A program made the position numbers and the translations under genes. Shown piece by piece: positions 1 through 64,000 of a DNA stretch of 64,000 nt. Below the pieces are notes generated by a model. It was not told the DNA's origin. It saw nothing but the letters and a program-made list of their open reading frames with translations, and made no database searches. The stretch is from Hydrogenimonas urashimensis. GTDB taxonomy: Bacteria; Campylobacterota; Campylobacteria; Campylobacterales; Hydrogenimonadaceae. Location: contig NZ_AP023212.1 in NCBI RefSeq assembly GCF_016593255.1, forward strand, positions 1,900,001 through 1,964,000. The letters run 5' to 3'. Each line of letters begins with the position of its first letter. Positions within the stretch are counted from its first letter, which is position 1.

Positions 1-87
1 GTTTCTTTTTAAATGACACTTTCTTAAAAAACATCTGCTTATCCGCAATCAGAAATAAAATCCACTACTTCTGCAAATATACGCTTT

Positions 88-110
88 TATAATTTAATTC
101 CCGGTACAAT
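88..110 (+). promoter_or_regulatory. candidate -10 elements for the moxR-bat operon
   Basis: A perfect TATAAT lies at 88-93 and a TACAAT at 105-110, inside an AT-rich leader (1-134) that holds no gene. Neither has a convincing -35 box, which is normal for the housekeeping sigma factor of Campylobacterota. The GGAG at 126-129 is the ribosome binding site of the ATG at 135. It overlaps a GTG at 129 that would otherwise extend the reading frame, so ATG 135 is preferred. Confidence 0.5.
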
Positions 111-134
111 TTACTATTATTACGTGGAGTGCTT

Positions 135-1082
135 ATGGGACAGATTATAGAAAAAATCAGAAATGAGATCAAAAAAGTTGTTGTTGGGCAGGACAAAATG
201 ATCGACGGCCTTTTGATCGGTTTGGCATGTGACGGGCATATTTTGTTGGAGGGTGTACCGGGGTTGGCAAAAACGACGACGGTCAATGCCCTATCCAAGG
301 CTTTGGGACTTAAGTTCAAACGGGTGCAGTTCACACCGGACCTTTTGCCAAGTGACATTATCGGGGCAGAGATATACGATCCCAAGAACAACAGTTTCAA
401 AATAAAACAGGGACCGGTCTTTACAAATCTCCTGTTGGCGGATGAAATCAACCGGGCTCCGGCGAAAGTGCAATCGGCACTGCTGGAGGTGATGCAGGAG
501 AGACAGGTAACGATTGGTGAAGAGAGTTTCAAGATCGATCTTCCTTTTCTGGTTATGGCGACGCAAAACCCTGTGGAGCAGGAGGGCGCCTACAACCTTC
601 CCGAAGCTCAGCTTGACCGTTTCATGATGAAACTGGTGATCGGCTACAATACGCCGGAGGAGGAGTTGGAGATTGCCAGACGGGTGGCGAACGATGCATT
701 GGGCCAGATCGAAGAGGTGGCTTCGAAAGAGGATATTTTCAGAATCAAAGAGGAAGTGAAGAAGATCCACATTGACGAAGAGGTGGAAAAGTATATTGTC
801 GATTTGATATTCGCGACCCGGGAACCGGAAAAGTACAATCTCGAATCGATCGAAAAATGGATTATGTATGGAGCGAGTCCCCGGGCATCGATCGACCTTT
901 ACAAAGCGAGCCGTGCCCAGGCTTATCTGCGGGGGAAAGATTTTGTCTCTCCGGTCGATATCGCCTATGTTGCCAAAGATATTCTGCGCCATCGCATTAT
1001 TCTCAGCTATGAAGCGGAGGCGGAAGAGATAAGCAGCGATCTGGTGATCGACAAAGTGCTTGAAACCGTTGCGATTCCCTAA
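135..1082 (+). CDS. moxR: MoxR family AAA+ ATPase
   Basis: A cytoplasmic AAA+ ATPase of 315 residues, probably a chaperone that acts with the von Willebrand factor A (VWA) proteins encoded downstream. The Walker A motif GVPGLAKT is at residues 40-47, Walker B LLADEINR at 99-106, the sensor-1 segment ATQNP near 142 and the sensor-2 Arg in GASPRAS near 250. Length and spacing fit the MoxR family. The start ATG has GGAG six bases upstream. It is the first gene of a tight run (DUF58, membrane protein, two VWA proteins, BatD), the classical Bat/MoxR arrangement. Family knowledge links such ATPases to maturation of metalloenzymes or envelope stress tolerance; the client here is not visible. Confidence 0.95.
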   Translation: MGQIIEKIRNEIKKVVVGQDKMIDGLLIGLACDGHILLEGVPGLAKTTTVNALSKALGLKFKRVQFTPDLLPSDIIGAEIYDPKNNSFKIKQGPVFTNLLLADEINRAPAKVQSALLEVMQERQVTIGEESFKIDLPFLVMATQNPVEQEGAYNLPEAQLDRFMMKLVIGYNTPEEELEIARRVANDALGQIEEVASKEDIFRIKEEVKKIHIDEEVEKYIVDLIFATREPEKYNLESIEKWIMYGASPRASIDLYKASRAQAYLRGKDFVSPVDIAYVAKDILRHRIILSYEAEAEEISSDLVIDKVLETVAIP

Positions 1083-1091
1083 AGGTTTTCG

Positions 1092-1928
1092 GTGAACAAA
1101 CGGCTCAAAACCCTTTTGATAAAAACAAAGCGCCAGGTTTTTTCCGAAATGATCGGGAACAACCCTTCTCTTTTTCATGGGGAGGGGTACGACTTCAGTG
1201 AGCTTCGCGAGTATCAGGTCGGCGACGATATTCGTAAAATCGACTGGACTATCACGGCGAAGCTTCAAAAACCCTACGTCAAACTCTTTCATGAAGAGAG
1301 AGAACTCCACATTGTGGCAGCCTGTATGATGGGGGGCAGTCTCTTTTTCGGAACCCATAGGATCAAGCAGGAAGTGGTGGCAGAAGTAGCGGCGATACTG
1401 GGTTACTCTGCAATCAAAAATTCGGATCTGTTTACCGGGGCGATCGTATCGCAGTCGGGAGAGATGGTCGAGAGGGCTACGAAACGGATATTCGGCGTCA
1501 ATCGGTTTGTAGAGTCAATCGATGGCATGAAGGTTCTCGGGCAGAGCACCGATTACGTGAAAGGGCCTCGTCGGCTTTTCAAGCGTATCAAGCGGCGGAG
1601 TGTTCTTTTTCTGATCGGGGATTTTCTATCCGCCGTGGATTTGGGGCTTTTGAGCAAACGGCACGAAGTGATCGCCGTCATTGTCCGGGACCGTTTCGAG
1701 GAGCATCCCAAGCCTCTCGGGCAGGTGCATCTGGTCGATCCGGAGACGGGAGCGACACTGCAGACCCACTTCGGTGAAAAGAGTGTGGACCGTTACCGTG
1801 CCCAGATTCTCGCCAGTGACAAAGCGCTCTATCACCATTTGCATAAACATCGTATCCGGTTCGTCAAAATCTATACCGACGAGGATCCTTTCGGCAAACT
1901 CGTCCGACTTTTCGGAGGTCGGATGTGA
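1092..1928 (+). CDS. DUF58 domain protein of the Bat operon
   Basis: A 278-residue DUF58 protein. It has the family signature near residues 27-70 (GYDFSELREYQVGDDIRKID followed by W and a basic stretch). DUF58 proteins adopt a VWA-like fold and accompany MoxR ATPases, probably as adaptor between the ATPase and membrane VWA partners. No membrane segment is seen, unlike longer DUF58 proteins with two N-terminal helices. The start is GTG at 1092, preceded by AAAGG and nine bases after the moxR stop. The 3' end overlaps the next gene by four bases, so translation is probably coupled. Confidence 0.92.
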   Translation: MNKRLKTLLIKTKRQVFSEMIGNNPSLFHGEGYDFSELREYQVGDDIRKIDWTITAKLQKPYVKLFHEERELHIVAACMMGGSLFFGTHRIKQEVVAEVAAILGYSAIKNSDLFTGAIVSQSGEMVERATKRIFGVNRFVESIDGMKVLGQSTDYVKGPRRLFKRIKRRSVLFLIGDFLSAVDLGLLSKRHEVIAVIVRDRFEEHPKPLGQVHLVDPETGATLQTHFGEKSVDRYRAQILASDKALYHHLHKHRIRFVKIYTDEDPFGKLVRLFGGRM

Positions 1929-2326
1929 ATCCCAAAGATTTGCCTATTCACGATATAAAGCCTTTACTGCCCATTCCCGATATTTCGATTTATCTTTTTG
2001 GCGGGTTGGTGATTGTCGGGCTTTTGGTGCTTGCAACCGTACTCTTTTTCGCATGGCGGTGGTGGCAAAACCACAGAAGGATCGATCCCAGGATCGGTTG
2101 GTTGGAGCAGTTGGATCGAATCGATTACACCGATCCCAAAAAGGCGGCATATATAATGACAAAATATGGACGCCTTCTTGCCGAAGACAAGCGGCGCAAG
2201 GAGATTTTGGAGCAGTTGATTCCCCGTCTTGAACGATACAAATACAAAAAAACGGTACCGCCTCTGGATGAGGAGACGAAACGGTTCATGAAACTCTTTA
2301 TCGAGATGTCGCACGATGCACTTTGA
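1925..2326 (+). CDS. small single-span membrane protein of the Bat operon (DUF4381-like)
   Basis: A 133-residue protein with a short N-terminal segment, one strong transmembrane helix at about residues 19-42 and a charged cytoplasmic tail containing RYKYKK and a terminal helix. In this operon position other bacteria carry a DUF4381/BatX-type protein with the same design; similarity is by layout, so the family name is tentative. The GTG start lies within the stop region of the DUF58 gene, and the end overlaps the next ATG by eleven bases. It probably tethers or assembles the VWA proteins at the membrane. Confidence 0.75.
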   Translation: MNPKDLPIHDIKPLLPIPDISIYLFGGLVIVGLLVLATVLFFAWRWWQNHRRIDPRIGWLEQLDRIDYTDPKKAAYIMTKYGRLLAEDKRRKEILEQLIPRLERYKYKKTVPPLDEETKRFMKLFIEMSHDAL

Positions 2327-3224
2327 GCATTCATGGGTCTTTCTTTTCATTCCGCTTTTTCTCTTTTGTGAACGCAAATGCCCGTTGCGGCTGGAGCTTC
2401 TCTTCTTTCCCCACATCGGGCGCATCACGAAAAGTCTCCGAAGCGCCTCTTTGATGCAGGCGTTCAAATGGATGGCGTGGGGCGGCACAATTCTTGCCCT
2501 CGCATCGCCTGTGACGACAAAGGAATTCCATCCCTCCCATGCGATGGGACGGGACATGGTTCTTGTGATTGATGCGAGCCGTTCGATGGACGAGCCTTTT
2601 TCGATTGTGCAAAAAGAGAACAAGTTCGAAACGGTAAAGCGGGTGGTGAAAAGCTTCATCGAACAACGTAAAAACGACAGGCTCGGGTTGATTATATTTG
2701 GTGAGTATGCCTACGTGGCTTCGCCAGTCACTTTCGATCATGGTGTTCTCTCGGCGATGATTCCCTATCTGGAAGTGGGAATGGCAGGGGAGCGTACGGC
2801 AATCTACGATGCCATCGCCATGGCGGCGAAACTGCTGAAACACTCCGAAGCGAAAAGCAAAGTGGCCATCTTGCTGACCGATGGCAGGAATACCGCCGGG
2901 AGAATTCCTCTGCAGGTGGCCGAAAAGATGCTGCAGCAATACCATATCAAACTCTACACGATCGGTGTGGGAGGTATGCGCGAATACGATCCGGCGATTC
3001 TCAAGGCATTGGCGAAAAGCACGGGTGGAACTTTCTTTTCGGCATCCGATCCGAAAATGCTCGAAGAGGTGTATAGAAAAATCGATACTCTGGAACCTTC
3101 CAAAGTGGAAAAAGAACCGGTCGTCGAGACTACCTACCTCTACAGCTATCCCCTTTTCGTGGCGGCCATGTCCCTTCTTGCCTATCTTTTTTTGCTCAAT
3201 CGCGGCGAGGTGGCCCGAGGATGA
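2316..3224 (+). CDS. batA: VWA domain membrane protein, BatA-like
   Basis: A 302-residue protein with an N-terminal hydrophobic helix (4-19), a second at about 52-66, a VWA domain and a C-terminal helix near 278-294. The metal-ion-dependent adhesion site is intact: DASRS at 86-90 (DxSxS) and a TDGRN loop about 100 residues later. BatA proteins sit in the inner membrane with the VWA domain probably in the periplasm and are thought to form complexes with BatB and MoxR. The start overlaps the upstream gene by eleven bases and the stop overlaps the next ATG (ATGA), indicating one co-translated complex. Confidence 0.9.
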   Translation: MHFEHSWVFLFIPLFLFCERKCPLRLELLFFPHIGRITKSLRSASLMQAFKWMAWGGTILALASPVTTKEFHPSHAMGRDMVLVIDASRSMDEPFSIVQKENKFETVKRVVKSFIEQRKNDRLGLIIFGEYAYVASPVTFDHGVLSAMIPYLEVGMAGERTAIYDAIAMAAKLLKHSEAKSKVAILLTDGRNTAGRIPLQVAEKMLQQYHIKLYTIGVGGMREYDPAILKALAKSTGGTFFSASDPKMLEEVYRKIDTLEPSKVEKEPVVETTYLYSYPLFVAAMSLLAYLFLLNRGEVARG

Positions 3225-4858
3225 AGTTTCTCTTTCCCGAATTTATCTATCTGATGCTTGTGCCCGCCGGGATTCTTTTTTATCTGATTTCGACCAACAA
3301 AGATGTGGTGGAGCGCATCTTCGATGAAAAGACGCTGCAGAGGCTGCGAATCAGCGGGGATTCGCTAGGGCGTGCCGGACACAATACGCTGATGTTTTTT
3401 GCCTTTTTCATGATGACGCTGGCATTGGCGCGACCCGTCATAGACCAGGGAAAAGAGCGGGTGGAAGGCCATGGCATCGATCTGGTGATCGCACTTGATC
3501 TCTCACAGTCGATGCGGGCAGCCGATTTCTATCCGAACCGGTTTCTTTTCGCAAGGCAGAAACTGGAGGATGTTCTGCCGAGAATGCCTGCCGGACGCAT
3601 TGGAATCGTCGGGTTTACATCCGCCTCCTTCATTATCACGCCTCTAACGAGCGATCGTGACACAGTGCGGTTTCTTTTGAAAAGAGTCTCGCCGGATTCT
3701 GTGACGGTACAGGGAACGGACCTCTCCGCCGCATTGAAAGGGGCGGCCAGGCTTTTGCAAAAAAGGCCGAACAAAACGGTGCTGCTGGTGACCGACGGAG
3801 GGGACGAAGAAGATATATCGACGCTCGTGAAGATTGCAAAAGAGAATGGGATGCGTGTGATGGTGTGGATGATGGCGTCGCGGCAGGGGGCACCTGTTCC
3901 GGTTGATGGTAACGGCTCTGTCATGAAACGAAATGGAGAAATTGTCATCAGTCGTGCCAACGTGGATCTTGCGCGGCTTGCGGAATCGACCGGGGGGATT
4001 TATGTGGAAGCGACGCTTTCGCAGGAGGATGAAAAGCGCGTGGGAGCCTTTCTGCAACGGTTGAGCCGGGAAGGGGAAACCTATGAAAAAACGGTGGAGA
4101 AACGCATTGAGCTCTTTTACTATCCTCTGGCACTCGCACTGCTGGGGCTTCCCTTCGCCTTCTACTCCATCGGAACAGGACGCGGGACCTTCGCATTGTT
4201 GCTTCTGGTACCGCTGATGACTTTTTCGCAGAAGATGGAAGCGGGTGTACTCGATTTTATGCTGATCGACAAAGGGGAAAAAGCGTATTGGGAGGGTGAC
4301 TTCAAAAAAAGTACGAAAGCGTTTGAAGAGCTTGTCATGCATACTCCCAAAAGTGAAATCTGGTTTGATCTTGGAAACAGCTACTACCGAAGCGGCAGAT
4401 ACAAAATGGCGTGCAGCGCCTACGAGAAGGTCGTCACACCCGACATGAAGGTGGAGCAGGCCAAACTCTACAATCTGGGCAACTGCTACGTTAAGCTTGG
4501 AGAACTTCAAAAAGCGGCTGAGCTCTACCGCAAAGCGCTCGCCCTGGGAGAGGATGCCGATGCGCGATACAATCTGGAAATGGTGATGAAGGCCCTCAAA
4601 GAGATGAAAAGGAAAAAATCGGGATCGAACGCGAAGAGTCGTAAAAAAGGCAGAGAGAAGAACAAGCGCTCCTCTTCCGCGTCCGTTTCACAGGATGGGG
4701 GGAAACGTGGCGCAAAGAGCTCTAAACGGAGCGATCAGCGGAAACTGAGCCTCGCAGAGGAAAAAAAGTGGATGCGTCTGATAGAGAAACAGCCGATGAA
4801 ACCGAAACTCTATCCGTTGATACCGCCACGGAAGGGAACCGAAATTGAACCCTGGTAG
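3221..4858 (+). CDS. batB: VWA plus TPR membrane protein, BatB-BatC fusion
   Basis: A 545-residue protein with two N-terminal membrane helices (7-23 and 55-70), a VWA domain with DLSQS at 93-97, two more helices at about 300-318 and 323-338, and then three TPR-like repeats (about 352-460). It ends in a strongly basic low-complexity tail (about 465-505) and a short conserved-looking end. In Bacteroidetes and Leptospira the VWA protein (BatB) and the TPR protein (BatC) are usually separate; here they form one chain. It probably pairs with the upstream BatA-like protein in the inner membrane. ATGA overlap couples it to batA; the end overlaps the start of batD by 14 bases. Confidence 0.9.
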   Translation: MKFLFPEFIYLMLVPAGILFYLISTNKDVVERIFDEKTLQRLRISGDSLGRAGHNTLMFFAFFMMTLALARPVIDQGKERVEGHGIDLVIALDLSQSMRAADFYPNRFLFARQKLEDVLPRMPAGRIGIVGFTSASFIITPLTSDRDTVRFLLKRVSPDSVTVQGTDLSAALKGAARLLQKRPNKTVLLVTDGGDEEDISTLVKIAKENGMRVMVWMMASRQGAPVPVDGNGSVMKRNGEIVISRANVDLARLAESTGGIYVEATLSQEDEKRVGAFLQRLSREGETYEKTVEKRIELFYYPLALALLGLPFAFYSIGTGRGTFALLLLVPLMTFSQKMEAGVLDFMLIDKGEKAYWEGDFKKSTKAFEELVMHTPKSEIWFDLGNSYYRSGRYKMACSAYEKVVTPDMKVEQAKLYNLGNCYVKLGELQKAAELYRKALALGEDADARYNLEMVMKALKEMKRKKSGSNAKSRKKGREKNKRSSSASVSQDGGKRGAKSSKRSDQRKLSLAEEKKWMRLIEKQPMKPKLYPLIPPRKGTEIEPW

Positions 4859-6305
4859 AATTTTTCTTTTGCTGCTGCTGTTTTTGCCCCTGATGGGAAA
4901 GGTGGTAATCAGTGTGGACGAGAATCCGGTGATAGCGGGCGAATCGGTGGAAGTCATGATTGAGGCGGAGGGGGAGAATGTTCGTTTTCCGGAGATCCAA
5001 AAAATTGGAAACGATAGAGTCGTTTCCGAAGGCATGCAGCGGCTAGAACGCCTGGAAGGGAACCGTACGGTCGTCAAATGGGTGAAAGTGTTGGCCTTCA
5101 CTCCCCAAAAGAGCGTGACAATCCCTCCCCTGGAAGTGGAAGTGGACGGCCGAATCGAAAAGACGCAGCCCCTGAGGGTGCGGGTGAAGCCGAAAAGCAA
5201 AAGCGACGTCGACAATTTCATCATCGAGCTTATGGCAGACCGCAACGCCTCCTATGTGGGGGAGACTGTCGATGTGACGGTGCGGTTCAGGGAGAAGCGC
5301 GATGTTCCGGTCATGAATGTCGATTTCGTTCCCATCCAATACGAAAACTTCTGGGTCAAGCGGGTTGGAAAGGAGCGGCGCTATGCGCAAGGCAACTATC
5401 TCGTCCATGAAATTCACTATCTCTTCTTTCCCCAAAAAGTGGGAGATTTGACCATCGGCCCGGCGGAAGTGAAAGTGGCGATGACCAAAAAAATGCGGGA
5501 CGCTTTCGGCTTCATCGTCCGCCGTCCTCAATGGATAACGGTAAGAAGCCGCTCTTTGACACTTCATGTAGAACCTCTGCCGGAGGGAGTGACGCTCGTG
5601 GGCAGGTTCAGAATAAAGGCGGAAGTCTCCACGACGCAGACGAAAAAAGGGAGACCCGTGGAACTGACAGTACGTGTGGATGCCGAGGGAAATATCGAAG
5701 ATTTCGAGATGCCCAGACTTCAAATCGACGGAGTGACGGTTTACGAAGAGGAGCCGAAAATCGAACAGAAGTACCGTTACGGCTCTTACAGCGGTTCATG
5801 GGAAAAAAAGTATATTCTGATCGGGGAAAAATCCTTTACCATTCCTCCTTTCGAGATAGACTATTTCGATCCGAAAACCGAGGAAATCAGAACCGCAAAA
5901 ACGAAACCGATTTCGATTGAGGTGGCCGGCAGCGTGGAAAAAGAGCGGGCAAAACGTCCGAAAAAAAGTTCGGTTTTCTCAAGAGAGGAAAAGAGAATGC
6001 AATGGATCTATATGACCTGGATCGTCGCGTTTTTGCTTGGTATGGGAGTGATGTATCTGTGGATGGATTCAAAAAGAAAACGCGGAGGAACGTACCCGGG
6101 AAGCAGAGTGCAGACAGATAGCGATTCCCGGATGCTCCAGCGGCTGATGCCATATATTTCCGAATCGAAAGAGGCGGCACAGATGGCGGAAAATCTCTAT
6201 GCGTCCATGTTCGAAGGCCAGTCGGTGAAAATCGACAGGCGGGAGTTCGCGAAGCTGATGGAACGACTAAAAAAAGCAAGAAACAGGAAACAGGCAGACG
6301 GTTGA
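4845..6305 (+). CDS. batD: BatD-like membrane protein
   Basis: A 486-residue exported protein. An N-terminal signal sequence (GRIFLLLLLFLPLMGKV) is followed by beta-rich domains with the typical BatD pattern of an Ig-like fold, one transmembrane helix near 390-412 and a cytoplasmic tail. BatD is the large periplasmic partner of BatA/BatB. The start is TTG at 4845 inside the end of the BatB-C gene; it places the signal peptide directly at the N-terminus, which supports it. It is the last gene of the operon and faces tyrA. Confidence 0.88.
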   Translation: MNPGRIFLLLLLFLPLMGKVVISVDENPVIAGESVEVMIEAEGENVRFPEIQKIGNDRVVSEGMQRLERLEGNRTVVKWVKVLAFTPQKSVTIPPLEVEVDGRIEKTQPLRVRVKPKSKSDVDNFIIELMADRNASYVGETVDVTVRFREKRDVPVMNVDFVPIQYENFWVKRVGKERRYAQGNYLVHEIHYLFFPQKVGDLTIGPAEVKVAMTKKMRDAFGFIVRRPQWITVRSRSLTLHVEPLPEGVTLVGRFRIKAEVSTTQTKKGRPVELTVRVDAEGNIEDFEMPRLQIDGVTVYEEEPKIEQKYRYGSYSGSWEKKYILIGEKSFTIPPFEIDYFDPKTEEIRTAKTKPISIEVAGSVEKERAKRPKKSSVFSREEKRMQWIYMTWIVAFLLGMGVMYLWMDSKRKRGGTYPGSRVQTDSDSRMLQRLMPYISESKEAAQMAENLYASMFEGQSVKIDRREFAKLMERLKKARNRKQADG

Positions 6306-6316
6306 TGTCTGTTTTT
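6295..6316 (+). terminator. weak candidate terminator after batD
   Basis: CAGAC at 6295-6299 can pair with GTCTG at 6307-6311, followed by a run of T to 6316. The batD stop codon sits in the loop. The stem is only five base pairs, so this is a tentative call; the rest of the 61-base gap to tyrA shows nothing else. Confidence 0.35.
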
Positions 6317-6366
6317 GAAAGGATGTTTGAGAGGCCTGTGAAAGTATGTTGACCGAAGATTGACGA

Positions 6367-7194
6367 CTAAAGAATGTCGTGCAGCCGGTTGGCCTCCTCC
6401 ATCCATCGGCGAAGATGTTCCCATTTTTCACCATTGATAAGAGCGCGGCAGACGCGCAGCTCCTCTTCAAAATGGTCCATCGCTTCCAGCAGATTGTCGC
6501 GGTTCTGTTTGAAAATCTCTTCCCACATGATGGGTGAACTCTTTGCAAGCCTGCTCATGTCCCGGAAACCGCCCGCTGCGAGAATCAGAATGTTGTTAGC
6601 ATCCTCCTGCGCCATGACGGCATTGGCGAGGGCGTAACTGATGGCATGGGGAAGATGGCTGATATAGGCGGCATGACGGTCATGTTCGTGCGCATCCATC
6701 GTGACGATTTTCATGCCGATTGCTTCAAAGAGCGCTTTGGCTGTCTCCTGCTGAAGGGTACCGCTTTTATCGATGTCGCACAATACGACAATCTTATCCC
6801 TGTAAAGATTGGCAACGGCGGCGGATGGCCCGAACTTTTCCGTCCCTGTCATCGGATGGGCAGGAACGACATTTTTCCTGATTTCCGCCGGAATATTCTC
6901 GACGATTTTGGCTTTGGTACTTCCGAGATCGACAATGGTACAGCGCGGAGAGACATCGGTCATCTTCTTTAAAGATGCAATGATCCCCTCCACGGGAATT
7001 GCCAGAAAGATCACATCGCTGCGTTTGAGCTCCTCCCAGGAGACGATCGCATCAACAAGGCGGAGTCTGAGCGCTTCGTTGCAATGATCGGGATTGTGAT
7101 CGAATCCGATCACCTTTTCCACCTGGGGAACGCTTCTGAGGGCCAATCCGAGTGATCCGCCCATAAGCCCCAGTCCGACGATTCCGACAACCAT
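6367..7194 (-). CDS. tyrA: prephenate dehydrogenase
   Basis: A 275-residue NAD(P)-dependent dehydrogenase that converts prephenate to 4-hydroxyphenylpyruvate for tyrosine synthesis. It opens with a Rossmann motif (GIVGLGLMGGSLG, residues 4-16). The ACT and chorismate mutase domains of some TyrA proteins are absent, so it is a monofunctional enzyme. The start chosen is the ATG at 7194, with GGAGAG six bases upstream and the Rossmann strand immediately after it. An ATG 16 codons further upstream gives an unconserved extension across the probable promoter. It is transcribed convergently with batD and divergently from bamA. Confidence 0.93.
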   Translation of the reverse strand: MVVGIVGLGLMGGSLGLALRSVPQVEKVIGFDHNPDHCNEALRLRLVDAIVSWEELKRSDVIFLAIPVEGIIASLKKMTDVSPRCTIVDLGSTKAKIVENIPAEIRKNVVPAHPMTGTEKFGPSAAVANLYRDKIVVLCDIDKSGTLQQETAKALFEAIGMKIVTMDAHEHDRHAAYISHLPHAISYALANAVMAQEDANNILILAAGGFRDMSRLAKSSPIMWEEIFKQNRDNLLEAMDHFEEELRVCRALINGEKWEHLRRWMEEANRLHDIL

Positions 7195-7225
7195 GAATTC
7201 TCTCCCATCTGTGACAAAGTCCGAA

Positions 7226-7231
7226 ATTGTA
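7226..7231 (-). promoter_or_regulatory. candidate -10 of tyrA
   Basis: On the minus strand TACAAT (preceded by GTGA) lies about 32 bases upstream of the tyrA ATG. The 135-base divergent region to bamA also holds a TTATAC at about 7287-7292 that may serve bamA. Confidence 0.45.
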
Positions 7232-7329
7232 TCACAATACAAAATAAACGGCGTTTAATCGAAATGATGATAGACTTTAAGCCTTTTATACAAAAATTCG
7301 CATACAGACGCCCGACAATGAGGAAATAA

Positions 7330-9543
7330 ATGAAACGTATTTTGTCTGCCATCTTGATGACGGCGGTTTTTGCAAGTGCCCAGCAGATCAAAGAGATTCG
7401 CTTTGATGGGTTGTTGCATCTTTCTGACGATATCGCTCAGGAGATAACGGGCATCCATCCCGGCGAAACGATCGATATCGAGAAAGTGGACGAGGCGATA
7501 AAAAAACTTTTCGCCCAAGGTTATTTCAAAGATATCTGGGTTACGGAAGAGCACGGGATACTGACTTTTCATTTCAGGGAAAAACCGGTCATCTCTCAAA
7601 TCCTATTCAGCGGATACGGAGAGAACAAGCGAGACGAGCTGCTTTCTACGATTGGGCTGCACAAAGGGGATATCTACGATGAAGCCAAGATCGAAAAAGC
7701 GGAAGCACTGATCCGAAGCACCATTGAAGGGGAGGGCTTCTTCGACACGGTGGTGGAGACGGAAGTGACACCTCTTGAGACGGGAAGCGTCAAGGTGGAG
7801 TTCAAGATCAACAAAGGTGAGAACATCATCATCAAAAAACTCAATCTATGCGGTGCCGAACACCTTGAAAAAGAGGAGATCGAAAGTGTCATGGCAAACC
7901 GTGAACATGACTTTATGGGTTGGATGTGGGGATTTAATGACGGTAAGGTAAAGATCGACCAGCTCAAATACGAAGTGCCCAGGATTCGTGATCTCTATAT
8001 GCGCCACGGATATCTCGACGCCAAAGTGGAAGATCCGCTTCTGCGGGTCGACTTCGATCAGTATTCGGCGATTCTAGACTTCAAAATCGAGGAGGGGGAG
8101 GTCTATAAAGTCAAAGATGTGCAGATTGACCTGGCCAAACCGGTGATTGATCCGGTCATTCTCAAGGATACATTGAAAGTGGAACCGGGAGATACTTTCA
8201 ACATCGACGATCTGCGTCACGATATGGAGCGTATCAAGGAGTCCATTGCCAACATGGGATACGCCTACGTCCGTGTCATACCGGATTTCTCGAAGGACGA
8301 GAAGGATCATACAACGATCGTCAAGTACAAAATTTTCCCGGGAGAGAAAGTCCATATCAGAGATGTTGTTATTTCCGGCAATACGCGTACCCTCGATCGT
8401 GTCGTTCGCCGCGAAATTTTCCTGGCGCCCGGCGATCTCTACAATCTCACCGATTTGAAAGATTCAAAATCCGCTCTGATGCGGACCGGCTATTTCGAAA
8501 ATGTGGTAATTGACGAACGCCGCGTCAGTGAAAACGAGATGGATCTGGTGGTCAATGTCAAGGAGGCACAGACCGGGAATATCATGGTCGGCGGTGGTTA
8601 CAGCAGTTATGACGGTATTATCTTCAATGCTTCTGTCAATGACAGGAATGTATTCGGCAGCGGTTTGGCTGTCGGGCTCAGCACCGACCTTTCCCGACAT
8701 CGCAACAACTTCAACTTCAATATTACCAATCCGAGAATATGGGACAGCGATTACAGCGCCGGGTTCAACATCTATCACAATGAATTCGAAAGTTACGACT
8801 ATACGGAAAAAAGGTTCGGAGGTTCTGTGACTTTGGGGAGGCAGATTGCACGTTACTGGCATGCATCGGTTATGTACCAGTACTATTCCACAGAACTATC
8901 TGACATCGACCCGGATTTTCCCGACTACGATTTCTATGCCAACAACGATTTTGTAACGAGTGCCGGTACACTAAGTCTTCGTTTTAACAATACCGACGAC
9001 TATTACCTGCCACGTCATGGCATGATTTTCGGCATGAGTTCGCAGTTTGCCGGTCTCGGTGGAGATGCCGAGTACAACAAAAACTATCTGACTTTTTCCA
9101 TCTTCCAGGGAATGGAGGATTATATCAACTACGATTTGATTCTGCGTTACAAAGCCCGCGTCGGATTTTTCGGAAATGACAACAAACTCCCCATCAGTGC
9201 AAAATTCTATATGGGCGGAGTGCGAACAGTGCGCGGATATGAATCGGGTTCAATCTGTGACGAAATCAACGGATACAGGACAGGAGGCAAATATACTTTC
9301 TCCAATTCCGTGGAAGCGAGTGTCCCGCTTGTCCAAGCGGCCAAAATGCGGCTCGCCTTCTTTCTTGATTACGGGATGATCGGTGATGAGAACTTTGATG
9401 ATTACAAAAGAGCGGGAACCGGTGCGGTCATCGAGTGGTTCTCGCCGATGGGGCCCATCAGCCTGATTTTCGCCTATCCTCTGATGAGGGAGGATGGAGA
9501 CAAAATCTCCAATTTCGAATTTACAATGGGACAGCAGTTCTGA
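7330..9543 (+). CDS. bamA: outer membrane protein assembly factor BamA
   Basis: A 737-residue protein that inserts beta-barrel proteins into the outer membrane. It has a cleavable signal peptide (MKRILSAILMTAVFASAQQ), five POTRA repeats to about residue 415 and a C-terminal 16-strand barrel ending in aromatic Phe (TMGQQF), the usual barrel terminus. A VRGY segment (about 638) matches the conserved lid-lock loop of Omp85 proteins. GAGGA lies just upstream of the ATG. It is monocistronic here; the next gene is convergent 49 bases away. Confidence 0.96.
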   Translation: MKRILSAILMTAVFASAQQIKEIRFDGLLHLSDDIAQEITGIHPGETIDIEKVDEAIKKLFAQGYFKDIWVTEEHGILTFHFREKPVISQILFSGYGENKRDELLSTIGLHKGDIYDEAKIEKAEALIRSTIEGEGFFDTVVETEVTPLETGSVKVEFKINKGENIIIKKLNLCGAEHLEKEEIESVMANREHDFMGWMWGFNDGKVKIDQLKYEVPRIRDLYMRHGYLDAKVEDPLLRVDFDQYSAILDFKIEEGEVYKVKDVQIDLAKPVIDPVILKDTLKVEPGDTFNIDDLRHDMERIKESIANMGYAYVRVIPDFSKDEKDHTTIVKYKIFPGEKVHIRDVVISGNTRTLDRVVRREIFLAPGDLYNLTDLKDSKSALMRTGYFENVVIDERRVSENEMDLVVNVKEAQTGNIMVGGGYSSYDGIIFNASVNDRNVFGSGLAVGLSTDLSRHRNNFNFNITNPRIWDSDYSAGFNIYHNEFESYDYTEKRFGGSVTLGRQIARYWHASVMYQYYSTELSDIDPDFPDYDFYANNDFVTSAGTLSLRFNNTDDYYLPRHGMIFGMSSQFAGLGGDAEYNKNYLTFSIFQGMEDYINYDLILRYKARVGFFGNDNKLPISAKFYMGGVRTVRGYESGSICDEINGYRTGGKYTFSNSVEASVPLVQAAKMRLAFFLDYGMIGDENFDDYKRAGTGAVIEWFSPMGPISLIFAYPLMREDGDKISNFEFTMGQQF

Positions 9544-9592
9544 CGGACGTATAAAACGACCTGTTGCCGAAGAGTAAAAAGAGAGGTGGGGC

Positions 9593-11065
9593 CTATTTTC
9601 TTCTGTGCAACTGCACCGCGATAGGAGCCGGTTTTTCCAACACTTTGATTCGTTCACCGGCCAGATGGTTTTCGAAGGGAGTGGCGATTTTGAGGACTTC
9701 GTTTTCATATACGCACGTGACGGTGCCCAGTGTGCGATTTTGATGAATTGCCTGGGCCAGCGAGACGATGTAACTGAGCCAGAAGAGGGTCTGTGCGTCG
9801 GGCAAGAGCTTCCGGTAGGGTTTCGTGAAACTTTCTTTGGGAAGGCGCCGTTTGTTGAAACGGATGAGAGTGGCGATGAGGATCATCTCTTCGTGTGTGA
9901 ATCCGTAATCCAGGTTGTTCAAGATAAAGTAGGCGCTATGCCTGTGGTAGTTGTAGAAGTTGAGACGAATGCCGATTTGGGAGAGTTTTGCCGCAATCTG
10001 CAGATGCCGGCGCAACGAATCGGGCAGACGGTATGGCTTTTTGAGGGTATCGAAGAGGATACCCGCTGTCGAAGCGATTTGCGCAGAAAGTTTCCTATCG
10101 GTGCAGAAGCGATCCTGAAGACTTCGGACACTGGGATTGAAATTGGCCGGGAAAAGGTGATTGCTGTTGCGCAGCAGGTCACTTAGAAAGAGTCCTTCCC
10201 GAACGCCGACCCCGCTGGTGACAACCTCCTTGGCGCCGATATGCTCCAGAACTCTCAAGAAGATGAGTGCACCGGGACGGATTGTGTCGATCCGGTCTTT
10301 TTTGATGCCGTATTTTGAGAGTTTCATTACAGAGGCGTGTGCCACTTTGTCGATGAATTTTCTCTCTTCCGAGAGATCGAAGATGAAGGCGTGGACCAGG
10401 TCCACCGCATGGTGGTTTCGCTGCATGATCGCTTTGGCGATGGCGCGGATGGTTCCCCCGATGCCTACGGCGCTTCTGGCGTAAAAGGATGGGGGGAGTG
10501 CCTCCAGGGCTTCGTCGATAAAGGCAACCGCCTCTTTGATGGGGGCTTTCTTGTCGAAAAAGAGCTCTTTGAGACGAACGGTACCAAGTTTGAGAGAGCA
10601 GGTTTCGACAATTTTACGGTTGCGAATGAGCGCCAGGTCGGTGGAACCGCCGCCGATATCGATGGTTATACCGTCGGTGACCGGCAGCAGGTTGACTGCC
10701 GCGATGCCGCCGAGCCATGCTTCCCTTTCGCCCTCGATCACTTTGATCCTTAGACCCAGTTCCTTTTCGACCGACTTGACGAATTTTCTTCCATTGGGCG
10801 CGTCACGGACGGCAGAGGTTGCGACACAGAGGATTTTTCGGGTTTTGTAACTCTTGGCTATGGAGAGGAATTCTTGCAGAGCCGCTTTGGCTCGGGCCAT
10901 GGCGGGAGGCTGGAGCTCACCGCTCTTTTCGTAGGCTCCTTCGCTGATTCGGACCCGGCTTCGGGTCTCGTTGAGAAGATGGAAGCCGAAACGGCTGGTC
11001 CTCTCGAATACCACCATCCGGGCGGAGTTGGAGCCTATGTCGATGATGGCGGTACGTTTGGCCAT
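9593..11065 (-). CDS. Ppx/GppA exopolyphosphatase family protein
   Basis: A 490-residue member of the ASKHA phosphotransferase fold. Phosphate-loop motifs are intact: DIGSNS at residues 9-14 and IDIGGGSTDL near 137-146. The C-terminal part (about 310-490) is helical, like the HD-type extension of Ppx/GppA. The enzyme releases phosphate from polyphosphate or hydrolyses pppGpp; the two cannot be separated by sequence reading alone. It starts 11 bases after the stop of the ferredoxin gene, so the two are probably co-transcribed, a pairing also common in other Campylobacterota. Confidence 0.92.
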   Translation of the reverse strand: MAKRTAIIDIGSNSARMVVFERTSRFGFHLLNETRSRVRISEGAYEKSGELQPPAMARAKAALQEFLSIAKSYKTRKILCVATSAVRDAPNGRKFVKSVEKELGLRIKVIEGEREAWLGGIAAVNLLPVTDGITIDIGGGSTDLALIRNRKIVETCSLKLGTVRLKELFFDKKAPIKEAVAFIDEALEALPPSFYARSAVGIGGTIRAIAKAIMQRNHHAVDLVHAFIFDLSEERKFIDKVAHASVMKLSKYGIKKDRIDTIRPGALIFLRVLEHIGAKEVVTSGVGVREGLFLSDLLRNSNHLFPANFNPSVRSLQDRFCTDRKLSAQIASTAGILFDTLKKPYRLPDSLRRHLQIAAKLSQIGIRLNFYNYHRHSAYFILNNLDYGFTHEEMILIATLIRFNKRRLPKESFTKPYRKLLPDAQTLFWLSYIVSLAQAIHQNRTLGTVTCVYENEVLKIATPFENHLAGERIKVLEKPAPIAVQLHRRK

Positions 11066-11076
11066 GGTTTACGGAT

Positions 11077-11328
11077 TTATTGTTCTTTCTGCAGATGTTC
11101 GAATTTGAACTTGAGCTCTTCGACACTCTCGACGTTGTCGGGGTCGGGGACGATACAATCAACCGGGCATACAGCGATACAGGCCGGCTCGTCGTAGTGT
11201 CCAACGCACTCGGTACACCGGTCCGGATCAATGATGTAGATGGGATCCCCCTCTTCGATTGCACCGTTGGGGCATTCGTCGCGACATGCGTCGCACGCTA
11301 TACATTCATCGGTAATCATCAATGCCAT
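11077..11328 (-). CDS. 2[4Fe-4S] ferredoxin, YfhL/Allochromatium type
   Basis: An 83-residue electron carrier with cysteines at 9, 12, 15 and 19 (first cluster set) and 38, 41, 50, 54 and 58. The eight-residue insertion between the second and third Cys of the second set, plus the helical C-terminal extension, marks the Allochromatium vinosum/YfhL type. GGAAGG precedes the ATG. The minus-strand leader holds a GGGGC/GCCCC hairpin at about 11347-11365. Likely redox partner unknown; probably co-transcribed with the Ppx/GppA gene. Confidence 0.95.
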   Translation of the reverse strand: MALMITDECIACDACRDECPNGAIEEGDPIYIIDPDRCTECVGHYDEPACIAVCPVDCIVPDPDNVESVEELKFKFEHLQKEQ

Positions 11329-11475
11329 GTAAAACCTTCCTGAAGGGGCTGTTATTATGCCCCGAAATTAATTTCCGAGATTTATAACCTATGTAACCTT
11401 ACCTAGGCCTTAAATAAAAAATATAAGTTCTCATTCGGAAGAGTGCCATTTTCGGGAGAGGGAAAGAGAGTGCTA

Positions 11476-11497
11476 TTTTCCCGGCAATCCGGGAAAA
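11476..11497 (-). terminator. hairpin after the histidine kinase gene
   Basis: A perfect 9-bp stem (TTTTCCCGG with CCGGGAAAA) and a 4-base loop lie just past the kinase stop codon. There is no long T run on the minus strand, so termination efficiency is uncertain. The remaining 130 bases to the ferredoxin gene probably hold its promoter; a TTATAA is present near 11386-11391. Confidence 0.5.
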
Positions 11498-11501
11498 ATT
11501 C

Positions 11502-12821
11502 TTAACCGGCAGGAAGTTCGCATTGGGGCGTAGTCGAAAAGACAAGAGTGGCTACTGTCCCCGTCTTTCCGTCGGTTCTGTTTTTAAGGGAAATTTTGGC
11601 CCCCATGGCATCGGCGGCCGATTTTGCCAGAAAGAGACCCAGACCGGCCCCCGGTGCGTTGCCGACACGTTTGAACGGGGCGAAGAGATCGACACTTTCG
11701 TCGATTCCGGGACCTTCGTCGATCACTTCGAGCCGAATCTTGTTCTCTCCTTCCATCCGTGTACGAAGGAGGATCGATTTTCCTTTGGGAGTGAACTTGA
11801 GCGCGTTTTGCAGAAAGTTCTGAAGAATCTGGTTGAGCAGGGTCGTCTGGATGCAGCCCACAAGCCTTTCGGGCTGGAGATCGAGTTTGAGCTTTTTGTC
11901 TTCCGCATTGGCCAAAAGGACGAAATCTTCGCCTTTGCGCCGTATGAAATCGATCATGTCCACTGTCTGGGGGAGCTCGAAATGGGCACCCTCCTGCCGG
12001 CCTATTTCAAGAATGGAGGTGATCATCTGATTCATCTCCTGGATCGTTTTGTTGGCAAGCTGCAGCGCTTCGATATATTTTTCGGGTTCCCGCTTCTTGA
12101 TGAGGGTGACATCGTTTTTGAGTTTCATGACATTCAGGGGTGTTTTGAGTTCGTGTGCCGCGCCGATAAAGAGCTCTTTTTGATATTTGACGAAGGTTTG
12201 GATACGGTTGATTAGCCGGTTGATCGATTCACCGAGGGGAACGAACTCCTCGGGCAGCACTTTCGTATCGATCGTTGTTAGGAAATTTTCGTTGAGAGTG
12301 GAGAGTTTCCTGGTCAATCGGGTGATCGGCATCAGCAGCATCGCCGAGAGGCCGAAGGCGTAGAGCACGATAAGGATGAGACTGATCAGGTTGATGATGA
12401 CAATGGAACGCAGGATCTTTTTGAGCATGCTCCGGACATTGGTGATCTCTTTGCTCACCAGCAGGTAGGTTTGCGCTTTGAAGTTGTACGGATAGATCAG
12501 GTCGATGTAGTATTTGCCATGCTCTTTGCGTTCGCGCCACTCAAGAGAGCTGTAGAAGTGATGGGGTGCCGGGATCACCTTTGCCGTGATCTGCAGGGCG
12601 TTTTTCAGATTCTTCGCATCGATTTTCTCTCCCTCGGCATAGTCGGGGAAGGTTTGGACGATATAGCGGGCCTGTTTGACGAGCTGCTGGGAGAGTTCGT
12701 CGTAGATGGACTGTTTTATATAGGCATAGAGCATTGTCGAAAAGATGATAAGAAGAATCGAAGATGCGATGATAAGCTGTGTGAGAAACTGGTTGCGGAT
12801 ACTGCGGTTTCTGGCCATCAT
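11502..12821 (-). CDS. sensor histidine kinase
   Basis: A 439-residue inner-membrane histidine kinase. Transmembrane helices at about 15-35 and 139-163 enclose a periplasmic sensor region of roughly 100 residues with no recognised family. A HAMP-like linker precedes the H-box AAHELKTPLN (phospho-acceptor His223). Catalytic N (NALKF), G1 (DEGPGID) and G2 (GAGLGLFLA) boxes are all present. It follows the response regulator gene on the same strand but with 259 bases between them, occupied by a folded element. The stimulus is not evident. AAGG before the ATG supports the start; a second ATG follows directly. Confidence 0.93.
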   Translation of the reverse strand: MMARNRSIRNQFLTQLIIASSILLIIFSTMLYAYIKQSIYDELSQQLVKQARYIVQTFPDYAEGEKIDAKNLKNALQITAKVIPAPHHFYSSLEWRERKEHGKYYIDLIYPYNFKAQTYLLVSKEITNVRSMLKKILRSIVIINLISLILIVLYAFGLSAMLLMPITRLTRKLSTLNENFLTTIDTKVLPEEFVPLGESINRLINRIQTFVKYQKELFIGAAHELKTPLNVMKLKNDVTLIKKREPEKYIEALQLANKTIQEMNQMITSILEIGRQEGAHFELPQTVDMIDFIRRKGEDFVLLANAEDKKLKLDLQPERLVGCIQTTLLNQILQNFLQNALKFTPKGKSILLRTRMEGENKIRLEVIDEGPGIDESVDLFAPFKRVGNAPGAGLGLFLAKSAADAMGAKISLKNRTDGKTGTVATLVFSTTPQCELPAG

Positions 12822-12906
12822 CAGCCTTTTTGTTTTGTATTGTAACGTAAATTCAACGAGGTTTTTGGCATATTAGGTTGACATTTCAGTGTCATGCCAT
12901 TTCGAT

Positions 12907-13017
12907 ATTCAATCGGGTGCATGGCCCATGCTCTGAAAATCTCTCCCGGATTTCCGATTGTCCGGCACTCCGTTGGCAAAACGCAAGCTTTCAAAGACGC
13001 TTGGAACTCGATTGAAT
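12907..13017. other. folded intergenic element between response regulator and kinase genes
   Basis: A 12-bp outer stem (12907-12918 with 13006-13017, one G-T wobble on the plus strand) encloses three hairpins. These are GCATG/CATGC at 12919-12931 (3-base loop), CCGGA/TCCGG at 12946-12965, and CAAGC/GCTTG at 12984-13003. On the plus strand the wobble is a G-U pair; on the minus strand it becomes an A-C mismatch, so a plus-strand RNA fits better. A TTGACA at 12878-12883 and a TGACA/TGTCA inverted repeat (12879-12894) lie just upstream on that strand. It could be a small RNA, an mRNA leader element or a remnant mobile repeat. An 81-codon frame on the minus strand here shows no protein-like features. 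Confidence 0.4.
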
Positions 13018-13080
13018 CATAAAGGTGGAGTATGTGATTGGAATACGCGGCGGCAAGACCGCGCATCGTGGAAAGGGGTG

Positions 13081-13761
13081 TTACTCTTCGTTGTTTTTCT
13101 GCGGATAGCAGAAGCGGTAACCGCGGCGTCGTACCGTTTCGATGGTTTGAATGCCGAGGGGTTTGTCCATCTTCTGACGGATCTGGTTGATTGCCACTTC
13201 AATGACGTTGGGAGTGACCAGCTCGGGCTCTTCCCAGATGGCATCGAGAAGCTGCTCTTTGGAGACGATTTCGTCGCGGTGGCGTGCCAGATGGGTCAGT
13301 ACTTCGAAAGGCTTGCCTTTGAGTTCGATCTCCTTGCCCTTGTAGACGACCTTCTCCTCCTGGGGATTGATGCTCAGATCGTCGATTTCGATGACGTTGC
13401 TGCCTCCGAATCGCAGTCGTGCCTTGATGCGTGCAATAAGAATGTCAAAATCGAAAGGCTTTTTGATATAGTCGTCGGCTCCCGCCTCGAGCGCTTCGAT
13501 TTCACTCTCTTTGTCATCGCGGGCGGAGAGGATGATGACAGCGGTTTTCGGATTGTTCGTCTTGGCTTTTTGGATCAGTTCCAGACCGTTGCCGTCGGGA
13601 AGCATCCAGTCTGCAAGAATGAGATCGTAGTTGCGGATATCGAGATAGTAATCGCCGTCTTTGAAATTTTCTGCCGAATCCGTCTGGTAGTTGAATTCGT
13701 TGAGCCCTTCGGAGAGGGTTTTGTTGACCGTGGTTTCATCTTCTACAATCAGTATACGCAT
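13081..13761 (-). CDS. OmpR-family response regulator
   Basis: A 226-residue two-component regulator. The receiver domain has the acidic pair E8/D9, the phospho-acceptor Asp51 (DWMLPDGNG) and the conserved Lys in IKKPF near 101. A winged-helix DNA-binding domain of the OmpR/PhoB type (about 130-222, ending in ETVRRRGYRF) follows. The ATG at 13761 has AAGGA nine bases upstream; the TTG three codons earlier abuts that sequence and is unlikely. It is the partner of the kinase encoded downstream. Confidence 0.94.
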   Translation of the reverse strand: MRILIVEDETTVNKTLSEGLNEFNYQTDSAENFKDGDYYLDIRNYDLILADWMLPDGNGLELIQKAKTNNPKTAVIILSARDDKESEIEALEAGADDYIKKPFDFDILIARIKARLRFGGSNVIEIDDLSINPQEEKVVYKGKEIELKGKPFEVLTHLARHRDEIVSKEQLLDAIWEEPELVTPNVIEVAINQIRQKMDKPLGIQTIETVRRRGYRFCYPQKNNEE

Positions 13762-13841
13762 AGGTTGCAATCCTTGGGTATGAAATTTAAGCGGGATTAT
13801 AGCATATTTTTAGATTGTTTTAAACTATTTTTCAAAAATTT

Positions 13842-14171
13842 TTAAAGAAAGCTGCGAAAATCTTCGACGCAGACGCGACAGTTGGGAAGGATATCGGGTT
13901 TGCAGATTGTAATTTTTATTGTTTCGATTTTTGGAAAATTTTTTTTCAAAGTGGAAAAAAGTGTCTCCAGCGCCTCTTCAATCAGATGAAAAGCACCCTC
14001 TTGCATCACCTTTTCGATGTGCTTCGCCACCTTCGCGTAATCGATAAAACTCTCCGGTGTATAGGAGTAGTCTATCGTCGCATCCACCAGAATGCGCTGG
14101 GGCGTTGTCCGTTCATGGGCCAGGATGCCCAGGACCGCTTCGAAAGAGAGCGATTCGATCCGGATTCTCAT
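13842..14171 (-). CDS. folB: dihydroneopterin aldolase
   Basis: A 109-residue FolB-type protein for folate synthesis (dihydroneopterin to 6-hydroxymethyl-dihydropterin and glycolaldehyde). It starts MRIRIESLSFEAVLGILAHE with the early conserved Glu/His segment and carries the conserved HLIEEALE stretch in the middle, with a conserved KP motif near the end. The ATG overlaps the plsY stop (ATGA), so translation is coupled. The open frame continues upstream through plsY but that extension is an out-of-frame shadow. Length is near the family norm (about 115-120). Confidence 0.88.
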   Translation of the reverse strand: MRIRIESLSFEAVLGILAHERTTPQRILVDATIDYSYTPESFIDYAKVAKHIEKVMQEGAFHLIEEALETLFSTLKKNFPKIETIKITICKPDILPNCRVCVEDFRSFL

Positions 14172-14794
14172 GCGACCCGTTTCTCCTCGCCGCGTATCAG
14201 GCGGACAATGTTGGGAATATGTTTGTAGACGACGATGATCGCGATGATCCAGATTGGCGCGTGGGAGTGGATGTTCGGTACATCCGGATAGAGGATGTAG
14301 CTGGCGATGATAAAAGTGACAAGAGCCCCCAGGGAGGCGAGGGAGGAGATGCGGACGGTTTTCCCAAGCAGAAACCAGACCACCAGGGCGATCGCCGTGA
14401 CCATCGGCATCATGAAGGCGAGAACACCGACACCGGTGGCGATGCCTTTGCCCCCTTCGAACATGAGATAGGGACTGAAGCAGTGGCCGGCGACGGCGAG
14501 AACCGCGATGGCCCAAAGAGTGGCATCGGGCATGCCTGCCACTTTGGCGACAAGCAGAACGAGAACACCTTTGAGCGCATCGAGCACCACTGTGGCGATG
14601 GCTAGTTTCCTGGCCAGTTTCGGATCGCGCTCCTTGACGACGCGCAGCACGTTCGTGGCACCGATGCTCTGGCTGCCGGCACTTTTGATATCGACACCCG
14701 CGAAAAGTTTCGCGAGAATGAGACCGAAAGGGATGCCGCCGATCAGATAAGCGGCAAGATAGAAAATGATATTGGGATTGGTCAAAAATTCCAT
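14168..14794 (-). CDS. plsY: glycerol-3-phosphate acyltransferase PlsY
   Basis: A 208-residue inner-membrane enzyme that transfers an acyl group from acyl phosphate to glycerol-3-phosphate, the first step of phospholipid synthesis. Five or so hydrophobic helices are present. The family signatures are GGIPFG (about 19-24), the SxNxGATN-type segment seen here as SIGATNVLR, and FEGGKGIATGVG in the second cytoplasmic loop. It is co-translated with folB (4-base overlap). Confidence 0.96.
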   Translation of the reverse strand: MEFLTNPNIIFYLAAYLIGGIPFGLILAKLFAGVDIKSAGSQSIGATNVLRVVKERDPKLARKLAIATVVLDALKGVLVLLVAKVAGMPDATLWAIAVLAVAGHCFSPYLMFEGGKGIATGVGVLAFMMPMVTAIALVVWFLLGKTVRISSLASLGALVTFIIASYILYPDVPNIHSHAPIWIIAIIVVYKHIPNIVRLIRGEEKRVA

Positions 14795-14813
14795 GCGTAT
14801 CGACTCTTTATGG

Positions 14814-14819
14814 TAAAAT
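14814..14819 (+). promoter_or_regulatory. candidate -10 of nadA-nadC
   Basis: TAAAAT in the context TGGTAAAATT lies in the divergent gap between plsY and nadA, giving a leader of about 45 bases before the TTG start at 14870. AAGGA at about 14858-14862 is the ribosome binding site that decides that TTG start. Confidence 0.5.
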
Positions 14820-14869
14820 TATCGCCAATTATATGAAAATTATCGTTAGTTCGCTATTAAGGATCTTTT

Positions 14870-15862
14870 TTGGAACAACAGAAACTGAAAGAGAATATAC
14901 AGAAACTGAAAGAGAAGTTGCCGGTTACCATCGTCGCCCACTACTATCAGCGCGACGAAGTGTTCGAACTGGCCGACATCACCGGCGACAGCCTGGAGCT
15001 GGCACGCCGCTGCAAAGCCGACGACAACGAGTGGGTGCTTTTCTGCGGCGTGGGGTTCATGGGCCAGAGCGTCAAGGTGATCGCCCCCGAAAAGCGGGTC
15101 GCCATGCCCAAGATCGCCTGTTGCGCCATGGCGCGGATGATCGACCAGAAGTGTTACGACGATTCGGTCCGGTTTCTGGAGGAACACGGCATCAAAGAGA
15201 CGGATGTGCTGCCTATCACCTACATCAACTCCAGCGCCGAAGTCAAGGCGAGCGTGGGCAAGATGGGCGGGATGGTCTGCACCAGCTCCAACGCCTACAA
15301 GATTATCGAGCAAGGACTTGAGAGTGGCAAGAAGATCCTCTTCGTCCCCGACCGCTGCCTGGGACAGAACGTGGCCAACATGATGGGGCTTAGATCCTGC
15401 GTCATCGGTGATGGCACCGACCCCAACGAAGCCGACATCATCTGCTACAACGGTTTTTGCTCGGTGCACCAGCTCTTCACCGTCGACGACGTGCGCTTCT
15501 ACCGAAAGAAGTATCCGGGCATCAAGATCGCCGTCCACCCCGAATGCGACCCTTCCGTGGTGGCCGAGAGCGATTTCTGCGGCTCCACGAGCCAGCTCAT
15601 CAAGTATGTAGGCGAGCTGCCCGAAGAGCAGAAGGTGGCGGTGGGAACCGAATACAACCTGGTGCACCGCATGCGGGAGAAAAACACGTATGTCCTCTCT
15701 TCCACAAAGCCCGAGTGCCCCACGATGAACGAAACGACCCTGGAGGATGTCTACACGACCCTCAAAGCGATCGAAAAAGGGGCGGTGCCCACCGAAATCG
15801 ACGTCGATCCCGAAACCCGTGAGTGGGCCAAAGTGGCGCTGGAGAGGATGCTGGCGCTATGA
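14870..15862 (+). CDS. nadA: quinolinate synthase
   Basis: A 330-residue [4Fe-4S] enzyme condensing iminoaspartate with dihydroxyacetone phosphate to quinolinate in NAD synthesis. Recognisable segments are IVAHYYQRDEV near the N-terminus, the CVGFMG-like FCGVGFM, MVCTSSNA, HPECDP and the C-terminal ECPTMNET with a cluster-ligand Cys. It starts with TTG at 14870, with AAGGA upstream. Its stop overlaps the nadC ATG (ATGA), so the two steps of the pathway are co-translated. Confidence 0.97.
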   Translation: MEQQKLKENIQKLKEKLPVTIVAHYYQRDEVFELADITGDSLELARRCKADDNEWVLFCGVGFMGQSVKVIAPEKRVAMPKIACCAMARMIDQKCYDDSVRFLEEHGIKETDVLPITYINSSAEVKASVGKMGGMVCTSSNAYKIIEQGLESGKKILFVPDRCLGQNVANMMGLRSCVIGDGTDPNEADIICYNGFCSVHQLFTVDDVRFYRKKYPGIKIAVHPECDPSVVAESDFCGSTSQLIKYVGELPEEQKVAVGTEYNLVHRMREKNTYVLSSTKPECPTMNETTLEDVYTTLKAIEKGAVPTEIDVDPETREWAKVALERMLAL

Positions 15863-16680
15863 TCATCCAGGAGTTCGTCAAGGAGGTGCTCCTCGAAGAT
15901 ATCGGCCGGGGGGATCTTTTCGGCCGGGTGGCGCCCCGCAAAGAGGCGACGGCGCAGATCATTGCCAAGAGTGAGGGGATCGTCGCGGGACAGCCCTACC
16001 TGGAGGCGCTGGCGGAGTTTTGCAACCTGCGGCTCTACTGGTTCAGGCGGGACGGCGAGCCTTTCGAAAAAGGGGAGGTGCTGCTCAAGATCGAAGGGGA
16101 CGCCGCGGACCTGTTGGCGGCGGAGCGCACCCTGCTTAACATGCTGCTGCACGCCAGCTCCATCGCCACCCAGGTTCGGCCCTACGTCAAGGCGCTGGAG
16201 GGGACCGGCGTGCTTCTTCTGGATACGCGCAAAACCCGCCCCATGCTGCGCAATTTCGAAAAGTACGCCGTGCGGGTCGGGGGCGCCGTCAACCACCGGA
16301 TGGGGCTTGATGATGCGTTGATGCTCAAAGATACCCATTTGAGCCTCATTGACGATCTGGAGGCTTTCATCGACAAAGCGCGGAAAAAGATTCCCTTCAC
16401 GACCAAGATCGAGATCGAGTGCGAAACGGTGGAGATGGCCGCCAAGGCGATGGATGTGGGCGCCGATATCGTCATGTGCGACAACATGGCCCCCGAACAG
16501 ATTCGTCAGGTGGTGCTCTACCGCAACGAGAACTACCCCGGCGTGCTGCTGGAAGCCAGTGGCAACGTGACGATCGAGAATATCCGCCAAATCGCCGAAA
16601 CCGGCGTGGACGCCATCAGCTCCGGCGCCATCATCCACCAGTCGCACTGGATCGACCTTTCGATGAAGATCGTGACATGA
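15859..16680 (+). CDS. nadC: nicotinate-nucleotide pyrophosphorylase (carboxylating)
   Basis: A 273-residue quinolinate phosphoribosyltransferase, converting quinolinate and PRPP to nicotinate mononucleotide. Conserved segments are LLEDIGRGD near residue 10, the DTRKT-P loop seen as LLDTRKTRP, NHRMGLDDALMLKD and the C-terminal SSGAIIHQ. The ATG at 15859 overlaps the nadA stop; the open frame extends 12 codons upstream into nadA but that extension lies in coding sequence of another frame. Confidence 0.97.
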   Translation: MIIQEFVKEVLLEDIGRGDLFGRVAPRKEATAQIIAKSEGIVAGQPYLEALAEFCNLRLYWFRRDGEPFEKGEVLLKIEGDAADLLAAERTLLNMLLHASSIATQVRPYVKALEGTGVLLLDTRKTRPMLRNFEKYAVRVGGAVNHRMGLDDALMLKDTHLSLIDDLEAFIDKARKKIPFTTKIEIECETVEMAAKAMDVGADIVMCDNMAPEQIRQVVLYRNENYPGVLLEASGNVTIENIRQIAETGVDAISSGAIIHQSHWIDLSMKIVT

Positions 16681-16687
16681 AAAAAGA

Positions 16688-16783
16688 GGGAAGTAAAAAG
16701 TGGGAAGTGGGAAGCTGATATGAAAAGCGTCTCCCTCACCACTCTTCATTTACTACTCACTACCAACTACCCGCTACCCAACA
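16688..16783. repeat. intergenic 7-bp-periodic degenerate repeats
   Basis: The first block reads as four consecutive heptamers of the type GGGAAGT at 16688-16715. The second shows CTAC recurring at exactly 7-base intervals (16753, 16760, 16767, 16774) up to the flhB start. The two blocks have opposite purine/pyrimidine polarity. No ribosome binding site is evident before flhB. Confidence 0.65.
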
Positions 16784-17839
16784 ATGGCTGACGATTTAGA
16801 GAAGACCGAAGAACCGACCCCCAAGAAGATCGAGGAGGCCAAGAAAGAGGGGAATGTTCCCAAAAGCATGGATACCTCGGGCTTCGTCACGCTCCTGGTC
16901 GCAGTGGTCGCTTTCGCGGCACTGACCGGCTGGATTTTCGATCGGCTCGAGACACTCTATCGGTATTATGTCAATTTTGTCGGAGTCGAGCTTACGCCCA
17001 GAGTGCTGGTTGATATCACGATCTATTCGGTGATCCAGATTTTTGTGATGGTTTTGCCCCTTGCGCTGCCGGTGGCGATCGCGGGGATGCTGGGCGCCTG
17101 GGCGCAGTTTGGTTTCATTTTCACGACCAAGCCGCTGGTGCCCGATCTGACGAAGATCGATCCCATCAAGGGAGCCAAGAACCTCTTCTCCCTGAAGAAA
17201 CTGATCGAAGGATTCAAAATAACCGTCAAGGTCGCCGCGGTTTTCGCGGTTGCCTTCAGTGTCTTTCTAGGATTCATCAAAGAACTCGTTTCGGTTTCGC
17301 GGGCACCGCTTCCGGAGCAGATTACGTGGCTTTCCGAGAGGGCGATCATCCTGGCGGCCGTCATGCTTGTCCTGCTGCTCGTCCTGGCGCTTGTCGATCT
17401 TCTTTTTGTGAGGTACAACTATTTCAAAGGGCTTCGCATGTCCAAACAGGAGATCAAAGACGAGATGAAGCAGATGGAGGGAAATCCCGAAATCAAGGCG
17501 AAAATCCGGCAGATTCAAATGGAGATGGCGAGGCGGAGAATGCTGGCGGAGGTTCCGAGTGCTGATGTGGTCATCACCAACCCCACCCATTACGCCGTGG
17601 CCCTGCAGTACCGTCAGGAAGAGGGACACGCACCGAAAGTGGTGGCCAAGGGGGCCGACCTGATCGCCCTGAGAATCAAAGAAATCGCAAGAGAGCACCA
17701 TATTCAGATTGTCGAAAACCCGCCCCTGGCCCGGGAACTTTACCGAAGCGTCGAAATAGACGAGGAGATTCCGGAGCGGTTCTATCAGGCGGTGGCCGAA
17801 GTATTGGCATTCGTTTACAGATCCAAAAGCGCTATGTGA
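16784..17839 (+). CDS. flhB: flagellar type III export apparatus protein FlhB
   Basis: A 351-residue membrane protein of the flagellar export gate and substrate-specificity switch. Four transmembrane helices lie at about 31-52, 83-112, 146-166 and 185-208. A cytoplasmic domain follows with the autocleavage motif NPTH at 266-269, so the rod-to-filament switch is intact. It stands apart from the flagellar cluster at 34922-40121. The start ATG follows a 7-bp repeat tract rather than a visible Shine-Dalgarno sequence. Confidence 0.96.
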   Translation: MADDLEKTEEPTPKKIEEAKKEGNVPKSMDTSGFVTLLVAVVAFAALTGWIFDRLETLYRYYVNFVGVELTPRVLVDITIYSVIQIFVMVLPLALPVAIAGMLGAWAQFGFIFTTKPLVPDLTKIDPIKGAKNLFSLKKLIEGFKITVKVAAVFAVAFSVFLGFIKELVSVSRAPLPEQITWLSERAIILAAVMLVLLLVLALVDLLFVRYNYFKGLRMSKQEIKDEMKQMEGNPEIKAKIRQIQMEMARRRMLAEVPSADVVITNPTHYAVALQYRQEEGHAPKVVAKGADLIALRIKEIAREHHIQIVENPPLARELYRSVEIDEEIPERFYQAVAEVLAFVYRSKSAM

Positions 17840-17851
17840 GGTTGGTTTCGA

Positions 17852-17857
17852 TAAAAT
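17852..17857 (+). promoter_or_regulatory. candidate -10 immediately upstream of the DHH gene
   Basis: TAAAAT in the context CGATAAAATCG ends only six bases before the ATG at 17864. If used, transcription would begin at or within one or two bases of the start codon and yield a leaderless message. No Shine-Dalgarno sequence is present, which agrees with this. Confidence 0.4.
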
Positions 17858-17863
17858 CGCGCC

Positions 17864-18817
17864 ATGGAATACAAACGAGCGAAAAGGGCGGTGGAAAAGG
17901 CGCGCCATATCACCATCGTCGGTCATCTCAATCCCGATGCCGACGCCATAGGTACAGCCCTGGGGCTCTGGTGGATCGTGAAGGGACTTGGCAAGCGTGC
18001 CGATGTGGTGTTTGCCAGCCGGCCGCTTCCGCAGCTTCTTTCGTTTCTGCCCGGTTTCGGAAAGATCAGGCATGCGCTCCATCCCGGAAGCGATCTGATC
18101 GTCAGTGTCGACTGCGGCAGTTTCGACCGCCTCGGTATCGAACGGCCGGAAGGGAGCTTGCTTGTGAATATCGACCATCACAAGAGCAATACGGCCTATG
18201 GCGATCTGAACCTGGTCGAGCCCCATTATGTATGCGCCGCCGAAGTGGCTTTCAGACTGGCCGCGACAGCGGGATGGGATATTCCGAAAAACAGCGCATC
18301 GAATTTCTACACCGCCTTGATCAGCGATACCGGTTTTTTCGGGTACGAAGGGGTCGACGAGCGTGTATTCGATTTTGCCAAGACGCTTTTGCGGCTGGGC
18401 GCCTCACCCGAATGGTCGGCGCGCATGCTTCGAGAAAATCAGCCCCTGTGCAAAATGCGCCTGCTTCCGATGGTTTTGGAGACGCTGACACTCTATATGG
18501 ACGGCCGTGTCGCGGGACTGCATGTGACACGCGGGATGCTCGAAAAGAGTGGGGCGACCGTCAACGAAACGGACGATATGGTCAACTATGCCCGAGCCTT
18601 GGCGACGGTGGAGATCGGTTTCTTGGTCCGTGAAGAGGAAGATGGCGGGCTGAAAGTTTCCCTGCGCTCCAAAACCACGTCGGATGTAAGCCGCATCGCC
18701 GTGGCTTTCGGAGGGGGCGGCCACAAGCATGCCGCGGGCTTTACCCTTTACGGGGTGGAACATGATGTGCTTGTCGAAAAACTATTGAAGATGATAAAAG
18801 AGGAGAAGTTTGTATGA
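17864..18817 (+). CDS. DHH family phosphoesterase, NrnA/pAp-phosphatase-like
   Basis: A 317-residue cytoplasmic phosphoesterase. The DHH catalytic domain carries HLNPDADAIG at 21-30 (metal ligands His21, Asp25, Asp27), VDCGS and the DHH triad followed by KSN. The C-terminal DHHA1 domain ends with GGGGHKHAAGF. Such proteins degrade nanoRNA or linear dinucleotides, or dephosphorylate pAp; the exact substrate cannot be read from sequence. Its stop overlaps the start of the M23 peptidase gene (ATGA). Confidence 0.9.
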   Translation: MEYKRAKRAVEKARHITIVGHLNPDADAIGTALGLWWIVKGLGKRADVVFASRPLPQLLSFLPGFGKIRHALHPGSDLIVSVDCGSFDRLGIERPEGSLLVNIDHHKSNTAYGDLNLVEPHYVCAAEVAFRLAATAGWDIPKNSASNFYTALISDTGFFGYEGVDERVFDFAKTLLRLGASPEWSARMLRENQPLCKMRLLPMVLETLTLYMDGRVAGLHVTRGMLEKSGATVNETDDMVNYARALATVEIGFLVREEEDGGLKVSLRSKTTSDVSRIAVAFGGGGHKHAAGFTLYGVEHDVLVEKLLKMIKEEKFV

Positions 18818-20190
18818 GACGGAAAAAGAGCGGTTTTGGCATAACCCTTTTGCTTGTCGTGTTTCTGGCAATAATCGGGGGTGTGATCTATCTGGCCAAC
18901 TCTCCGATGTTTGAACGCAATCGTCCGCGGATCGAGGTGCCGGATACACTCTACTGGAACCTGAAAAAGCCGATTGCCGTCAAGCTGCAAGACGATACGG
19001 GAATACGCAGCTACAAGGTGACACTCAGTGATGGGAAAAACAGTTTCGTCGTCGCCCAGGAGAGACTCGAAACGCCGAAAAAGGCGGTCGATCTTGCGGT
19101 GACACTGCCCAGGGCGGGATGGAACCGTCGGACGACGTCGGCCACGATGATCGTGGAAACGACCGATATCAGCAACTGGAACATGCTCAAAGGCAACAGC
19201 GCATCCAAAAAGGTGGCGATTACGATCGATGCGGTCCGGCCTTCCGCCTATGTGCTGGCCAATTCCTACAAGATCACCCAGGGCGGAAGCGCGCTGGTGG
19301 TCTTCAGCGCCACCGATGCGAACCTGAAAGATGTGGCCATCCATACCAGTTTCGGAAAAGTATTCAAGCCCGAACCTTTCTACAAGGAGGGATTTTACGC
19401 GGCACTGATCGCATGGCCCGTGACGGAGAAGAAATTCCGTGCCTGGGTGGAAGCGACCGATCTTGCGGACAACGTCACCAAGGCCCATATACCGCTTTAT
19501 GTCGAAAGGTATCGCTACCGGCGGTCCAATATCAAACTCAAAGACCGTTTCCTCAACGGAAAAATCGCCGATCTCGCCAGCCAGTTCGACGAAACGGCGA
19601 ATGTGTCCGACCCGCTGGAACGCTTTCGGATCATCAACGAAGATATCCGTAAGAAAAACGAGGATCTCATCCACAAACTGAGCTCCAAAATATCCGATAG
19701 GTTGATCCGCCGATGGAGCATCAAACCCTTTTATCCTCTCAAAAACGGCAAAAAGGTGGCCAGTTTCGGCGATCACCGCTTCTATTATTACAACGGCAGG
19801 CGGGTGAGCGAATCGTATCATCTGGGGCTCGATCTCGCCAGTGTCAAGATGGCCGATGTCCTGGCCTCCAATCCGGGACGTGTTGTCTTCGCGGGCTATA
19901 ACGGCATCTACGGCAATATGCCCCTGATCGACCACGGCCTGGGTCTTTTTACCCTCTACGGCCACTGCTCTACGCTTTCCGTTGCCGAAGGGGATGTCGT
20001 GAACAGAAAAGAGGTAATCGCCAAGACCGGAAAAACGGGACTGGCTCTGGGGGATCATCTCCATTTCGGCGTGGTGATTCAGGGGGTCGAGGTGAGGCCG
20101 GTGGAGTGGATGGATGCGCACTGGATCAAAGACAATATCACGACCGTTTTCAATACGGCGCGAAAGATGATTGATCGCCGGACGCATTGA
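18814..20190 (+). CDS. M23 family peptidoglycan endopeptidase
   Basis: A 458-residue membrane-anchored zinc endopeptidase that cuts peptidoglycan crosslinks. An N-terminal signal anchor (8-28) precedes about 280 residues of beta-rich and helical periplasmic region. The LytM/M23 domain has complete zinc and catalytic residues: H336 and D340 (HLGLD), H384 (LYGH) and HLH at 415-417. It lies directly upstream of lpxC, the same place as the Pgp3-type M23 endopeptidase that shapes helical cells in Campylobacter; orthology is inferred from position and domain. Confidence 0.92.
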   Translation: MRRKKSGFGITLLLVVFLAIIGGVIYLANSPMFERNRPRIEVPDTLYWNLKKPIAVKLQDDTGIRSYKVTLSDGKNSFVVAQERLETPKKAVDLAVTLPRAGWNRRTTSATMIVETTDISNWNMLKGNSASKKVAITIDAVRPSAYVLANSYKITQGGSALVVFSATDANLKDVAIHTSFGKVFKPEPFYKEGFYAALIAWPVTEKKFRAWVEATDLADNVTKAHIPLYVERYRYRRSNIKLKDRFLNGKIADLASQFDETANVSDPLERFRIINEDIRKKNEDLIHKLSSKISDRLIRRWSIKPFYPLKNGKKVASFGDHRFYYYNGRRVSESYHLGLDLASVKMADVLASNPGRVVFAGYNGIYGNMPLIDHGLGLFTLYGHCSTLSVAEGDVVNRKEVIAKTGKTGLALGDHLHFGVVIQGVEVRPVEWMDAHWIKDNITTVFNTARKMIDRRTH

Positions 20191-20243
20191 TCCATCTTGG
20201 TGAACGGATGTCAACGAGTTTTCAGATTTTATCAAGGTTGTGG

Positions 20244-20249
20244 TATTAT
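20244..20249 (+). promoter_or_regulatory. candidate -10 of lpxC
   Basis: TATTAT in GGTATTATTG lies about 100 bases before the lpxC ATG, in the 156-base gap after the peptidase gene. The resulting leader has short possible hairpins (GGAC/GTCC at 20299-20313; GGTCC/GGACC at 20309-20331) but no recognised riboswitch. Confidence 0.4.
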
Positions 20250-20346
20250 TGAGAATTTGAAGAGCAATTCGGAACAGTTGAAAGCAAGCTGAATGATAGG
20301 ACGGCGAAGGTCCGGCCGATCGAATGGGACCGAGTAGGATAGGATT

Positions 20347-21234
20347 ATGATAAAACAGCGAACGATAGCCAAAGCGGTGAAGAGTGTCGGAATCGGGCTT
20401 CACAAAGGAAAGCCCGTGCATCTGGTGCTCGAACCGCTGGAGGCGGACAGCGGCATTGTGTTTTACAGGAAAGATGCCGGCGTGACCATTCCCCTGCTTC
20501 CGAAGTATGTGGTGGATACGCAGATGGCGACGGTGATCGGAAGAGAGGGTGTCAACATCTCCACGATCGAACATTTTCTCTCGGCACTCTACGCTTATGG
20601 CATCGACAATATGCGCGTCGTGCTCGACGACGGGGAGATGCCGATCATGGACGGCAGTGCCGCGAGTTTCTGCATGATGCTTGATGAAGCGGGTATCCGT
20701 GAACAGAACGCTGGCAAGAGGATCATTCGGATCAAGAAAGAGGTGCGTGTCGAGGCGGGTGAGAAATATGTGGCCCTCAAGCCCTCCGAAACGGCGGATT
20801 TCGACTTCAGGATCCGTTTCGACCATCCGGTCATCGGGGAGCAACATCGCGATTTTGTTTTCAGCAAAAGCGGATTCATCCAGGAGATCGCGCGGGCGAG
20901 AACTTTCGGGTTCCTCAAGGAGGTCCAGTACCTGCGAAGCAAAAATCTGGCTCTGGGGGGCAGTCTGGAAAATGCCATCGTTCTGGACGATACCAAAGTG
21001 CTCAATCCCGAGGGGCTTCGGTTCGAAGACGAATTCGTCCGTCACAAAATCCTCGATGCGATGGGGGATATGAAACTGCTTGGGCATCCGATTCTCGGAA
21101 AGTACGAAGCCTTTGCGGGGAGCCACGAACTGAACCACAAGCTGACACTGGCTCTGCTGGCCGATGCGAGCGCGTATGAAGTGGTGACGTTGCAGGTCAA
21201 AGAGAGTGTGGCCTTTGCCCAGAGTTTCGCATGA
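20347..21234 (+). CDS. lpxC: UDP-3-O-acyl-N-acetylglucosamine deacetylase
   Basis: A 295-residue zinc amidase, the committed step of lipid A synthesis. The start MIKQRTIAKAVKSVGIGLHK, the zinc-ligand motif EHFLSALYAYGID (about 77-89), the MDGSAASF segment and the C-terminal HKLTLALLADASAYEV match the family along its full length. The ATG at 20347 follows GGATAGGATT. The tsaB gene begins immediately after. Confidence 0.97.
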   Translation: MIKQRTIAKAVKSVGIGLHKGKPVHLVLEPLEADSGIVFYRKDAGVTIPLLPKYVVDTQMATVIGREGVNISTIEHFLSALYAYGIDNMRVVLDDGEMPIMDGSAASFCMMLDEAGIREQNAGKRIIRIKKEVRVEAGEKYVALKPSETADFDFRIRFDHPVIGEQHRDFVFSKSGFIQEIARARTFGFLKEVQYLRSKNLALGGSLENAIVLDDTKVLNPEGLRFEDEFVRHKILDAMGDMKLLGHPILGKYEAFAGSHELNHKLTLALLADASAYEVVTLQVKESVAFAQSFA

Positions 21235-21235
21235 A

Positions 21236-21694
21236 GTGAAACCTTCCGCCGAACTGCTGGTGGTGGGGGTCGCTTCGCCGATACTCGTAGGTATCTACGA
21301 AAACAAAAAGCTGAGAGAAAGTTTCCGTAGCGAAGAGAAGATGTCAAAAGCGCTGCCGCCCATTCTCCACGATGTGCGCTACCGGTACGACCTTGAGGCA
21401 CTCTATTACACAAAAGGCCCCGGAAGTTTCATGGCGATCAAGGTGGCTTATGTCATGCTCCAAACTTTCTCTACAGCCCTGAATATCCCCCTCTACGCCA
21501 CGGACGCTTTCGCCTTCAACGACAACGCGCCGATCAAAGCGATCGGGACCAGTTGTTTTGTCAAAAAAGGGGGCGCCATCGTCATAGAGAAAGGGTGCCC
21601 AAAAACGGACAGCCGGTTCGTTTTGCCCGCCAGACTTGAGAGCGAAATGTTTTCGGACGAAACGGATCCGCTCTATATCCTGCCGGCGGTTTGA
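21236..21694 (+). CDS. tsaB: tRNA threonylcarbamoyladenosine biosynthesis protein TsaB-like
   Basis: A short protein (152 residues from the chosen GTG) with the ASKHA-type start LLVVGVASPILVGIYE and the characteristic GPGSFMAIKVAYVMLQTF segment, which corresponds to GPGSFTGLRIG of TsaB. TsaB helps TsaD make t6A on tRNAs reading ANN codons. Campylobacterota TsaB proteins are short like this one. The GTG at 21236 directly follows the lpxC stop; the frame is open to a GTG at 21206 inside lpxC, so the start is uncertain. Its neighbours match the lpxC-tsaB-thrB order of Campylobacter. Confidence 0.82.
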   Translation: MKPSAELLVVGVASPILVGIYENKKLRESFRSEEKMSKALPPILHDVRYRYDLEALYYTKGPGSFMAIKVAYVMLQTFSTALNIPLYATDAFAFNDNAPIKAIGTSCFVKKGGAIVIEKGCPKTDSRFVLPARLESEMFSDETDPLYILPAV

Positions 21695-21765
21695 CCGGAA
21701 TCCGTCTCTAAGCAAAATTGCTATAAAATACCCCATTTCAATACCGATGCCTCGAGGAGATTTAT

Positions 21766-22644
21766 TTGACAATCAGTGTGCCCGCCACCAGTGCCAATCT
21801 CGGACCAGGTTTCGACACGCTGGGACTCTCGTTGGCTCTTCGGAACAAGGTCCATATCCAGCCTTCCAGTTTTTTCAGTGTCTCCATCAAGGGTGAAGGG
21901 GCCAATAACCCCCGATTGAAGGGAAACAATCTCTTTATCAATATTTTCAACGACCACTATCGCCACCTCACCGGAAAGCAGGGAGTGTTCCGGTTCAAAT
22001 TCTATAACAGAATACCGCTATCCAGGGGGCTGGGAAGCTCTTCTGCAGTGATCGTCAGCGCCATCGCATCGGCCTACAGTGCGGCGGGTGTCAATATCAC
22101 AAAACGAAAACTCCTGAACCTGGCGCTCCATTACGAACACCATCCCGACAACATCACTCCCGCGGTGATGGGTGGATTCAATGTGGCGGTGGTGGAGAAC
22201 AGGCGGGTCTACAGCCAGAAAAAAAGGATTCCCAACTATCTCAAAGCGGTTCTCGTCATTCCCGACAAGCCGATTTCGACCGCCCACTCCCGCACCACGC
22301 TTCCGCGAAGCTACCGGAAGGAGGATGCCATCTACAACCTGAGCCATGCTTCGCTGCTGACAGCCTGTTTTTTCAACGAGTCATGGGAGATGCTGCGCAT
22401 CGCGGCACGGGACCGTTTTCACCAGATGGCACGGATGAAAAATCTGCCGGAGCTGTTCGAAGTGCAGAAAATCGCCATCGAACACAACGCTCTGATGAGC
22501 ACGCTCTCCGGTAGCGGCTCCACCTTTTTCAACATGGTTTACAAAGAGGATGCGGAAGCGCTGCTTAAAAAATTCAAAGAGCGTTTCCCCACTTTCCGCA
22601 GTGCCGTCTGCGAATTCGATAACGACGGCGTTATCTTCGGCTAA
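21766..22644 (+). CDS. thrB: homoserine kinase
   Basis: A 292-residue GHMP kinase making O-phosphohomoserine for threonine synthesis. It starts [19 protein letters not shown], the family N-terminus, has the ATP-binding [11 protein letters not shown] loop near residue 86 and the C-terminal [14 protein letters not shown] is the start codon, with GAGGAGA six bases upstream. A TATAAA at 21723-21728 could be a local -10. Confidence 0.97.
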
Positions 22645-22691
22645 TTCGACAGGTTTCGGCCCAAAAAGCGGAAAAATCAGAATTATTTTGG

Positions 22692-22697
22692 TATAAT
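22692..22697 (+). promoter_or_regulatory. candidate -10 just upstream of ylxR-infB
   Basis: TATAAT in the context TGGTATAATTGC ends nine bases before the ylxR ATG, so a transcript from here would have a leader of only a few bases. No Shine-Dalgarno sequence is visible before that ATG. Confidence 0.5.
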
Positions 22698-22706
22698 TGC
22701 ACGATT

Positions 22707-22988
22707 ATGTCCGATCCGGTTAGAATGTGCATTCACTGCCGCGGCCGCTTCTTGCAGGCGCATCTTATACGGCTTCAGTGTCAAAACAATCAGATACGAC
22801 CATTTCAGGGGTATGGAAGAAGCTTCTACCTATGCCACTCGTGTATCGATGACAAAAAGCTTGCCAAACGGCTCGCGAAGCATTGCGGGAACAAAGCCTA
22901 TCTGACGGGAGATCCGGGCGAATATATCAGGGAGCTTCTGCATAACAGCAGCAGTACCGAAATTAAGGAGATGAGAACGAATGGATAA
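22707..22988 (+). CDS. ylxR: YlxR (DUF448) family RNA-binding protein
   Basis: A 93-residue basic protein with the YlxR signature: RMCIHCRGRF near the start, GRSFYLC and a C-terminal KLAKRLAKHC helix. YlxR/RnpM proteins bind RNA, and in Bacillus RnpM modulates RNase P. In most genomes the gene sits just upstream of infB, as here, with an 8-base overlap into infB. Two CxxC-like pairs are present (CIHC and CHSC), which could bind metal. Confidence 0.9.
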   Translation: MSDPVRMCIHCRGRFLQAHLIRLQCQNNQIRPFQGYGRSFYLCHSCIDDKKLAKRLAKHCGNKAYLTGDPGEYIRELLHNSSSTEIKEMRTNG

Positions 22989-25656
22989 AGTACGCATCCA
23001 TGAAATAGCAGCAGAGCTGGGAATCAAAAGCAAAGAAGTTGTGGAGATGGCCAAGGAGATGGGACTGGACGTCAAAGCACCTTCAAGCAGTGTCTCTCCG
23101 GAAGATGCGCAAAACCTTATGAGTTTTGTCATGACCGGAACGCTTCCCGCTTCAGCCGCCCCCAAGAAATCTCCGACATCCGAAAAAGAAGAGGTGAAGG
23201 CCAAGAAGCCAGAAAAGGCGGAAGCGAAAGCCGAAACTCCCGAAGAGGCGAAAAAACCGGAAAAGACCCCAGAAAAAAAACCCGCCGAAGAGGCCGAAGC
23301 GAAAACGGCCAAAAAGAAAAAGGCTGCAGAAGCGAAGCCGGCCGAAGCGATAAAAAAGACAGAAGAAAAAGAAGAGACAGCCCTTGCAGGCCAGGCGGTA
23401 TCCGAAGAGGCCACGAAAAAAGAAACGGCGCCGACAGGCGAGAAGGAGTCGCTCGCCCAGGCATCCGTCAAGCGCCGCCGTGGAATATTCATTGTCAAGA
23501 AGAAGCGTCCGAAAGCGGAGCCGGTCACGGTCACGCCGACGATCAAAAAGAGCGAAATCGCCCAGGAGAACCGCATTATCGCCGCCGTTGACGAAACGGT
23601 TGCGGCGAAGAAGGCGAAAAAGAAGGCGAAAAAGGCGGCCCCCGCGCCTTCGGCGAAAGAGAGCGGTGTCAAACTCAATCTTCTTGAAGACAGGGATATC
23701 GGTGGCATCACAGTCGACTATACGACCGAAGAGGTGGTGCTTCCCGATTTCAGCGAAGAGCTTCGAAGCATGGAAGAACCGAAATCTCCGACGACACTCA
23801 AACCGGAACAGCCCCGGCCCAAACAGCCCGTCGGACGACGCGGACCGCAAAGCAGAGGAAAACGCAGCGTGAGCAGAACAACACCCAAAAAACGTCATCG
23901 ACGAACGGAAAAAACGGAAACGGTACCGCAAATCGTCAAAATCCCCGAAGATTGCCGGGTCTACGAGTTCGCCGAAAAGGTGGGCAAGACGGCAGGGGAT
24001 GTCATCAAAGTCCTCTTTTCGCTCGGCAAGATGGTAACCAAAAACGATTTCCTCGAAAAGGATGAGATCGAGATTCTCGCCGACGAGTTCGGTGTTCAGG
24101 TTGAAACAATCAATCCTCTCGACGAACTCGATTATGTCGCGGCCTACGACGCCGTCGAAGACGAATATCTTGAAGAGCGTCCGCCGGTCATCACGATCAT
24201 GGGCCATGTCGATCACGGTAAAACGTCACTTCTGGACAAAATCCGCGAAACGAAAGTGGCCGAGAAAGAGGCGGGGGGCATTACCCAGCATGTGGGAGCC
24301 TACCAGGTCGAGAAAGACGGCAAGAAAATCACCTTCATCGACACACCGGGCCACGAGGCTTTTACCGAAATGCGAGCCCGCGGCGCCCAGGCGACCGATA
24401 TCGTCATTATCGTCGTGGCGGCGGACGACGGAGTGAAACCCCAGACGATCGAGGCCCTCAACCACGCCAAGGCGGCGGACGTGCCGATTGTCATCGCGAT
24501 CAACAAGATCGACAAGCCCGACGCCAATCCCGATATGGTCAAATCGCAGCTTGCGGAACTGGGCTATATGCCGGTCGACTGGGGCGGGGAGTATGAATTT
24601 GTGGAGGTATCCGCCAAAACGGGCCAGGGTATCGAAGACTTGCTGGATACGATACTGCTGCAGGCGGAAATCATGGAACTCAAGGCCAACCCCAAGCGCC
24701 TCGCCAAGGCGGTGGTGATCGAAAGCTCCCTCGAGAAGGGAAGGGGACCCGTCGCGACGGTCATCGTCAAAAACGGCACACTGCACGTGGGCGATCATGT
24801 TATCTGTGGGCGGACGTTCGGACGCGTCCGAACCATTCTGGATGATATGGGAAAACAGGTCAAAGAGCTTGGACCGAGCGACCCTGGTGTCGTCGTGGGT
24901 CTCAACGAGGTGCCCGATGCCGGAGAGATCATGGTCGCGATGGAGAGTGACAGACAGGTTCGCGAACTCGCCCAGAAACGTGCCGAGTACCTGCGCCAGA
25001 AAGAGCTCAGCAAATCGACCAAAGTTTCTCTGGACGAACTGAGTGCCCTGATCGCCGAGGGGCAGATCAAATCGCTTCCGGTGATCGTCAAGGCCGATGT
25101 GCAGGGATCTCTCGAAGCGATCAAGGGCAGCTTGGAGAAACTCAAGAACGAAGAGGTCAAAATCGATATCATCCACAGCGGGGTGGGCGGCATTACCGAA
25201 AGCGACGTGACGCTTGCCAATGCCGACCAGAACGCCGTGATTCTCGGTTTCAACGTCCGTCCGACGGCCGCCATCAAGAACAAGGCGAAACAGCTGGGGG
25301 TGGAGATAAGGACCTACTCGATCATCTACGACCTGATCGACGACGTCAAAGCGCTGCTCAGCGGCCTTATGAGCCCCGTCATCAGCGAAGAGGGAATCGG
25401 CCAGGCGGAAGTGCGCGAAACATTCAGTGTCGCCAAAGTGGGCACCATCGCCGGCTGTATCGTCACCGACGGTGTCATCCGCAGAAACGCCAAGGCGCGA
25501 CTAATCCGCGACGGCGTGGTCATCTACGATACCCGCATCAGCTCGCTCAAGCGCTTCAAGGACGACGCGAAAGAGGTTGGCAAAGGGTACGAGTGCGGCC
25601 TGATGCTGGAGAATTTCAACGATATCAAAGTGGGTGACGTCATCCGAAGCCTATGA
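22981..25656 (+). CDS. infB: translation initiation factor IF-2
   Basis: An 891-residue GTPase that brings fMet-tRNA to the 30S subunit. It has an IF2-N helical domain (1-50) and a long Lys/Glu/Ala-rich low-complexity linker (about 55-235). A second IF2-N-type domain lies near 315-390. The G domain follows with GHVDHGKTS (about 409), DTPGHEAF and NKID, then the domains II-IV that bind initiator tRNA. The linker is the expected variable part. Co-translated with ylxR; rbfA follows after 24 bases. Confidence 0.98.
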
Positions 25657-25680
25657 AGAGAAAGAGGAAAAAGCGACCCT

Positions 25681-26040
25681 ATGACGCCCGAAGAGATCAA
25701 ACGCAAACGCGCCGATTCGATTTTGCGCGAACTGATTCCCGAAGCGCTCTCACAGCTGGGTGACGAACGTCTGCGCGGGTTGACCGTGACCGAAGTGGTC
25801 TGCAGCCGCGGGCGCAGCGATGCCGATGTCTATCTCGACCCGACGGGATTGGACGAGAGTGAGCAGCGGGCGATTTTGAAACAGCTCAAAAAAGTGACAC
25901 GGGGCCTGGAAGCCTACTGTCTCAAAGCAGAGGGGTGGTTCAAATCTCCGAAGTTCCATTTCAAGTTCGACAAGGAACTTGACCGGGTCAAGCGGATGGA
26001 CGAACTCTTCGCGCAGATCGAGAAAGAGTTGAAATCATGA
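25681..26040 (+). CDS. rbfA: ribosome-binding factor A
   Basis: A 119-residue single-KH-domain protein for 16S rRNA maturation. Conserved features are the start region with KRADSILRELIPEAL, the LTVTEVVCSRGRSDADVYL strand pair and the KFDKELDRVKRMDELF helix near the end. Its stop overlaps the rimP start by four bases (ATGA). Confidence 0.94.
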   Translation: MTPEEIKRKRADSILRELIPEALSQLGDERLRGLTVTEVVCSRGRSDADVYLDPTGLDESEQRAILKQLKKVTRGLEAYCLKAEGWFKSPKFHFKFDKELDRVKRMDELFAQIEKELKS

Positions 26041-26465
26041 ATGTCCGCGACGAGGTGAAAAAGGTCGTCGAAGCTCACGGCGCCAAACTCTACGACACGG
26101 AGATAGTGAATGAGGACGGCCATACGGTCTATCGTGTCTATATTTTGAAAGAGGGAGGCGTCGATCTTGATCTGTGCGCCGATATCAGCCGCGATCTCTC
26201 TCCGCTGCTCGATGTCTACCCTCCTGTCAGCGGCCAATATTATCTCGAAGTGAGCTCTCCGGGGGTCGAACGGACCCTAACAAAGCCGGAACACTTCGAA
26301 AAGTCGATCGGAGAAAACGTCTATTTGAAACTGAGTTCCGGCGACAAAGTGAAAGGGAAGCTGCTGGGGCTTGATGACGGAGAGGTGATTTTGGAAACAG
26401 AGCATGGCAAAGAGCGGTTTGCTTTGAGCGAAATCCGCAAAGCGCGCACCTACTATGAGTGGTAG
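26037..26465 (+). CDS. rimP: ribosome maturation factor RimP
   Basis: A 142-residue 30S assembly factor. It has the RimP N-terminal domain (GAKLYDTEIV, then YRVYILKEGGVDLDLC) and the signature YYLEVSSPGVERTL at about 66-79, followed by the Sm-like C-terminal domain. The gene order infB-rbfA-rimP is that of Campylobacterota (in Enterobacteria rimP is upstream of nusA). The 85-base gap to ribD shows no clear terminator. Confidence 0.95.
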   Translation: MNVRDEVKKVVEAHGAKLYDTEIVNEDGHTVYRVYILKEGGVDLDLCADISRDLSPLLDVYPPVSGQYYLEVSSPGVERTLTKPEHFEKSIGENVYLKLSSGDKVKGKLLGLDDGEVILETEHGKERFALSEIRKARTYYEW

Positions 26466-26550
26466 AAGAGTCGATAGCTGTCGCAACGGGGCTTCCCACC
26501 CTTTTTGTGATGGTTGAATAGTGCGGCGGACTGTTTTTTCGGGGTGGTGA

Positions 26551-27549
26551 GTGGACGATCGTTTTTTTATGTCGCTTGCACTTCACGAGGCATGGAAGTA
26601 TCAGCTGCTGACCTATCCCAACCCCGCTGTCGGTGCTGTCATAACGGATGGGCACGGTGCACTGCTAGCTGTCGCGGCCCACAGGGAAGCGGGCAAAGCG
26701 CATGCGGAGATCCTCGCGATCCGGGATGCCTACGGGCGTCTGACGGGTGATCGTGACCTTGCAGTGTGCGACGATGCCCTCGTTCTTCATGATGAACTCT
26801 CCAAACGTGCCGAAACTCTTTTCCGCGATGCCACACTATATGTTACGCTCGAACCCTGCAGCCACACCGGCAGGACACCGGCCTGTGCCGGCCTGATCGA
26901 ACGTCTCGGTTTCAGGCGGGTCATTATCGGTGCGATGGATCCCAACCCCGAAGCGGCGGGAGGTGCGAAACGGCTGCAGAAGGCGGGCATCGATGTGGCC
27001 ACGGGCGTGGAGAAAGAGGCGTGCGAAGCACTGCTGGAGCCGTTCGTGAAATGGCAGCGGGGCCGGTTCGTTTTTTTCAAACTGGCCCAGAGTCTCAACG
27101 GTGTGATCGACGGCGGAACCATCAGTTCGGAAGCTTCCCGCCGGTGGGTCCATGCCGTGCGCACGAAGATCGATCGGCTGGTTATCGGCGGCGGTACCGT
27201 CCGCATCGACAGGCCCATTCTCGACAGCCGTCTGGTCAAAGGCAAAGCCCCCGACGTGGCGATATTCACACGCCATCCTCAAAGCATAGACAGGACGATC
27301 CCTCTTTTCGACGTACCTGGCCGGCAGGTTTCATTTGGTAAGACCCTCCCTGAAAAAGGACTTGTCATGATCGAAGGGGGTCCCGGTGCCTTCGCCGCAC
27401 TGAGAGATGAGATTGACTGGATGGTGCTGTTCATCGCCCCTTTCGTCAAAGAGGGGATGGGGTATAATGCCACCAGAGATTTTTGGCTGCTCCATCAGCG
27501 CCGAAGTGGAGATGACGCAATGCTTTGGCTCAAATCAAGGGATCAATGA
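26551..27549 (+). CDS. ribD: bifunctional riboflavin biosynthesis deaminase/reductase
   Basis: A 332-residue protein for two steps of riboflavin synthesis: deamination of the pyrimidine and reduction of the ribosyl side chain. The deaminase domain has NPAVGAVI, HAEILAI (zinc ligand His and catalytic Glu) and EPCSHTGRTPAC with the two zinc Cys. The reductase domain (about 165-332) has the KLAQSLNGVIDGG start and GGGTVRID loop, but its C-terminus is shorter than in E. coli. The GTG start has GGTGGTGA upstream. Confidence 0.92.
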   Translation: MDDRFFMSLALHEAWKYQLLTYPNPAVGAVITDGHGALLAVAAHREAGKAHAEILAIRDAYGRLTGDRDLAVCDDALVLHDELSKRAETLFRDATLYVTLEPCSHTGRTPACAGLIERLGFRRVIIGAMDPNPEAAGGAKRLQKAGIDVATGVEKEACEALLEPFVKWQRGRFVFFKLAQSLNGVIDGGTISSEASRRWVHAVRTKIDRLVIGGGTVRIDRPILDSRLVKGKAPDVAIFTRHPQSIDRTIPLFDVPGRQVSFGKTLPEKGLVMIEGGPGAFAALRDEIDWMVLFIAPFVKEGMGYNATRDFWLLHQRRSGDDAMLWLKSRDQ

Positions 27550-27579
27550 CCAACGACTTACGAGCAATAACGAGGTACT

Positions 27580-28305
27580 ATGGAAACCAACGAAAAACAG
27601 GAAAAACAGGAAAAAATCGTCTCGATGTTCGACGAAATCGCGTCGACCTACGATGTCACCAATCGTATTCTCAGCATGGGAATCGACAAGTCGTGGCGCA
27701 AAAAGGCGTGCGACAAAACACTGCAGCTGCTTGAGCGTCACGAAGATTTGACGGTAGTGGATGTGGCGTGCGGCACCGGTGACATGCTGCAGTGGTGGCA
27801 AGACCGTGCCGAAGCGGCCGATGCAACGATTTCCGGTTTTATTGGCGTCGATCCGTCGGAGGGAATGCTGGAGGTTGCCAGAAAGAAGGTCGACTACGCC
27901 GATTTCATCGTGGCCAAGGCGCAGGAGATGCCCCTTGAAGAGAATACGGCCGATATTCTCTCCATCAGTTACGGTATCCGCAATGTCGTCGACCGTCAGG
28001 AGGCGATCGACGAGTTCTACCGCGTTCTCAAACCGGGCGGTATGGTGGTCATCCTTGAGTTCACGAAGCGGGAAGATCGCGGAGTGAAGGGGAAGATCGT
28101 CGATTTTTACATGCACAACATTCTTCCGACCCTGGGGGGACTGGTGAGCCGCAACTATGCCGCCTACAGGTATCTGCCCGACTCGATCGAAGGGTTTCTG
28201 ACCACCGACATGCTCAAAAACGAGCTGGAGACCGCAGGCTTCACGATGCAGTACACCCAGGCCTTTTCCATGGGCATCTCGACACTTCTCATCGCCAAAA
28301 AATAG
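27580..28305 (+). CDS. ubiE: demethylmenaquinone methyltransferase UbiE/MenG
   Basis: A 241-residue SAM-dependent C-methyltransferase, the last step of menaquinone synthesis. Motifs: FDEIASTYDVTNRILSMGID near the start, VVDVACGTGDML (SAM motif I), VDPSEGML, then SISYGIRNVVDRQEA, a UbiE/MenG hallmark. GAGG lies five bases before the ATG. The short gap before it (27541-27579) has a 7-base-periodic look. Confidence 0.96.
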   Translation: METNEKQEKQEKIVSMFDEIASTYDVTNRILSMGIDKSWRKKACDKTLQLLERHEDLTVVDVACGTGDMLQWWQDRAEAADATISGFIGVDPSEGMLEVARKKVDYADFIVAKAQEMPLEENTADILSISYGIRNVVDRQEAIDEFYRVLKPGGMVVILEFTKREDRGVKGKIVDFYMHNILPTLGGLVSRNYAAYRYLPDSIEGFLTTDMLKNELETAGFTMQYTQAFSMGISTLLIAKK

Positions 28306-28315
28306 ACGCGGTTCC

Positions 28316-29569
28316 ATGCAGACGCTGACGGTATCGGAGATCAACGAACAGATCAAATCGCTGCTTGAATCGACATTCCTTCAGATACGGGTCGAGGGGG
28401 AGATCTCCCGTGTCACTTACCACAGCAGCGGCCATATCTATTTCACGATCAAGGACGCGAAGAGCGCGCTTTCATGCGTCATGTTCCGTTCCAACGCCCG
28501 GCATCTACGTTTTCGCCTCGAAGAGGGAGCACACGTAGTGCTGGGGGGATCCATTACGGTCTATGTGCCGCGCGGCAATTACCAAATGATGGTTCAGACG
28601 GCGGAACCCTACGGTGCCGGAGCTCTTTCGGTTGCCTTCGAGCAGCTCAAAAAACGTTTGGAAGAGGAGGGTCTTTTCGCCGTCGAGAGGAAAAAGCCGA
28701 TTCCTAGAATCATCCGTCATATCGCCATCGTCACCTCCAAAACAGGCGCGGCGATCCAGGATATGATCCGGGTCGCAAAGAAGCGGTGGCCTCTGGTCAA
28801 AATCACGCTTGTCGATACACTGGTACAAGGGGGCGAAGCGGCCGAAGAGATCGCCCGCCACATCGCCTATGCCGATCGGCTCGGTGCGGACGTCATCGTC
28901 GTCGGTCGCGGCGGCGGAAGCCTGGAGGATCTTTGGGCCTTCAACGAAGAGGTTGTAGCGCGGGCCATCGCCGCCTGCGATACACCGGTCGTCTCGGCTG
29001 TCGGTCACGAGGTCGATACGCTGATATCCGATTTCGTGGCCGATATGCGCGCACCCACACCCAGCGCCGCGATGGAGCAGATTCTTCCCGATCGTACCGA
29101 AGTTTTGATGGCTCTTGACGAGATGATGGACAGAATGGGTGGAAGGATGCATCAGATTCTATCGCTCAAGAAGCAGCTTCTAACCCATATGCAGAGCCGG
29201 TTGGAGCAGTATGCGATCGGACGAAAAATCGAATTGCAGCTTGAGACGATACGCGAACTGAAGAACCGGATGCGGCAGCAGATGGCGCATCTTCTCGCAC
29301 GGAAAAGGGATGAGGTGGTGCCGCTTGCCGTTCAGTTGCGGATGACGCAGCAGCATCTGCTTCAAAGCAGAGAGCAGCAGCTTCGCGCGCTGGAGGCACA
29401 GATGGCCGCACTCGATCCGCGTTCGAAGTTGCGCCCGGGATTTGTGCAGCTCGTCAAGGAAGATCGCGCCGTCACGCTTGAAAAACTCAAACCGAAAGAT
29501 CGGGTGCGGCTTGAAGACGGTCGGCATGTTGCAGAGGCGACGATCGATTCGGTGCGTCCTGTTTCGTAA
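28316..29569 (+). CDS. xseA: exodeoxyribonuclease VII large subunit
   Basis: A 417-residue nuclease subunit. It has the OB-fold N-terminal domain (VEGEISRVTYHSSGHIYFTI, about 22-41), the catalytic domain with AIVTSKTGAAIQDMI, VVGRGGGSLEDLWAFNEE and GHEVDTLISDFVADMRAPTPSAAME, and then a coiled-coil arm and a C-terminal GFVQL segment. The small subunit xseB is not adjacent. It starts ten bases after ubiE. Confidence 0.96.
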   Translation: MQTLTVSEINEQIKSLLESTFLQIRVEGEISRVTYHSSGHIYFTIKDAKSALSCVMFRSNARHLRFRLEEGAHVVLGGSITVYVPRGNYQMMVQTAEPYGAGALSVAFEQLKKRLEEEGLFAVERKKPIPRIIRHIAIVTSKTGAAIQDMIRVAKKRWPLVKITLVDTLVQGGEAAEEIARHIAYADRLGADVIVVGRGGGSLEDLWAFNEEVVARAIAACDTPVVSAVGHEVDTLISDFVADMRAPTPSAAMEQILPDRTEVLMALDEMMDRMGGRMHQILSLKKQLLTHMQSRLEQYAIGRKIELQLETIRELKNRMRQQMAHLLARKRDEVVPLAVQLRMTQQHLLQSREQQLRALEAQMAALDPRSKLRPGFVQLVKEDRAVTLEKLKPKDRVRLEDGRHVAEATIDSVRPVS

Positions 29570-29639
29570 CATTTCGCCCAAAATCTGTCGGAACTTCGAC
29601 CGTTTCCTTTCGGAGGCCATCCTGTAACCAACTTTATGC

Positions 29640-29645
29640 TATAGT
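29640..29645 (+). promoter_or_regulatory. candidate -10 of the RRM gene
   Basis: TATAGT in TGCTATAGTG lies about 67 bases upstream of the RRM start. A second AT-rich TATAAA is at 29659-29664. The gap to xseA (29570-29711) holds nothing else; GGAGAAG at 29701-29707 is the ribosome binding site. Confidence 0.45.
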
Positions 29646-29711
29646 GTTGCATCCGTTTTATAAAATTTTTTGAATTTTTGAACGGAAGAGTTTTTTATTT
29701 GGAGAAGTAGA

Positions 29712-29990
29712 ATGAATATCTACGTTGGCAACCTGTCTTACAGAATGGACGATGGTGAACTGAGAGAAGTTTTTGCACAGTATGGTGAAGTAAGCAGCGC
29801 GCGTATTATCAACGACAGAGAGACCGGCCGTTCCAAGGGTTTCGGTTTTGTCGAAATGCCTGACGACAATGCCGCCAATGAAGCGATCGAAGCCCTCAAC
29901 GGCAAAGAGGTGGGCGGGCGCAACCTTCGCGTCAACGAAGCGCGACCCCGTGAACCCCGACAGCCCCGGAGTGACTTCAACCGATTTTAA
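29712..29990 (+). CDS. RRM-type RNA-binding protein
   Basis: A 92-residue single RNA recognition motif protein. RNP2 is IYVGNL at 2-7 and RNP1 is KGFGFVEM near 41-48. A short Arg/Pro-rich tail (NEARPREPRQPR) follows. Such small glycine-poor RRM proteins are common in Campylobacterota and cyanobacteria and bind RNA, probably as chaperones. It is a single-gene unit with its own candidate promoter and a strong terminator. Confidence 0.95.
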   Translation: MNIYVGNLSYRMDDGELREVFAQYGEVSSARIINDRETGRSKGFGFVEMPDDNAANEAIEALNGKEVGGRNLRVNEARPREPRQPRSDFNRF

Positions 29991-29995
29991 TCTTC

Positions 29996-30024
29996 AGGAA
30001 GCGGCCGGGCCGCTTCCTTTTTTT
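29996..30024 (+). terminator. intrinsic terminator after the RRM gene
   Basis: A perfect 10-bp GC-rich stem (AGGAAGCGGC with GCCGCTTCCT, 29996-30018), a 3-base loop and seven T residues lie six bases past the stop codon. This is the clearest intrinsic terminator in the window. Confidence 0.92.
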
Positions 30025-30067
30025 CCTCTTTTTTTCCACCCTCTTTTCATTTTTCCATGGGATTGGG

Positions 30068-30073
30068 TACAAT
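30068..30073 (+). promoter_or_regulatory. candidate -10 of the exported duplicated-domain protein
   Basis: TACAAT in GGGTACAATGG lies about 30 bases upstream of the ATG at 30104, directly after the RRM terminator, so this gene is likely an independent unit. Confidence 0.5.
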
Positions 30074-30103
30074 GGTTCCCAAATGCCACAGGAGACTTAT
30101 ACG

Positions 30104-30679
30104 ATGAAAAAAACCCGAATTCTGCTCTGCCTCTCAATCATGGCGAGCACGCTGCTTGTTGCTGCCACACCTGTTCCGCACGGGACGGCACTTCCTTCCA
30201 AGGTCCTCAAAACCCAAAGCGAAACGATCACGATGGAGGTGGAATCGGTGGATTATCCCGGCGGCACCGTCACTCTTCGCGGCCGCGGCTTCGAGCGTCG
30301 GACGATCCACGTGAACAAGAATCTGCACAACCTGCGCAAGATAGGACCGGGCGATTGGCTGATCATTACGACCCATGAAGAGGCTGTGGTAACGACGGCT
30401 ACAGGCGGTGAGCCCTACACGGTGGAGTCGGAAGATATCGTAGCGGGCCCCAAGAGCAAAAAGCCTACACTCCGTTCGGTGGAGAGGACGATCCTGCAGG
30501 CGAAAATCGTCTCCATCGATCAGGCCCATCGTACCATGACGGTCGAAGGCCCAACCGGCAGGCGAAGAACGGTTCGCGTCAAAGAGGATGTGAAACATTT
30601 CGAGAATCTCAAACCGGGCGATACGGTCAAAGTCTCCATCACCCGGATAACCGATATCAAAGTCCGGCCGATGCAGTGA
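30104..30679 (+). CDS. exported protein with two related small beta domains, function unknown
   Basis: A 191-residue protein not assigned to a named family. A signal peptide (MKKTRILLCLSIMASTLLVAA) is followed by two similar segments. Segment one (about 45-100) runs ITMEVESVDYPGGTVTLRG, then RRTIHVNKNLHNLRKIGPGD. Segment two (about 134-189) runs ILQAKIVSIDQAHRTMTVEG, then RRTVRVKEDVKHFENLKPGD. The repeat looks like a tandem OB-like or DUF5666-like small beta barrel. The ATG at 30104 has AGGAG upstream; a start seven codons earlier is possible but lacks a site. It ends flush against sppA on the opposite strand. Confidence 0.8.
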   Translation: MKKTRILLCLSIMASTLLVAATPVPHGTALPSKVLKTQSETITMEVESVDYPGGTVTLRGRGFERRTIHVNKNLHNLRKIGPGDWLIITTHEEAVVTTATGGEPYTVESEDIVAGPKSKKPTLRSVERTILQAKIVSIDQAHRTMTVEGPTGRRRTVRVKEDVKHFENLKPGDTVKVSITRITDIKVRPMQ

Positions 30680-31552
30680 TCAGCGAATAACCCATCCCCT
30701 CAATTGCGCGGCAAAGGTTCGGGCGGTCTGCTCGGTCAGGTTTTCGATGTACTCCTCCCACTTGCTTTTCTTTCTCCATCGGGCCTCTTTCACGCCGGCG
30801 AGGGTTTTTGTCACCTTTTTCGCATCTTCGACGGAACCGATCTGATCGATCAGACCGACACGCCGTGCCTTTTCGGCGATGAAGATTTTCGCATCGGCGA
30901 AGGTTTCGGGATGGTTGGGATCAAGATGTCTCGCCTTGGCCACATCGTTGACGAACATACGGTAGATGTCGAGGACGTGGGTTTCGATCTCTTTGCGCTC
31001 TTCGGGGGTCCACTCCCTGAAGGGAGTGCCCGCCTCTTTGTATCGTCCCGCTTTGACCACCTGGGGTTTGATGCCGATTTTGTCGATGAGCCCCTTGATA
31101 TTCATCCCCTCCATGATTACGCCGATCGATCCGATGGTTGCGGCGGGATTGGCGACGATTCGGGTGGCCCATATCGAGGCGTAGTAGCTTCCGCTGGCCA
31201 TGGTTCCCGCCGCATAGGCTACGATCGGTTTTTTCTCTCTGAGCCGCTTGATCGCGAGCGAGATCTCCACAGACGGTGCCACGGCACCCCCGGGAGAATC
31301 GACAAGAAAGAGGACCCCTTTGATATCTTCGTCGTCCGCGAGCGATTCGATCTCCCTGACGATCTTTTCGGTATTCATGATGGGACCGTAAAGACCGACG
31401 GTGGCGAGGTTGGGCGGTTTGACCGATTCGGTACTCGCCGGAGCAAGAATCAGCAGAAGGATCAGGATGAAAAGAAGCGACTTGAAATATTTCTGGATAA
31501 AATCAAGTGTCGCGGTGATGGGCAGAAAAAGCTTTTTGAAAAAATCAGACAT
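30680..31552 (-). CDS. sppA: signal peptide peptidase SppA, short form
   Basis: A 290-residue inner-membrane serine protease that degrades cleaved signal peptides. An N-terminal membrane helix lies at about 20-40. The conserved FLVDSPGGAVAPS block, GTMASGSYYAS (catalytic Ser) and KAGRYKEAGTPFR (catalytic Lys) are present. The single-domain length fits the short SppA type. The ATG at 31552 overlaps the end of the amidohydrolase gene by 8 bases; the open frame runs 36 codons further upstream but that part is inside the other gene. Confidence 0.93.
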   Translation of the reverse strand: MSDFFKKLFLPITATLDFIQKYFKSLLFILILLLILAPASTESVKPPNLATVGLYGPIMNTEKIVREIESLADDEDIKGVLFLVDSPGGAVAPSVEISLAIKRLREKKPIVAYAAGTMASGSYYASIWATRIVANPAATIGSIGVIMEGMNIKGLIDKIGIKPQVVKAGRYKEAGTPFREWTPEERKEIETHVLDIYRMFVNDVAKARHLDPNHPETFADAKIFIAEKARRVGLIDQIGSVEDAKKVTKTLAGVKEARWRKKSKWEEYIENLTEQTARTFAAQLRGWVIR

Positions 31553-32759
31553 GCTGTGTTCCTTGAATATAGAGTCGATCGATCTTTTCCGTATGCAGAA
31601 CAAGCTGCGTTGCGACGGATTTTTCGTTATCCGGCGCATCGGGAAGCGAAACGGTGACAAGATCGGCGAAACAGCCGGGTTTGAGCCGTCCTACGGGCAG
31701 GTCCAGCGCGTCGGCGGCCCGTGAGGTGACGGCCCTGAGAAGATCGGCGGCGAAGAGGTTGAGAGGTGCCTGATGATGGAGCATGAGTGCCGCACGCATC
31801 TCGTCCCAGAGGCTCAGTGAACGGTTCGAACTCAATCCGTCGGTGCCCAGCAGCCACAGGATTTTCCTTTTTTTCACCCCCTCGATCGGCAGCCGACCGC
31901 ATCCTAGCAGGCGGTTGGAGCGTGGGCAGTGGGTAATGGCATGGCCTGCTGAGGCAATGAGGTCAAACTCTCTCTCCCCGGCCTGCACGGCGTGCGTCAA
32001 AAGGGTTTTGCGTCCCTCCAGCAGATTCAGGAACGCTTCGGGGTGACAAAGAGGTGTGCTCTGTCCCAGATAACTTTCGAAAAAATACTTGAAGGGACCT
32101 CTGCCTTCCTGCAGCCACTCCTTCTCCGCAGGCGATTCCAGAAAATGGGCCGACAGCGGTTTTTGCGGGGTTTCGTGCAGAATCTTTTTTATCAGAACCG
32201 GATGTACCGAATAGGGGGCATGTAGGGCGACAGCCGGAATGAAACGGTCCGATGCCGCTTTTTCGCTCTCTTCGAGGCGCTGCATAAAATCGCTGTAGAG
32301 CGCATCGACGGCTGCCGGCTGGGACCCGATCGCTTCGTTGAAGAAGATGACCCGCTGGGGAGCCGCCCTGCAGGCGGTCAGCTCTTTTCCGTAACTGCTG
32401 ACGGCTCCGAATGTCGTCGTGCCGGTCTCAAGCATCTCCTGGATCTGACGCCTGTAGCAAGCGGCGTGGCACGCGTCGATCAGTTCGTCCCGGTGGGCGA
32501 TGACGCTTTGAAGCCATGTCATGAAGTCACCGTACTTCAGGTGGGTGGTGTTGGCGCCAAACTCGAGATGAACATGGGGATTGATCAGGCCGGGAAGCAG
32601 GACGCTTTTGTCGTCGAGGCGGAGTATTTCGGCATCGGGGTAGCGCGTTTCGAGGATTTCGAATGTCCCGATCTCCGCGATCTTTTCATCAAATGCAACC
32701 GCTGTGTCACGCTGTATGTTTTCACCATCAAAGAGCCATTTCGCAGCAATGATTTTCAT
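31545..32759 (-). CDS. amidohydrolase, aminofutalosine-deaminase-like family
   Basis: A 404-residue metal-dependent hydrolase of the cytosine-deaminase/ATZ-TRZ type. Metal-site motifs are INPHVHLEFG (HxH, about 59-68), ALHAPYSVHP, LLTHAVQ and LLGTDGLSSNRSLSLW (metal Asp). Databases often label Campylobacterota members as aminofutalosine deaminase family, which would link it to futalosine-type menaquinone synthesis; the substrate cannot be read directly. It is transcribed ahead of sppA (8-base overlap) and divergently from aroQ. Confidence 0.85.
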   Translation of the reverse strand: MKIIAAKWLFDGENIQRDTAVAFDEKIAEIGTFEILETRYPDAEILRLDDKSVLLPGLINPHVHLEFGANTTHLKYGDFMTWLQSVIAHRDELIDACHAACYRRQIQEMLETGTTTFGAVSSYGKELTACRAAPQRVIFFNEAIGSQPAAVDALYSDFMQRLEESEKAASDRFIPAVALHAPYSVHPVLIKKILHETPQKPLSAHFLESPAEKEWLQEGRGPFKYFFESYLGQSTPLCHPEAFLNLLEGRKTLLTHAVQAGEREFDLIASAGHAITHCPRSNRLLGCGRLPIEGVKKRKILWLLGTDGLSSNRSLSLWDEMRAALMLHHQAPLNLFAADLLRAVTSRAADALDLPVGRLKPGCFADLVTVSLPDAPDNEKSVATQLVLHTEKIDRLYIQGTQHV

Positions 32760-32798
32760 AGCGGATCCATTTTTAGTGAAGATTATGGCAAAACAAGA

Positions 32799-32804
32799 TA
32801 AAAT
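32799..32804 (+). promoter_or_regulatory. candidate -10 of the aroQ-to-fliY run
   Basis: TAAAAT in AAGATAAAATCT lies 34 bases before the aroQ ATG in the divergent gap to the amidohydrolase gene. GAAGGAAAAGAT just before the ATG is the ribosome binding site. Confidence 0.5.
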
Positions 32805-32837
32805 CTTCCATTAAAATCCAAACTTGAAGGAAAAGAT

Positions 32838-33317
32838 ATGAAAATCATGGTGATTCAGGGACCGAACCTCAACATGCTCGGCGTCAGGGAGCAGAATATC
32901 TACGGCCCGATGAAACTGGAGCAGATTCATGAGCAGATGCGGGCATTCGCCCAGCAAAACGGCCTGGAGATCGAGTTTTTCCAGAGCAACCTCGAGGGAG
33001 AGATCGTCGACAAAATTCAGGAGTGCCTTGGAGATGCCGACGGGATCATCATCAATCCGGCAGCCTATACCCACACCTCCATCGCAATCCGTGACGCCCT
33101 GGCGGCCGTGGCGCTACCCGCCGTCGAAGTCCATATAACAAACATCTACACCCGTGAAGAGTTCAGGCACAAAAGTCTCATCGCGCCGGTGTGCGCCGGA
33201 CAGATCAGCGGATTCGGCCCTTTCGGCTACCATCTTGCGATGGTGGCGATGACGCAGATTCTGAATGAAATCAAAGCGATGAAAGAGATGCAAAAACAGC
33301 AGCAGCAAAAGGCGTAA
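32838..33317 (+). CDS. aroQ: 3-dehydroquinate dehydratase, type II
   Basis: A 159-residue shikimate-pathway enzyme. It starts [18 protein letters not shown] with the catalytic Arg/Tyr loop (VREQNIYG), then the [10 protein letters not shown] segment, [16 protein letters not shown] and [15 protein letters not shown]. Length is typical. The C-terminus is Gln-rich. It heads a conserved Campylobacterota cluster with the M24 peptidase, folK and flagellar genes. Confidence 0.97.
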
Positions 33318-33414
33318 TGTCGGCGATGAAAAATCGGGAAACGGAAATAGAGACAGAAAGAAAACAGACGCTTTTGCGTTCCGACGCGCTTGCGGCCACA
33401 GGATTATATATTCC

Positions 33415-34440
33415 ATGACGAACTACATTCTGCGGGATGAAAACGCGATCTACTACGAATGCGGATACAGTAACGACAATGCGCTCTATCTTCATCTTGG
33501 CAGCGAAGCCTGGCTCATCACCGACAGCCGCTATACGGTGGAGGCGAAGGAGCAGGTGCGCGGCGCCGCCGTCGTGGAGACGGCCGATCTGCTGAAAGCG
33601 GCCAGGCAGCTGCTCAGAAGCCGCGGTGTAAAGCGGCTCGTTTTCGATCCCAAGGAGTGGAGCGTCCAGGCGATAGGGATGCTCGAAAGAAAACTTCCCC
33701 ATCTGCATCTGTCGCCCCATCCCGATTTTTCGCATCTGAAACGTATGATAAAGAGCGAAGAGGAGATTGCCCTTCTAAAAAGAGCGGCAGAGCTGGGGCG
33801 GGAAGGGTTCGAAACCTTCGCCGCTTATCTCAACCTGCCCGGATCGCAGAGAAGTGAAAAACGGCTCCATTTCGAGATGAAGGCCGCCATGAGTCATTAC
33901 GGCGAATACGATCTGAGTTTCGATCCGATCGTGGCGATCAATGCCAATGCCGCCAAACCCCACGCCCTGCCGACCGATGTCGTGATCAGGGAGGGGGATC
34001 TTCTACTGGTGGATGCCGGGCTCAAATACAGGCGCTACTGTTCTGATAGGACCCGAACCGCCTTCGTGAAGGAAGGATTCGATTTCGGCGATGAACAGAA
34101 ATTCTCCTCCCCGACCATCCAGAAGGCGTACGATCTGGTTCGCAAGGCGCATGACACAGCTATCCGAAAGGCACGAAGCGGGATGACGGGTGCCCAGATC
34201 GACCGCTTGGCGCGTGAAGTGATCGAAAAAGGGGGGATGGGAAAATATTTCGTCCACTCGACGGGCCACGGGGTGGGTCTGGATATCCATGAAATGCCCT
34301 ATATTTCGGCACGCGGAAAAACGATTGTGGAGGATGGAATGGTGTTTACGATCGAGCCGGGCCTCTACTTTCCCGGGAAATTCGGCATACGGATCGAAGA
34401 TATGGTCGTGATGCGCAACGGCAGGGCGGAAATTCTGTGA
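33415..34440 (+). CDS. M24 family aminopeptidase (Xaa-Pro peptidase)
   Basis: A 341-residue metallopeptidase that removes residues next to proline. A creatinase-type N-terminal domain (about 1-110) is followed by the pita-bread catalytic domain. Metal ligands are visible in VDAGLKYRRYCSD (two Asp), STGHGVGLDIHE (His), FTIEPG (Glu) and GIRIED (Glu). The stop overlaps the folK GTG by four bases. Confidence 0.94.
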   Translation: MTNYILRDENAIYYECGYSNDNALYLHLGSEAWLITDSRYTVEAKEQVRGAAVVETADLLKAARQLLRSRGVKRLVFDPKEWSVQAIGMLERKLPHLHLSPHPDFSHLKRMIKSEEEIALLKRAAELGREGFETFAAYLNLPGSQRSEKRLHFEMKAAMSHYGEYDLSFDPIVAINANAAKPHALPTDVVIREGDLLLVDAGLKYRRYCSDRTRTAFVKEGFDFGDEQKFSSPTIQKAYDLVRKAHDTAIRKARSGMTGAQIDRLAREVIEKGGMGKYFVHSTGHGVGLDIHEMPYISARGKTIVEDGMVFTIEPGLYFPGKFGIRIEDMVVMRNGRAEIL

Positions 34441-34925
34441 TTTTGCCGCTGAAGGAGGGAATGTCGCTGATGCGATCGAAGCGGTTTCCCTCCCGCTTCC
34501 CTTCCGTCGGCTTTGCCCACCGGGCACTGATTGGAATCGGGGGGAACCTGGGGGATGTCCGCCGGCGGTTCGACAAGGTGGTGGATTATCTTCGTCACGG
34601 GCGCCTGGTCAGGGTTTTGCAAACCTCTTTCATTCTGAAAAACCCTCCTTTCGGCTACAGGGAACAGCCCGACTTCTACAACGCCGTGCTCGAAGTGGAG
34701 ACGGAACTTTCGCCCCATGGACTGCTGCGCTATCTGCTTTGGGTCGAAAAACGGTTCGGGAGGAAAAGAAGTTTCAAAAACGCCCCCAGGACGCTCGATT
34801 TGGATATAATATTTTATGATGGAATCAATCTGGAAACGAAGCGGCTGCAACTGCCCCATCCCCATTTTCATGAGCGAGAATCGGTGATGATTCCCCTGAT
34901 GTTTCTGAAGGAAGTGCGAGTATGA
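34437..34925 (+). CDS. folK: 6-hydroxymethyl-dihydropterin pyrophosphokinase
   Basis: An enzyme of folate synthesis that activates hydroxymethyl-dihydropterin. It has the LIGIGGNLGDV start motif, the PDFYNAVLEVET segment and the signature APRTLDLDIIFYDG, although the substrate-loop region is somewhat diverged. The listed GTG overlaps the upstream stop (GTGA). An AAGGAGG at 34452-34458 precedes ATGs at 34461 and 34470, so the true start may be one of those. The 3' end overlaps flhF by four bases. Confidence 0.92.
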   Translation: MILPLKEGMSLMRSKRFPSRFPSVGFAHRALIGIGGNLGDVRRRFDKVVDYLRHGRLVRVLQTSFILKNPPFGYREQPDFYNAVLEVETELSPHGLLRYLLWVEKRFGRKRSFKNAPRTLDLDIIFYDGINLETKRLQLPHPHFHERESVMIPLMFLKEVRV

Positions 34926-36226
34926 AATTGATGACCTTTACGGCCCCTACGCCCGCCCAGGCCCTCAAAGCGGCACAAAAAGAGTGCGGAGAGGATGCCC
35001 TTGTCGTCAGTACCAAACAGATCAGAAAAAAAAGCCTGACGCAGCCGGCACTCTACGAGGTGGTGGTGGCGATCGAGGATGTTCCGAAAAAGGATCTGTC
35101 AAAAAAGAGCAAACCTGCCAAAAGAACCGTTGAAAAAAGCGGGGGCAAGGCGATGGAGAACCCCGAAGAAGTGCTCGTCAATATTTCGGAGGCGGCGCGG
35201 CAAATTTCACAAATCGCCAATGTTACAAGGCCGGAGGCAAACCGAAAAGCGAAATTCGAGGTCAAAGAGGAACCGCTCAGCACCGCCGATACCAAAAAGG
35301 AGATGGAGGAGCTCAAAGCGATCAAAGGCGAACTTCTCAAGCTCGCCGACAAGGTCAAGCTGATCCAGAATATGGTTTGGGAAGAAAAGAAACCGCTTTC
35401 GGGCGCCATTCCCCCGGAGTTCGCCGAAATCTACCGCATCGCCAAAACGAGCGGGATGGATGGAATGCATCTGGACGAGATCATGCGTCTGACGCTGGAG
35501 CATATGCCGCTGCAGATGCGCACATCGTCCGACACGGTCCGGCGTTATTTCCGGACCCTCCTGCGAAAAATGGTACCGATCCGACTGGAGCAGGACCTGG
35601 TCCCGCCCCAGAAAAAGATCATGATGCTGGTGGGACCCACAGGTGTGGGAAAAACGACGACACTGGCGAAACTGGCGGCCCGGTACGCCTACTTGATGGA
35701 GAAGAAGTACAAAGTGGGCATCATCACCCTCGACACCTACCGTATCGGGGCGGTGGAGCAGCTGATGCAGTATGCGAAAATGATGCGCATCGGGATCGAA
35801 GCGGTTGTCGATCCGCCGGAGTTTCTCACGGCGCTTCAGACCCTTCAGCACATGGATATCATCCTGATCGACACAGTCGGAAGCAGCCAGTACGACAAGG
35901 AGAAGATCGACAAGCTGCAGCAGTTCCTCGCCTCCAACAATGACGTGGGAATCGATGTGAATCTGGTGCTTGGCGCACCGACGAAGCTGGAGGATCTGCG
36001 CACGATCTACCGGAACTTCTCTCCTCTTGGCATCGATACATTGATCTTCACGAAACTGGACGAGACGAGCGGATTCGGCAATATCTTCTCCCTCGTGTAC
36101 GAGACGGAAAAACCGGTCAGCTATCTTTCTGTGGGTCAGGAAGTGCCCGATGACCTGATGTGTGCCGACAGCGACTATCTTGTGGAGTGCCTGATGGAGG
36201 GCGAAGCGAAAAAGGGTGAAGCATGA
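34922..36226 (+). CDS. flhF: flagellar biosynthesis GTPase FlhF
   Basis: A 434-residue SRP-type GTPase that sets polar flagellar placement and, in Campylobacter, is needed for RpoN-dependent flagellar genes. A short conserved N-terminal box (MKLMTFTAPTPAQALKAAQK) precedes a variable basic linker, the helical N domain (about 165-225) and the G domain with GPTGVGKTTTLAKL (about 239), DTYRIGAVEQL and TKLDE. ATGA overlap links it to folK upstream and flhG downstream. Confidence 0.97.
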   Translation: MKLMTFTAPTPAQALKAAQKECGEDALVVSTKQIRKKSLTQPALYEVVVAIEDVPKKDLSKKSKPAKRTVEKSGGKAMENPEEVLVNISEAARQISQIANVTRPEANRKAKFEVKEEPLSTADTKKEMEELKAIKGELLKLADKVKLIQNMVWEEKKPLSGAIPPEFAEIYRIAKTSGMDGMHLDEIMRLTLEHMPLQMRTSSDTVRRYFRTLLRKMVPIRLEQDLVPPQKKIMMLVGPTGVGKTTTLAKLAARYAYLMEKKYKVGIITLDTYRIGAVEQLMQYAKMMRIGIEAVVDPPEFLTALQTLQHMDIILIDTVGSSQYDKEKIDKLQQFLASNNDVGIDVNLVLGAPTKLEDLRTIYRNFSPLGIDTLIFTKLDETSGFGNIFSLVYETEKPVSYLSVGQEVPDDLMCADSDYLVECLMEGEAKKGEA

Positions 36227-37092
36227 GTACCCAGGCAAAAGGGCTTCAGGCGCTGGTGGATACGAGGCAGCCTTCCGGCGGTTCGACACAGGTTGTCGCG
36301 ATTACGAGCGGCAAGGGCGGTGTGGGCAAAAGCACGCTGAGTGCCAACATTGCCTACGTATTGGCGAAGCGTGGCTACAAGGTGGGTATCATGGATGCCG
36401 ATATCGGCCTCGCGAATCTCGATGTGATGTTCAACGTGCGGGCGGAGAAGAATATTCTTCACGTCCTAAAGGGGGAAGCCACGTTCGAAGAGATTATCGT
36501 GCCGTTGGAGGAGAATCTCTGGCTCATTCCCGGAGAGAGCGGTGACGAGATTCTCAAATTTTCCGATGCGACGATCGTGAGTCGTTTCATCGACGAGGCA
36601 CAGATGCTGGAGAATCTCGATTTTCTGATTATCGATACCGGTGCGGGCATCGGGGATACGATCCAGATGTTCATCGAAGCGGCCGACGATGTCGTCGTCG
36701 TGACCGTACCCGACCCTGCCGCCATCACCGACGCCTACGCGATGGTCAAAGTGGTCAGCAAGATCAGACGCCGGATCAAGATGGTTGTCAATCAGGTGAA
36801 AAACGTCAAAGAGGGAGAGAAGATTTTCGATACGATCCAGAAGGTCGCCGCCGGCAATATCGGGGATGAACTCGAGCTCGAACTGCTCGGGACGGTCCGC
36901 AGCGACGCCTACGTGGCCCGCAGTGTCAAACAGCGGGTACTGGTCTGCAAAGAGCTTGCCAATATCGGGCCGGCAGGGGATATAGAAGCCGTAGCCATGC
37001 ATCTTGGCGACAAAAAGGAACAAAAAATGCTTGAAGGCCAGAAAGCGAGCGGTATCGGAACCTTTTTCAGGAGACTGCTGGGACAATTTTAA
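36223..37092 (+). CDS. flhG: flagellar number regulator FlhG (MinD-like ATPase)
   Basis: A 289-residue ParA/MinD-type ATPase that limits flagellar number and, in Campylobacter, influences division-site choice. The deviant Walker A is SGKGGVGKST (about 27-36), followed by MDADIGLANLD and the DTGAGIGD Walker B region. A basic C-terminal helix probably binds membrane. It is co-translated with flhF. Confidence 0.96.
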   Translation: MSTQAKGLQALVDTRQPSGGSTQVVAITSGKGGVGKSTLSANIAYVLAKRGYKVGIMDADIGLANLDVMFNVRAEKNILHVLKGEATFEEIIVPLEENLWLIPGESGDEILKFSDATIVSRFIDEAQMLENLDFLIIDTGAGIGDTIQMFIEAADDVVVVTVPDPAAITDAYAMVKVVSKIRRRIKMVVNQVKNVKEGEKIFDTIQKVAAGNIGDELELELLGTVRSDAYVARSVKQRVLVCKELANIGPAGDIEAVAMHLGDKKEQKMLEGQKASGIGTFFRRLLGQF

Positions 37093-37139
37093 GGATTTGA
37101 ACAGGGACGATGTTTCTTCCGGGAGCGGTCCGTGTTTGG

Positions 37140-37145
37140 TATAAT
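37140..37145 (+). promoter_or_regulatory. candidate internal -10 in the flagellar run
   Basis: TATAAT in TTGGTATAATTTC lies in the only sizeable gap (67 bases) of the flagellar run and ends 14 bases before the next ATG, so it would give a leader of under ten bases. GAGG at 37149-37152 is the ribosome binding site. Confidence 0.45.
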
Positions 37146-37159
37146 TTCGAGGATTATGA

Positions 37160-37498
37160 ATGCGAGAAGAGAATTTCATCGCTTTTTGGCTGGTATTCGG
37201 TTTTTTTATCGGATTGATGGTCGGTTTTTTTACCCAAAACGATCCGTTCGACATCCTTTCGCTTGTCATGCTGGTAACACTTTTTTTCTACCTGATGGCC
37301 CATATCAGCGTCGCACTCTATATCCGGTTCATGGAATTCGGAAAAGTACATTTCGAGAAAGAGGCTTATGAAAAGAAACTTGACTATTTCTACAACCAGC
37401 TTCTGCAGCGGGAAGCGGAATTTGACCCGAGCCACGGTTATTTTGCCAAAGACGAACATCGTATGACGAAAGCAAGAAAAGAGGGCAGAAAAGCATGA
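37160..37498 (+). CDS. small two-span membrane protein between flhG and fliA
   Basis: A 112-residue protein with two hydrophobic helices (about 6-25 and 32-54) and a charged cytoplasmic tail. It has no recognised domain. A similar small integral membrane protein (Cj0062c type) sits between flhG and fliA in Campylobacter, so its place is conserved. Its role in flagellation is unproven. The start follows GAGG by seven bases; the stop overlaps fliA by four bases. Confidence 0.82.
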   Translation: MREENFIAFWLVFGFFIGLMVGFFTQNDPFDILSLVMLVTLFFYLMAHISVALYIRFMEFGKVHFEKEAYEKKLDYFYNQLLQREAEFDPSHGYFAKDEHRMTKARKEGRKA

Positions 37499-38175
37499 GG
37501 GTGAAAGGATACGACGACCAGATTCGCCATTATCAAGACGAACTCGCGGTGCAGTATCTTCCCGCTGTCAAGGCGATGGCATACCGCCTGAAAGAGCGGT
37601 TGCCGCGATCGATCGAATTCGACGATCTGGTCAGCATCGGTGCAGAGGAGCTGATCAAACTGGCACGCCGATACGACAAGAACCAGAACGACTCTTTCTG
37701 GGGATACGGAAAAACACGGGTGTACGGGGCGATGCTCGACTATCTACGCTCACTTGACATCGTCAGCCGGGCCAACCGCAAGCTGATCAAAATGATCGAT
37801 GAAATCATTTCGCAGTACATGGACGAGCACGGCGTGGAGCCGGAAAATAGCTACATCGCCGCCATTTTGAACGAAGACGAACAGAAAATCAAGGAGGCGC
37901 GGCGGGTGGCGGCCATCTACAATGTCCTCCCCCTCGATGATCAGCTCGAGAGCGAACAGAAGGATACTTTCTCCCGGATTGAACAGGAGGAGCTGATCGA
38001 AAAGATCATGGAAGTACTCGAAACGATGCCCAAACGGGATCAGATGATCATGCAGATGTACTATTTCGAGGAGCTGACCTACAAAGAGATTTCGGAGATT
38101 CTCGATATCACGCCATCGAGAATTTCCCAGGTACACAAACGGGTCATAACCAAAATCAGAGAGAGTATAGGATAG
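37495..38175 (+). CDS. fliA: flagellar sigma factor sigma-28
   Basis: A 226-residue sigma factor for late flagellar genes. Region 2 (about 20-95) contains IEFDDLVSIGAEELIKLARRYD, a sigma-28 hallmark, and region 4 (about 165-222) ends in the helix-turn-helix TYKEISEILDITPSRISQVHKR. FlgM is not in the window. The gene is embedded between the small membrane protein and fliM. Confidence 0.96.
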   Translation: MRVKGYDDQIRHYQDELAVQYLPAVKAMAYRLKERLPRSIEFDDLVSIGAEELIKLARRYDKNQNDSFWGYGKTRVYGAMLDYLRSLDIVSRANRKLIKMIDEIISQYMDEHGVEPENSYIAAILNEDEQKIKEARRVAAIYNVLPLDDQLESEQKDTFSRIEQEELIEKIMEVLETMPKRDQMIMQMYYFEELTYKEISEILDITPSRISQVHKRVITKIRESIG

Positions 38176-38179
38176 CGCC

Positions 38180-39259
38180 ATGGCGGATATTCTCAGCCAG
38201 GAAGAGATCGACGCCCTGCTTGAAGCGGTCGAGGACGAAGGGGCACCCGAAGCGCTTGAAAACGAAGAGGAGGTCTTCGACCAGCGGCAGATCACCCTCT
38301 ACGATTTCAAGCGGCCCAACCGTGTCAGCAAAGAGCAACTCCGGGCATTCCGGGGTATCCATGACAAGATGGCACGCTCCCTGGCATCCCACATCTCTTC
38401 GGTGATGCGGTCAATCGTTGAAATCCAGCTCCATTCGGTAGATCAGATGACATACGGCGAATTCCTGATGAGCCTGCCCAGCCCTACCAGCTTCAACGTC
38501 TTTTCGATGAAACCGCTTGATGGCAGCGGCATTCTCGAGATCAACCCCTCCATCGCCTTTCCGATGGTTGACCGTCTGCTGGGAGGGACGGGAGAACCCT
38601 ACGAAACGACACGGGAATTCACCGATATAGAGCTCAACCTGATGGATTCGATTCTTCGCATTATCATGGGAACCCTCAAGGAGGCATGGGCGCCCGTCAT
38701 CGAGATTTTTCCCAATGTCGAGTCGAAGGAGTCGAGCCCCAACGTCATACAGATCGTCGCCCAGAACGAGATCGTCGTGATGGTAGTGATGGAGATCGTC
38801 ATCGGCCACTCCAGCGGGATGATGAATATCTGCTATCCGGTTATCACCCTGGAATCGATTCTGAACAAACTGGGGAGCCGAGATTTCATGCTCACCGAAA
38901 CGAATGCCAAAAAGAGTCGCAACAAGGAACTCAAAGCGCTTGTGGGGGGAGCACGGGTCAATGTCCACGCCTATCTCGGTGATGCGGAATTGAGCCTCAG
39001 AGAGCTTTTGAGCCTCAAGAAAGGCGACATCATACGCCTCGACAGGCCCGCCGATGACACGGCGGTCATCAATGCCGACGGGAAGGACCGGTTCATTGGA
39101 AAAATCGGGCTGCGGCGTTTCAGAAAGTCTCTGGAGGTGACGGAACTCATCATCGATGAAAAGGATGAGGTCAAGGAGATTCTGCAGGAGATAGAGCACG
39201 AGCGGATGCTGCGGCTGGCAAGAACTTTGAGCGATGAAGAGGAGGTCGTCAATGGCTGA
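38180..39259 (+). CDS. fliM: flagellar motor switch protein FliM
   Basis: A 359-residue C-ring protein. The N-terminus ILSQEEIDALLEAV is the CheY-P binding peptide; a CheC-like middle domain (about 45-230) and a C-terminal SpoA/FliN-like domain follow. GGTGEPYETTRE-type residues of the middle domain are present. The 3' end overlaps the fliY start by eight bases, fitting the two being made together for the switch complex. Confidence 0.96.
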   Translation: MADILSQEEIDALLEAVEDEGAPEALENEEEVFDQRQITLYDFKRPNRVSKEQLRAFRGIHDKMARSLASHISSVMRSIVEIQLHSVDQMTYGEFLMSLPSPTSFNVFSMKPLDGSGILEINPSIAFPMVDRLLGGTGEPYETTREFTDIELNLMDSILRIIMGTLKEAWAPVIEIFPNVESKESSPNVIQIVAQNEIVVMVVMEIVIGHSSGMMNICYPVITLESILNKLGSRDFMLTETNAKKSRNKELKALVGGARVNVHAYLGDAELSLRELLSLKKGDIIRLDRPADDTAVINADGKDRFIGKIGLRRFRKSLEVTELIIDEKDEVKEILQEIEHERMLRLARTLSDEEEVVNG

Positions 39260-40121
39260 TTGGATAGAGCTTCTGGCCAGTGAGACGGCCGCCACCATCG
39301 AAGGACTGACCGGGCAGCGTCCCACGGTCACATTCAAAAGCAAAGAGGAAGTGAGCGAATTTTCCAATATCATCGCACCGATGGCGGTGATCACGATAGA
39401 GGTCGGGGGTGAAATGACCGGCAAAATGGCCGTGGTGATCTCCCCGACACTGGGTACCGCGCTCTCGGACATGATGCTGGGCGGCGAAGGGGAGAGCAGA
39501 CCGACGATGGACGCGGACGAGATGGACGCGGTCAAAGAGATCGTCTCCAATATTTTCGGTGCCCTTTCGACGGCGATGAAAGCCCAAAAGGAGATGCCGG
39601 ACCTCACATTCGCCGTGGAAGATATACAGTTTTTCCAGGAAGGTGAAGATATCGATCTCACAGCGTTCGACTCCCTTCTTGCCTACGACTTTTCACTGGG
39701 TTCTGTCAATGGTATCTTCATGACGCTTCTGGATGCCAATCTCGCTTCGCTTCTGGAACATGGCCAAAATGCCAAGGAGGGAGCCGCTGCTTCTGTGTCG
39801 GTAGCCGACTCCTCCTCGCAAGAGCCCGGGGAGCTCCCGCCCGTCGATGAGACCGAGATGAAAAATATCGGTCTGATTCTCGATGTCAAACTGCCGCTTC
39901 GCGTGCGTATAGGAAGCAAGAAGATGCTGCTTAAAGATGTGCTGTCGATGGATATCGGTTCGGTGATCGAACTCGACCAGCTTGCGAACGATCCTCTCGA
40001 AATTCTGGTGGACGACAAAGTCATCGCCTACGGAGAGGTGGTGATCGTCGACGGAAACTTCGGCGTCCAGATCACCCATATCGGGACGAAACGCGACCGC
40101 CTCGAAACCCTCAAATCCTGA
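39252..40121 (+). CDS. fliY: flagellar motor switch protein FliY
   Basis: A 289-residue C-ring protein of the long FliY type, found in Campylobacterota and Firmicutes. An N-terminal CheC/CheX-like domain (about 1-170) contains the helix DEMDAVKEIVSNIFGALSTA, the FliY/CheC phosphatase-type segment. A short linker follows, then the FliN/SpoA domain (about 205-285, VKLPLRVRIGSKKMLLKDVL). The ATG at 39252 overlaps fliM. It is the last gene of the flagellar run. Confidence 0.92.
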   Translation: MADWIELLASETAATIEGLTGQRPTVTFKSKEEVSEFSNIIAPMAVITIEVGGEMTGKMAVVISPTLGTALSDMMLGGEGESRPTMDADEMDAVKEIVSNIFGALSTAMKAQKEMPDLTFAVEDIQFFQEGEDIDLTAFDSLLAYDFSLGSVNGIFMTLLDANLASLLEHGQNAKEGAAASVSVADSSSQEPGELPPVDETEMKNIGLILDVKLPLRVRIGSKKMLLKDVLSMDIGSVIELDQLANDPLEILVDDKVIAYGEVVIVDGNFGVQITHIGTKRDRLETLKS

Positions 40122-40225
40122 ATTTTCTCTTCTGTTTTTCTTGCTTCGCTCTTGATTTTTTCATCGATAGACGATATATTTGGGAAAGTTTAAAATGATA
40201 ATAGCTATCAAACATGGATGAAACA

Positions 40226-41257
40226 ATGAAGAAGAAAGTTCTGGTCGGTATGAGCGGAGGGGTCGATTCGACCGTGACAGCCAAACTCCTGTTGGATGCC
40301 GGATACGAGGTGGAAGGGGTTTACATGCGGCTTCACGACAAATCGGGCTATCACGAGGAGAATTTCGAACACGTATGCGAAGTGGCCGAATATCTGGGCA
40401 TAAAGGTTTCGATGATCGACCTTTCCAAAGCGTTCGAGGAGGCGGTCTACATCCCCTTTATCGAAGGGTATCGCGAAGGCAGGACACCCAACCCCTGTGC
40501 TGTCTGCAACCGTTTTATCAAATTTGGCAAAATGATCGAATATGCCGACAGCATCGGCGCGGACTATCTGGCGACGGGACACTATGTGCGACACGACGGC
40601 ACCTATCTGCTCGAAGCGAGGGACAAATCGAAGGATCAGAGCTATTTTCTTTTCGATATCGACAAACGCATCGTGCCGCGGCTGCTCTTCCCCCTGGGAG
40701 AGTGGCTGAAGGAGGATGTCAAAGCCTGCGCAGCCGATATTGAGGCGCTCAGCCATTTCGCGACAAAAAAGGAGTCGAGCGAAATCTGTTTTGTCGAGAC
40801 GACCTATGTCGATGTACTCAAAGAGCATATGGAGATCGATCTGCCAGGAGAGGTTCTCGATACCGAAGGCAATGTGATCGGTCACCACAAAGGCTATATG
40901 CACTACACGATCGGCAAACGTCGCGGCTTTTTTGTCAAAGGGGCGCAGGTTCCGCACTATGTCAAAGAGATTCGCCCCGAGACGAACCAGATCGTCGTAA
41001 CGACCCAGGATACGCTGCTTGCTACGAAAATATTTGTCGAGAAAATCAATCTGATGGATGCCCAGCGATCTTTTTCATGCCAGGTGAAAATCCGTTACAG
41101 GACCAAACCGATTCCCTGCAGGGTAGAGGTGGACGAAAACGGCCGAGGGGTCATTTCACTGCAGGAGCCCGTCTACGGTGTCGCATCCGGTCAGGCTGCC
41201 GTCTTTTACGAAGGGGAAAAACTTCTGGGAGGGGGGTGGATTACCGGTTCTGAGTGA
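40226..41257 (+). CDS. mnmA: tRNA-uridine 2-sulfurtransferase
   Basis: A cytoplasmic enzyme that thiolates U34 of Lys, Glu and Gln tRNAs. The PP-loop SGGVDST is near residues 9-15. The catalytic Cys pair lies in PNPCAVCN (first Cys) and SSEICFVE (second Cys). A C-terminal beta-barrel region ends in SGQAAVFY. Two ATGs are possible: 40214 without a site and 40226 with GGATG upstream, which I prefer (343 residues). TAAAAT-like sequence in the preceding 92-base gap (about 40191-40196) may be its promoter. Confidence 0.95.
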
Positions 41258-41279
41258 TCTTTTTTTAAGAAAACTTTGG

Positions 41280-41285
41280 TAAAAT
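41280..41285 (+). promoter_or_regulatory. candidate -10 of tRNA-Pro
   Basis: TAAAAT in TTGGTAAAATTCC ends 16 bases before the tRNA, a normal distance for a tRNA promoter with a short 5' leader. Confidence 0.5.
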
Positions 41286-41301
41286 TCCAATCTGCATTGC
41301 G

Positions 41302-41380
<79 letters not shown>

Positions 41381-41484
41381 TTTTCAAATTTGACTTATCC
41401 CCATCCATTTTTTCACAGTAGATTTCACAACGCACAACAGATACACCACGAACGCGGATGGCGTTTCGGGCAGTCAGAAGAAGA

Positions 41485-41506
41485 GGGTGCCGCCGTGGCG
41501 GCACCC
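41485..41506 (-). terminator. terminator hairpin of the DUF2853 gene
   Basis: A perfect 9-bp stem (GGGTGCCGC with GCGGCACCC) and 4-base loop lie 13 bases beyond the DUF2853 stop on the minus strand and are followed there by a pyrimidine-rich CTCTTCTTCT. The hairpin may also stop read-through from the tRNA on the plus strand. The rest of the gap 41380-41518 shows nothing recognisable. Confidence 0.65.
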
Positions 41507-41518
41507 GGGTGGCAAACA

Positions 41519-41860
41519 TCAGGCGTAGACGCTCTCCTTGCCGAACTTTTTAACCAGCAGAGCATAGAAGAGTGCTCGGTATTTGTTACGGTTGGAAGTG
41601 CCCATCGCTTCGCAAACCTCTTTGATGGCTCCATCGAGCGTCGCATCGTCTTCACTCAATCCCAGTTTCTTTTTCAGAAAGTTTTCACGGACCCTCTCGA
41701 GCTCGCTCGCATCGGAACAGGAGACGCTTTCGGCATCCTTGTTGTAGATGGAGGGGCCGAGTCCGCGCGTCACTTTTTCAACCAGCTCGGCACTCACATC
41801 CAAGCCCAGTTCACCACACGCTTTCGTGTACCGTTCAATCTTTTCATCCAGCTTGCTCAT
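41519..41860 (-). CDS. DUF2853 family protein
   Basis: A 113-residue cytoplasmic, helix-rich protein of unknown function. Family-like features are the MSKLDEKIERYTKAC start, LGPSIYNKDAESVSCSD in the middle, the ENFLKKKLG helix and RYK-type residues (RNKYRALFYALLVKKFG) near the end. AAGGAG precedes the ATG by five bases. The frame stays open far upstream through prs, which is an antisense artefact. It stands alone with its own promoter and terminator; a perfect palindrome overlaps the -35 position. Confidence 0.85.
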   Translation of the reverse strand: MSKLDEKIERYTKACGELGLDVSAELVEKVTRGLGPSIYNKDAESVSCSDASELERVRENFLKKKLGLSEDDATLDGAIKEVCEAMGTSNRNKYRALFYALLVKKFGKESVYA

Positions 41861-41891
41861 TGGGTCTCCTTGTTGAAATTGAGATGAAAAT

Positions 41892-41918
41892 ATTGTACCA
41901 CAAACTGTTTCAAACAGT
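41892..41918 (-). promoter_or_regulatory. promoter of the DUF2853 gene with operator-like palindrome
   Basis: On the minus strand TACAAT (41897-41892) is the -10. Immediately upstream, ACTGTTTCAAACAGT (41904-41918) is a perfect inverted repeat with a single central base, covering the spacer and the -35 position. This is the usual place for a repressor or activator site. Confidence 0.5.
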
Positions 41919-41996
41919 AAATGTTCAAAAGCGAAAAGTACGATTTTCATGAGGGTTTTCCTCTGTAGCGCCATAGAAAAATAAGAGATATTTGGA

Positions 41997-42002
41997 TATA
42001 AT
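41997..42002 (+). promoter_or_regulatory. candidate -10 of prs
   Basis: A perfect TATAAT in TTGGATATAATCGC lies 29 bases before the prs ATG, in the divergent gap to the DUF2853 gene. Confidence 0.6.
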
Positions 42003-42031
42003 CGCACTAATTTTACAACAAGGCAGAGTGT

Positions 42032-42961
42032 ATGCGCGGATACAAAATTTTTGCGGGGACCGCTTCCGAGCCGTTTGCTGCGGAGATCAGCAAATATCTG
42101 GATGCGCCCCTCAGCGGGGCCAATATCAGGCGCTTCAGCGATGGTGAGATCGGGTGTCAGATCAGTGAGAGCGTGCGGGGACGGGATGTTTTCATCGTCC
42201 AGTCCACGGGTTCTCCGGCCAATGACAACCTGATGGAGCTGCTCATCATGACCGATGCACTCAAGCGCAGTTCCGCCCGCTCTATCAATGCGGTCATTCC
42301 CTATTTCGGTTACGCCAGGCAGGACAGAAAAGCGGCTCCACGGGTTCCGATAACGGCCAAATTGGTGGCGAATCTTATTCAGACCGCCGGTATCGACCGT
42401 ATCATCACGATGGATCTGCATGCCGGACAGATTCAGGGCTTTTTCGATATTCCGGTCGACAACCTTTACGGCGCAATCCTTTTCATCAACCACATCAAGT
42501 CGAAGAATTTGGAGGATCTGATCGTCGCGAGCCCCGATATCGGCGGCGTCGCGCGGGCACGCTATTTCGCCAGCCGTCTTGGTGTCGAGATGGCGATCGT
42601 CGACAAACGTCGTGAAAAGGCCAACGAGTCGGAGGTGATGAACATCATCGGCGAAGTGGAAGGCAAAAACATCGTCCTCGTCGACGACATGATCGACACG
42701 GCCGGCACCATCGTCAAGGGGGCGGCGGCCCTCAAGGAACATGGCGCCAAAAGCGTCATCGCCTGCTGTACCCATCCGGTGCTCAGCGGCCCTGCTTACG
42801 AGCGCATCCGTGAAGGGGAGTTGGATGAGCTGATCGTTTCCGATACCCTTCCTTTGAGAAAATCGTGCGAGAAGATTACCGTATTGCCTGCCGCGCCGAT
42901 TTTCGCCGAAGTCATTCGACGCGTCTACCACAACGAGAGCGTCAATTCGCTCTTTATGTAA
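42032..42961 (+). CDS. prs: ribose-phosphate pyrophosphokinase
   Basis: A 309-residue enzyme that makes PRPP from ribose 5-phosphate and ATP. Family features along the whole length: RRFSDGEIGCQISESVRG near 30, the RQDRKAAPRVPITAKL loop, the signature DLHAGQIQGFFDIPVDNLY and the PRPP loop VLVDDMIDTAGT. It also carries the KRR segment. It supplies PRPP to nadC and the nucleotide pathways. Confidence 0.98.
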   Translation: MRGYKIFAGTASEPFAAEISKYLDAPLSGANIRRFSDGEIGCQISESVRGRDVFIVQSTGSPANDNLMELLIMTDALKRSSARSINAVIPYFGYARQDRKAAPRVPITAKLVANLIQTAGIDRIITMDLHAGQIQGFFDIPVDNLYGAILFINHIKSKNLEDLIVASPDIGGVARARYFASRLGVEMAIVDKRREKANESEVMNIIGEVEGKNIVLVDDMIDTAGTIVKGAAALKEHGAKSVIACCTHPVLSGPAYERIREGELDELIVSDTLPLRKSCEKITVLPAAPIFAEVIRRVYHNESVNSLFM

Positions 42962-43041
42962 ACCTGTTGCGGAAAGCGGCGATTGATGGGCACTTTTCAT
43001 GCCCGGATCTTTCCTGACGTGGCAATGCAGAGCGGAGAAGG

Positions 43042-43058
43042 GCGTTAACGCTTTTTTT
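43042..43058 (+). terminator. weak candidate terminator after prs
   Basis: GCGTTAACGC (43042-43051) is self-complementary and followed by seven T. The stem is only three to four pairs. A second hairpin, GGGCA/TGCCC at 42988-43004, lies upstream in the same 127-base gap. Confidence 0.35.
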
Positions 43059-43088
43059 GAAACAAATCCCGACAATTAAAGGTTCAAT

Positions 43089-44882
43089 TTGCAGGAGAAC
43101 ATCCGAAACTTTTCCATTATCGCCCATATCGACCACGGCAAAAGCACTCTGGCCGACCGCATCATCCAGGAGTGTGGCGCCGTCACCGAACGGGAACTGG
43201 GCAGCCAGATGATGGATACGATGGATATCGAGCAGGAGCGGGGCATCACCATCAAAGCCCAGAGCGTGCGCCTGACCTACGTCAAGGACGGCCAGCCTTA
43301 TATTCTGAACCTGATCGACACCCCCGGCCATGTCGACTTCAGCTACGAAGTGAGCAAATCGCTGGCCTCCTCCGAAGGGGCGCTGCTGGTGGTGGACGCT
43401 TCCCAGGGGGTCGAAGCCCAGACCATCGCCAACGTCTATATCGCCCTCGAAAACGATCTGGAGATCATTCCGGTCATCAACAAGATCGACCTGCCCGCCG
43501 CCGACCCCGACCGGGTGGCCGAGGAGATCGAACAGACCATCGGTCTTGACTGCAGCGGCGCGATCTTCGCCAGCGCCAAGACCGGCGAAGGGATCCGAGA
43601 GCTGCTTGATGCCATCGTCGATCGGGTGCCGCCGCCAAAAGGTGACGAGGATGCACCCACCAAGGCGATCATCTACGACAGCTGGTTCGACAACTACCTG
43701 GGCGCGCTGGCGCTGGTACGGGTCTTTGACGGCGCCATCAAAAAGGGGCAGGAAGTGCTCATTATGGGCACGGGAAAGAAGCACCAGGTGCTGGACCTGA
43801 GCTACCCCCATCCGCTCAAACCGACGAAGACCGCGGAAATCAAAACCGGCGAAGTGGGCATCGTCGTTTTGGGGCTCAAAAACGTCAGCGACGTGGCCGT
43901 GGGCGATACGATCACCGACGCCAAAAACCCCGCCAAAGAGCCGGTCGGGGGGTTCAAGGAGGCCAAACCCTTCGTCTTCGCCGGCCTCTACCCGATCGAT
44001 ACCGACAAATTCGAAGAGTTGCGCGACGCCCTGGACAAACTGAAACTCAACGACGCCTCCATCAGCTACGAGCCCGAAACCTCCGTGGCGCTGGGGTTCG
44101 GTTTTCGGGTCGGCTTTCTGGGGATGCTCCACATGGAGGTGGTCAAGGAGCGGCTGGAGCGGGAATTCGGCCTCGACTTGATCGCCACGGCCCCGACGGT
44201 CATCTACAAAGTGGAGTTGACAGACGGCAGCGTCGTGGAGGTGCAAAACCCCAGCGAAATGCCCGACCCCGCCAAAATCGTTCGTATTCTGGAGCCCTAC
44301 GTGCGCGCCACCATCATCACCCCCACGGAGTTTCTGGGCAACATCATCACGATGATGGCCGACCGCCGCGGCATCCAGGAGAAGATGGAGTACCTGAGCG
44401 AAGATAGGGTGATGCTGATTTATGCCGTGCCGATGAACGAGATCGTCGTGGACTTCTACGACAAACTCAAAAGCGCCACCAAAGGCTACGCCAGCTTCGA
44501 CTACGAACCCATCGACTACCGCGAAGGGGATTTGGTGAAGCTCGATGTCCGCGTCGCCGGAGAGGTGGTGGATGCGCTCAGTATCATCGTCCCCCGCGAA
44601 AAGGCCCAGAGCCGCGGCCGGGAGCTGGTGAAGACGATGAAAGAGCTGATCCCCAGGCAGCTTTTTGAAGTGGCGGTCCAGGCGAGTATCGGCAACAAAG
44701 TGATCGCCCGCGAAACGGTCAAGTCGATGGGCAAAAACGTCACCGCCAAATGCTACGGCGGCGATATCACCCGAAAACGCAAGCTCCTCGAAAAGCAGAA
44801 AGAGGGAAAAAAACGGATGAAAGCGATAGGCAAGGTGCAACTGCCGCAGGACGCCTTCCTGGCGGTATTGAAGCTCGACTAA
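43089..44882 (+). CDS. lepA: elongation factor 4 (LepA)
   Basis: A 597-residue translational GTPase that acts on ribosomes during initiation or stalled elongation. It has [14 protein letters not shown] at the start, [22 protein letters not shown], the EF-G-like domains II, III and V, and the LepA-specific C-terminal domain ending in [15 protein letters not shown]. The TTG start has AAAGG seven bases upstream and places the G1 motif at the usual position. Confidence 0.97.
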
Positions 44883-44946
44883 TAGAGTGAAAAGTGAATG
44901 GAGGCGGCTGATTTTCATTTCCCATTCATGCGCATGAAAGGCACCT

Positions 44947-45507
44947 ATGCGCTGCCATAGCTGCCGGCGTTTTTCTCTTTCGCTTATCTGTCAAACCTGC
45001 AGGCGTCTATACCTTCGGCCTGAGCCTTCCATCCGCACGCTGCCATCGGGACTGAAAGTCATAAGTCTCTTCGGCTACGACGAGATCGAACCCTTTCTTC
45101 TTACCAAGCACCATCCCCACGGCTGGTTCATCTACCGCATTCTGGCCAAAGAGGCCTTCGCCGCTTTGGAGCGGGCCGAAACTCTCTATGCCATCGCGAT
45201 AGACGACGATGCCTCGGGCGGTTACAGCCATACCGCTTTGCTTGCGAAAGCTTTGGCGAAACGGGGCTATCGACCGCTGCTTGGGGTGATGCGGGCGCAA
45301 AACCGTATCTCCTACTCGGGACAGTCCAGGGAGTTCCGCCTCGCCAATCCACGCCGTTTCCGTTACCGAGGTCCCGAAAAAATAGATGCGGTCCTAATCG
45401 ACGACATCGTCACGACCGGGTTGACGCTGCAGGAAGCCCAGGGCGAGCTGATGCGCCACGGCGTGAATGTCGGATGGGCCATCGTTCTGGCGGATGTGGA
45501 CCGTTAG
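44947..45507 (+). CDS. ComF-like phosphoribosyltransferase
   Basis: A 186-residue protein with an N-terminal zinc-type pair of CxxC motifs (CHSC at 3-6 and CQTC near 16-19) and a type I phosphoribosyltransferase fold with the PRPP loop VLIDDIVTTGLTL near 150-162. This is the ComF/GntX design, associated with DNA uptake in naturally competent bacteria, but a direct role is unknown here. AAAGG lies before the ATG. The 3' end overlaps the end of the convergent exonuclease gene by four bases. Confidence 0.88.
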   Translation: MRCHSCRRFSLSLICQTCRRLYLRPEPSIRTLPSGLKVISLFGYDEIEPFLLTKHHPHGWFIYRILAKEAFAALERAETLYAIAIDDDASGGYSHTALLAKALAKRGYRPLLGVMRAQNRISYSGQSREFRLANPRRFRYRGPEKIDAVLIDDIVTTGLTLQEAQGELMRHGVNVGWAIVLADVDR

Positions 45508-46289
45508 AATATCGTCACCTTCTTCTTCTCTTCCTGCGCCTGTGTCCAGAAAAAGGGCTTCTTCTCAAGCCAGTGGCGCAGGGTATATTCCAGGTCCTCC
45601 CAGTCGTCGGTCATGTTGGCGTACATCCAGACCAGCGCGCCGGGCTCTTTTGTAAACACCTCTTCGAAACTTCTACCTTTGAATTTGCCGAAGGTGATCT
45701 TTTCCAGTAGCATCGGCTCGGCGGTGAGTCGGACCAACGCTTCGACATCTCCGTCCACTCTCTCCATCAGAAGGGTAAAGAGGGCGTAGTGCCAGATGGC
45801 ATCACTCAGCGCGTCGTGGGCTTCGATATCGGCTTTGCCGATCTTTTCGGCGACGGCTTCCGCGCGCACTCCCAGGCCGTAGCGTTCGATCAGGTCGCCC
45901 AGTTTGTAGCTGGGGGCGTCCGGCAGCAGGGCCCGGGCGCATTTGTCGGTGTCGACCTTTTTCATGACGATCTCCAGCCCCTCGTTGGCCAGCATCGCCA
46001 GGTCGAGCCGGTTGCCGTGGGAGAGGAAAACGCTTTCGGGCCTGTTGCCCTCCTGCAGGGCCATGAAGGCGTCGGTTTCGTCGGGCCAGTAGGCCTCTTC
46101 CAGTTTCGCGTTGGTGATGCCGGTGATTTCGGCCACAATTGGCGGAATCTCAATGTCGGTGTAGCAGAGATTGTCCCAGGCTTCCACCTCCTGCCCGTTG
46201 ACCTTCAAAACCGCCAGTTGGATTATCCGGTCGTTTCTGTAATCGACCCCTGTCGCTTCGATATCGACGGAATAGACAATGGGTGACAT
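45504..46289 (-). CDS. DnaQ-like 3'-5' exonuclease with C-terminal DUF3820-like region
   Basis: A 261-residue protein. The DEDDh exonuclease core has VDIEATGVD (Asp8, Glu10), SHGNRLDLAML (third acidic residue) and AHDALSDA (His and last Asp). The C-terminal part (about 185-255) holds ITFGKFKGRSFEEV and a helix with WEDLEYTLRHWL, a DUF3820-type module often attached to such nucleases. It probably trims RNA or DNA 3' ends; it is not the replicative epsilon subunit with certainty. AAGGCAGG precedes the ATG. Confidence 0.88.
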   Translation of the reverse strand: MSPIVYSVDIEATGVDYRNDRIIQLAVLKVNGQEVEAWDNLCYTDIEIPPIVAEITGITNAKLEEAYWPDETDAFMALQEGNRPESVFLSHGNRLDLAMLANEGLEIVMKKVDTDKCARALLPDAPSYKLGDLIERYGLGVRAEAVAEKIGKADIEAHDALSDAIWHYALFTLLMERVDGDVEALVRLTAEPMLLEKITFGKFKGRSFEEVFTKEPGALVWMYANMTDDWEDLEYTLRHWLEKKPFFWTQAQEEKKKVTIF

Positions 46290-46413
46290 CCTGCCTTTTG
46301 TTGGAATATTGGGGATATGATATCATTTTATGGGATGGGTGAGAAGTGGAAACGGATGTTACGCGAATACGTGGCGTCATCTCGAAATCTTTGATTAAAA
46401 AGCTTTAGGGGGT

Positions 46414-46462
46414 GCGGGGGAGTGTCAGCCCCCGCCAAAGCCTGGGCTTTGCTCAGGCTTTG
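46414..46462. repeat. paired GC-rich palindromes in the exonuclease/MFS gap
   Basis: Two adjacent hairpins lie in a 192-base gap. GCGGGGG/CCCCCGC (46414-46435, 8-base loop) is followed at once by CAAAGCCTG/CAGGCTTTG (46436-46462, 9-base loop). They sit just past the end of the MFS gene and may terminate that long operon. The double, back-to-back layout also resembles dispersed extragenic palindromes. The rest of the gap holds an AT-rich stretch near 46310-46335 that may be the exonuclease promoter. Confidence 0.6.
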
Positions 46463-46481
46463 CGTAACAGGGGGTGGAGAG

Positions 46482-47699
46482 TTACACCGGTTTGCTTTTC
46501 CACGCGGCCCAGGCGGCGAGAGTGCAGAGCAGGGCCGAGAGGAGTCCGAAGGCTTTTTCTGCTTCCAGATGGGGGAAGAGTTTCAGCAAAAAGCCGAAGG
46601 CGGCGCTGCCTATGGCGGAAGCTCCGAGGAGGGTGGCGCCCTGGAGCGCGGCAGCGACACCGCTGTTGGCGCGGAAAGAGGTAAGAGAAGATTTCATTCC
46701 TACCGGGGCCAGGGCGCCGAAAAGGGCGGCGAACAGGGCTACGACGCCGAAAAAGGAGACGATGCCGCTCAACAGGCCGATTCCCAATGCGATGAAAAGA
46801 AGTGCCGTGACGGCGGCGATTTGTGACCCGATACGGTAGACACCGTCGCTCCCTGACCTACGAAGGAGTTTTGCGCCGGCCCAGCGTCCCAGAAAGAGGC
46901 CGATGACGATGATGACATTGCTAAGACCAAACGCCACAGGTCCCAGTCCGTAGGTTCCCATGACGATATAGGGCGCCGCGGCTAGAAATAGCCCCTGAAT
47001 GGCGAAGAAGGTGATGATGGGCAGCATCACCAGTATGAAAGAGGGGGCGGTGAGCATGGTCCCCACCAGGGAGAGTGTGTTGAAGAGATGGAGCGGTGTA
47101 CGGGCATGCGCGGCATGGGTTTCGGGTATGTCGCGCCATGTCAGTGCCAGAACGAGGGTGGCGAAGAGGACAAGAAACCAGAAGTTGGCACTCCATCCCA
47201 ACCACTGCGTCAGCACGCCGCCGATCATGGGAGCGGCGACCAGGAAGAGGCCGCCAAGAACCGCCAGCCATCCCATCAGCGAGACCAGCCTGAGATCGGA
47301 ACATGTGTCCCGTACTGTGGCCATCAGGGTTCCTGGAATCATACTGGCACCGAAAGCCTGAACGGCCCGGCCTGTCATCAGGGTTTCGAAATCACCCGCT
47401 AAAGCACAAAGGGTAGAGCCTACGATAAAAAAGGCCATGCCTGAGAGCAGCAGGGGCCTTCTGCCATAGGCGTCGCTGAGTGCCCCGGCGATTAGAATGA
47501 AGGAAGCGAAAACGATGAAATAGATGGTCAAAGTCTGGCTCATTGTCGCCGCATCGATATGGAGTTCCTCCCCGATGATGGGCATGGCGGGCAGGTAGAT
47601 GGAGGCGCCGACACGGACGATGGAGCCGATGAGGAGGACGAGTGCGCCAAACAGAAAAGTGTCGCAAAGATGGATGTTGTCGTTTATCGCTTTTTTCAT
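46482..47699 (-). CDS. MFS exporter, Bcr/CflA type
   Basis: A 405-residue (from ATG 47699) proton-driven exporter with about 12 transmembrane helices. The loop 2-3 motif GALSDAYGRRPLL matches motif A of DHA1 drug exporters, and LPAMPIIGEEL in helix 1 is typical of Bcr/CflA proteins. The frame can start at a GTG (47723) overlapping the GH3 stop, but the ATG eight codons later has a better upstream region. It ends the minus-strand run that starts at pldA, directly after the GH3 gene, so it may export the GH3 product; that is inference. Confidence 0.88.
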   Translation of the reverse strand: MKKAINDNIHLCDTFLFGALVLLIGSIVRVGASIYLPAMPIIGEELHIDAATMSQTLTIYFIVFASFILIAGALSDAYGRRPLLLSGMAFFIVGSTLCALAGDFETLMTGRAVQAFGASMIPGTLMATVRDTCSDLRLVSLMGWLAVLGGLFLVAAPMIGGVLTQWLGWSANFWFLVLFATLVLALTWRDIPETHAAHARTPLHLFNTLSLVGTMLTAPSFILVMLPIITFFAIQGLFLAAAPYIVMGTYGLGPVAFGLSNVIIVIGLFLGRWAGAKLLRRSGSDGVYRIGSQIAAVTALLFIALGIGLLSGIVSFFGVVALFAALFGALAPVGMKSSLTSFRANSGVAAALQGATLLGASAIGSAAFGFLLKLFPHLEAEKAFGLLSALLCTLAAWAAWKSKPV

Positions 47700-47719
47700 A
47701 TCCCACTCACTTCCATGCT

Positions 47720-49324
47720 TCACGGTATCGAAAATTCATTTTGGGGAATCTCGTTGTAGACCAGGGGCAGTTTGACCTGGGTTCTCGACTGATTCGGGCG
47801 AGTGTGCCTTCGGTAAAGGGCCTCCTGCCATCCCGACGCCATCAGGGTGACGGCCAAAGGTTCCAAAAGCTTCTGTTGCCGGAAAATGGGATAGATGAGG
47901 CTCTCATCCTGCAAAATAGCTTCCAGACGACGGGCGATGGTTTCGGCCAGGGTTCCATCGGCTTCGATGGCCTCGGAGAGCTCGATGCAGAAACGGTAGC
48001 GGTGCCGGTCGGACTCGGACACCACGCACCAGTGACGGGGCGGGTGGCCCGTTGTCTCTTCCACGGCGCGGGCGACCATCGGCATCAGCGATGTGGCGGC
48101 CACCTTCTCCCCGCAGAGGTTGAGCATGTCACCCACTTTCTGTTCGAAGAGAATATGGGGTGTGGAGCCGGTAAATCCCGTGACGCGCACCAGATCACCC
48201 ATCGTATATCGGTAGAGGCCGGAATAGGTGGTGATGACGAGTTCGTAGCTTTCGTTCTCCTCCACTTCGTGGGCCAGCAGGCAGGTGTCGGTACCGGGAA
48301 TTCTGAATTCATAGAAGGCGGCGTGGATCGCCAGAGGGCCCGACGGGGTTTCGGGAGCGAGGGGAATGTTGAATTTTCCTTCCGTGGCGCCGTATCCAAC
48401 ATCGAAAAAACGCACATCGGCATCGACCAGGGGGCGGAGGGAGGAGACATACCGACCCACGGAGCCCGAGAGCCAGCAGGCGATCACCCGGAGGTTCGGC
48501 CAGTAGTGGGAGGGGGCGAAAGTGCCTTCTTTTACGAGGAAACGGCGCAGCCTTTCGGCTGTTGCCGGATCGGGACGCATGACCGATTCCAGCGCCTCTC
48601 TTGCCTTAGCAGAGAGCGTTTCGATGCCGCGGAGCGTTCCGTTTTCGATATCTTCGATAATGGCTTCAGCCTCCTGTTGCGCTACTTTCAGAAGCTGGGC
48701 GATGCGCCCGGCATTGTTGCCGAAGATCGCCCGTACATCCTCCGCTACGGCAAAACGCATCAGGATGTAGTCGATTCGGTTGCTGTAGTCAATATCGAGC
48801 ACAGCCATCGGAAAAGCGATCATCTTTCGGATCGTTTCCGGTGCCGTGACGAGGGTGATGCCCGAGGCGCTGCCGTAGGGGATGCCGCCCGGCGTGACCC
48901 CTTCGACAGCGTGGTTGACCAGGGGGAACAGTTTGCCTTTCATCATCTTCGGGACATGGCGGGCGATCGCTTCAATCCGCAGGCGGCCGGTCAGGGATTT
49001 GATCGATTGGCCCCGTTGGGATTCGGGGATGATCTTCACGCCTCCCGTGGTGCCGCTTGTGCAGATGAAGTAGGGCGGCCGACCGGGAAAGAGGAGATCG
49101 TTTTCGCCCTTTTCGAGTCGCTTGGCGTATGGGGCCACATCCTCCCAAGAGGAGAGAGGCACCCGCCGGCGGTAGGTTGCGATATCTTCCATCTCTCCAA
49201 AGCCCAGTTTTCGGCCGATTTCGGTCTCCTTCGAATAGGAGAGAATGTCATGCAGCACCTGCCGCTGGAGAGATTCCGCATCGTTGCAAAGTTTCAGAAA
49301 ATCGTCGAGATTGTTCGGCTCCAT
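47720..49324 (-). CDS. GH3 family acyl-acid amido synthetase
   Basis: A 534-residue adenylating enzyme of the GH3 fold, first known from plants where it conjugates auxin and jasmonate to amino acids. All three nucleotide motifs are recognisable: TSGTTGGVK at 89-97, GYGATEG at 310-316 and YRYTMGDLVRVTGF at 371-384. Family knowledge predicts activation of a carboxylic acid as AMP ester and transfer to an amine. The substrate is unknown. The ATG at 49324 has GGAGG upstream and abuts the preceding stop (TGATG); an open frame of 43 more codons lies inside that gene. Bacterial GH3 proteins exist but are little studied. Confidence 0.9.
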   Translation of the reverse strand: MEPNNLDDFLKLCNDAESLQRQVLHDILSYSKETEIGRKLGFGEMEDIATYRRRVPLSSWEDVAPYAKRLEKGENDLLFPGRPPYFICTSGTTGGVKIIPESQRGQSIKSLTGRLRIEAIARHVPKMMKGKLFPLVNHAVEGVTPGGIPYGSASGITLVTAPETIRKMIAFPMAVLDIDYSNRIDYILMRFAVAEDVRAIFGNNAGRIAQLLKVAQQEAEAIIEDIENGTLRGIETLSAKAREALESVMRPDPATAERLRRFLVKEGTFAPSHYWPNLRVIACWLSGSVGRYVSSLRPLVDADVRFFDVGYGATEGKFNIPLAPETPSGPLAIHAAFYEFRIPGTDTCLLAHEVEENESYELVITTYSGLYRYTMGDLVRVTGFTGSTPHILFEQKVGDMLNLCGEKVAATSLMPMVARAVEETTGHPPRHWCVVSESDRHRYRFCIELSEAIEADGTLAETIARRLEAILQDESLIYPIFRQQKLLEPLAVTLMASGWQEALYRRHTRPNQSRTQVKLPLVYNEIPQNEFSIP

Positions 49325-50784
49325 CAAACCTCCTCCACTCTCGCGTGGGCTTTGCGCATATACTCTCTCAACGCTATCGCCCGCTCGTCGCTGAGCATGA
49401 CCGCATCGAAGTCGAAACGTTGCCCCTGCAGGTGGGTATAGACCAGATCCCACTCTGCCATGGTTTTGATGACCACGCCGCTGTAGAAGAGCCGGAGGCG
49501 TGCCATTGTCTTTTCAAAATCCGGGGGAAGGGGGCGGTCGGCGGGTATATGCAGGTGAAGGGTGATGATACCGTCGTCGCTCAGCTCTTTCATCCGGCGG
49601 CGCAGTCCTTCGGCCCAGTCTTGCCCCAAATGCTCGATCGTGATGAGCGCGTAGCGGTCCCGCTCCTCCTTTTCCACGGTAAATTCCGATGTTTGCCTCT
49701 CCGGCAATCGGCTTTCGGTGTGCAAAGAGAGGGTTTCGAAGTCCTGGATGAGGGTATGGGTGATTTCCACATGCTCTTTGGGCAGGTAGAGGGTCGTCGG
49801 GTCAAGGCCGTTGGGTGCCAACAGGGCGTAGAGCAGGCTTTCACGGCGCACTTCGTCGGTTTCGATGCCCACAAATTCGGCCGGGTCGTGGACCGAAAGT
49901 TTCAAGGCGGTTGGAACGAATCGGTAGGCGCTCACGAGCTTTTGGGAGCGGGTATGGGCCGTCACCAGCTTGGCGTAGGCGGCCCGCAGGCCCCCTTTGC
50001 CCTCTTTGAGATAGTGTACCTGCATCCGCGATACTCTGAGCAGTGCCCGGTTTTTACGGTATTCCGGGCGGCTCATCAACATTCCCGCCTCGGCGATGGC
50101 GTTGCAGTGGGGAGAGCGGAAATAGGCGGAGTTGACCACCACTTCCCCCTCCCGGTTTTTGGCGACGAAGGCGATGACCCGACCCGATGCGATGGCCTCT
50201 TCCAGCTCTTTTCTGTAGTAGAAGATACGTTTGACATAAGAGTAGCGGTAAGTGAGGTAGGTGAGCTTGACGATGTCGTAGGCGTCCGCCGGTGTGGCCA
50301 ACCCTGCCTCCAGCTTCTCTTTCGCGCAGGCGTCGATGGCTGCGGTTTCAAGGGGTGGACTCTTTCGCAACGGTTTGAAACGGCGAAAACGCTTCTCGAA
50401 AACGAGTACCCACCCTCTGTTTCCCTCATTTCGAAACTGCAGAGCGTCGGTGAGGCTTTCGAGAAGAAAGAAGGAGAGTCCCGCCATCGACGCCTCCGGG
50501 TGGCGGCTGTCGTAGACCGGCAGGTTCTCTTCGTCGACGGGAATCCCTTTGTTGCGAAAAAGAAAGCGAAGTCCATTGTCGATGGGCTCGGCTTCGATTT
50601 CAAAAAGTTCGTTCGGGTCGGGCCGGAACGCGTCGATAATGAAAGCCGCCGCCTCCTCCGCCGCCAGCTCCAGCTGGTGCTTTTCTGTCTCATCGGCTCC
50701 GAAATAGCGCCCCGTTTCGGCGACGAAAGCACGGACGATACCTACGGCCCCCAGGTCGTGGAAGGTGGAGAGCCGGGTGGTCAT
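49324..50784 (-). CDS. degenerate RsbW-like ATPase domain fused to GNAT-like region
   Basis: A 486-residue protein. Residues 1-135 resemble an anti-sigma-factor/RsbW histidine-kinase-type ATPase: KHQLELAAEEAAAFII at the N-box, a NKGIP segment at G1 and AGLSFFLLESLTDALQ at G2. The N-box Asn that binds magnesium is Phe48 here, so kinase activity is doubtful. Residues about 155-290 look like a GNAT acetyltransferase (EAGMLMSRPEYRKNRALLRV as acyl-CoA loop), and a further region to the end may be a second related fold. GGAGAGG precedes the ATG. It lies between the SpoIIE phosphatase and GH3 genes. Domain calls are by eye. Confidence 0.75.
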   Translation of the reverse strand: MTTRLSTFHDLGAVGIVRAFVAETGRYFGADETEKHQLELAAEEAAAFIIDAFRPDPNELFEIEAEPIDNGLRFLFRNKGIPVDEENLPVYDSRHPEASMAGLSFFLLESLTDALQFRNEGNRGWVLVFEKRFRRFKPLRKSPPLETAAIDACAKEKLEAGLATPADAYDIVKLTYLTYRYSYVKRIFYYRKELEEAIASGRVIAFVAKNREGEVVVNSAYFRSPHCNAIAEAGMLMSRPEYRKNRALLRVSRMQVHYLKEGKGGLRAAYAKLVTAHTRSQKLVSAYRFVPTALKLSVHDPAEFVGIETDEVRRESLLYALLAPNGLDPTTLYLPKEHVEITHTLIQDFETLSLHTESRLPERQTSEFTVEKEERDRYALITIEHLGQDWAEGLRRRMKELSDDGIITLHLHIPADRPLPPDFEKTMARLRLFYSGVVIKTMAEWDLVYTHLQGQRFDFDAVMLSDERAIALREYMRKAHARVEEV

Positions 50785-50838
50785 ATCCTCTCCTTGCGAG
50801 CATTGGTAAAAGATGAGAACGATGTGAGAGGGGGTGTC

Positions 50839-52596
50839 TCAGGCATGGGCTTCTCCGGTCAAGGTGATGACGATGAGGGTCAAATCGTCGTTGGGTTCAT
50901 TGTCGTCGACGAAGGTTTCGATCTTTCGGACGATACTTCGCTTGATGAGAACGGGGTCGTCTGAATGGGCTTGAACGATGGCCCGACTCAGGCGTTCGAC
51001 GCCGAACATCTCCAGACGGCTGTTCTCCGCCTCGCTGACGCCGTCGGTAAAGGCAACAATGACACTCTTTTTCGAAAGAGGCAGGGCCTGGTTTTCATAT
51101 TCGGCGAATTCGAAAGCGCTGATGGGAGGAGCGAAGCGGGGAAGGGGCGAGGCGAGGCGACCGCCCTCTTTGACGATGAAAGGGGGATGGCCGGCTATGG
51201 CGAAAGTCACTTTCTCTTCCGAAGCGTCCACGAGGCCTATCAGCAGCGTGGCGAACATCTGCTGTTCTCCCAGATCGCAAAGTTTCCGGTTGGTCCGCGT
51301 CATGATATAGGCCGGATCGAGACGCTCGTCCGCCGCCGCTTCGATGAGGACCTTGGCGGCCATCATGAAGAGCGATGCCGGCACTCCCTTGCCGGAGACG
51401 TCGCCGATATAGAAGAGAAGTTTGTCTTCTTCGATTCTATAACCGTAAAAGTCACCACCTACCTCCTTGGCCGGTCGCATCATGCCCGCTAGAGCGAAAG
51501 GCGGTTGGACAAGCTCCTCTTTTTTGGGCAGGAAGCTCTGCTGGATACCGCTGGCCAGGGCCAGCTCGTTGCGCACACGCTCCTGGCTGGCCGCGTTGCT
51601 CTCCAACTGTTTGGAGACCATGAGGACCACGATGAGTATCAGCATCATGCCGATGAATGTGATGAGCCCCATCCGTACCCGCATGCCGGTCAGAGGCGAA
51701 AAGAGGGCGTCACGCCGGAGCATCACCCCTACGACCCAGGTGGTTTGGGGAATGCCCATCGTATAGAGCATGTAATCGATGCCGTCGAGAGTGATATTGT
51801 AGATACCGAATTTTTTGCGGGCGATTTTGCGGGCCGCCTGGGCCAACGAGGGAGAGTGGTGTTGCCTGGCGTAGGCCTCCAATGTTTCCCTGAATCGTAC
51901 TTTTGCGTCCGGATGGTAGAGCATGAATCCTCTGTAGGTGACCAGAAAAACGAAACCCTCGTCCATCTGAGCGATGCCATCCATGTAGCGTGCGAGCTTT
52001 CCCAACGCAATGTCGACGGTGGTGACGCCCAGGAAGCGACCGGTGATATCGAAAATCGGATGGCTGTAGGTGCTCATGTAGACATTGCCGCCCCCTTTGT
52101 CGAAGTAGGGGTCGCCCCAGCGGGGTTGGCCCGAGTATTTGGCGGCGGTGTACCAGGCGGCGTGGAGGTAGTCGTAGGCGGGTGGAAGCAGCTCTTTTTC
52201 GGCTACTCCGTTGGGCGTTTTGTAGAAATAGCGGCAGTAGGGCTTCGGGGACAGCCCCCCGGGTTCCAGGGCAAGAGCGGAGCCGAAGGCCGCATCTTCC
52301 AGGGCCACGCCCCTTTCAATCAGGGGAAGGACCCGTTCGTAACGGTCGGGGTCCGCTTCGACGATATAGGCCGCTTCAACGGCGTATCGGCTGGTCCGGT
52401 TTAAGAAAGACTGAATTGATTGCAGGATGTTCAGATTGGCGATGTGGGCACGCTGCATGGCCGAAATCTGCAGCTCCCCGCCGATATATTCGTCGATGAT
52501 CACCAGAGATGTCAAAAAAAAGGGGATCGTGATGACGACGATATAGAAGATGATCTTTTTGCGAATCGAATCGAGCTTAAACCGTAAGATCGACAA
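50839..52596 (-). CDS. Cache-domain SpoIIE-type serine phosphatase
   Basis: A 585-residue membrane phosphatase of the partner-switch type. The layout is a membrane helix (15-34), a periplasmic double-Cache domain (about 40-300, with WYTAAKYSGQPRWGDPYFD), a second helix (about 308-328) and a PP2C/SpoIIE domain. Metal-binding Asp residues are in GGDFYGY (382), IGDVSGKG (399), FTDGVSEAEN and NDDLTL. It should dephosphorylate the STAS protein encoded nearby. The TTG at 52596 is preferred because AAGGAG stands six bases upstream; an ATG at 52614 lacks a site. Both overlap the RsbW gene. Confidence 0.9.
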   Translation of the reverse strand: MSILRFKLDSIRKKIIFYIVVITIPFFLTSLVIIDEYIGGELQISAMQRAHIANLNILQSIQSFLNRTSRYAVEAAYIVEADPDRYERVLPLIERGVALEDAAFGSALALEPGGLSPKPYCRYFYKTPNGVAEKELLPPAYDYLHAAWYTAAKYSGQPRWGDPYFDKGGGNVYMSTYSHPIFDITGRFLGVTTVDIALGKLARYMDGIAQMDEGFVFLVTYRGFMLYHPDAKVRFRETLEAYARQHHSPSLAQAARKIARKKFGIYNITLDGIDYMLYTMGIPQTTWVVGVMLRRDALFSPLTGMRVRMGLITFIGMMLILIVVLMVSKQLESNAASQERVRNELALASGIQQSFLPKKEELVQPPFALAGMMRPAKEVGGDFYGYRIEEDKLLFYIGDVSGKGVPASLFMMAAKVLIEAAADERLDPAYIMTRTNRKLCDLGEQQMFATLLIGLVDASEEKVTFAIAGHPPFIVKEGGRLASPLPRFAPPISAFEFAEYENQALPLSKKSVIVAFTDGVSEAENSRLEMFGVERLSRAIVQAHSDDPVLIKRSIVRKIETFVDDNEPNDDLTLIVITLTGEAHA

Positions 52597-52942
52597 TATT
52601 CTCTCCTTCTTCATAACGGTAGTGCAATGCCTGGACCAACTGGGTGACAAGAAAGAGTCCCAGGCCGCCGTATTCGCTCTTTTCCACCGAATCGAGGGGA
52701 CCTTTGTCGTCCCGGCTCGGATCGAACCGATTGCCGCCGTAACGCAGTCTCATACGCGAGACACCATCCTCTCTTTTCAATTCCATCCGGTAGCCTCCGC
52801 TGCCTCCATGCGTGAGAAGATTGACAACCAGCTCTTCGGCGACAAGTCGCAGTTTGTAGCATTGCGACGTTTCGAGTTGGTTGGCTTCGCAAAAAGCTTC
52901 GATGGCGGCCATTCCCTCCTCCAGGGTGCTGAACCGCGCCAC
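52577..52942 (-). CDS. RsbW-like anti-sigma-type serine kinase
   Basis: A 121-residue GHKL ATPase of the RsbW/SpoIIAB class. The N-box EELVVNLLTHGG has the magnesium-binding Asn41 and His45, and the G2 loop YGGLGLFLV is at 91-99; the G1 region is diverged. Family knowledge says it phosphorylates a STAS partner and sequesters a target. The GTG start at 52942 shares its first base with the STAS stop and follows AGGAG by five bases. No sigma factor lies in the cluster, so its target is unknown. Confidence 0.9.
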   Translation of the reverse strand: MARFSTLEEGMAAIEAFCEANQLETSQCYKLRLVAEELVVNLLTHGGSGGYRMELKREDGVSRMRLRYGGNRFDPSRDDKGPLDSVEKSEYGGLGLFLVTQLVQALHYRYEEGENIVDLTV

Positions 52943-53238
52943 TATATCTCCTGCATGAAGGTCAGAAACCCGGAAATTTTGAGTATCTCTTTGACATTGG
53001 GGTTTGCACCCGCGACATAGACCTTTTTCCCTGAAACCTGGGCTGTTTTGGCGCATTTGAGCAAAACCTGCAGTCCCGCGCTGCTGATGTACTCCAGGTC
53101 GTGCAGATCCAGAAGAATATCGCGATCGAGGTTCTCCACCCCCTCGGTGACCTCGTTCATAACATTGGCCGCGTTCGTCGCGTCGAGGCGTCCTTTGAAA
53201 GCGATGCGCAGCTTCTCTTCTTTGGTGATGTCGGGCAT
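52942..53238 (-). CDS. STAS domain anti-anti-sigma protein
   Basis: A 98-residue single STAS domain, the substrate of RsbW-like kinases and SpoIIE-type phosphatases. The phospho-acceptor loop is YISSAGLQVLL, with Ser53 as the likely site. AAAGGAG lies six bases before the ATG. The gene is three bases after the receptor gene and overlaps the kinase gene, so the set is translated together. Confidence 0.94.
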   Translation of the reverse strand: MPDITKEEKLRIAFKGRLDATNAANVMNEVTEGVENLDRDILLDLHDLEYISSAGLQVLLKCAKTAQVSGKKVYVAGANPNVKEILKISGFLTFMQEI

Positions 53239-53241
53239 GGT

Positions 53242-55314
53242 TTACTCCTTTGGTCGGGTATCATGGTAGGCGCTGAGGCGCTCCTGGACGGTTTGGTCGA
53301 TCGTGGCGGAGAGGGTGTCGAAGGCTTCGATACGCTCTTCGATCTCCCCTCTCTGGCGGTGGATCGCCTTCTGGGTCGACCTTGCGTAGAAGAGGAAGAA
53401 AAGCACCAGAGCCAGGGAGAGCAGCACGATACCAAGCACGATGGCGAAAATGGTGGTTTTGAGCCTTTGGTAAGAGGCCATCGCCTCCGATCGGTCGATT
53501 TCCACGATAATGGCCAGATTGAGCAGATCATCCCACATCCAGGCTCCCAGGACCGGTATGCCGCGGTAATCGGGGTATCCTTCCACGTTGAAGCCTTTTG
53601 CGTTCCGAAGTGCGTCACGGGCCGCAAGGGTCGGTTGTCTCTCATGGAGAAGTCGAATATTGAGAAAAGAGATCTCGTTGACAGGCAGCAGGCCCGCTTC
53701 TTTGAGGTCCCGTTCGAAGCGGCTGCGGGAGATCATCTGAAGCTGGGTGTTCATGAGATAGGTTTCACCCGTTTTGCCTATGCGCCCCTGGCGGACGATG
53801 TTGAAGATGGGAAGCGGATCGAGGCGCATGGCAAAGAGGGCGACAGGTTCATGGGTCGCTGGATGGGCGATGACATTGAAAATGTAGTAGTGGCGCAGAT
53901 GGCCCAGTCTGTCTTTCTCCACTTTGACCGGGGGTACGTAGGCGAAACCGATTTTGAAAGCTCTGTCGATCTCTCTGATGATGGGGGCGTAGGTGATGGC
54001 CCTGCCTCTTAACGAGGGCTCCGATGCGCTGAGGATGGTGCCGTTTCGGTCGATGACGAGGTAACCGGTGGCTCCGACGATTCTGGATTTGAGCCCCAGC
54101 AGGATAGGGATAGGATCGACATGGGTAACGTCGAATTCACCTTTTTCCCAAAAAGGAGCCAGAAGAGCGCTCCGGTTGACCACATGGTTGAGGTGGTAGT
54201 GCTGGGAAAAAAACCACTCCCGCAGGGCGCTATGGGTGACATTAAGAACGGTCTGAAGCGATTCGGCCATCTCCTGTTGCCGGTCGCTTTTGGCGGTATG
54301 GAGTGCCACGGCTGTAGCCACCAAGGCGGCGGTGAAGACCATAAGGGCGGCAACAAGCAGAGGGATGCCCAACACGGAAGCCCCCCTCTGTCGATACTGG
54401 TACCATCCTCCCAGGCTCAATACCAGGACCAATCCCAGTACGATGAAGAGCAGGTCCAGAGGGAATACCTTCCAAAGAGTGAAATTTTGCTCGCCGCTCC
54501 TCTTTGCTTCATAAGCCCGGGGTCGTGTCCATTTTTCATAAATGGTTCGTAGTTGACTCTTGGGAATGGCCGCCAGGGCCTTTTCCAGAACCGAACGGAT
54601 GAGGGGGCGCACATTCGACTGAAAACCGATGTGCAGATCGATGGAAAAAGGGAGCCTGGCGGCGAGGGCAAGATCTCCGTAGCCCTCTTTGTGGATGAAG
54701 TAGTCGGCGGTGGCGCTGTTGATGGCGAATAGGTCGATTTTGCCGCTTCTTAGCTGGTCAAGGCCGTCTCTGACCGTGGAAAACTCTACAAGGCGGATGC
54801 GGGGGTGGGTACGTTTCAAATACTCTTCCACGGCATACCCTCTCACGACACCTACGCTCCGACTCTCAAGGGCCTTGGCAAGATTTTTAGGCAGGGAAGG
54901 GCGGTCGAAACGGCGCAGCAGCACAGTTGGCAGGGAGAAGAGGGAGTGATGGCTGAAATCCATGAAAGCGTTGCGGGCGGGGGTTTGGGTTACCGCGCTG
55001 ATGAGCTGGGCTTCACGTTTTCGAAAAAGATCCATCGATTCGGCCCAATTTTGGGTCGGTATCGGGTCGAAGCGGATCCCTGTCATTTGGGCGAGGAGTC
55101 CGTAAACGTCAGCTACCATGCCTGTGTAACGTCCCAATTCATCCCGCCACTCGAATGGGGGCCAGTCGGGGTCGTAAACGAACCGCAATGTGGGATGGGT
55201 CTGCAGCCATGCCTTCTCTTCAGGCGTGAAGAGAGGTCTGGGAGGCGTGTCGCCGCTATGCAAAGGGGAGGATACGAGAGTCCATAGAAAAAGCGATAGA
55301 AAAAAGCTTTTCAT
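53242..55314 (-). CDS. membrane receptor with solute-binding and Cache domains, no output domain
   Basis: A 690-residue protein. It has a signal peptide (1-20), a family-3 solute-binding domain (about 40-265), two transmembrane helices (286-303 and 315-338), a periplasmic Cache-like domain (about 340-620), a third helix (about 624-648) and a short cytoplasmic coiled coil (650-690). No kinase, cyclase, phosphatase or methyl-accepting domain follows. It probably signals by contact with the neighbouring SpoIIE phosphatase or switch proteins; this is inference. The ATG at 55314 is chosen over the GTG two codons earlier because it begins the signal peptide. Confidence 0.82.
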   Translation of the reverse strand: MKSFFLSLFLWTLVSSPLHSGDTPPRPLFTPEEKAWLQTHPTLRFVYDPDWPPFEWRDELGRYTGMVADVYGLLAQMTGIRFDPIPTQNWAESMDLFRKREAQLISAVTQTPARNAFMDFSHHSLFSLPTVLLRRFDRPSLPKNLAKALESRSVGVVRGYAVEEYLKRTHPRIRLVEFSTVRDGLDQLRSGKIDLFAINSATADYFIHKEGYGDLALAARLPFSIDLHIGFQSNVRPLIRSVLEKALAAIPKSQLRTIYEKWTRPRAYEAKRSGEQNFTLWKVFPLDLLFIVLGLVLVLSLGGWYQYRQRGASVLGIPLLVAALMVFTAALVATAVALHTAKSDRQQEMAESLQTVLNVTHSALREWFFSQHYHLNHVVNRSALLAPFWEKGEFDVTHVDPIPILLGLKSRIVGATGYLVIDRNGTILSASEPSLRGRAITYAPIIREIDRAFKIGFAYVPPVKVEKDRLGHLRHYYIFNVIAHPATHEPVALFAMRLDPLPIFNIVRQGRIGKTGETYLMNTQLQMISRSRFERDLKEAGLLPVNEISFLNIRLLHERQPTLAARDALRNAKGFNVEGYPDYRGIPVLGAWMWDDLLNLAIIVEIDRSEAMASYQRLKTTIFAIVLGIVLLSLALVLFFLFYARSTQKAIHRQRGEIEERIEAFDTLSATIDQTVQERLSAYHDTRPKE

Positions 55315-55338
55315 GACCACCGGGCGCCCCGAGGCCTA

Positions 55339-55353
55339 TCCGCTGCGAGCGGA
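55339..55353 (-). other. intercistronic hairpin between pldA and receptor genes
   Basis: TCCGCT/AGCGGA with a 3-base loop lies in the 51-base gap. There is no T run and no AT-rich promoter sequence, so read-through from pldA into the receptor gene is likely, perhaps with mRNA processing. Confidence 0.45.
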
Positions 55354-55365
55354 CATGGCAGGGTG

Positions 55366-56757
55366 TTACTGGAAGAGTCCACGGGAGAATGCGAAACCGA
55401 AAGAGGTCTTGGTGACATTGCGGTTGTAGTCGATCAGACTTTCGCCATAGCCGTTGAAAAATTTGAAATACCAGAAGGTTGTTTTGGAGTTGAAGAAGGG
55501 ATAACTCCAATCCAGCTGGACGGCGCCGCGGTCGTGGCCGCCTTTACCGAAGTTATAACGGAAAAGTCCGCCGAACTGGTGTTTACCCCACAGGTAGCTG
55601 AGAGTCAGGTCGCCGTAACCCATATAGTCGAGAATATCGGGATTGTCGTCTTTGCCGCTTTCGGAATTGGGGTCGATAAGTTGATCGCCCGTATCCGGCT
55701 TGCCGTTATGGTTGCGATCCACATATCCGCGATAGTAGTCATCCGACTTGTCCTCTTCGGGCAGCCGGTACCAGATACGGGGTTTGAGAAAAAGGTTGTT
55801 CCATTGGAAAAATCCTTCCACATAGAGCCGATTCCAGGAGCGTGAACGGAACCCTTCCTGTCCATTGGATTGGTGGATGAACCCCCATTTTGTCACCTTC
55901 ATGCCCGTCTTTTCGTCGAAACTCTGGGAGGTGGGAACCGCCACATAAAGTTCGGGCATATAGTTGGTTTCTCTAAAAGGGCCCGATTCGGAGTAGAGCT
56001 GCCAGAAGCAGCGCTGGGTATAGGCGGCTGTAATGTATTCGTTGAAACCGAAGAGATTGTAAGTGAGGTTCTTTTTAAGGCTGAACTGAAACTCCACTTC
56101 GGCCTGCTGATCGTATTCGCCATACTCCGATTCCCGGCTGAAACCGGGAATTGGGTTGATGGCGTCTGCGATGGTGTAGTTTTTATAAGCAGACGGCTGT
56201 CGTCGATACTTTCTATTGGCGTAACCTATCGGCATGATATAGTTCGCTTTGTAGGGGGTCAGGCCGAAGAAACGTCCCTCTGCCATATCATTGAGAAGCG
56301 ATTTTGTTTCGGGTGTATTGGTGTCAACTTTCGCGATGGCGGCCATGCCCGCGGCGCGAACGCTTGATTCGGTGAATTGCGCCTTCAGACGTTCCGCAAA
56401 CTTTTTGGCATAGACATTGTGCCCTTTTTTCGTTTTTTCTACCGTGTAGGCGTAGGTTTTCGCCGCCTCCTTGTACCAGTGGGCCGCTTTTTTGAAATCT
56501 TGCGGGACACCCAAACCGTTTTCGTAGATATAGGCAAGACGGTACATTGCCGCTTTGTTGCCTTTTTCCGCCACCTCTTCGAGGAGGGGAATCGCTTTGA
56601 GATACTGTTTCGATTCGAAAAGCTGGATGGCTTTCTGAAAATCCGCACCGGTTTTTGCACTGGCCTGTATCGCTATGGGGGTCAACCATAAAAATACTAC
56701 GAATGCAAGTTTACCGATGCAGGCAGACACCTTTCTCTCTCTTTTTTCTCCGAACAT
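55366..56757 (-). CDS. pldA: outer membrane phospholipase A with N-terminal Sel1 repeats
   Basis: A 463-residue protein. After a signal peptide (about 10-33), two Sel1/TPR-type repeats (about 38-105, with AMYRLAYIYENGLGVPQDFKKA) precede an OMPLA beta-barrel. The catalytic residues are complete: His295 and Ser297 in HQSNG, and Asn309 twelve residues after the Ser, the spacing of E. coli PldA. The final residue region FSRGLFQ is barrel-like. The Sel1 extension makes it longer than typical PldA (about 290-330). It hydrolyses outer-leaflet phospholipids. It is the first gene of the minus-strand run leading to the partner-switch genes. Confidence 0.9.
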   Translation of the reverse strand: MFGEKRERKVSACIGKLAFVVFLWLTPIAIQASAKTGADFQKAIQLFESKQYLKAIPLLEEVAEKGNKAAMYRLAYIYENGLGVPQDFKKAAHWYKEAAKTYAYTVEKTKKGHNVYAKKFAERLKAQFTESSVRAAGMAAIAKVDTNTPETKSLLNDMAEGRFFGLTPYKANYIMPIGYANRKYRRQPSAYKNYTIADAINPIPGFSRESEYGEYDQQAEVEFQFSLKKNLTYNLFGFNEYITAAYTQRCFWQLYSESGPFRETNYMPELYVAVPTSQSFDEKTGMKVTKWGFIHQSNGQEGFRSRSWNRLYVEGFFQWNNLFLKPRIWYRLPEEDKSDDYYRGYVDRNHNGKPDTGDQLIDPNSESGKDDNPDILDYMGYGDLTLSYLWGKHQFGGLFRYNFGKGGHDRGAVQLDWSYPFFNSKTTFWYFKFFNGYGESLIDYNRNVTKTSFGFAFSRGLFQ

Positions 56758-56855
56758 GCTGTTTCCTTGTGTTTCACGACGTTAAATTAAGAATCATCAT
56801 AATAAAATTTCAATTAAAAGAGTTTGAACCCCAAGTGTTTTAAGGAAAGAAATCA

Positions 56856-57941
56856 ATGTCGCAAAAAAGTGAAGAGAAAAAAGTAAAAATCGCCATCGAA
56901 ATCGCCATCAAACTCGGTTTTCTTTTTCTCGTTCTGTATATCTCCTATCTCATCGTCAAACCTTTTCTGGCGTTGATACTCTGGGGTATTATCCTCGCTG
57001 TTGCCTTCGAGCCGCTGGTGATGCGTCTGCAGAAGCGATTTGGCGAGCGGAAGAAGGTGGTCATCGCCATGACGGCCGTGATGATTCTTGCGCTCGTGAT
57101 TCCCGCCTGGTCTCTGTCGGACAATCTTGTGGCGTCGACCTCCAAACTGCTGGCGGCAGTAAACGGAAAAGAGCAGATCATTCCTCCGCCGACGGAGCAG
57201 GTGAAATCGTGGCCGCTGGTTGGAGACCAGGTCTACAATCTCTGGAACCACGCCCACAACGACTGGCGCGAAGCCCTCGCCCCCTTCAAAGAGCAGATCA
57301 AAGTGTTTATCCTCAAATTGATATCCATGCTCAAAAGCGCGGCCATGACCCTGCTGCTGACGGTCGTTTCGCTGATTGTCGCTGCGATTTTTCTTATCGG
57401 AAAGGAGGCCAACACCGTCTTCTATCATCGTATCATGCGGCGTATTCTGGGTGAGCGGGGTGACGAGTGGGCCGATATTTCGGTCCTGACGATCCGCAGT
57501 GTCGCCACCGGGGTCGTGGGGGTCGCCATTATTCAAAGCACTCTGGCACTGGTTGGGATGATAGTTATGGGTGTGCCGATGGCACCGCTTTGGGCACTCA
57601 TCATCATGTTCCTGACGATCATCCAACTGCCGGCACTGATTGTCATAGGTCCCATCATTGCATATGTCTACTCCTACGTCGAAGGGTTCCCGGCGACGGT
57701 TTTCGCTCTTTATATGCTCATCGTCGGCGCCAGCGACGGAGTGCTCAAACCTCTGCTGATGGGACGTGGCGTCGATCTACCGATGCTTGTCATCCTGATC
57801 GGTGCCATCGGGGGGATGATGCTGATGGGAATGATCGGCCTCTTCCTCGGTGCCGTCATACTGGCTTTGACCTATAAACTCTTCTATCTCTGGCTTGCGG
57901 AAACGGAAACGAACGATGTCCTTGCAGCGAATCAGCAGTAA
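56856..57941 (+). CDS. AI-2E family permease-like membrane protein
   Basis: A 361-residue membrane protein with about seven to eight hydrophobic helices in the pattern of the AI-2E transporter (UPF0118/TqsA) family, including GVPMAPLWALIIMFLTIIQLP near 230-250. Members export or import diverse small molecules, including AI-2 in E. coli TqsA and sodium/proton exchange in others. The substrate is not known. AAGGAAAG precedes the ATG. It is divergent from pldA over a 98-base AT-rich gap and overlaps the ion channel gene. Confidence 0.88.
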   Translation: MSQKSEEKKVKIAIEIAIKLGFLFLVLYISYLIVKPFLALILWGIILAVAFEPLVMRLQKRFGERKKVVIAMTAVMILALVIPAWSLSDNLVASTSKLLAAVNGKEQIIPPPTEQVKSWPLVGDQVYNLWNHAHNDWREALAPFKEQIKVFILKLISMLKSAAMTLLLTVVSLIVAAIFLIGKEANTVFYHRIMRRILGERGDEWADISVLTIRSVATGVVGVAIIQSTLALVGMIVMGVPMAPLWALIIMFLTIIQLPALIVIGPIIAYVYSYVEGFPATVFALYMLIVGASDGVLKPLLMGRGVDLPMLVILIGAIGGMMLMGMIGLFLGAVILALTYKLFYLWLAETETNDVLAANQQ

Positions 57942-58587
57942 AAACAACTTTCTTTATCTCTGCCTGGCGCTGATTGGAATGCTGCTGGCCAGTGCTGTGA
58001 CCAACCAGTTTCCCAATACGATTCTCGAAACGCTTTTTTCCGCTGTTCTCGTGATAACTCTGCTGATAGGGGTCAAAAGCCTTCATACGCAAACCACATG
58101 GAAACGAATCGTCTACTTTTTGGCGGTCATTTTGGGCTCTCTCGTCCTGCTGCTTCGATTCTATCCGAGCAAAACGACACTGTTTTTCGTCTATCTGATG
58201 CTTTTTCTTTTTTTCATGGGTTCGTTCAAAGTTGCCGTGCGTCAAATACTTTTCAAAGGAAAAGTTGACAGCAACAAGATCATCGGATCCCTTTCACTCT
58301 ATCTGTTGATCGGGCTGATATGGACCACCATCTACCTGATGCTGCTCACCTTCGATCCCGATGCTTTCAACGGTATCGAAGTCGGAGAGTGGGAGCACCT
58401 CTTTTTCCGTGTCGCCTACTACAGTTTCGTAACGCTGACTACACTGGGTTATGGGGATGTCTCACCTGTCAGCCCACTGGCGGAGTTTTTTGCTTCTCTC
58501 GAAGCGATCACCGGTGTCTTCTATATGGCGATTTTCGTCTCCAGTCTTATTAATCTGGCCGGCAGAAAGGTGAACGAAAAAGAGTGA
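57916..58587 (+). CDS. two-pore-loop-type potassium channel protein
   Basis: A 223-residue membrane protein. Four N-terminal hydrophobic helices (about 15-105) precede the pore module: an outer helix near 125-145, the selectivity filter TLTTLGYGDVSP (about 172-183) and an inner helix. The GYGD signature identifies a K+ channel of the Ion_trans_2 type. No cytoplasmic RCK domain follows. The ATG at 57916 is inside the end of the permease gene; a TTG seven codons earlier is possible. Confidence 0.88.
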   Translation: MSLQRISSKNNFLYLCLALIGMLLASAVTNQFPNTILETLFSAVLVITLLIGVKSLHTQTTWKRIVYFLAVILGSLVLLLRFYPSKTTLFFVYLMLFLFFMGSFKVAVRQILFKGKVDSNKIIGSLSLYLLIGLIWTTIYLMLLTFDPDAFNGIEVGEWEHLFFRVAYYSFVTLTTLGYGDVSPVSPLAEFFASLEAITGVFYMAIFVSSLINLAGRKVNEKE

Positions 58588-58630
58588 ACGGTAAACGGAA
58601 TTCCGTTTACTCTCTCCTGCTCACCGTTCA
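58585..58630. terminator. 20-bp palindrome between converging genes
   Basis: GTAAACGGAA/TTCCGTTTAC at 58591-58610 is a perfect 20-bp palindrome, flanked by TGAACG (58585) and CGTTCA (58625). It fills the gap between the channel gene and the converging HlyD gene and includes both stop codons. It can fold in either transcript, so it may act as a bidirectional terminator, though T runs are poor. The units GTGAACG and GTAAACG also fit the 7-bp repeat family seen elsewhere. Confidence 0.5.
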
Positions 58631-59506
58631 TTTGTTTTTGTCGGTGAGAATTTGCACCGAAGCGGTCATGCCCACGCGGAGCTTGATCTTTTGGGGCAGC
58701 GGTTTGTCGAGTTCGATACGTATGGGCATACGCTGAGCCAGTCGGATCCACTGGAAGACGGGATTGACTTTGGGCAGGAGATTCTGTCCCGGGATACCGT
58801 CGGTTGGGGCGATGCCCCAGGCGATCGACTCGACCCTCCCGTAGAGCGGTGTATCAGGGTAGGTCATCAGTGTCACGACCGCTCTGTCCCCGACCCGTAC
58901 ATCGGCGATGGTATCTTCTCGGAAGAAGCCGAAAACCCAGAAACTGTTCTTGTCTACCAGTGCCATGATCGGCTTGTTGGCTGTAGCCTGAGAGCCGATC
59001 TGGAAGCTGATGTTGCTCACCCATCCCTCCACGGGGGCGGTCACTTTCGTGAAGGAGAGATTGAGCTTTGCCGCATTGAGGGCTTCGACGGCGGTATCGA
59101 TATCCGCCAGGGATTTGAGGTAGTTGATTCTGTTGCGCACCAGATCTTTCTGACTCACCGCACCCGGGTCCTTGGCGTATATCGCTTTGATGCGCTCGTA
59201 TTCGATTTTTCGTCCCTTGGCGGCCTCCTTTGCCCGTTTCAGGCGCGCTTCGGCCTGGCGCACTTTGAGAATAAAGGGCGAGGGATCGATGTCGAAGAGG
59301 GGATCTCCTTTTTCGACATGCTGGTTGTCCGTCACGTAGATTTTGGTCACCATCCCCGACACGCGGGGGGTAATCTGGATTACCTGAGTGCGCACCTGAC
59401 CGTCCCTCGTCCAGGGATTGGCCATGTAGGTTTCGTACTTTTGCCAGCCGAACCAGCCGGCGGCTCCCAATATCACGAGAGTCAACAGAAATTTCAGAAC
59501 TTTCAT
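58628..59506 (-). CDS. HlyD family periplasmic adaptor of an efflux pump (AaeA-like)
   Basis: A 292-residue membrane fusion protein: N-terminal membrane helix (4-22), lipoyl halves (about 45-75 and 165-200), alpha-helical hairpin between them and a beta-barrel end. The start NPWTRDGQVRTQVIQITPRV is characteristic of AaeA/EmrA-type adaptors. It starts one base after the DUF1656 stop, and together with the FUSC and outer-membrane proteins forms an aromatic-acid-type efflux system. Confidence 0.93.
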   Translation of the reverse strand: MKVLKFLLTLVILGAAGWFGWQKYETYMANPWTRDGQVRTQVIQITPRVSGMVTKIYVTDNQHVEKGDPLFDIDPSPFILKVRQAEARLKRAKEAAKGRKIEYERIKAIYAKDPGAVSQKDLVRNRINYLKSLADIDTAVEALNAAKLNLSFTKVTAPVEGWVSNISFQIGSQATANKPIMALVDKNSFWVFGFFREDTIADVRVGDRAVVTLMTYPDTPLYGRVESIAWGIAPTDGIPGQNLLPKVNPVFQWIRLAQRMPIRIELDKPLPQKIKLRVGMTASVQILTDKNK

Positions 59507-59507
59507 C

Positions 59508-59720
59508 TCAAAACCTTATGAAAAATCGATCGATCAAAATCAGATAGAGCACCATCATCGCCAAAAAGAGGTAGGAGTGGGCATAGAAGAAGCGCGAAAG
59601 CTTCAGGCGGTTGAGAAGCAGCGCCGTGATGAGTGCCAGCAAAAAAGCCAGGGAGAGTGCAGGCAGCCAGGGAGAGAAGTAGATATCTCCCAACTGCAGT
59701 TCGTGGGGGTAGGGGTTCAC
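59508..59720 (-). CDS. DUF1656 (AaeX-like) small membrane protein
   Basis: A 70-residue protein with two hydrophobic helices (about 17-36 and 47-67) and the DUF1656 start motif HELQLGDIYFSPWLPAL. It accompanies FUSC/HlyD pumps. The GTG start has AAGGAGAG five bases upstream, but that site lies in a short perfect hairpin (TCTCC/GGAGA, 59726-59739), so translation may be limited until it opens. Confidence 0.93.
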   Translation of the reverse strand: MNPYPHELQLGDIYFSPWLPALSLAFLLALITALLLNRLKLSRFFYAHSYLFLAMMVLYLILIDRFFIRF

Positions 59721-59745
59721 GGCCTCTCCTTGAGGAGAAAGTGGG

Positions 59746-59820
59746 TAGTAGGTAGTGGGTAGTATGTGGTTTTAAGTATCGTAATCGATGCATACCAACG
59801 ACCAACAACCAACGACCGCT
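59746..59820. repeat. intergenic 7-bp-periodic degenerate repeats
   Basis: GTAG recurs at 59746, 59753 and 59760 (period 7, GTGGGTA-like units). After a short spacer ACCAAC recurs at 59795, 59802 and 59809 (period 7, units ACCAACG). The tract fills the gap between the DUF1656 gene and the outer-membrane component gene. Confidence 0.65.
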
Positions 59821-59841
59821 TACCCCCGATAACCAAATCTC

Positions 59842-61461
59842 TCATTTCCACCCCTTCGGCATCCGTGTGGCGTTCTCGTCGAGCCCGTGACCCCAGTCGA
59901 CCCCTCTTTTTCTCATCCGTGCCCGACTCTTTTGAAAAAGGTAGCTGCGGCCATCAGTTGCCTGCCATCCGCCGCCCAGGGCTTTGTAGAGCAGGGCGGC
60001 GTCGACGGCCAGTTCTCCTTTGGTGCGGGCGTAGGCGTCCTGGGCGAAAGTCAGTTTTTCGACGGTGCTGAGCAGCCGCTGGTAGCTCACCAGGCCGTCA
60101 TGGTACTGCGTGACGGAGATGTTGAATGCACGCACCGTCGCTTCCAGTGCTTTTTCGCGCTCCTGCAGCTGGATTTGTGTGAACCGGTAGGCATTCAGCG
60201 CATTGGAGACTTCCGCGGCGGCGGTGAGTACCCGTTTGGAATAGCGCACCAGGCTCTCTTCGAAGGCGGCGTCTTTGAGGCGGACATCGTTTTTGAGTCG
60301 GCCGTACTGAAAGATGTTCCAGGAAAAGCCCGGCCCCGCGGCGATGGTGATGTTTTCGTTCAGACTCCCCCAGCCTGTCAGGAACGGCACGACCGGATTG
60401 GGGTCGGACGCGCTGTAGCCGATGGAGCCAAGAAGCCTGAAGCTGGGGTAGAGCGCCGCTTCGGCGATGCCAATCTGTGCCGCTTCGGCGTGGGCGATAT
60501 ATTCGGCCGCCCGGATGTCGGGGCGGCGTATCAGCAGTGACGCGTCGACGATGCGGTCAGGGTTGAAACGGGGCTCGGGGATGTAGTGCGGCGCCAGCAG
60601 ATTCTTTTCATTTTCGGCCAGCTGGATGATCCCCCGGTTGTTGGTGGCGATCGCCTCGTTGATCTGTTGAAGCAGGTCGTGGTCACGGGGCCCAAGGATC
60701 TTCCGCACCGCTTCTGGGGTCGTGCCCAGTAAAACCGCCAGGGCGTTGATGATGCGGATTTCGGCCAGGTGCATGGCGGGCAGTGCGGCGCGGGTGTTGT
60801 AAAGCTGGGTGCGGGACTGCTGCATGTCCAGTTCGCTGACATTCCCCGCTTTGTACTGCACTTCGGTCATGCGGGTCACCCGCTCCTGTATCGCCACGTT
60901 GCGCTCGGCGTAGGCGATCCGTTCTTCGGTGGTGCGGTAGTCGATGTAGCTGCGTGCCACTTCGGCCAGCAATGAGACGGCGGCGGCCCGGTAGGAGGCG
61001 ACCTGGGCCATCAGCGTCGCTTCGGCGCTTTCGATGCCGCGGGCGTATTTGCCCCAGATATCCGCCTCCCATGCCAGGTCGAAAGAGAGGTTTGCGCTGT
61101 CGATATGGTACCTGTGGTAGGAGCTCATGGCATTGCCCGAGAGGGTCTGGGCCTGGGGATACTGCAGCCCGGTGGCGATCCCCAGTGCGGCCCGGGCCTG
61201 GAGAATCCGAAGGCCCGCTGTTTGAAGGTCGAGATTTTGGGAGAGGGCTTTGTCGATGAGCCTATCGAGTGTTTCGTCTTCGTAGATGTTCCACCAATCG
61301 GCCAGGTCGTCGTCGGAGACATTCCGGTCGCTTTTCAGCGACTCTGAGAGAGGGGGCGGTGTGATGCCGTGGAAGTCGGGCCCCAGTTTCGTGCACCCCG
61401 TAAGAAGCAGCAGCGCCGCCAGCCCCGTCACCGGCAACGCGATGCGTCCCGTCCACGCCAT
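59842..61461 (-). CDS. outer membrane efflux lipoprotein (NodT/OprM type)
   Basis: A 539-residue TolC-like trimer subunit. It has a lipoprotein signal with lipobox LLTGC (Cys about 22), two OEP repeats rich in helices, and the conserved ending TKGELAVDAALLYKALGGGW. The ATG at 61461 is two bases after the FUSC stop, with GGGAGA in the end of that gene as ribosome binding site; an ATG five codons earlier overlaps FUSC. It is the outer-membrane channel for the FUSC/HlyD pump. Confidence 0.94.
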   Translation of the reverse strand: MAWTGRIALPVTGLAALLLLTGCTKLGPDFHGITPPPLSESLKSDRNVSDDDLADWWNIYEDETLDRLIDKALSQNLDLQTAGLRILQARAALGIATGLQYPQAQTLSGNAMSSYHRYHIDSANLSFDLAWEADIWGKYARGIESAEATLMAQVASYRAAAVSLLAEVARSYIDYRTTEERIAYAERNVAIQERVTRMTEVQYKAGNVSELDMQQSRTQLYNTRAALPAMHLAEIRIINALAVLLGTTPEAVRKILGPRDHDLLQQINEAIATNNRGIIQLAENEKNLLAPHYIPEPRFNPDRIVDASLLIRRPDIRAAEYIAHAEAAQIGIAEAALYPSFRLLGSIGYSASDPNPVVPFLTGWGSLNENITIAAGPGFSWNIFQYGRLKNDVRLKDAAFEESLVRYSKRVLTAAAEVSNALNAYRFTQIQLQEREKALEATVRAFNISVTQYHDGLVSYQRLLSTVEKLTFAQDAYARTKGELAVDAALLYKALGGGWQATDGRSYLFQKSRARMRKRGVDWGHGLDENATRMPKGWK

Positions 61462-61462
61462 C

Positions 61463-62833
61463 TTAGAATCTCCCATGTGCCTGCAGCGGCTCTTTTGGCA
61501 GGGTTCGCAGCGTTTTCATGCACGCTGCCAGCTTTGTCGGGGCGGTGTCGGATGCCTGCAGGCATTCGACCGACGCTTCCAGGCACTCCGCCGCCGCCTG
61601 CTCGAAGCGCTCCTTTTTCAGGCCGAACCATTCCCAGTTGGTTTTGGCGATCCAGATCTGCAGCTTTTGGGCTGTAGGCAGCAGCATCTTTTGCGCCTCT
61701 TTTCGCCAGAATCGCTGCCAGGGGGTCGCCGCCGGCGACAGGATTCGGTTCGCGAGCCTTTCGAAACGCCCGAGGGTGCGCAAAACCATCGTTTCGGGCC
61801 TGCTCGAGAAGGGAACGTACGCGAAAAGCAGCAGCAGGAACATGAAGGCGTAAAAAAGAAAAAGAAAGTTGAGATAAAGCCCGAAGTTGTAAGTCATCTG
61901 GTTTTGGATATTCATAACCGATAGGCCCATGGCGATGAAAAGGGCCACCTCCGGCTGAAAGAGCCTAAAGGCCAACCACACATAGACAAAAAGAAAGAGA
62001 GCCAAACCGATGACTTGGTGCAGGTGGGGCAGAATAAAAATATAGGCCAGTGTCGAAAAGAGAAAGGAGAGGGTATAAACTGCGATCATCAGCGAAGGGT
62101 GGGCGATGGGGGAGAAGACCGTATAGAGCGAAATGGCTGTTGCCAATGTTACCAGATAGAAACCGCCGGGCGGGTTGAACCAGATCCATGCCAGCGTCGC
62201 CGTCCAGAAGATGAGAAAAGTCACCAGCGCTCCCAGCAGATGGTCGGGGTCGAAAAGGAGAAATTTCGCTCCTTTGGGAATGCCTGTGTCGGTCACTTCG
62301 TCTCTTACTTTTGTATGCGAACCGAAGGGCCAGAGGTAGATGCTCACAAGGGTGAAGAGTATGACGCCAAAAGCGGTCATGGTGGCACGGTTGACACCGT
62401 AGAGAAAGAGACCGTCGGTTTTGCCGCCCTGGAAGACGATCATCATCGTCATCGCCGAAAGCATGAAGATGGTTTTATCCCCCTGGTAGGCGTATCCCAG
62501 ATAGAGAAACAGCGTCACCAGGCCAGAGAGTATAAGTAGATAGAGCGCCCTTTCCTGTGGCAGCCAGGCGATGAGGGCGATTCCCAGCACCGCACCGATG
62601 AGGGTTCCTGTGATGCGCAGGAACCCCTTGAAAAGCGACTCTCCCATCGAGTGGCTCGCCGCGATGACGATGACGGTGATCGCCGCGGTGGATGCCCACT
62701 GCCATCCCAACGCGAAAGGGATGAGATAGGCCAGGGTCACCGCCAGCGCCACTTTGATGGCGTAATGGGTTTGATCGCTAAGACGAAAAAGTCGTGTTAT
62801 AAGCGATGGTCGTGCCGTGCTTGCCGTTTCCAC
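61463..62833 (-). CDS. FUSC family aromatic acid exporter-like inner membrane protein
   Basis: A 456-residue protein with two blocks of membrane helices (about 30-165 and 225-365) separated and followed by cytoplasmic regions, the FUSC/AaeB design, although shorter than E. coli AaeB (about 655). SMGESLFKGFLRITGTLIGAVLG is a recognisable FUSC segment. Family members export aromatic carboxylic acids. The GTG at 62833 has AAAGG five bases upstream; the frame runs further but into promoter sequence. Confidence 0.9.
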   Translation of the reverse strand: METASTARPSLITRLFRLSDQTHYAIKVALAVTLAYLIPFALGWQWASTAAITVIVIAASHSMGESLFKGFLRITGTLIGAVLGIALIAWLPQERALYLLILSGLVTLFLYLGYAYQGDKTIFMLSAMTMMIVFQGGKTDGLFLYGVNRATMTAFGVILFTLVSIYLWPFGSHTKVRDEVTDTGIPKGAKFLLFDPDHLLGALVTFLIFWTATLAWIWFNPPGGFYLVTLATAISLYTVFSPIAHPSLMIAVYTLSFLFSTLAYIFILPHLHQVIGLALFLFVYVWLAFRLFQPEVALFIAMGLSVMNIQNQMTYNFGLYLNFLFLFYAFMFLLLLFAYVPFSSRPETMVLRTLGRFERLANRILSPAATPWQRFWRKEAQKMLLPTAQKLQIWIAKTNWEWFGLKKERFEQAAAECLEASVECLQASDTAPTKLAACMKTLRTLPKEPLQAHGRF

Positions 62834-62866
62834 ACTCCCCTTTCCCGTGAATTCGTTTCGGGATAA

Positions 62867-62872
62867 ATTATA
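62867..62872 (-). promoter_or_regulatory. candidate -10 of the FUSC efflux operon
   Basis: A perfect TATAAT on the minus strand lies 34 bases before the FUSC GTG, in the 128-base divergent gap to lgt. Confidence 0.55.
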
Positions 62873-62921
62873 ACAAAGCAAAACAAAACTTTTGATGATA
62901 AATATCGGAGGGTACGAATGG

Positions 62922-62927
62922 TATAAT
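62922..62927 (+). promoter_or_regulatory. candidate -10 of lgt
   Basis: A perfect TATAAT in ATGGTATAATCG lies 34 bases before the lgt GTG. AAAGGAGGG just before that GTG is a strong ribosome binding site and fixes the start. Confidence 0.6.
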
Positions 62928-62961
62928 CGTGTAAACATCTAAGCGGTAGAAAGGAGGGTGC

Positions 62962-63756
62962 GTGAAACATTGGGTATGGCAGACCGATCCCGTTCTTTTC
63001 CGTATCGGGCCGTTGTCGCTGCACTGGTATGGGCTCATGTTCATATCGGGGCTTCTTCTGGGCTACGGCTTGCTGCGCGGCATTTACAGGCGGGAGGGGA
63101 GAGACCCGGAGATGGTGGACATACTTTTTCTCTATGCCACCGTCGGCATTCTCGTGGGGGCCAGGCTGATGCACTGTCTCGCCTACGAACCCGATCGTTA
63201 TCTGCGCCATCCTTTGGAGATTCTTTACTTCTGGAAGGGGGGGCTGGCCAGTCATGGCGGTATGCTCGGGGTCATCGCGGCCGCCTGGCTCTTCTGTCGC
63301 CGTTACAAAGAGTCGCTGCTGTGGCTGCTTTCGCGCATGAGCATACCCGGGACCCTTGTAGCTGCTTTCGTGCGCATCGGCAACTTTTTCAACTCCGAAA
63401 TCCTCGGCCTTCCTTCCGACGTACCCTGGGCGGTCGTCTTCGCCAGAATCGACCGCATTCCGCGTCATCCCGTGCAGCTGTACGAGTCGGCGGCCTATTT
63501 TCTGCTTTTTTTCCTTCTATTGTTTCTCTATTTCCGGCTCGATTCGAAACGGGCTACACTGATTCTACCCGGTATTTTTCTGGTTCTGATGTTCTCTGTT
63601 CGTTTTGTACTGGAGTATTTCAAAACGGAGCAGGCCGATTACGTAACGGGCCTTCCTTTCACCGTCGGGCAGCTGTTGAGCTTTCCCGCCATACTTTTGG
63701 GGGTTGTCTGGCTTGTTGTTGCCAAAAGAGCGATGCGCAAGGGTGAGCGGGTGTGA
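62962..63756 (+). CDS. lgt: prolipoprotein diacylglyceryl transferase
   Basis: A 264-residue inner-membrane enzyme that adds diacylglycerol to the lipobox Cys of prolipoproteins. Seven helices are predicted. Conserved blocks are RIGPLSLHWYGLMF near the start, GGLASHGGMLGV (with the HGG segment), RIGNFFNSEILG (Lgt signature) and HPVQLYES. The GTG start has AAAGGAGGG upstream. Its stop overlaps the next gene. Confidence 0.97.
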   Translation: MKHWVWQTDPVLFRIGPLSLHWYGLMFISGLLLGYGLLRGIYRREGRDPEMVDILFLYATVGILVGARLMHCLAYEPDRYLRHPLEILYFWKGGLASHGGMLGVIAAAWLFCRRYKESLLWLLSRMSIPGTLVAAFVRIGNFFNSEILGLPSDVPWAVVFARIDRIPRHPVQLYESAAYFLLFFLLLFLYFRLDSKRATLILPGIFLVLMFSVRFVLEYFKTEQADYVTGLPFTVGQLLSFPAILLGVVWLVVAKRAMRKGERV

Positions 63757-64000
63757 AAAGATCGGTGCGCTACCGTCTTGGCATCGATGTCGGCTCCACG
63801 ACGGTGAAGTACGTGGTCTGCGACGATGATCTCGATATCGTCGAAAAGGAGTACACTCCTCATGAAACACGGCAGGCGGCGAAACTGCTGGAGCTTTTGA
63901 GCGGGTTGGCCCGGCGGAGGCCGGAGATTTTCGAACGAATCGACAGTGCCCATATCACCGGATCCGGCGCAGCGCCGCTGACCGAACCTCTGGGCGCAGG
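63753..64000 (+). CDS. BadF/BadG-type ATPase (2-hydroxyacyl-CoA dehydratase activator-like), partial
   Basis: The first 82 codons of a protein cut by the window edge. From the GTG at 63753, overlapping the lgt stop (GTGTGA), it reads RYRLGIDVGSTTVKYVV, the phosphate-1 motif of the BadF/BadG/BcrA/BcrD ASKHA ATPase family, followed by HITGSGA, a second family segment. Such proteins activate 2-hydroxyacyl-CoA dehydratases or related enzymes, often as larger fusions. What it activates here cannot be seen. Confidence 0.8.
   Translation, partial: MKRSVRYRLGIDVGSTTVKYVVCDDDLDIVEKEYTPHETRQAAKLLELLSGLARRRPEIFERIDSAHITGSGAAPLTEPLGA

Follow-up and report, generated by a model that had tools for sequence, protein, structure and literature searches.

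The window analysed here, a stretch of 64,000 nucleotides from Hydrogenimonas urashimensis (contig NZ_AP023212.1), carries on its minus strand a run of genes that may be explained, with about an even chance in our judgement, as a partner switch without a sigma factor that is wired through an adaptor protein to the synthesis and export of an acyl amide, all in one operon. Partner switches are known mainly for the control of sigma factors, with a few cases for cyclic-di-GMP enzymes, and bacterial GH3 enzymes are widespread and mostly of unknown function. The proposed adaptor is a fusion of an RsbW-like and a GNAT domain, termed WGNAT below, and it is this protein, rather than the GH3 enzyme, that emerges as the hub of the system.

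The gene run and its junctions

All eight open reading frames of the run are present between 46482 and 56757, and together with the flanking elements they can be listed as follows.

46345..46470, no strand: dispersed repeat of ~120 bp, downstream of the exporter gene; holds a GC-rich hairpin and marks the edge of the block
46482..47723, minus: MFS exporter, Bcr/CflA-like (PF07690; TIGR00710 below cut-off)
47720..49324, minus: GH3 acyl-acid amido synthetase (PF03321/PF23571/PF23572)
49324..50784, minus: WGNAT (degenerate RsbW-like domain, degenerate GNAT domain, C-terminal alpha/beta domain)
50839..52614, minus: membrane dCache-SpoIIE (PPM) phosphatase (PF07228, PF22673)
52577..52942, minus: RsbW-like serine kinase (PF13581; the open frame begins at 53056)
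52942..53238, minus: STAS protein of the anti-anti-sigma type with an ISSAG site (PF01740, TIGR00377)
53242..55320, minus: membrane receptor (SBP_bac_3, TM, Cache-like, TM, short tail; from domain searches)
55366..56757, minus: pldA, which includes a Sel1 repeat; opens the run
56799..56828, minus: promoter-like site 5' of pldA, TTCAAA-18-TATTAT (consensus scan only)

The sequence-only reading had described eight minus-strand genes with mostly overlapping or touching ends and had named the domains of their products; the frames and junctions read as it said, and the domains agree with the profile searches. From the receptor to the exporter, gene ends overlap, touch or have a ribosome site of their own, with good ribosome-binding sequences 5' of the STAS, RsbW, WGNAT and GH3 genes. 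At the receptor/STAS junction, AAAGGAG stands shortly 5' of the receptor stop and is followed by the STAS ATG, the STAS TAG and the RsbW GTG start overlap by one base, and the SpoIIE gene starts within rsbW. The WGNAT TGA and the GH3 ATG also overlap by one base (TGATG), with GAGGAGG present, while the GH3 TGA and the MFS GTG share four bases, an alternative MFS ATG start lying at 47699, 20 bases past the GH3 stop. The longest gaps had been given as 51-54 bases, which is correct: 51 bp precede the receptor when it is counted from its ATG start (45 from a GTG), and 54 bp, containing AAGGAGAG, separate SpoIIE from WGNAT. By a consensus scan of low power, the noncoding minus-strand promoter-like sites are the one before pldA (56828-56799) and two at 46317-46352, downstream of the exporter, and those that fall within genes of the run are weak consensus matches. 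A single transcript for the run is likely on this anatomy, and the part from receptor to exporter is taken as one operon in the explanation that we prefer. A reading of the run as a defence system was rejected, as the PADLOC models gave no anti-phage defence match with seven of its proteins.

The WGNAT family and its neighbours

Of the 397 Campylobacterota genomes searched, 30 gave a match to WGNAT or to its GNAT part; the usual partner there is an M20 amidohydrolase (TIGR01891), and the host itself has a second, M20-paired copy (L034). The wider search extended the family to Pseudomonadota, Synergistota, Planctomycetota, Acidobacteriota, Desulfobacterota, WOR-3 and others, and a plasmid search gave no WGNAT for the window copy and a partial match for L064. 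G267, a genome of the host's order, has a WGNAT that closely resembles the one of a named Sulfurimonas genome, which places the host in the order of Sulfurimonas, the Campylobacterales; the host's family contains one genus.

Neighbours were identified by small home-made profiles for 56 full-length or nearly full-length cases, which come from limited genome samples and include loci of related, and so not independent, genomes; a STAS-RsbW-SpoIIE neighbourhood was defined by at least two of the three genes. Enzymes of the LuxE/LuxC/PaaK type, which activate acids, adjoin WGNAT in 18 of the 56, M20 in 16, GH3 in three and the switch genes in 14. None of the 16 M20-linked cases is among these 14, nine of which also have LuxE/LuxC/PaaK and one of which, the window, has GH3. 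The pairing of WGNAT with STAS-RsbW-SpoIIE occurs in Campylobacterota, Pseudomonadota, Synergistota and Planctomycetota, and also in genomes related to the Desulfobacterota and Acidobacteriota ones that are described below. Since most loci were chosen by the WGNAT sequence alone, their neighbours are unselected, the exceptions being L119 and L129, found via GH3, and G015, found via SpoIIE. G015, a genome of the same genus, has pldA, receptor, STAS, RsbW, SpoIIE and WGNAT in the order of the window at 54-85% protein identity; its contig stops inside the WGNAT gene, and the sequence past that point, where GH3 would fall, is absent.

The search for GH3 in 733 genomes of two other phyla and in the genomes of 17 WGNAT loci yielded two loci with WGNAT beside GH3. 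L119 (genome G567, Desulfobacterota) has a RimK-like ATP-grasp gene, two GH3 genes, an MFS gene and WGNAT, in this order and with overlaps or short gaps, and L129 (G425, Acidobacteriota) has WGNAT, a RimK-like ATP-grasp gene and GH3, the two ATP-grasp proteins being 53% identical. The WGNATs of L119 and L129 are 66% and 40% identical to that of the window, the GH3s of these loci are 38-42% identical and the MFS proteins of the window and L119 36%, so that WGNAT has diverged less than the enzyme and the exporter. A tree of 26 GH3s joins those of the window, L119 (two) and L129 in one clade (100/100); the WGNATs of the window, G015, L119 and L129 likewise form one, where L119 is nested with its counterparts from the window and G015, both of the host genus, a placement indicative of transfer between phyla. 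The other GH3 loci whose surroundings were scanned have no WGNAT nearby. The Campylobacterota gave one clear but distant GH3 homologue, with no switch genes or WGNAT beside it, and a single-sequence contig scan with the window GH3 returned no relative, a limit of that method. Plasmids gave 10 GH3 records, with identities of 23-30%; three of their neighbourhoods were viewed, and the one from Citrobacter holds radical-SAM genes while the other two are unannotated. A literature search that covered few subscription journals found nothing on clusters of LuxE/LuxC/SpoIIE/GNAT or of GH3/ATP-grasp.

The recurrence of GH3, exporter and WGNAT in other phyla means that their link is not a one-genome accident, although the exporter is paired with GH3 and WGNAT at two loci only and belongs to a common family. 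The sequence-only reading had named adjacency in this genome alone as what would count against it, and this objection falls for GH3, exporter and WGNAT, which recur together in L119, with GH3 and WGNAT also in L129, and still stands for GH3 with STAS-RsbW-SpoIIE, which were seen together in the window genome only. Its central idea, a partner switch joined to GH3 and an exporter, is supported in part: both GH3 with exporter and WGNAT, and WGNAT with the switch, recur across phyla, but it is WGNAT that is conserved as the output partner of the switch, with GH3 as one enzyme among several that can take the same place.

The same data bear on an unlikely alternative, in which two independent modules share one transcript, a WGNAT-GH3-MFS cassette having been inserted behind a switch that controls something elsewhere, so that the two are merely co-expressed. 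This would suit L119 and L129, where WGNAT and GH3 stand on short contigs (10.3 kb and 6.2 kb) with no switch genes on them, and the other 17 genomes of the genus, some of them incomplete (G015 included), in which no GH3 was found. It does not sit well with the recurrence of WGNAT beside the switch in many phyla, with its place directly behind the switch in G015, or with its RsbW-like domain, a fold that binds STAS proteins.

Motif state of WGNAT, the enzymes and the switch proteins

WGNAT has ~490 residues and an N-domain of the HATPase_c_2 family. Its GNAT part is undetected by Pfam in the window protein and clear in homologues and in the predicted fold, for in the AlphaFold model (mean pLDDT 82) the N-domain has Foldseek matches among SpoIIAB/RsbW structures and the middle part among GNAT enzymes. 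The N-domain reads EEAAAF and FRNKG in the window, which sets it outside the RsbW-type kinases as defined by ExxxN and the G1 Asp, and both the N-box Asn and the G1 Asp are lost in all four WGNATs of the window, G015, L119 and L129. GNAT motif A, R/Q-x-x-G-x-G/A, is RKNRAL in the window, and its glycines are likewise lost throughout this GH3-linked clade (R-K-N-R-A, R-Q-N-S-D), whereas most other WGNATs keep the motif (RGxG/KGxG) and many keep the N-box. Between the window and G015, dN is 0.16 and dS 0.99, and the dN/dS of ~0.16 means that WGNAT is under purifying selection and not decaying, the protein being retained, probably for binding. Lacking the catalytic motifs of both domains, the window protein is thus probably an adaptor and neither a kinase nor an acetyltransferase; its RsbW-like domain may have a binding partner other than STAS. 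An active acetyltransferase in the GH3-linked clade was rejected for its loss of motifs.

A related and rather improbable alternative makes WGNAT a working acyltransferase, or has it act on an intermediate made by GH3, for instance by passing on the activated acyl group, with the switch controlling its catalysis and GH3 supplying no more than the acyl-AMP. The many WGNATs that keep motif A and the acid-activating enzymes beside them speak for it, whereas the whole GH3-linked clade is without the motif A glycines, its GNAT domain is invisible to Pfam, and GH3 enzymes finish the amide bond themselves, as is established for OlsH and plant GH3s. The window GH3 itself belongs to the GH3 family: all three Pfam domains score above their cut-offs, the ATP/nucleotide motifs TSGTTGG, YGATEG and GLYRYTMGD are intact, the lysine of the C-terminal QVKLP is kept, and residues 11-424 align with plant GH3 structures at E ~1e-31. 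An acyl-amino-acid-like compound is plausible as its product. The exporter belongs to MFS_1 (PF07690) and falls below the cut-off of the Bcr/CflA model TIGR00710 (180.1 against 200.9 bits).

The STAS protein is a member of the anti-anti-sigma family by TIGR00377 (66.5 bits, cut-off 53.45) and PF01740, also above its cut-off, and has the phosphorylation site motif ISSAG. SpoIIE is a SpoIIE/PPM phosphatase (PF07228, 152.8 bits) that keeps all of the metal-binding motifs GGDFYG, DVSGKG, FTDG and NDD and is 67% identical to its homologue in G015. The RsbW protein (HATPase_c_2) has an intact N-box (EELVVN) and G2 (GGLGLFLV), but its G1 Asp is replaced by Tyr, as in L046 and L047, which leaves its kinase activity uncertain. 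The receptor combines SBP_bac_3 with a partial dCache domain, and its short tail has no catalytic output. The Cache domain of SpoIIE was considered as an amino-acid sensor of the dCache_1AA type, whose hallmark is an Arg at the second position ahead of the Trp in a Trp-Tyr pair (R126/W128 of PctA; PMC10104139), and this was rejected, as by eye the domain reads LHAAWYT, with Ala in place of the diagnostic Arg.

That STAS, RsbW and SpoIIE are standard parts invites the view of an ordinary anti-sigma circuit, in which RsbW binds a sigma factor or an anti-sigma protein from another locus, with the operon as its transcriptional target. We hold this to be improbable, as a domain search of the eight proteins found no sigma domain, in agreement with the sequence-only reading, which sets the run apart from SigB-type systems, and WGNAT repeatedly accompanies the switch genes as an additional partner. 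To our knowledge, moreover, these bacteria have few sigma factors and none of the SigB type.

The boundaries of the block bear on pldA, which the sequence-only reading had counted in the run. Another genome of this genus, G002, has contiguous exonuclease (87% identical), pldA (76%) and AI-2E-type (89%) genes and lacks the block between window positions of about 46290 and 55365 (~9 kb), and in G014 pldA adjoins the AI-2E-type gene too. The ~120-bp repeat at the block boundary occurs in the genome about 10 times, whole or in fragments, and in G002 one copy lies near pldA. On the gene order in G002 and G014, pldA was rejected as a member of the module; it is an ancestral and incidental neighbour outside it. 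A scheme in which all eight genes act together, with PldA releasing fatty acids that GH3 conjugates, could draw on the position of pldA directly upstream with a promoter-like site, on the same position in G015 and on the free fatty acids taken by the bacterial GH3 OlsH (PMC12493201), yet it is very improbable given these pldA neighbourhoods in G002 and G014 and the location of PldA in the outer membrane and of GH3 in the cytoplasm.

Proposed mechanism and comparison with known systems

In the mechanism that we favour, a switch acting through WGNAT, the periplasmic SBP/Cache receptor and the SpoIIE Cache domain would sense external solutes, the RsbW-like kinase would place a phosphate on the ISSAG site of STAS, and SpoIIE would remove it; these steps follow from established knowledge of the families and are read here from the anatomy of the proteins. 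Unphosphorylated STAS, rather than releasing a sigma factor, would then dock on the RsbW-like N-domain of WGNAT, which has lost its kinase residues. WGNAT, with a GNAT domain that also lacks the CoA-binding loop, may scaffold or gate GH3. GH3 would adenylate a carboxylic acid and couple it to an amine or amino acid, and the MFS protein would carry the amide out. Docking, gating and export are hypotheses, and from the arrangement described above we infer contacts of WGNAT with STAS and with GH3, the sign of the control and the product.

A broader proposal, somewhat more doubtful than an even bet, is that WGNATs form a new class of partner-switch output, as RsbW/GNAT adaptors, many of them degenerate, by which STAS directly gates GH3 or LuxE/LuxC/PaaK and so would switch the synthesis of small molecules without transcription in many phyla; the window would then be the GH3 version, with an exporter. 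The linkage of WGNAT across phyla suggests a widespread and undescribed control of small-molecule synthesis. If true, a cross-phylum adaptor would extend partner switching to the direct control of such synthesis and the operon would give bacterial GH3 enzymes a physiological setting, with one compact operon making the question of the GH3 product testable.

Several known systems share parts of this design. Like the switches of the SigB/SigF type (RsbU/RsbW/RsbV and SpoIIE/SpoIIAB/SpoIIAA), the run has a STAS protein with a phosphorylatable Ser, a kinase of the RsbW fold and a SpoIIE-type phosphatase, but it has no sigma factor and adds a degenerate RsbW-GNAT protein and biosynthetic enzymes. 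Most of the window GH3 aligns with plant GH3s (GH3.8, JAR1), with the same motifs, although it belongs to a bacterial clade tied to WGNAT. OlsH, the lyso-ornithine lipid synthetase of Singulisphaera acidiphila, shares the GH3 fold and nucleotide motifs; it joins fatty acids to ornithine, forming an N-acyl amino acid from an acid, ATP and an amino acid (PMC12493201). The window GH3 does not belong with OlsH, with 76 bits against a cut-off of 620, and it is without an OlsI partner, no acyltransferase partner being found among the eight genes, and sits in a switch operon.

Two other systems resemble the proposed output. SypA of Vibrio fischeri is a STAS protein that, when unphosphorylated, acts on an unknown target other than a sigma factor (PMC8256260), and the window STAS would likewise act in this form; the SypA/SypE system differs in its target and operon and in SypE, a dual kinase/phosphatase. 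SiaABCD of Pseudomonas aeruginosa combines a membrane sensor phosphatase of the SpoIIE/PPM type, a kinase and a small phospho-protein whose direct target is an enzyme instead of a sigma factor (PMC8457831). Its output is the diguanylate cyclase SiaD, and it has no GH3, RsbW-GNAT adaptor or SBP receptor; the window run is not a SiaABCD system, as the domain search found no GGDEF domain in it, and only the phosphatase region of the window protein resembles the SiaA model (65 bits against a cut-off of 700). By analogy, the protein-protein control of an enzyme by a switch, as suggested for the window, would nevertheless have a precedent in SiaC and SiaD, where SiaC activates the enzyme only when unphosphorylated (PMC8457831).

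A dispersed repeat at the edge of the block

A short repeat lies at the edge of the block:
Window 46345-46470: dispersed repeat, ~120 bp, containing a GC-rich hairpin
The host genome has about 10 copies or fragments of this repeat, and one copy is found near pldA in G002, the same-genus genome that lacks the block. The repeat is possibly a non-autonomous mobile element.

Other settings of WGNAT and GH3

A cassette of LuxE, a LuxC-PaaK fusion, PaaK, WGNAT (the RsbW-like/GNAT fusion) and STAS-RsbW-SpoIIE recurs in L054, L049, L059, L064, L196 and L200-L202, with an aromatic amino acid transporter additionally present in L054; no published description of these cassettes was found. At L046 and L047, STAS-RsbW-SpoIIE-WGNAT adjoins PAP2 phosphatases and an acid-activating enzyme is absent. 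The further neighbours of L046 are an adenine deaminase, a xanthine/uracil permease and a 5'-nucleotidase, hinting at purine sensing.

In Desulfobacterota (L204, L205 and other matches), GNAT-like halves of about 345-400 aa have genes of their own, adjoining RsbW-like genes that likewise stand alone; WGNAT looks like a fusion of two such neighbouring partners.

On a Citrobacter plasmid (L083, NZ_CP134684.1), a GH3 gene belongs to a run that also holds an N-acetyltransferase and four genes for radical SAM proteins; this is a GH3 cluster of a different kind.

A second WGNAT in the host

The host carries a second WGNAT copy, partnered by an amidohydrolase gene:
L034 8981-11628 (host genome 2065744): WGNAT and M20 amidohydrolase (TIGR01891)
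This pairing is the arrangement of most Campylobacterota WGNATs. N-acyl amino acid hydrolases belong to the same enzyme class as the M20 amidohydrolase, and the hydrolysis of N-acyl amino acids is the GH3 chemistry run in reverse.
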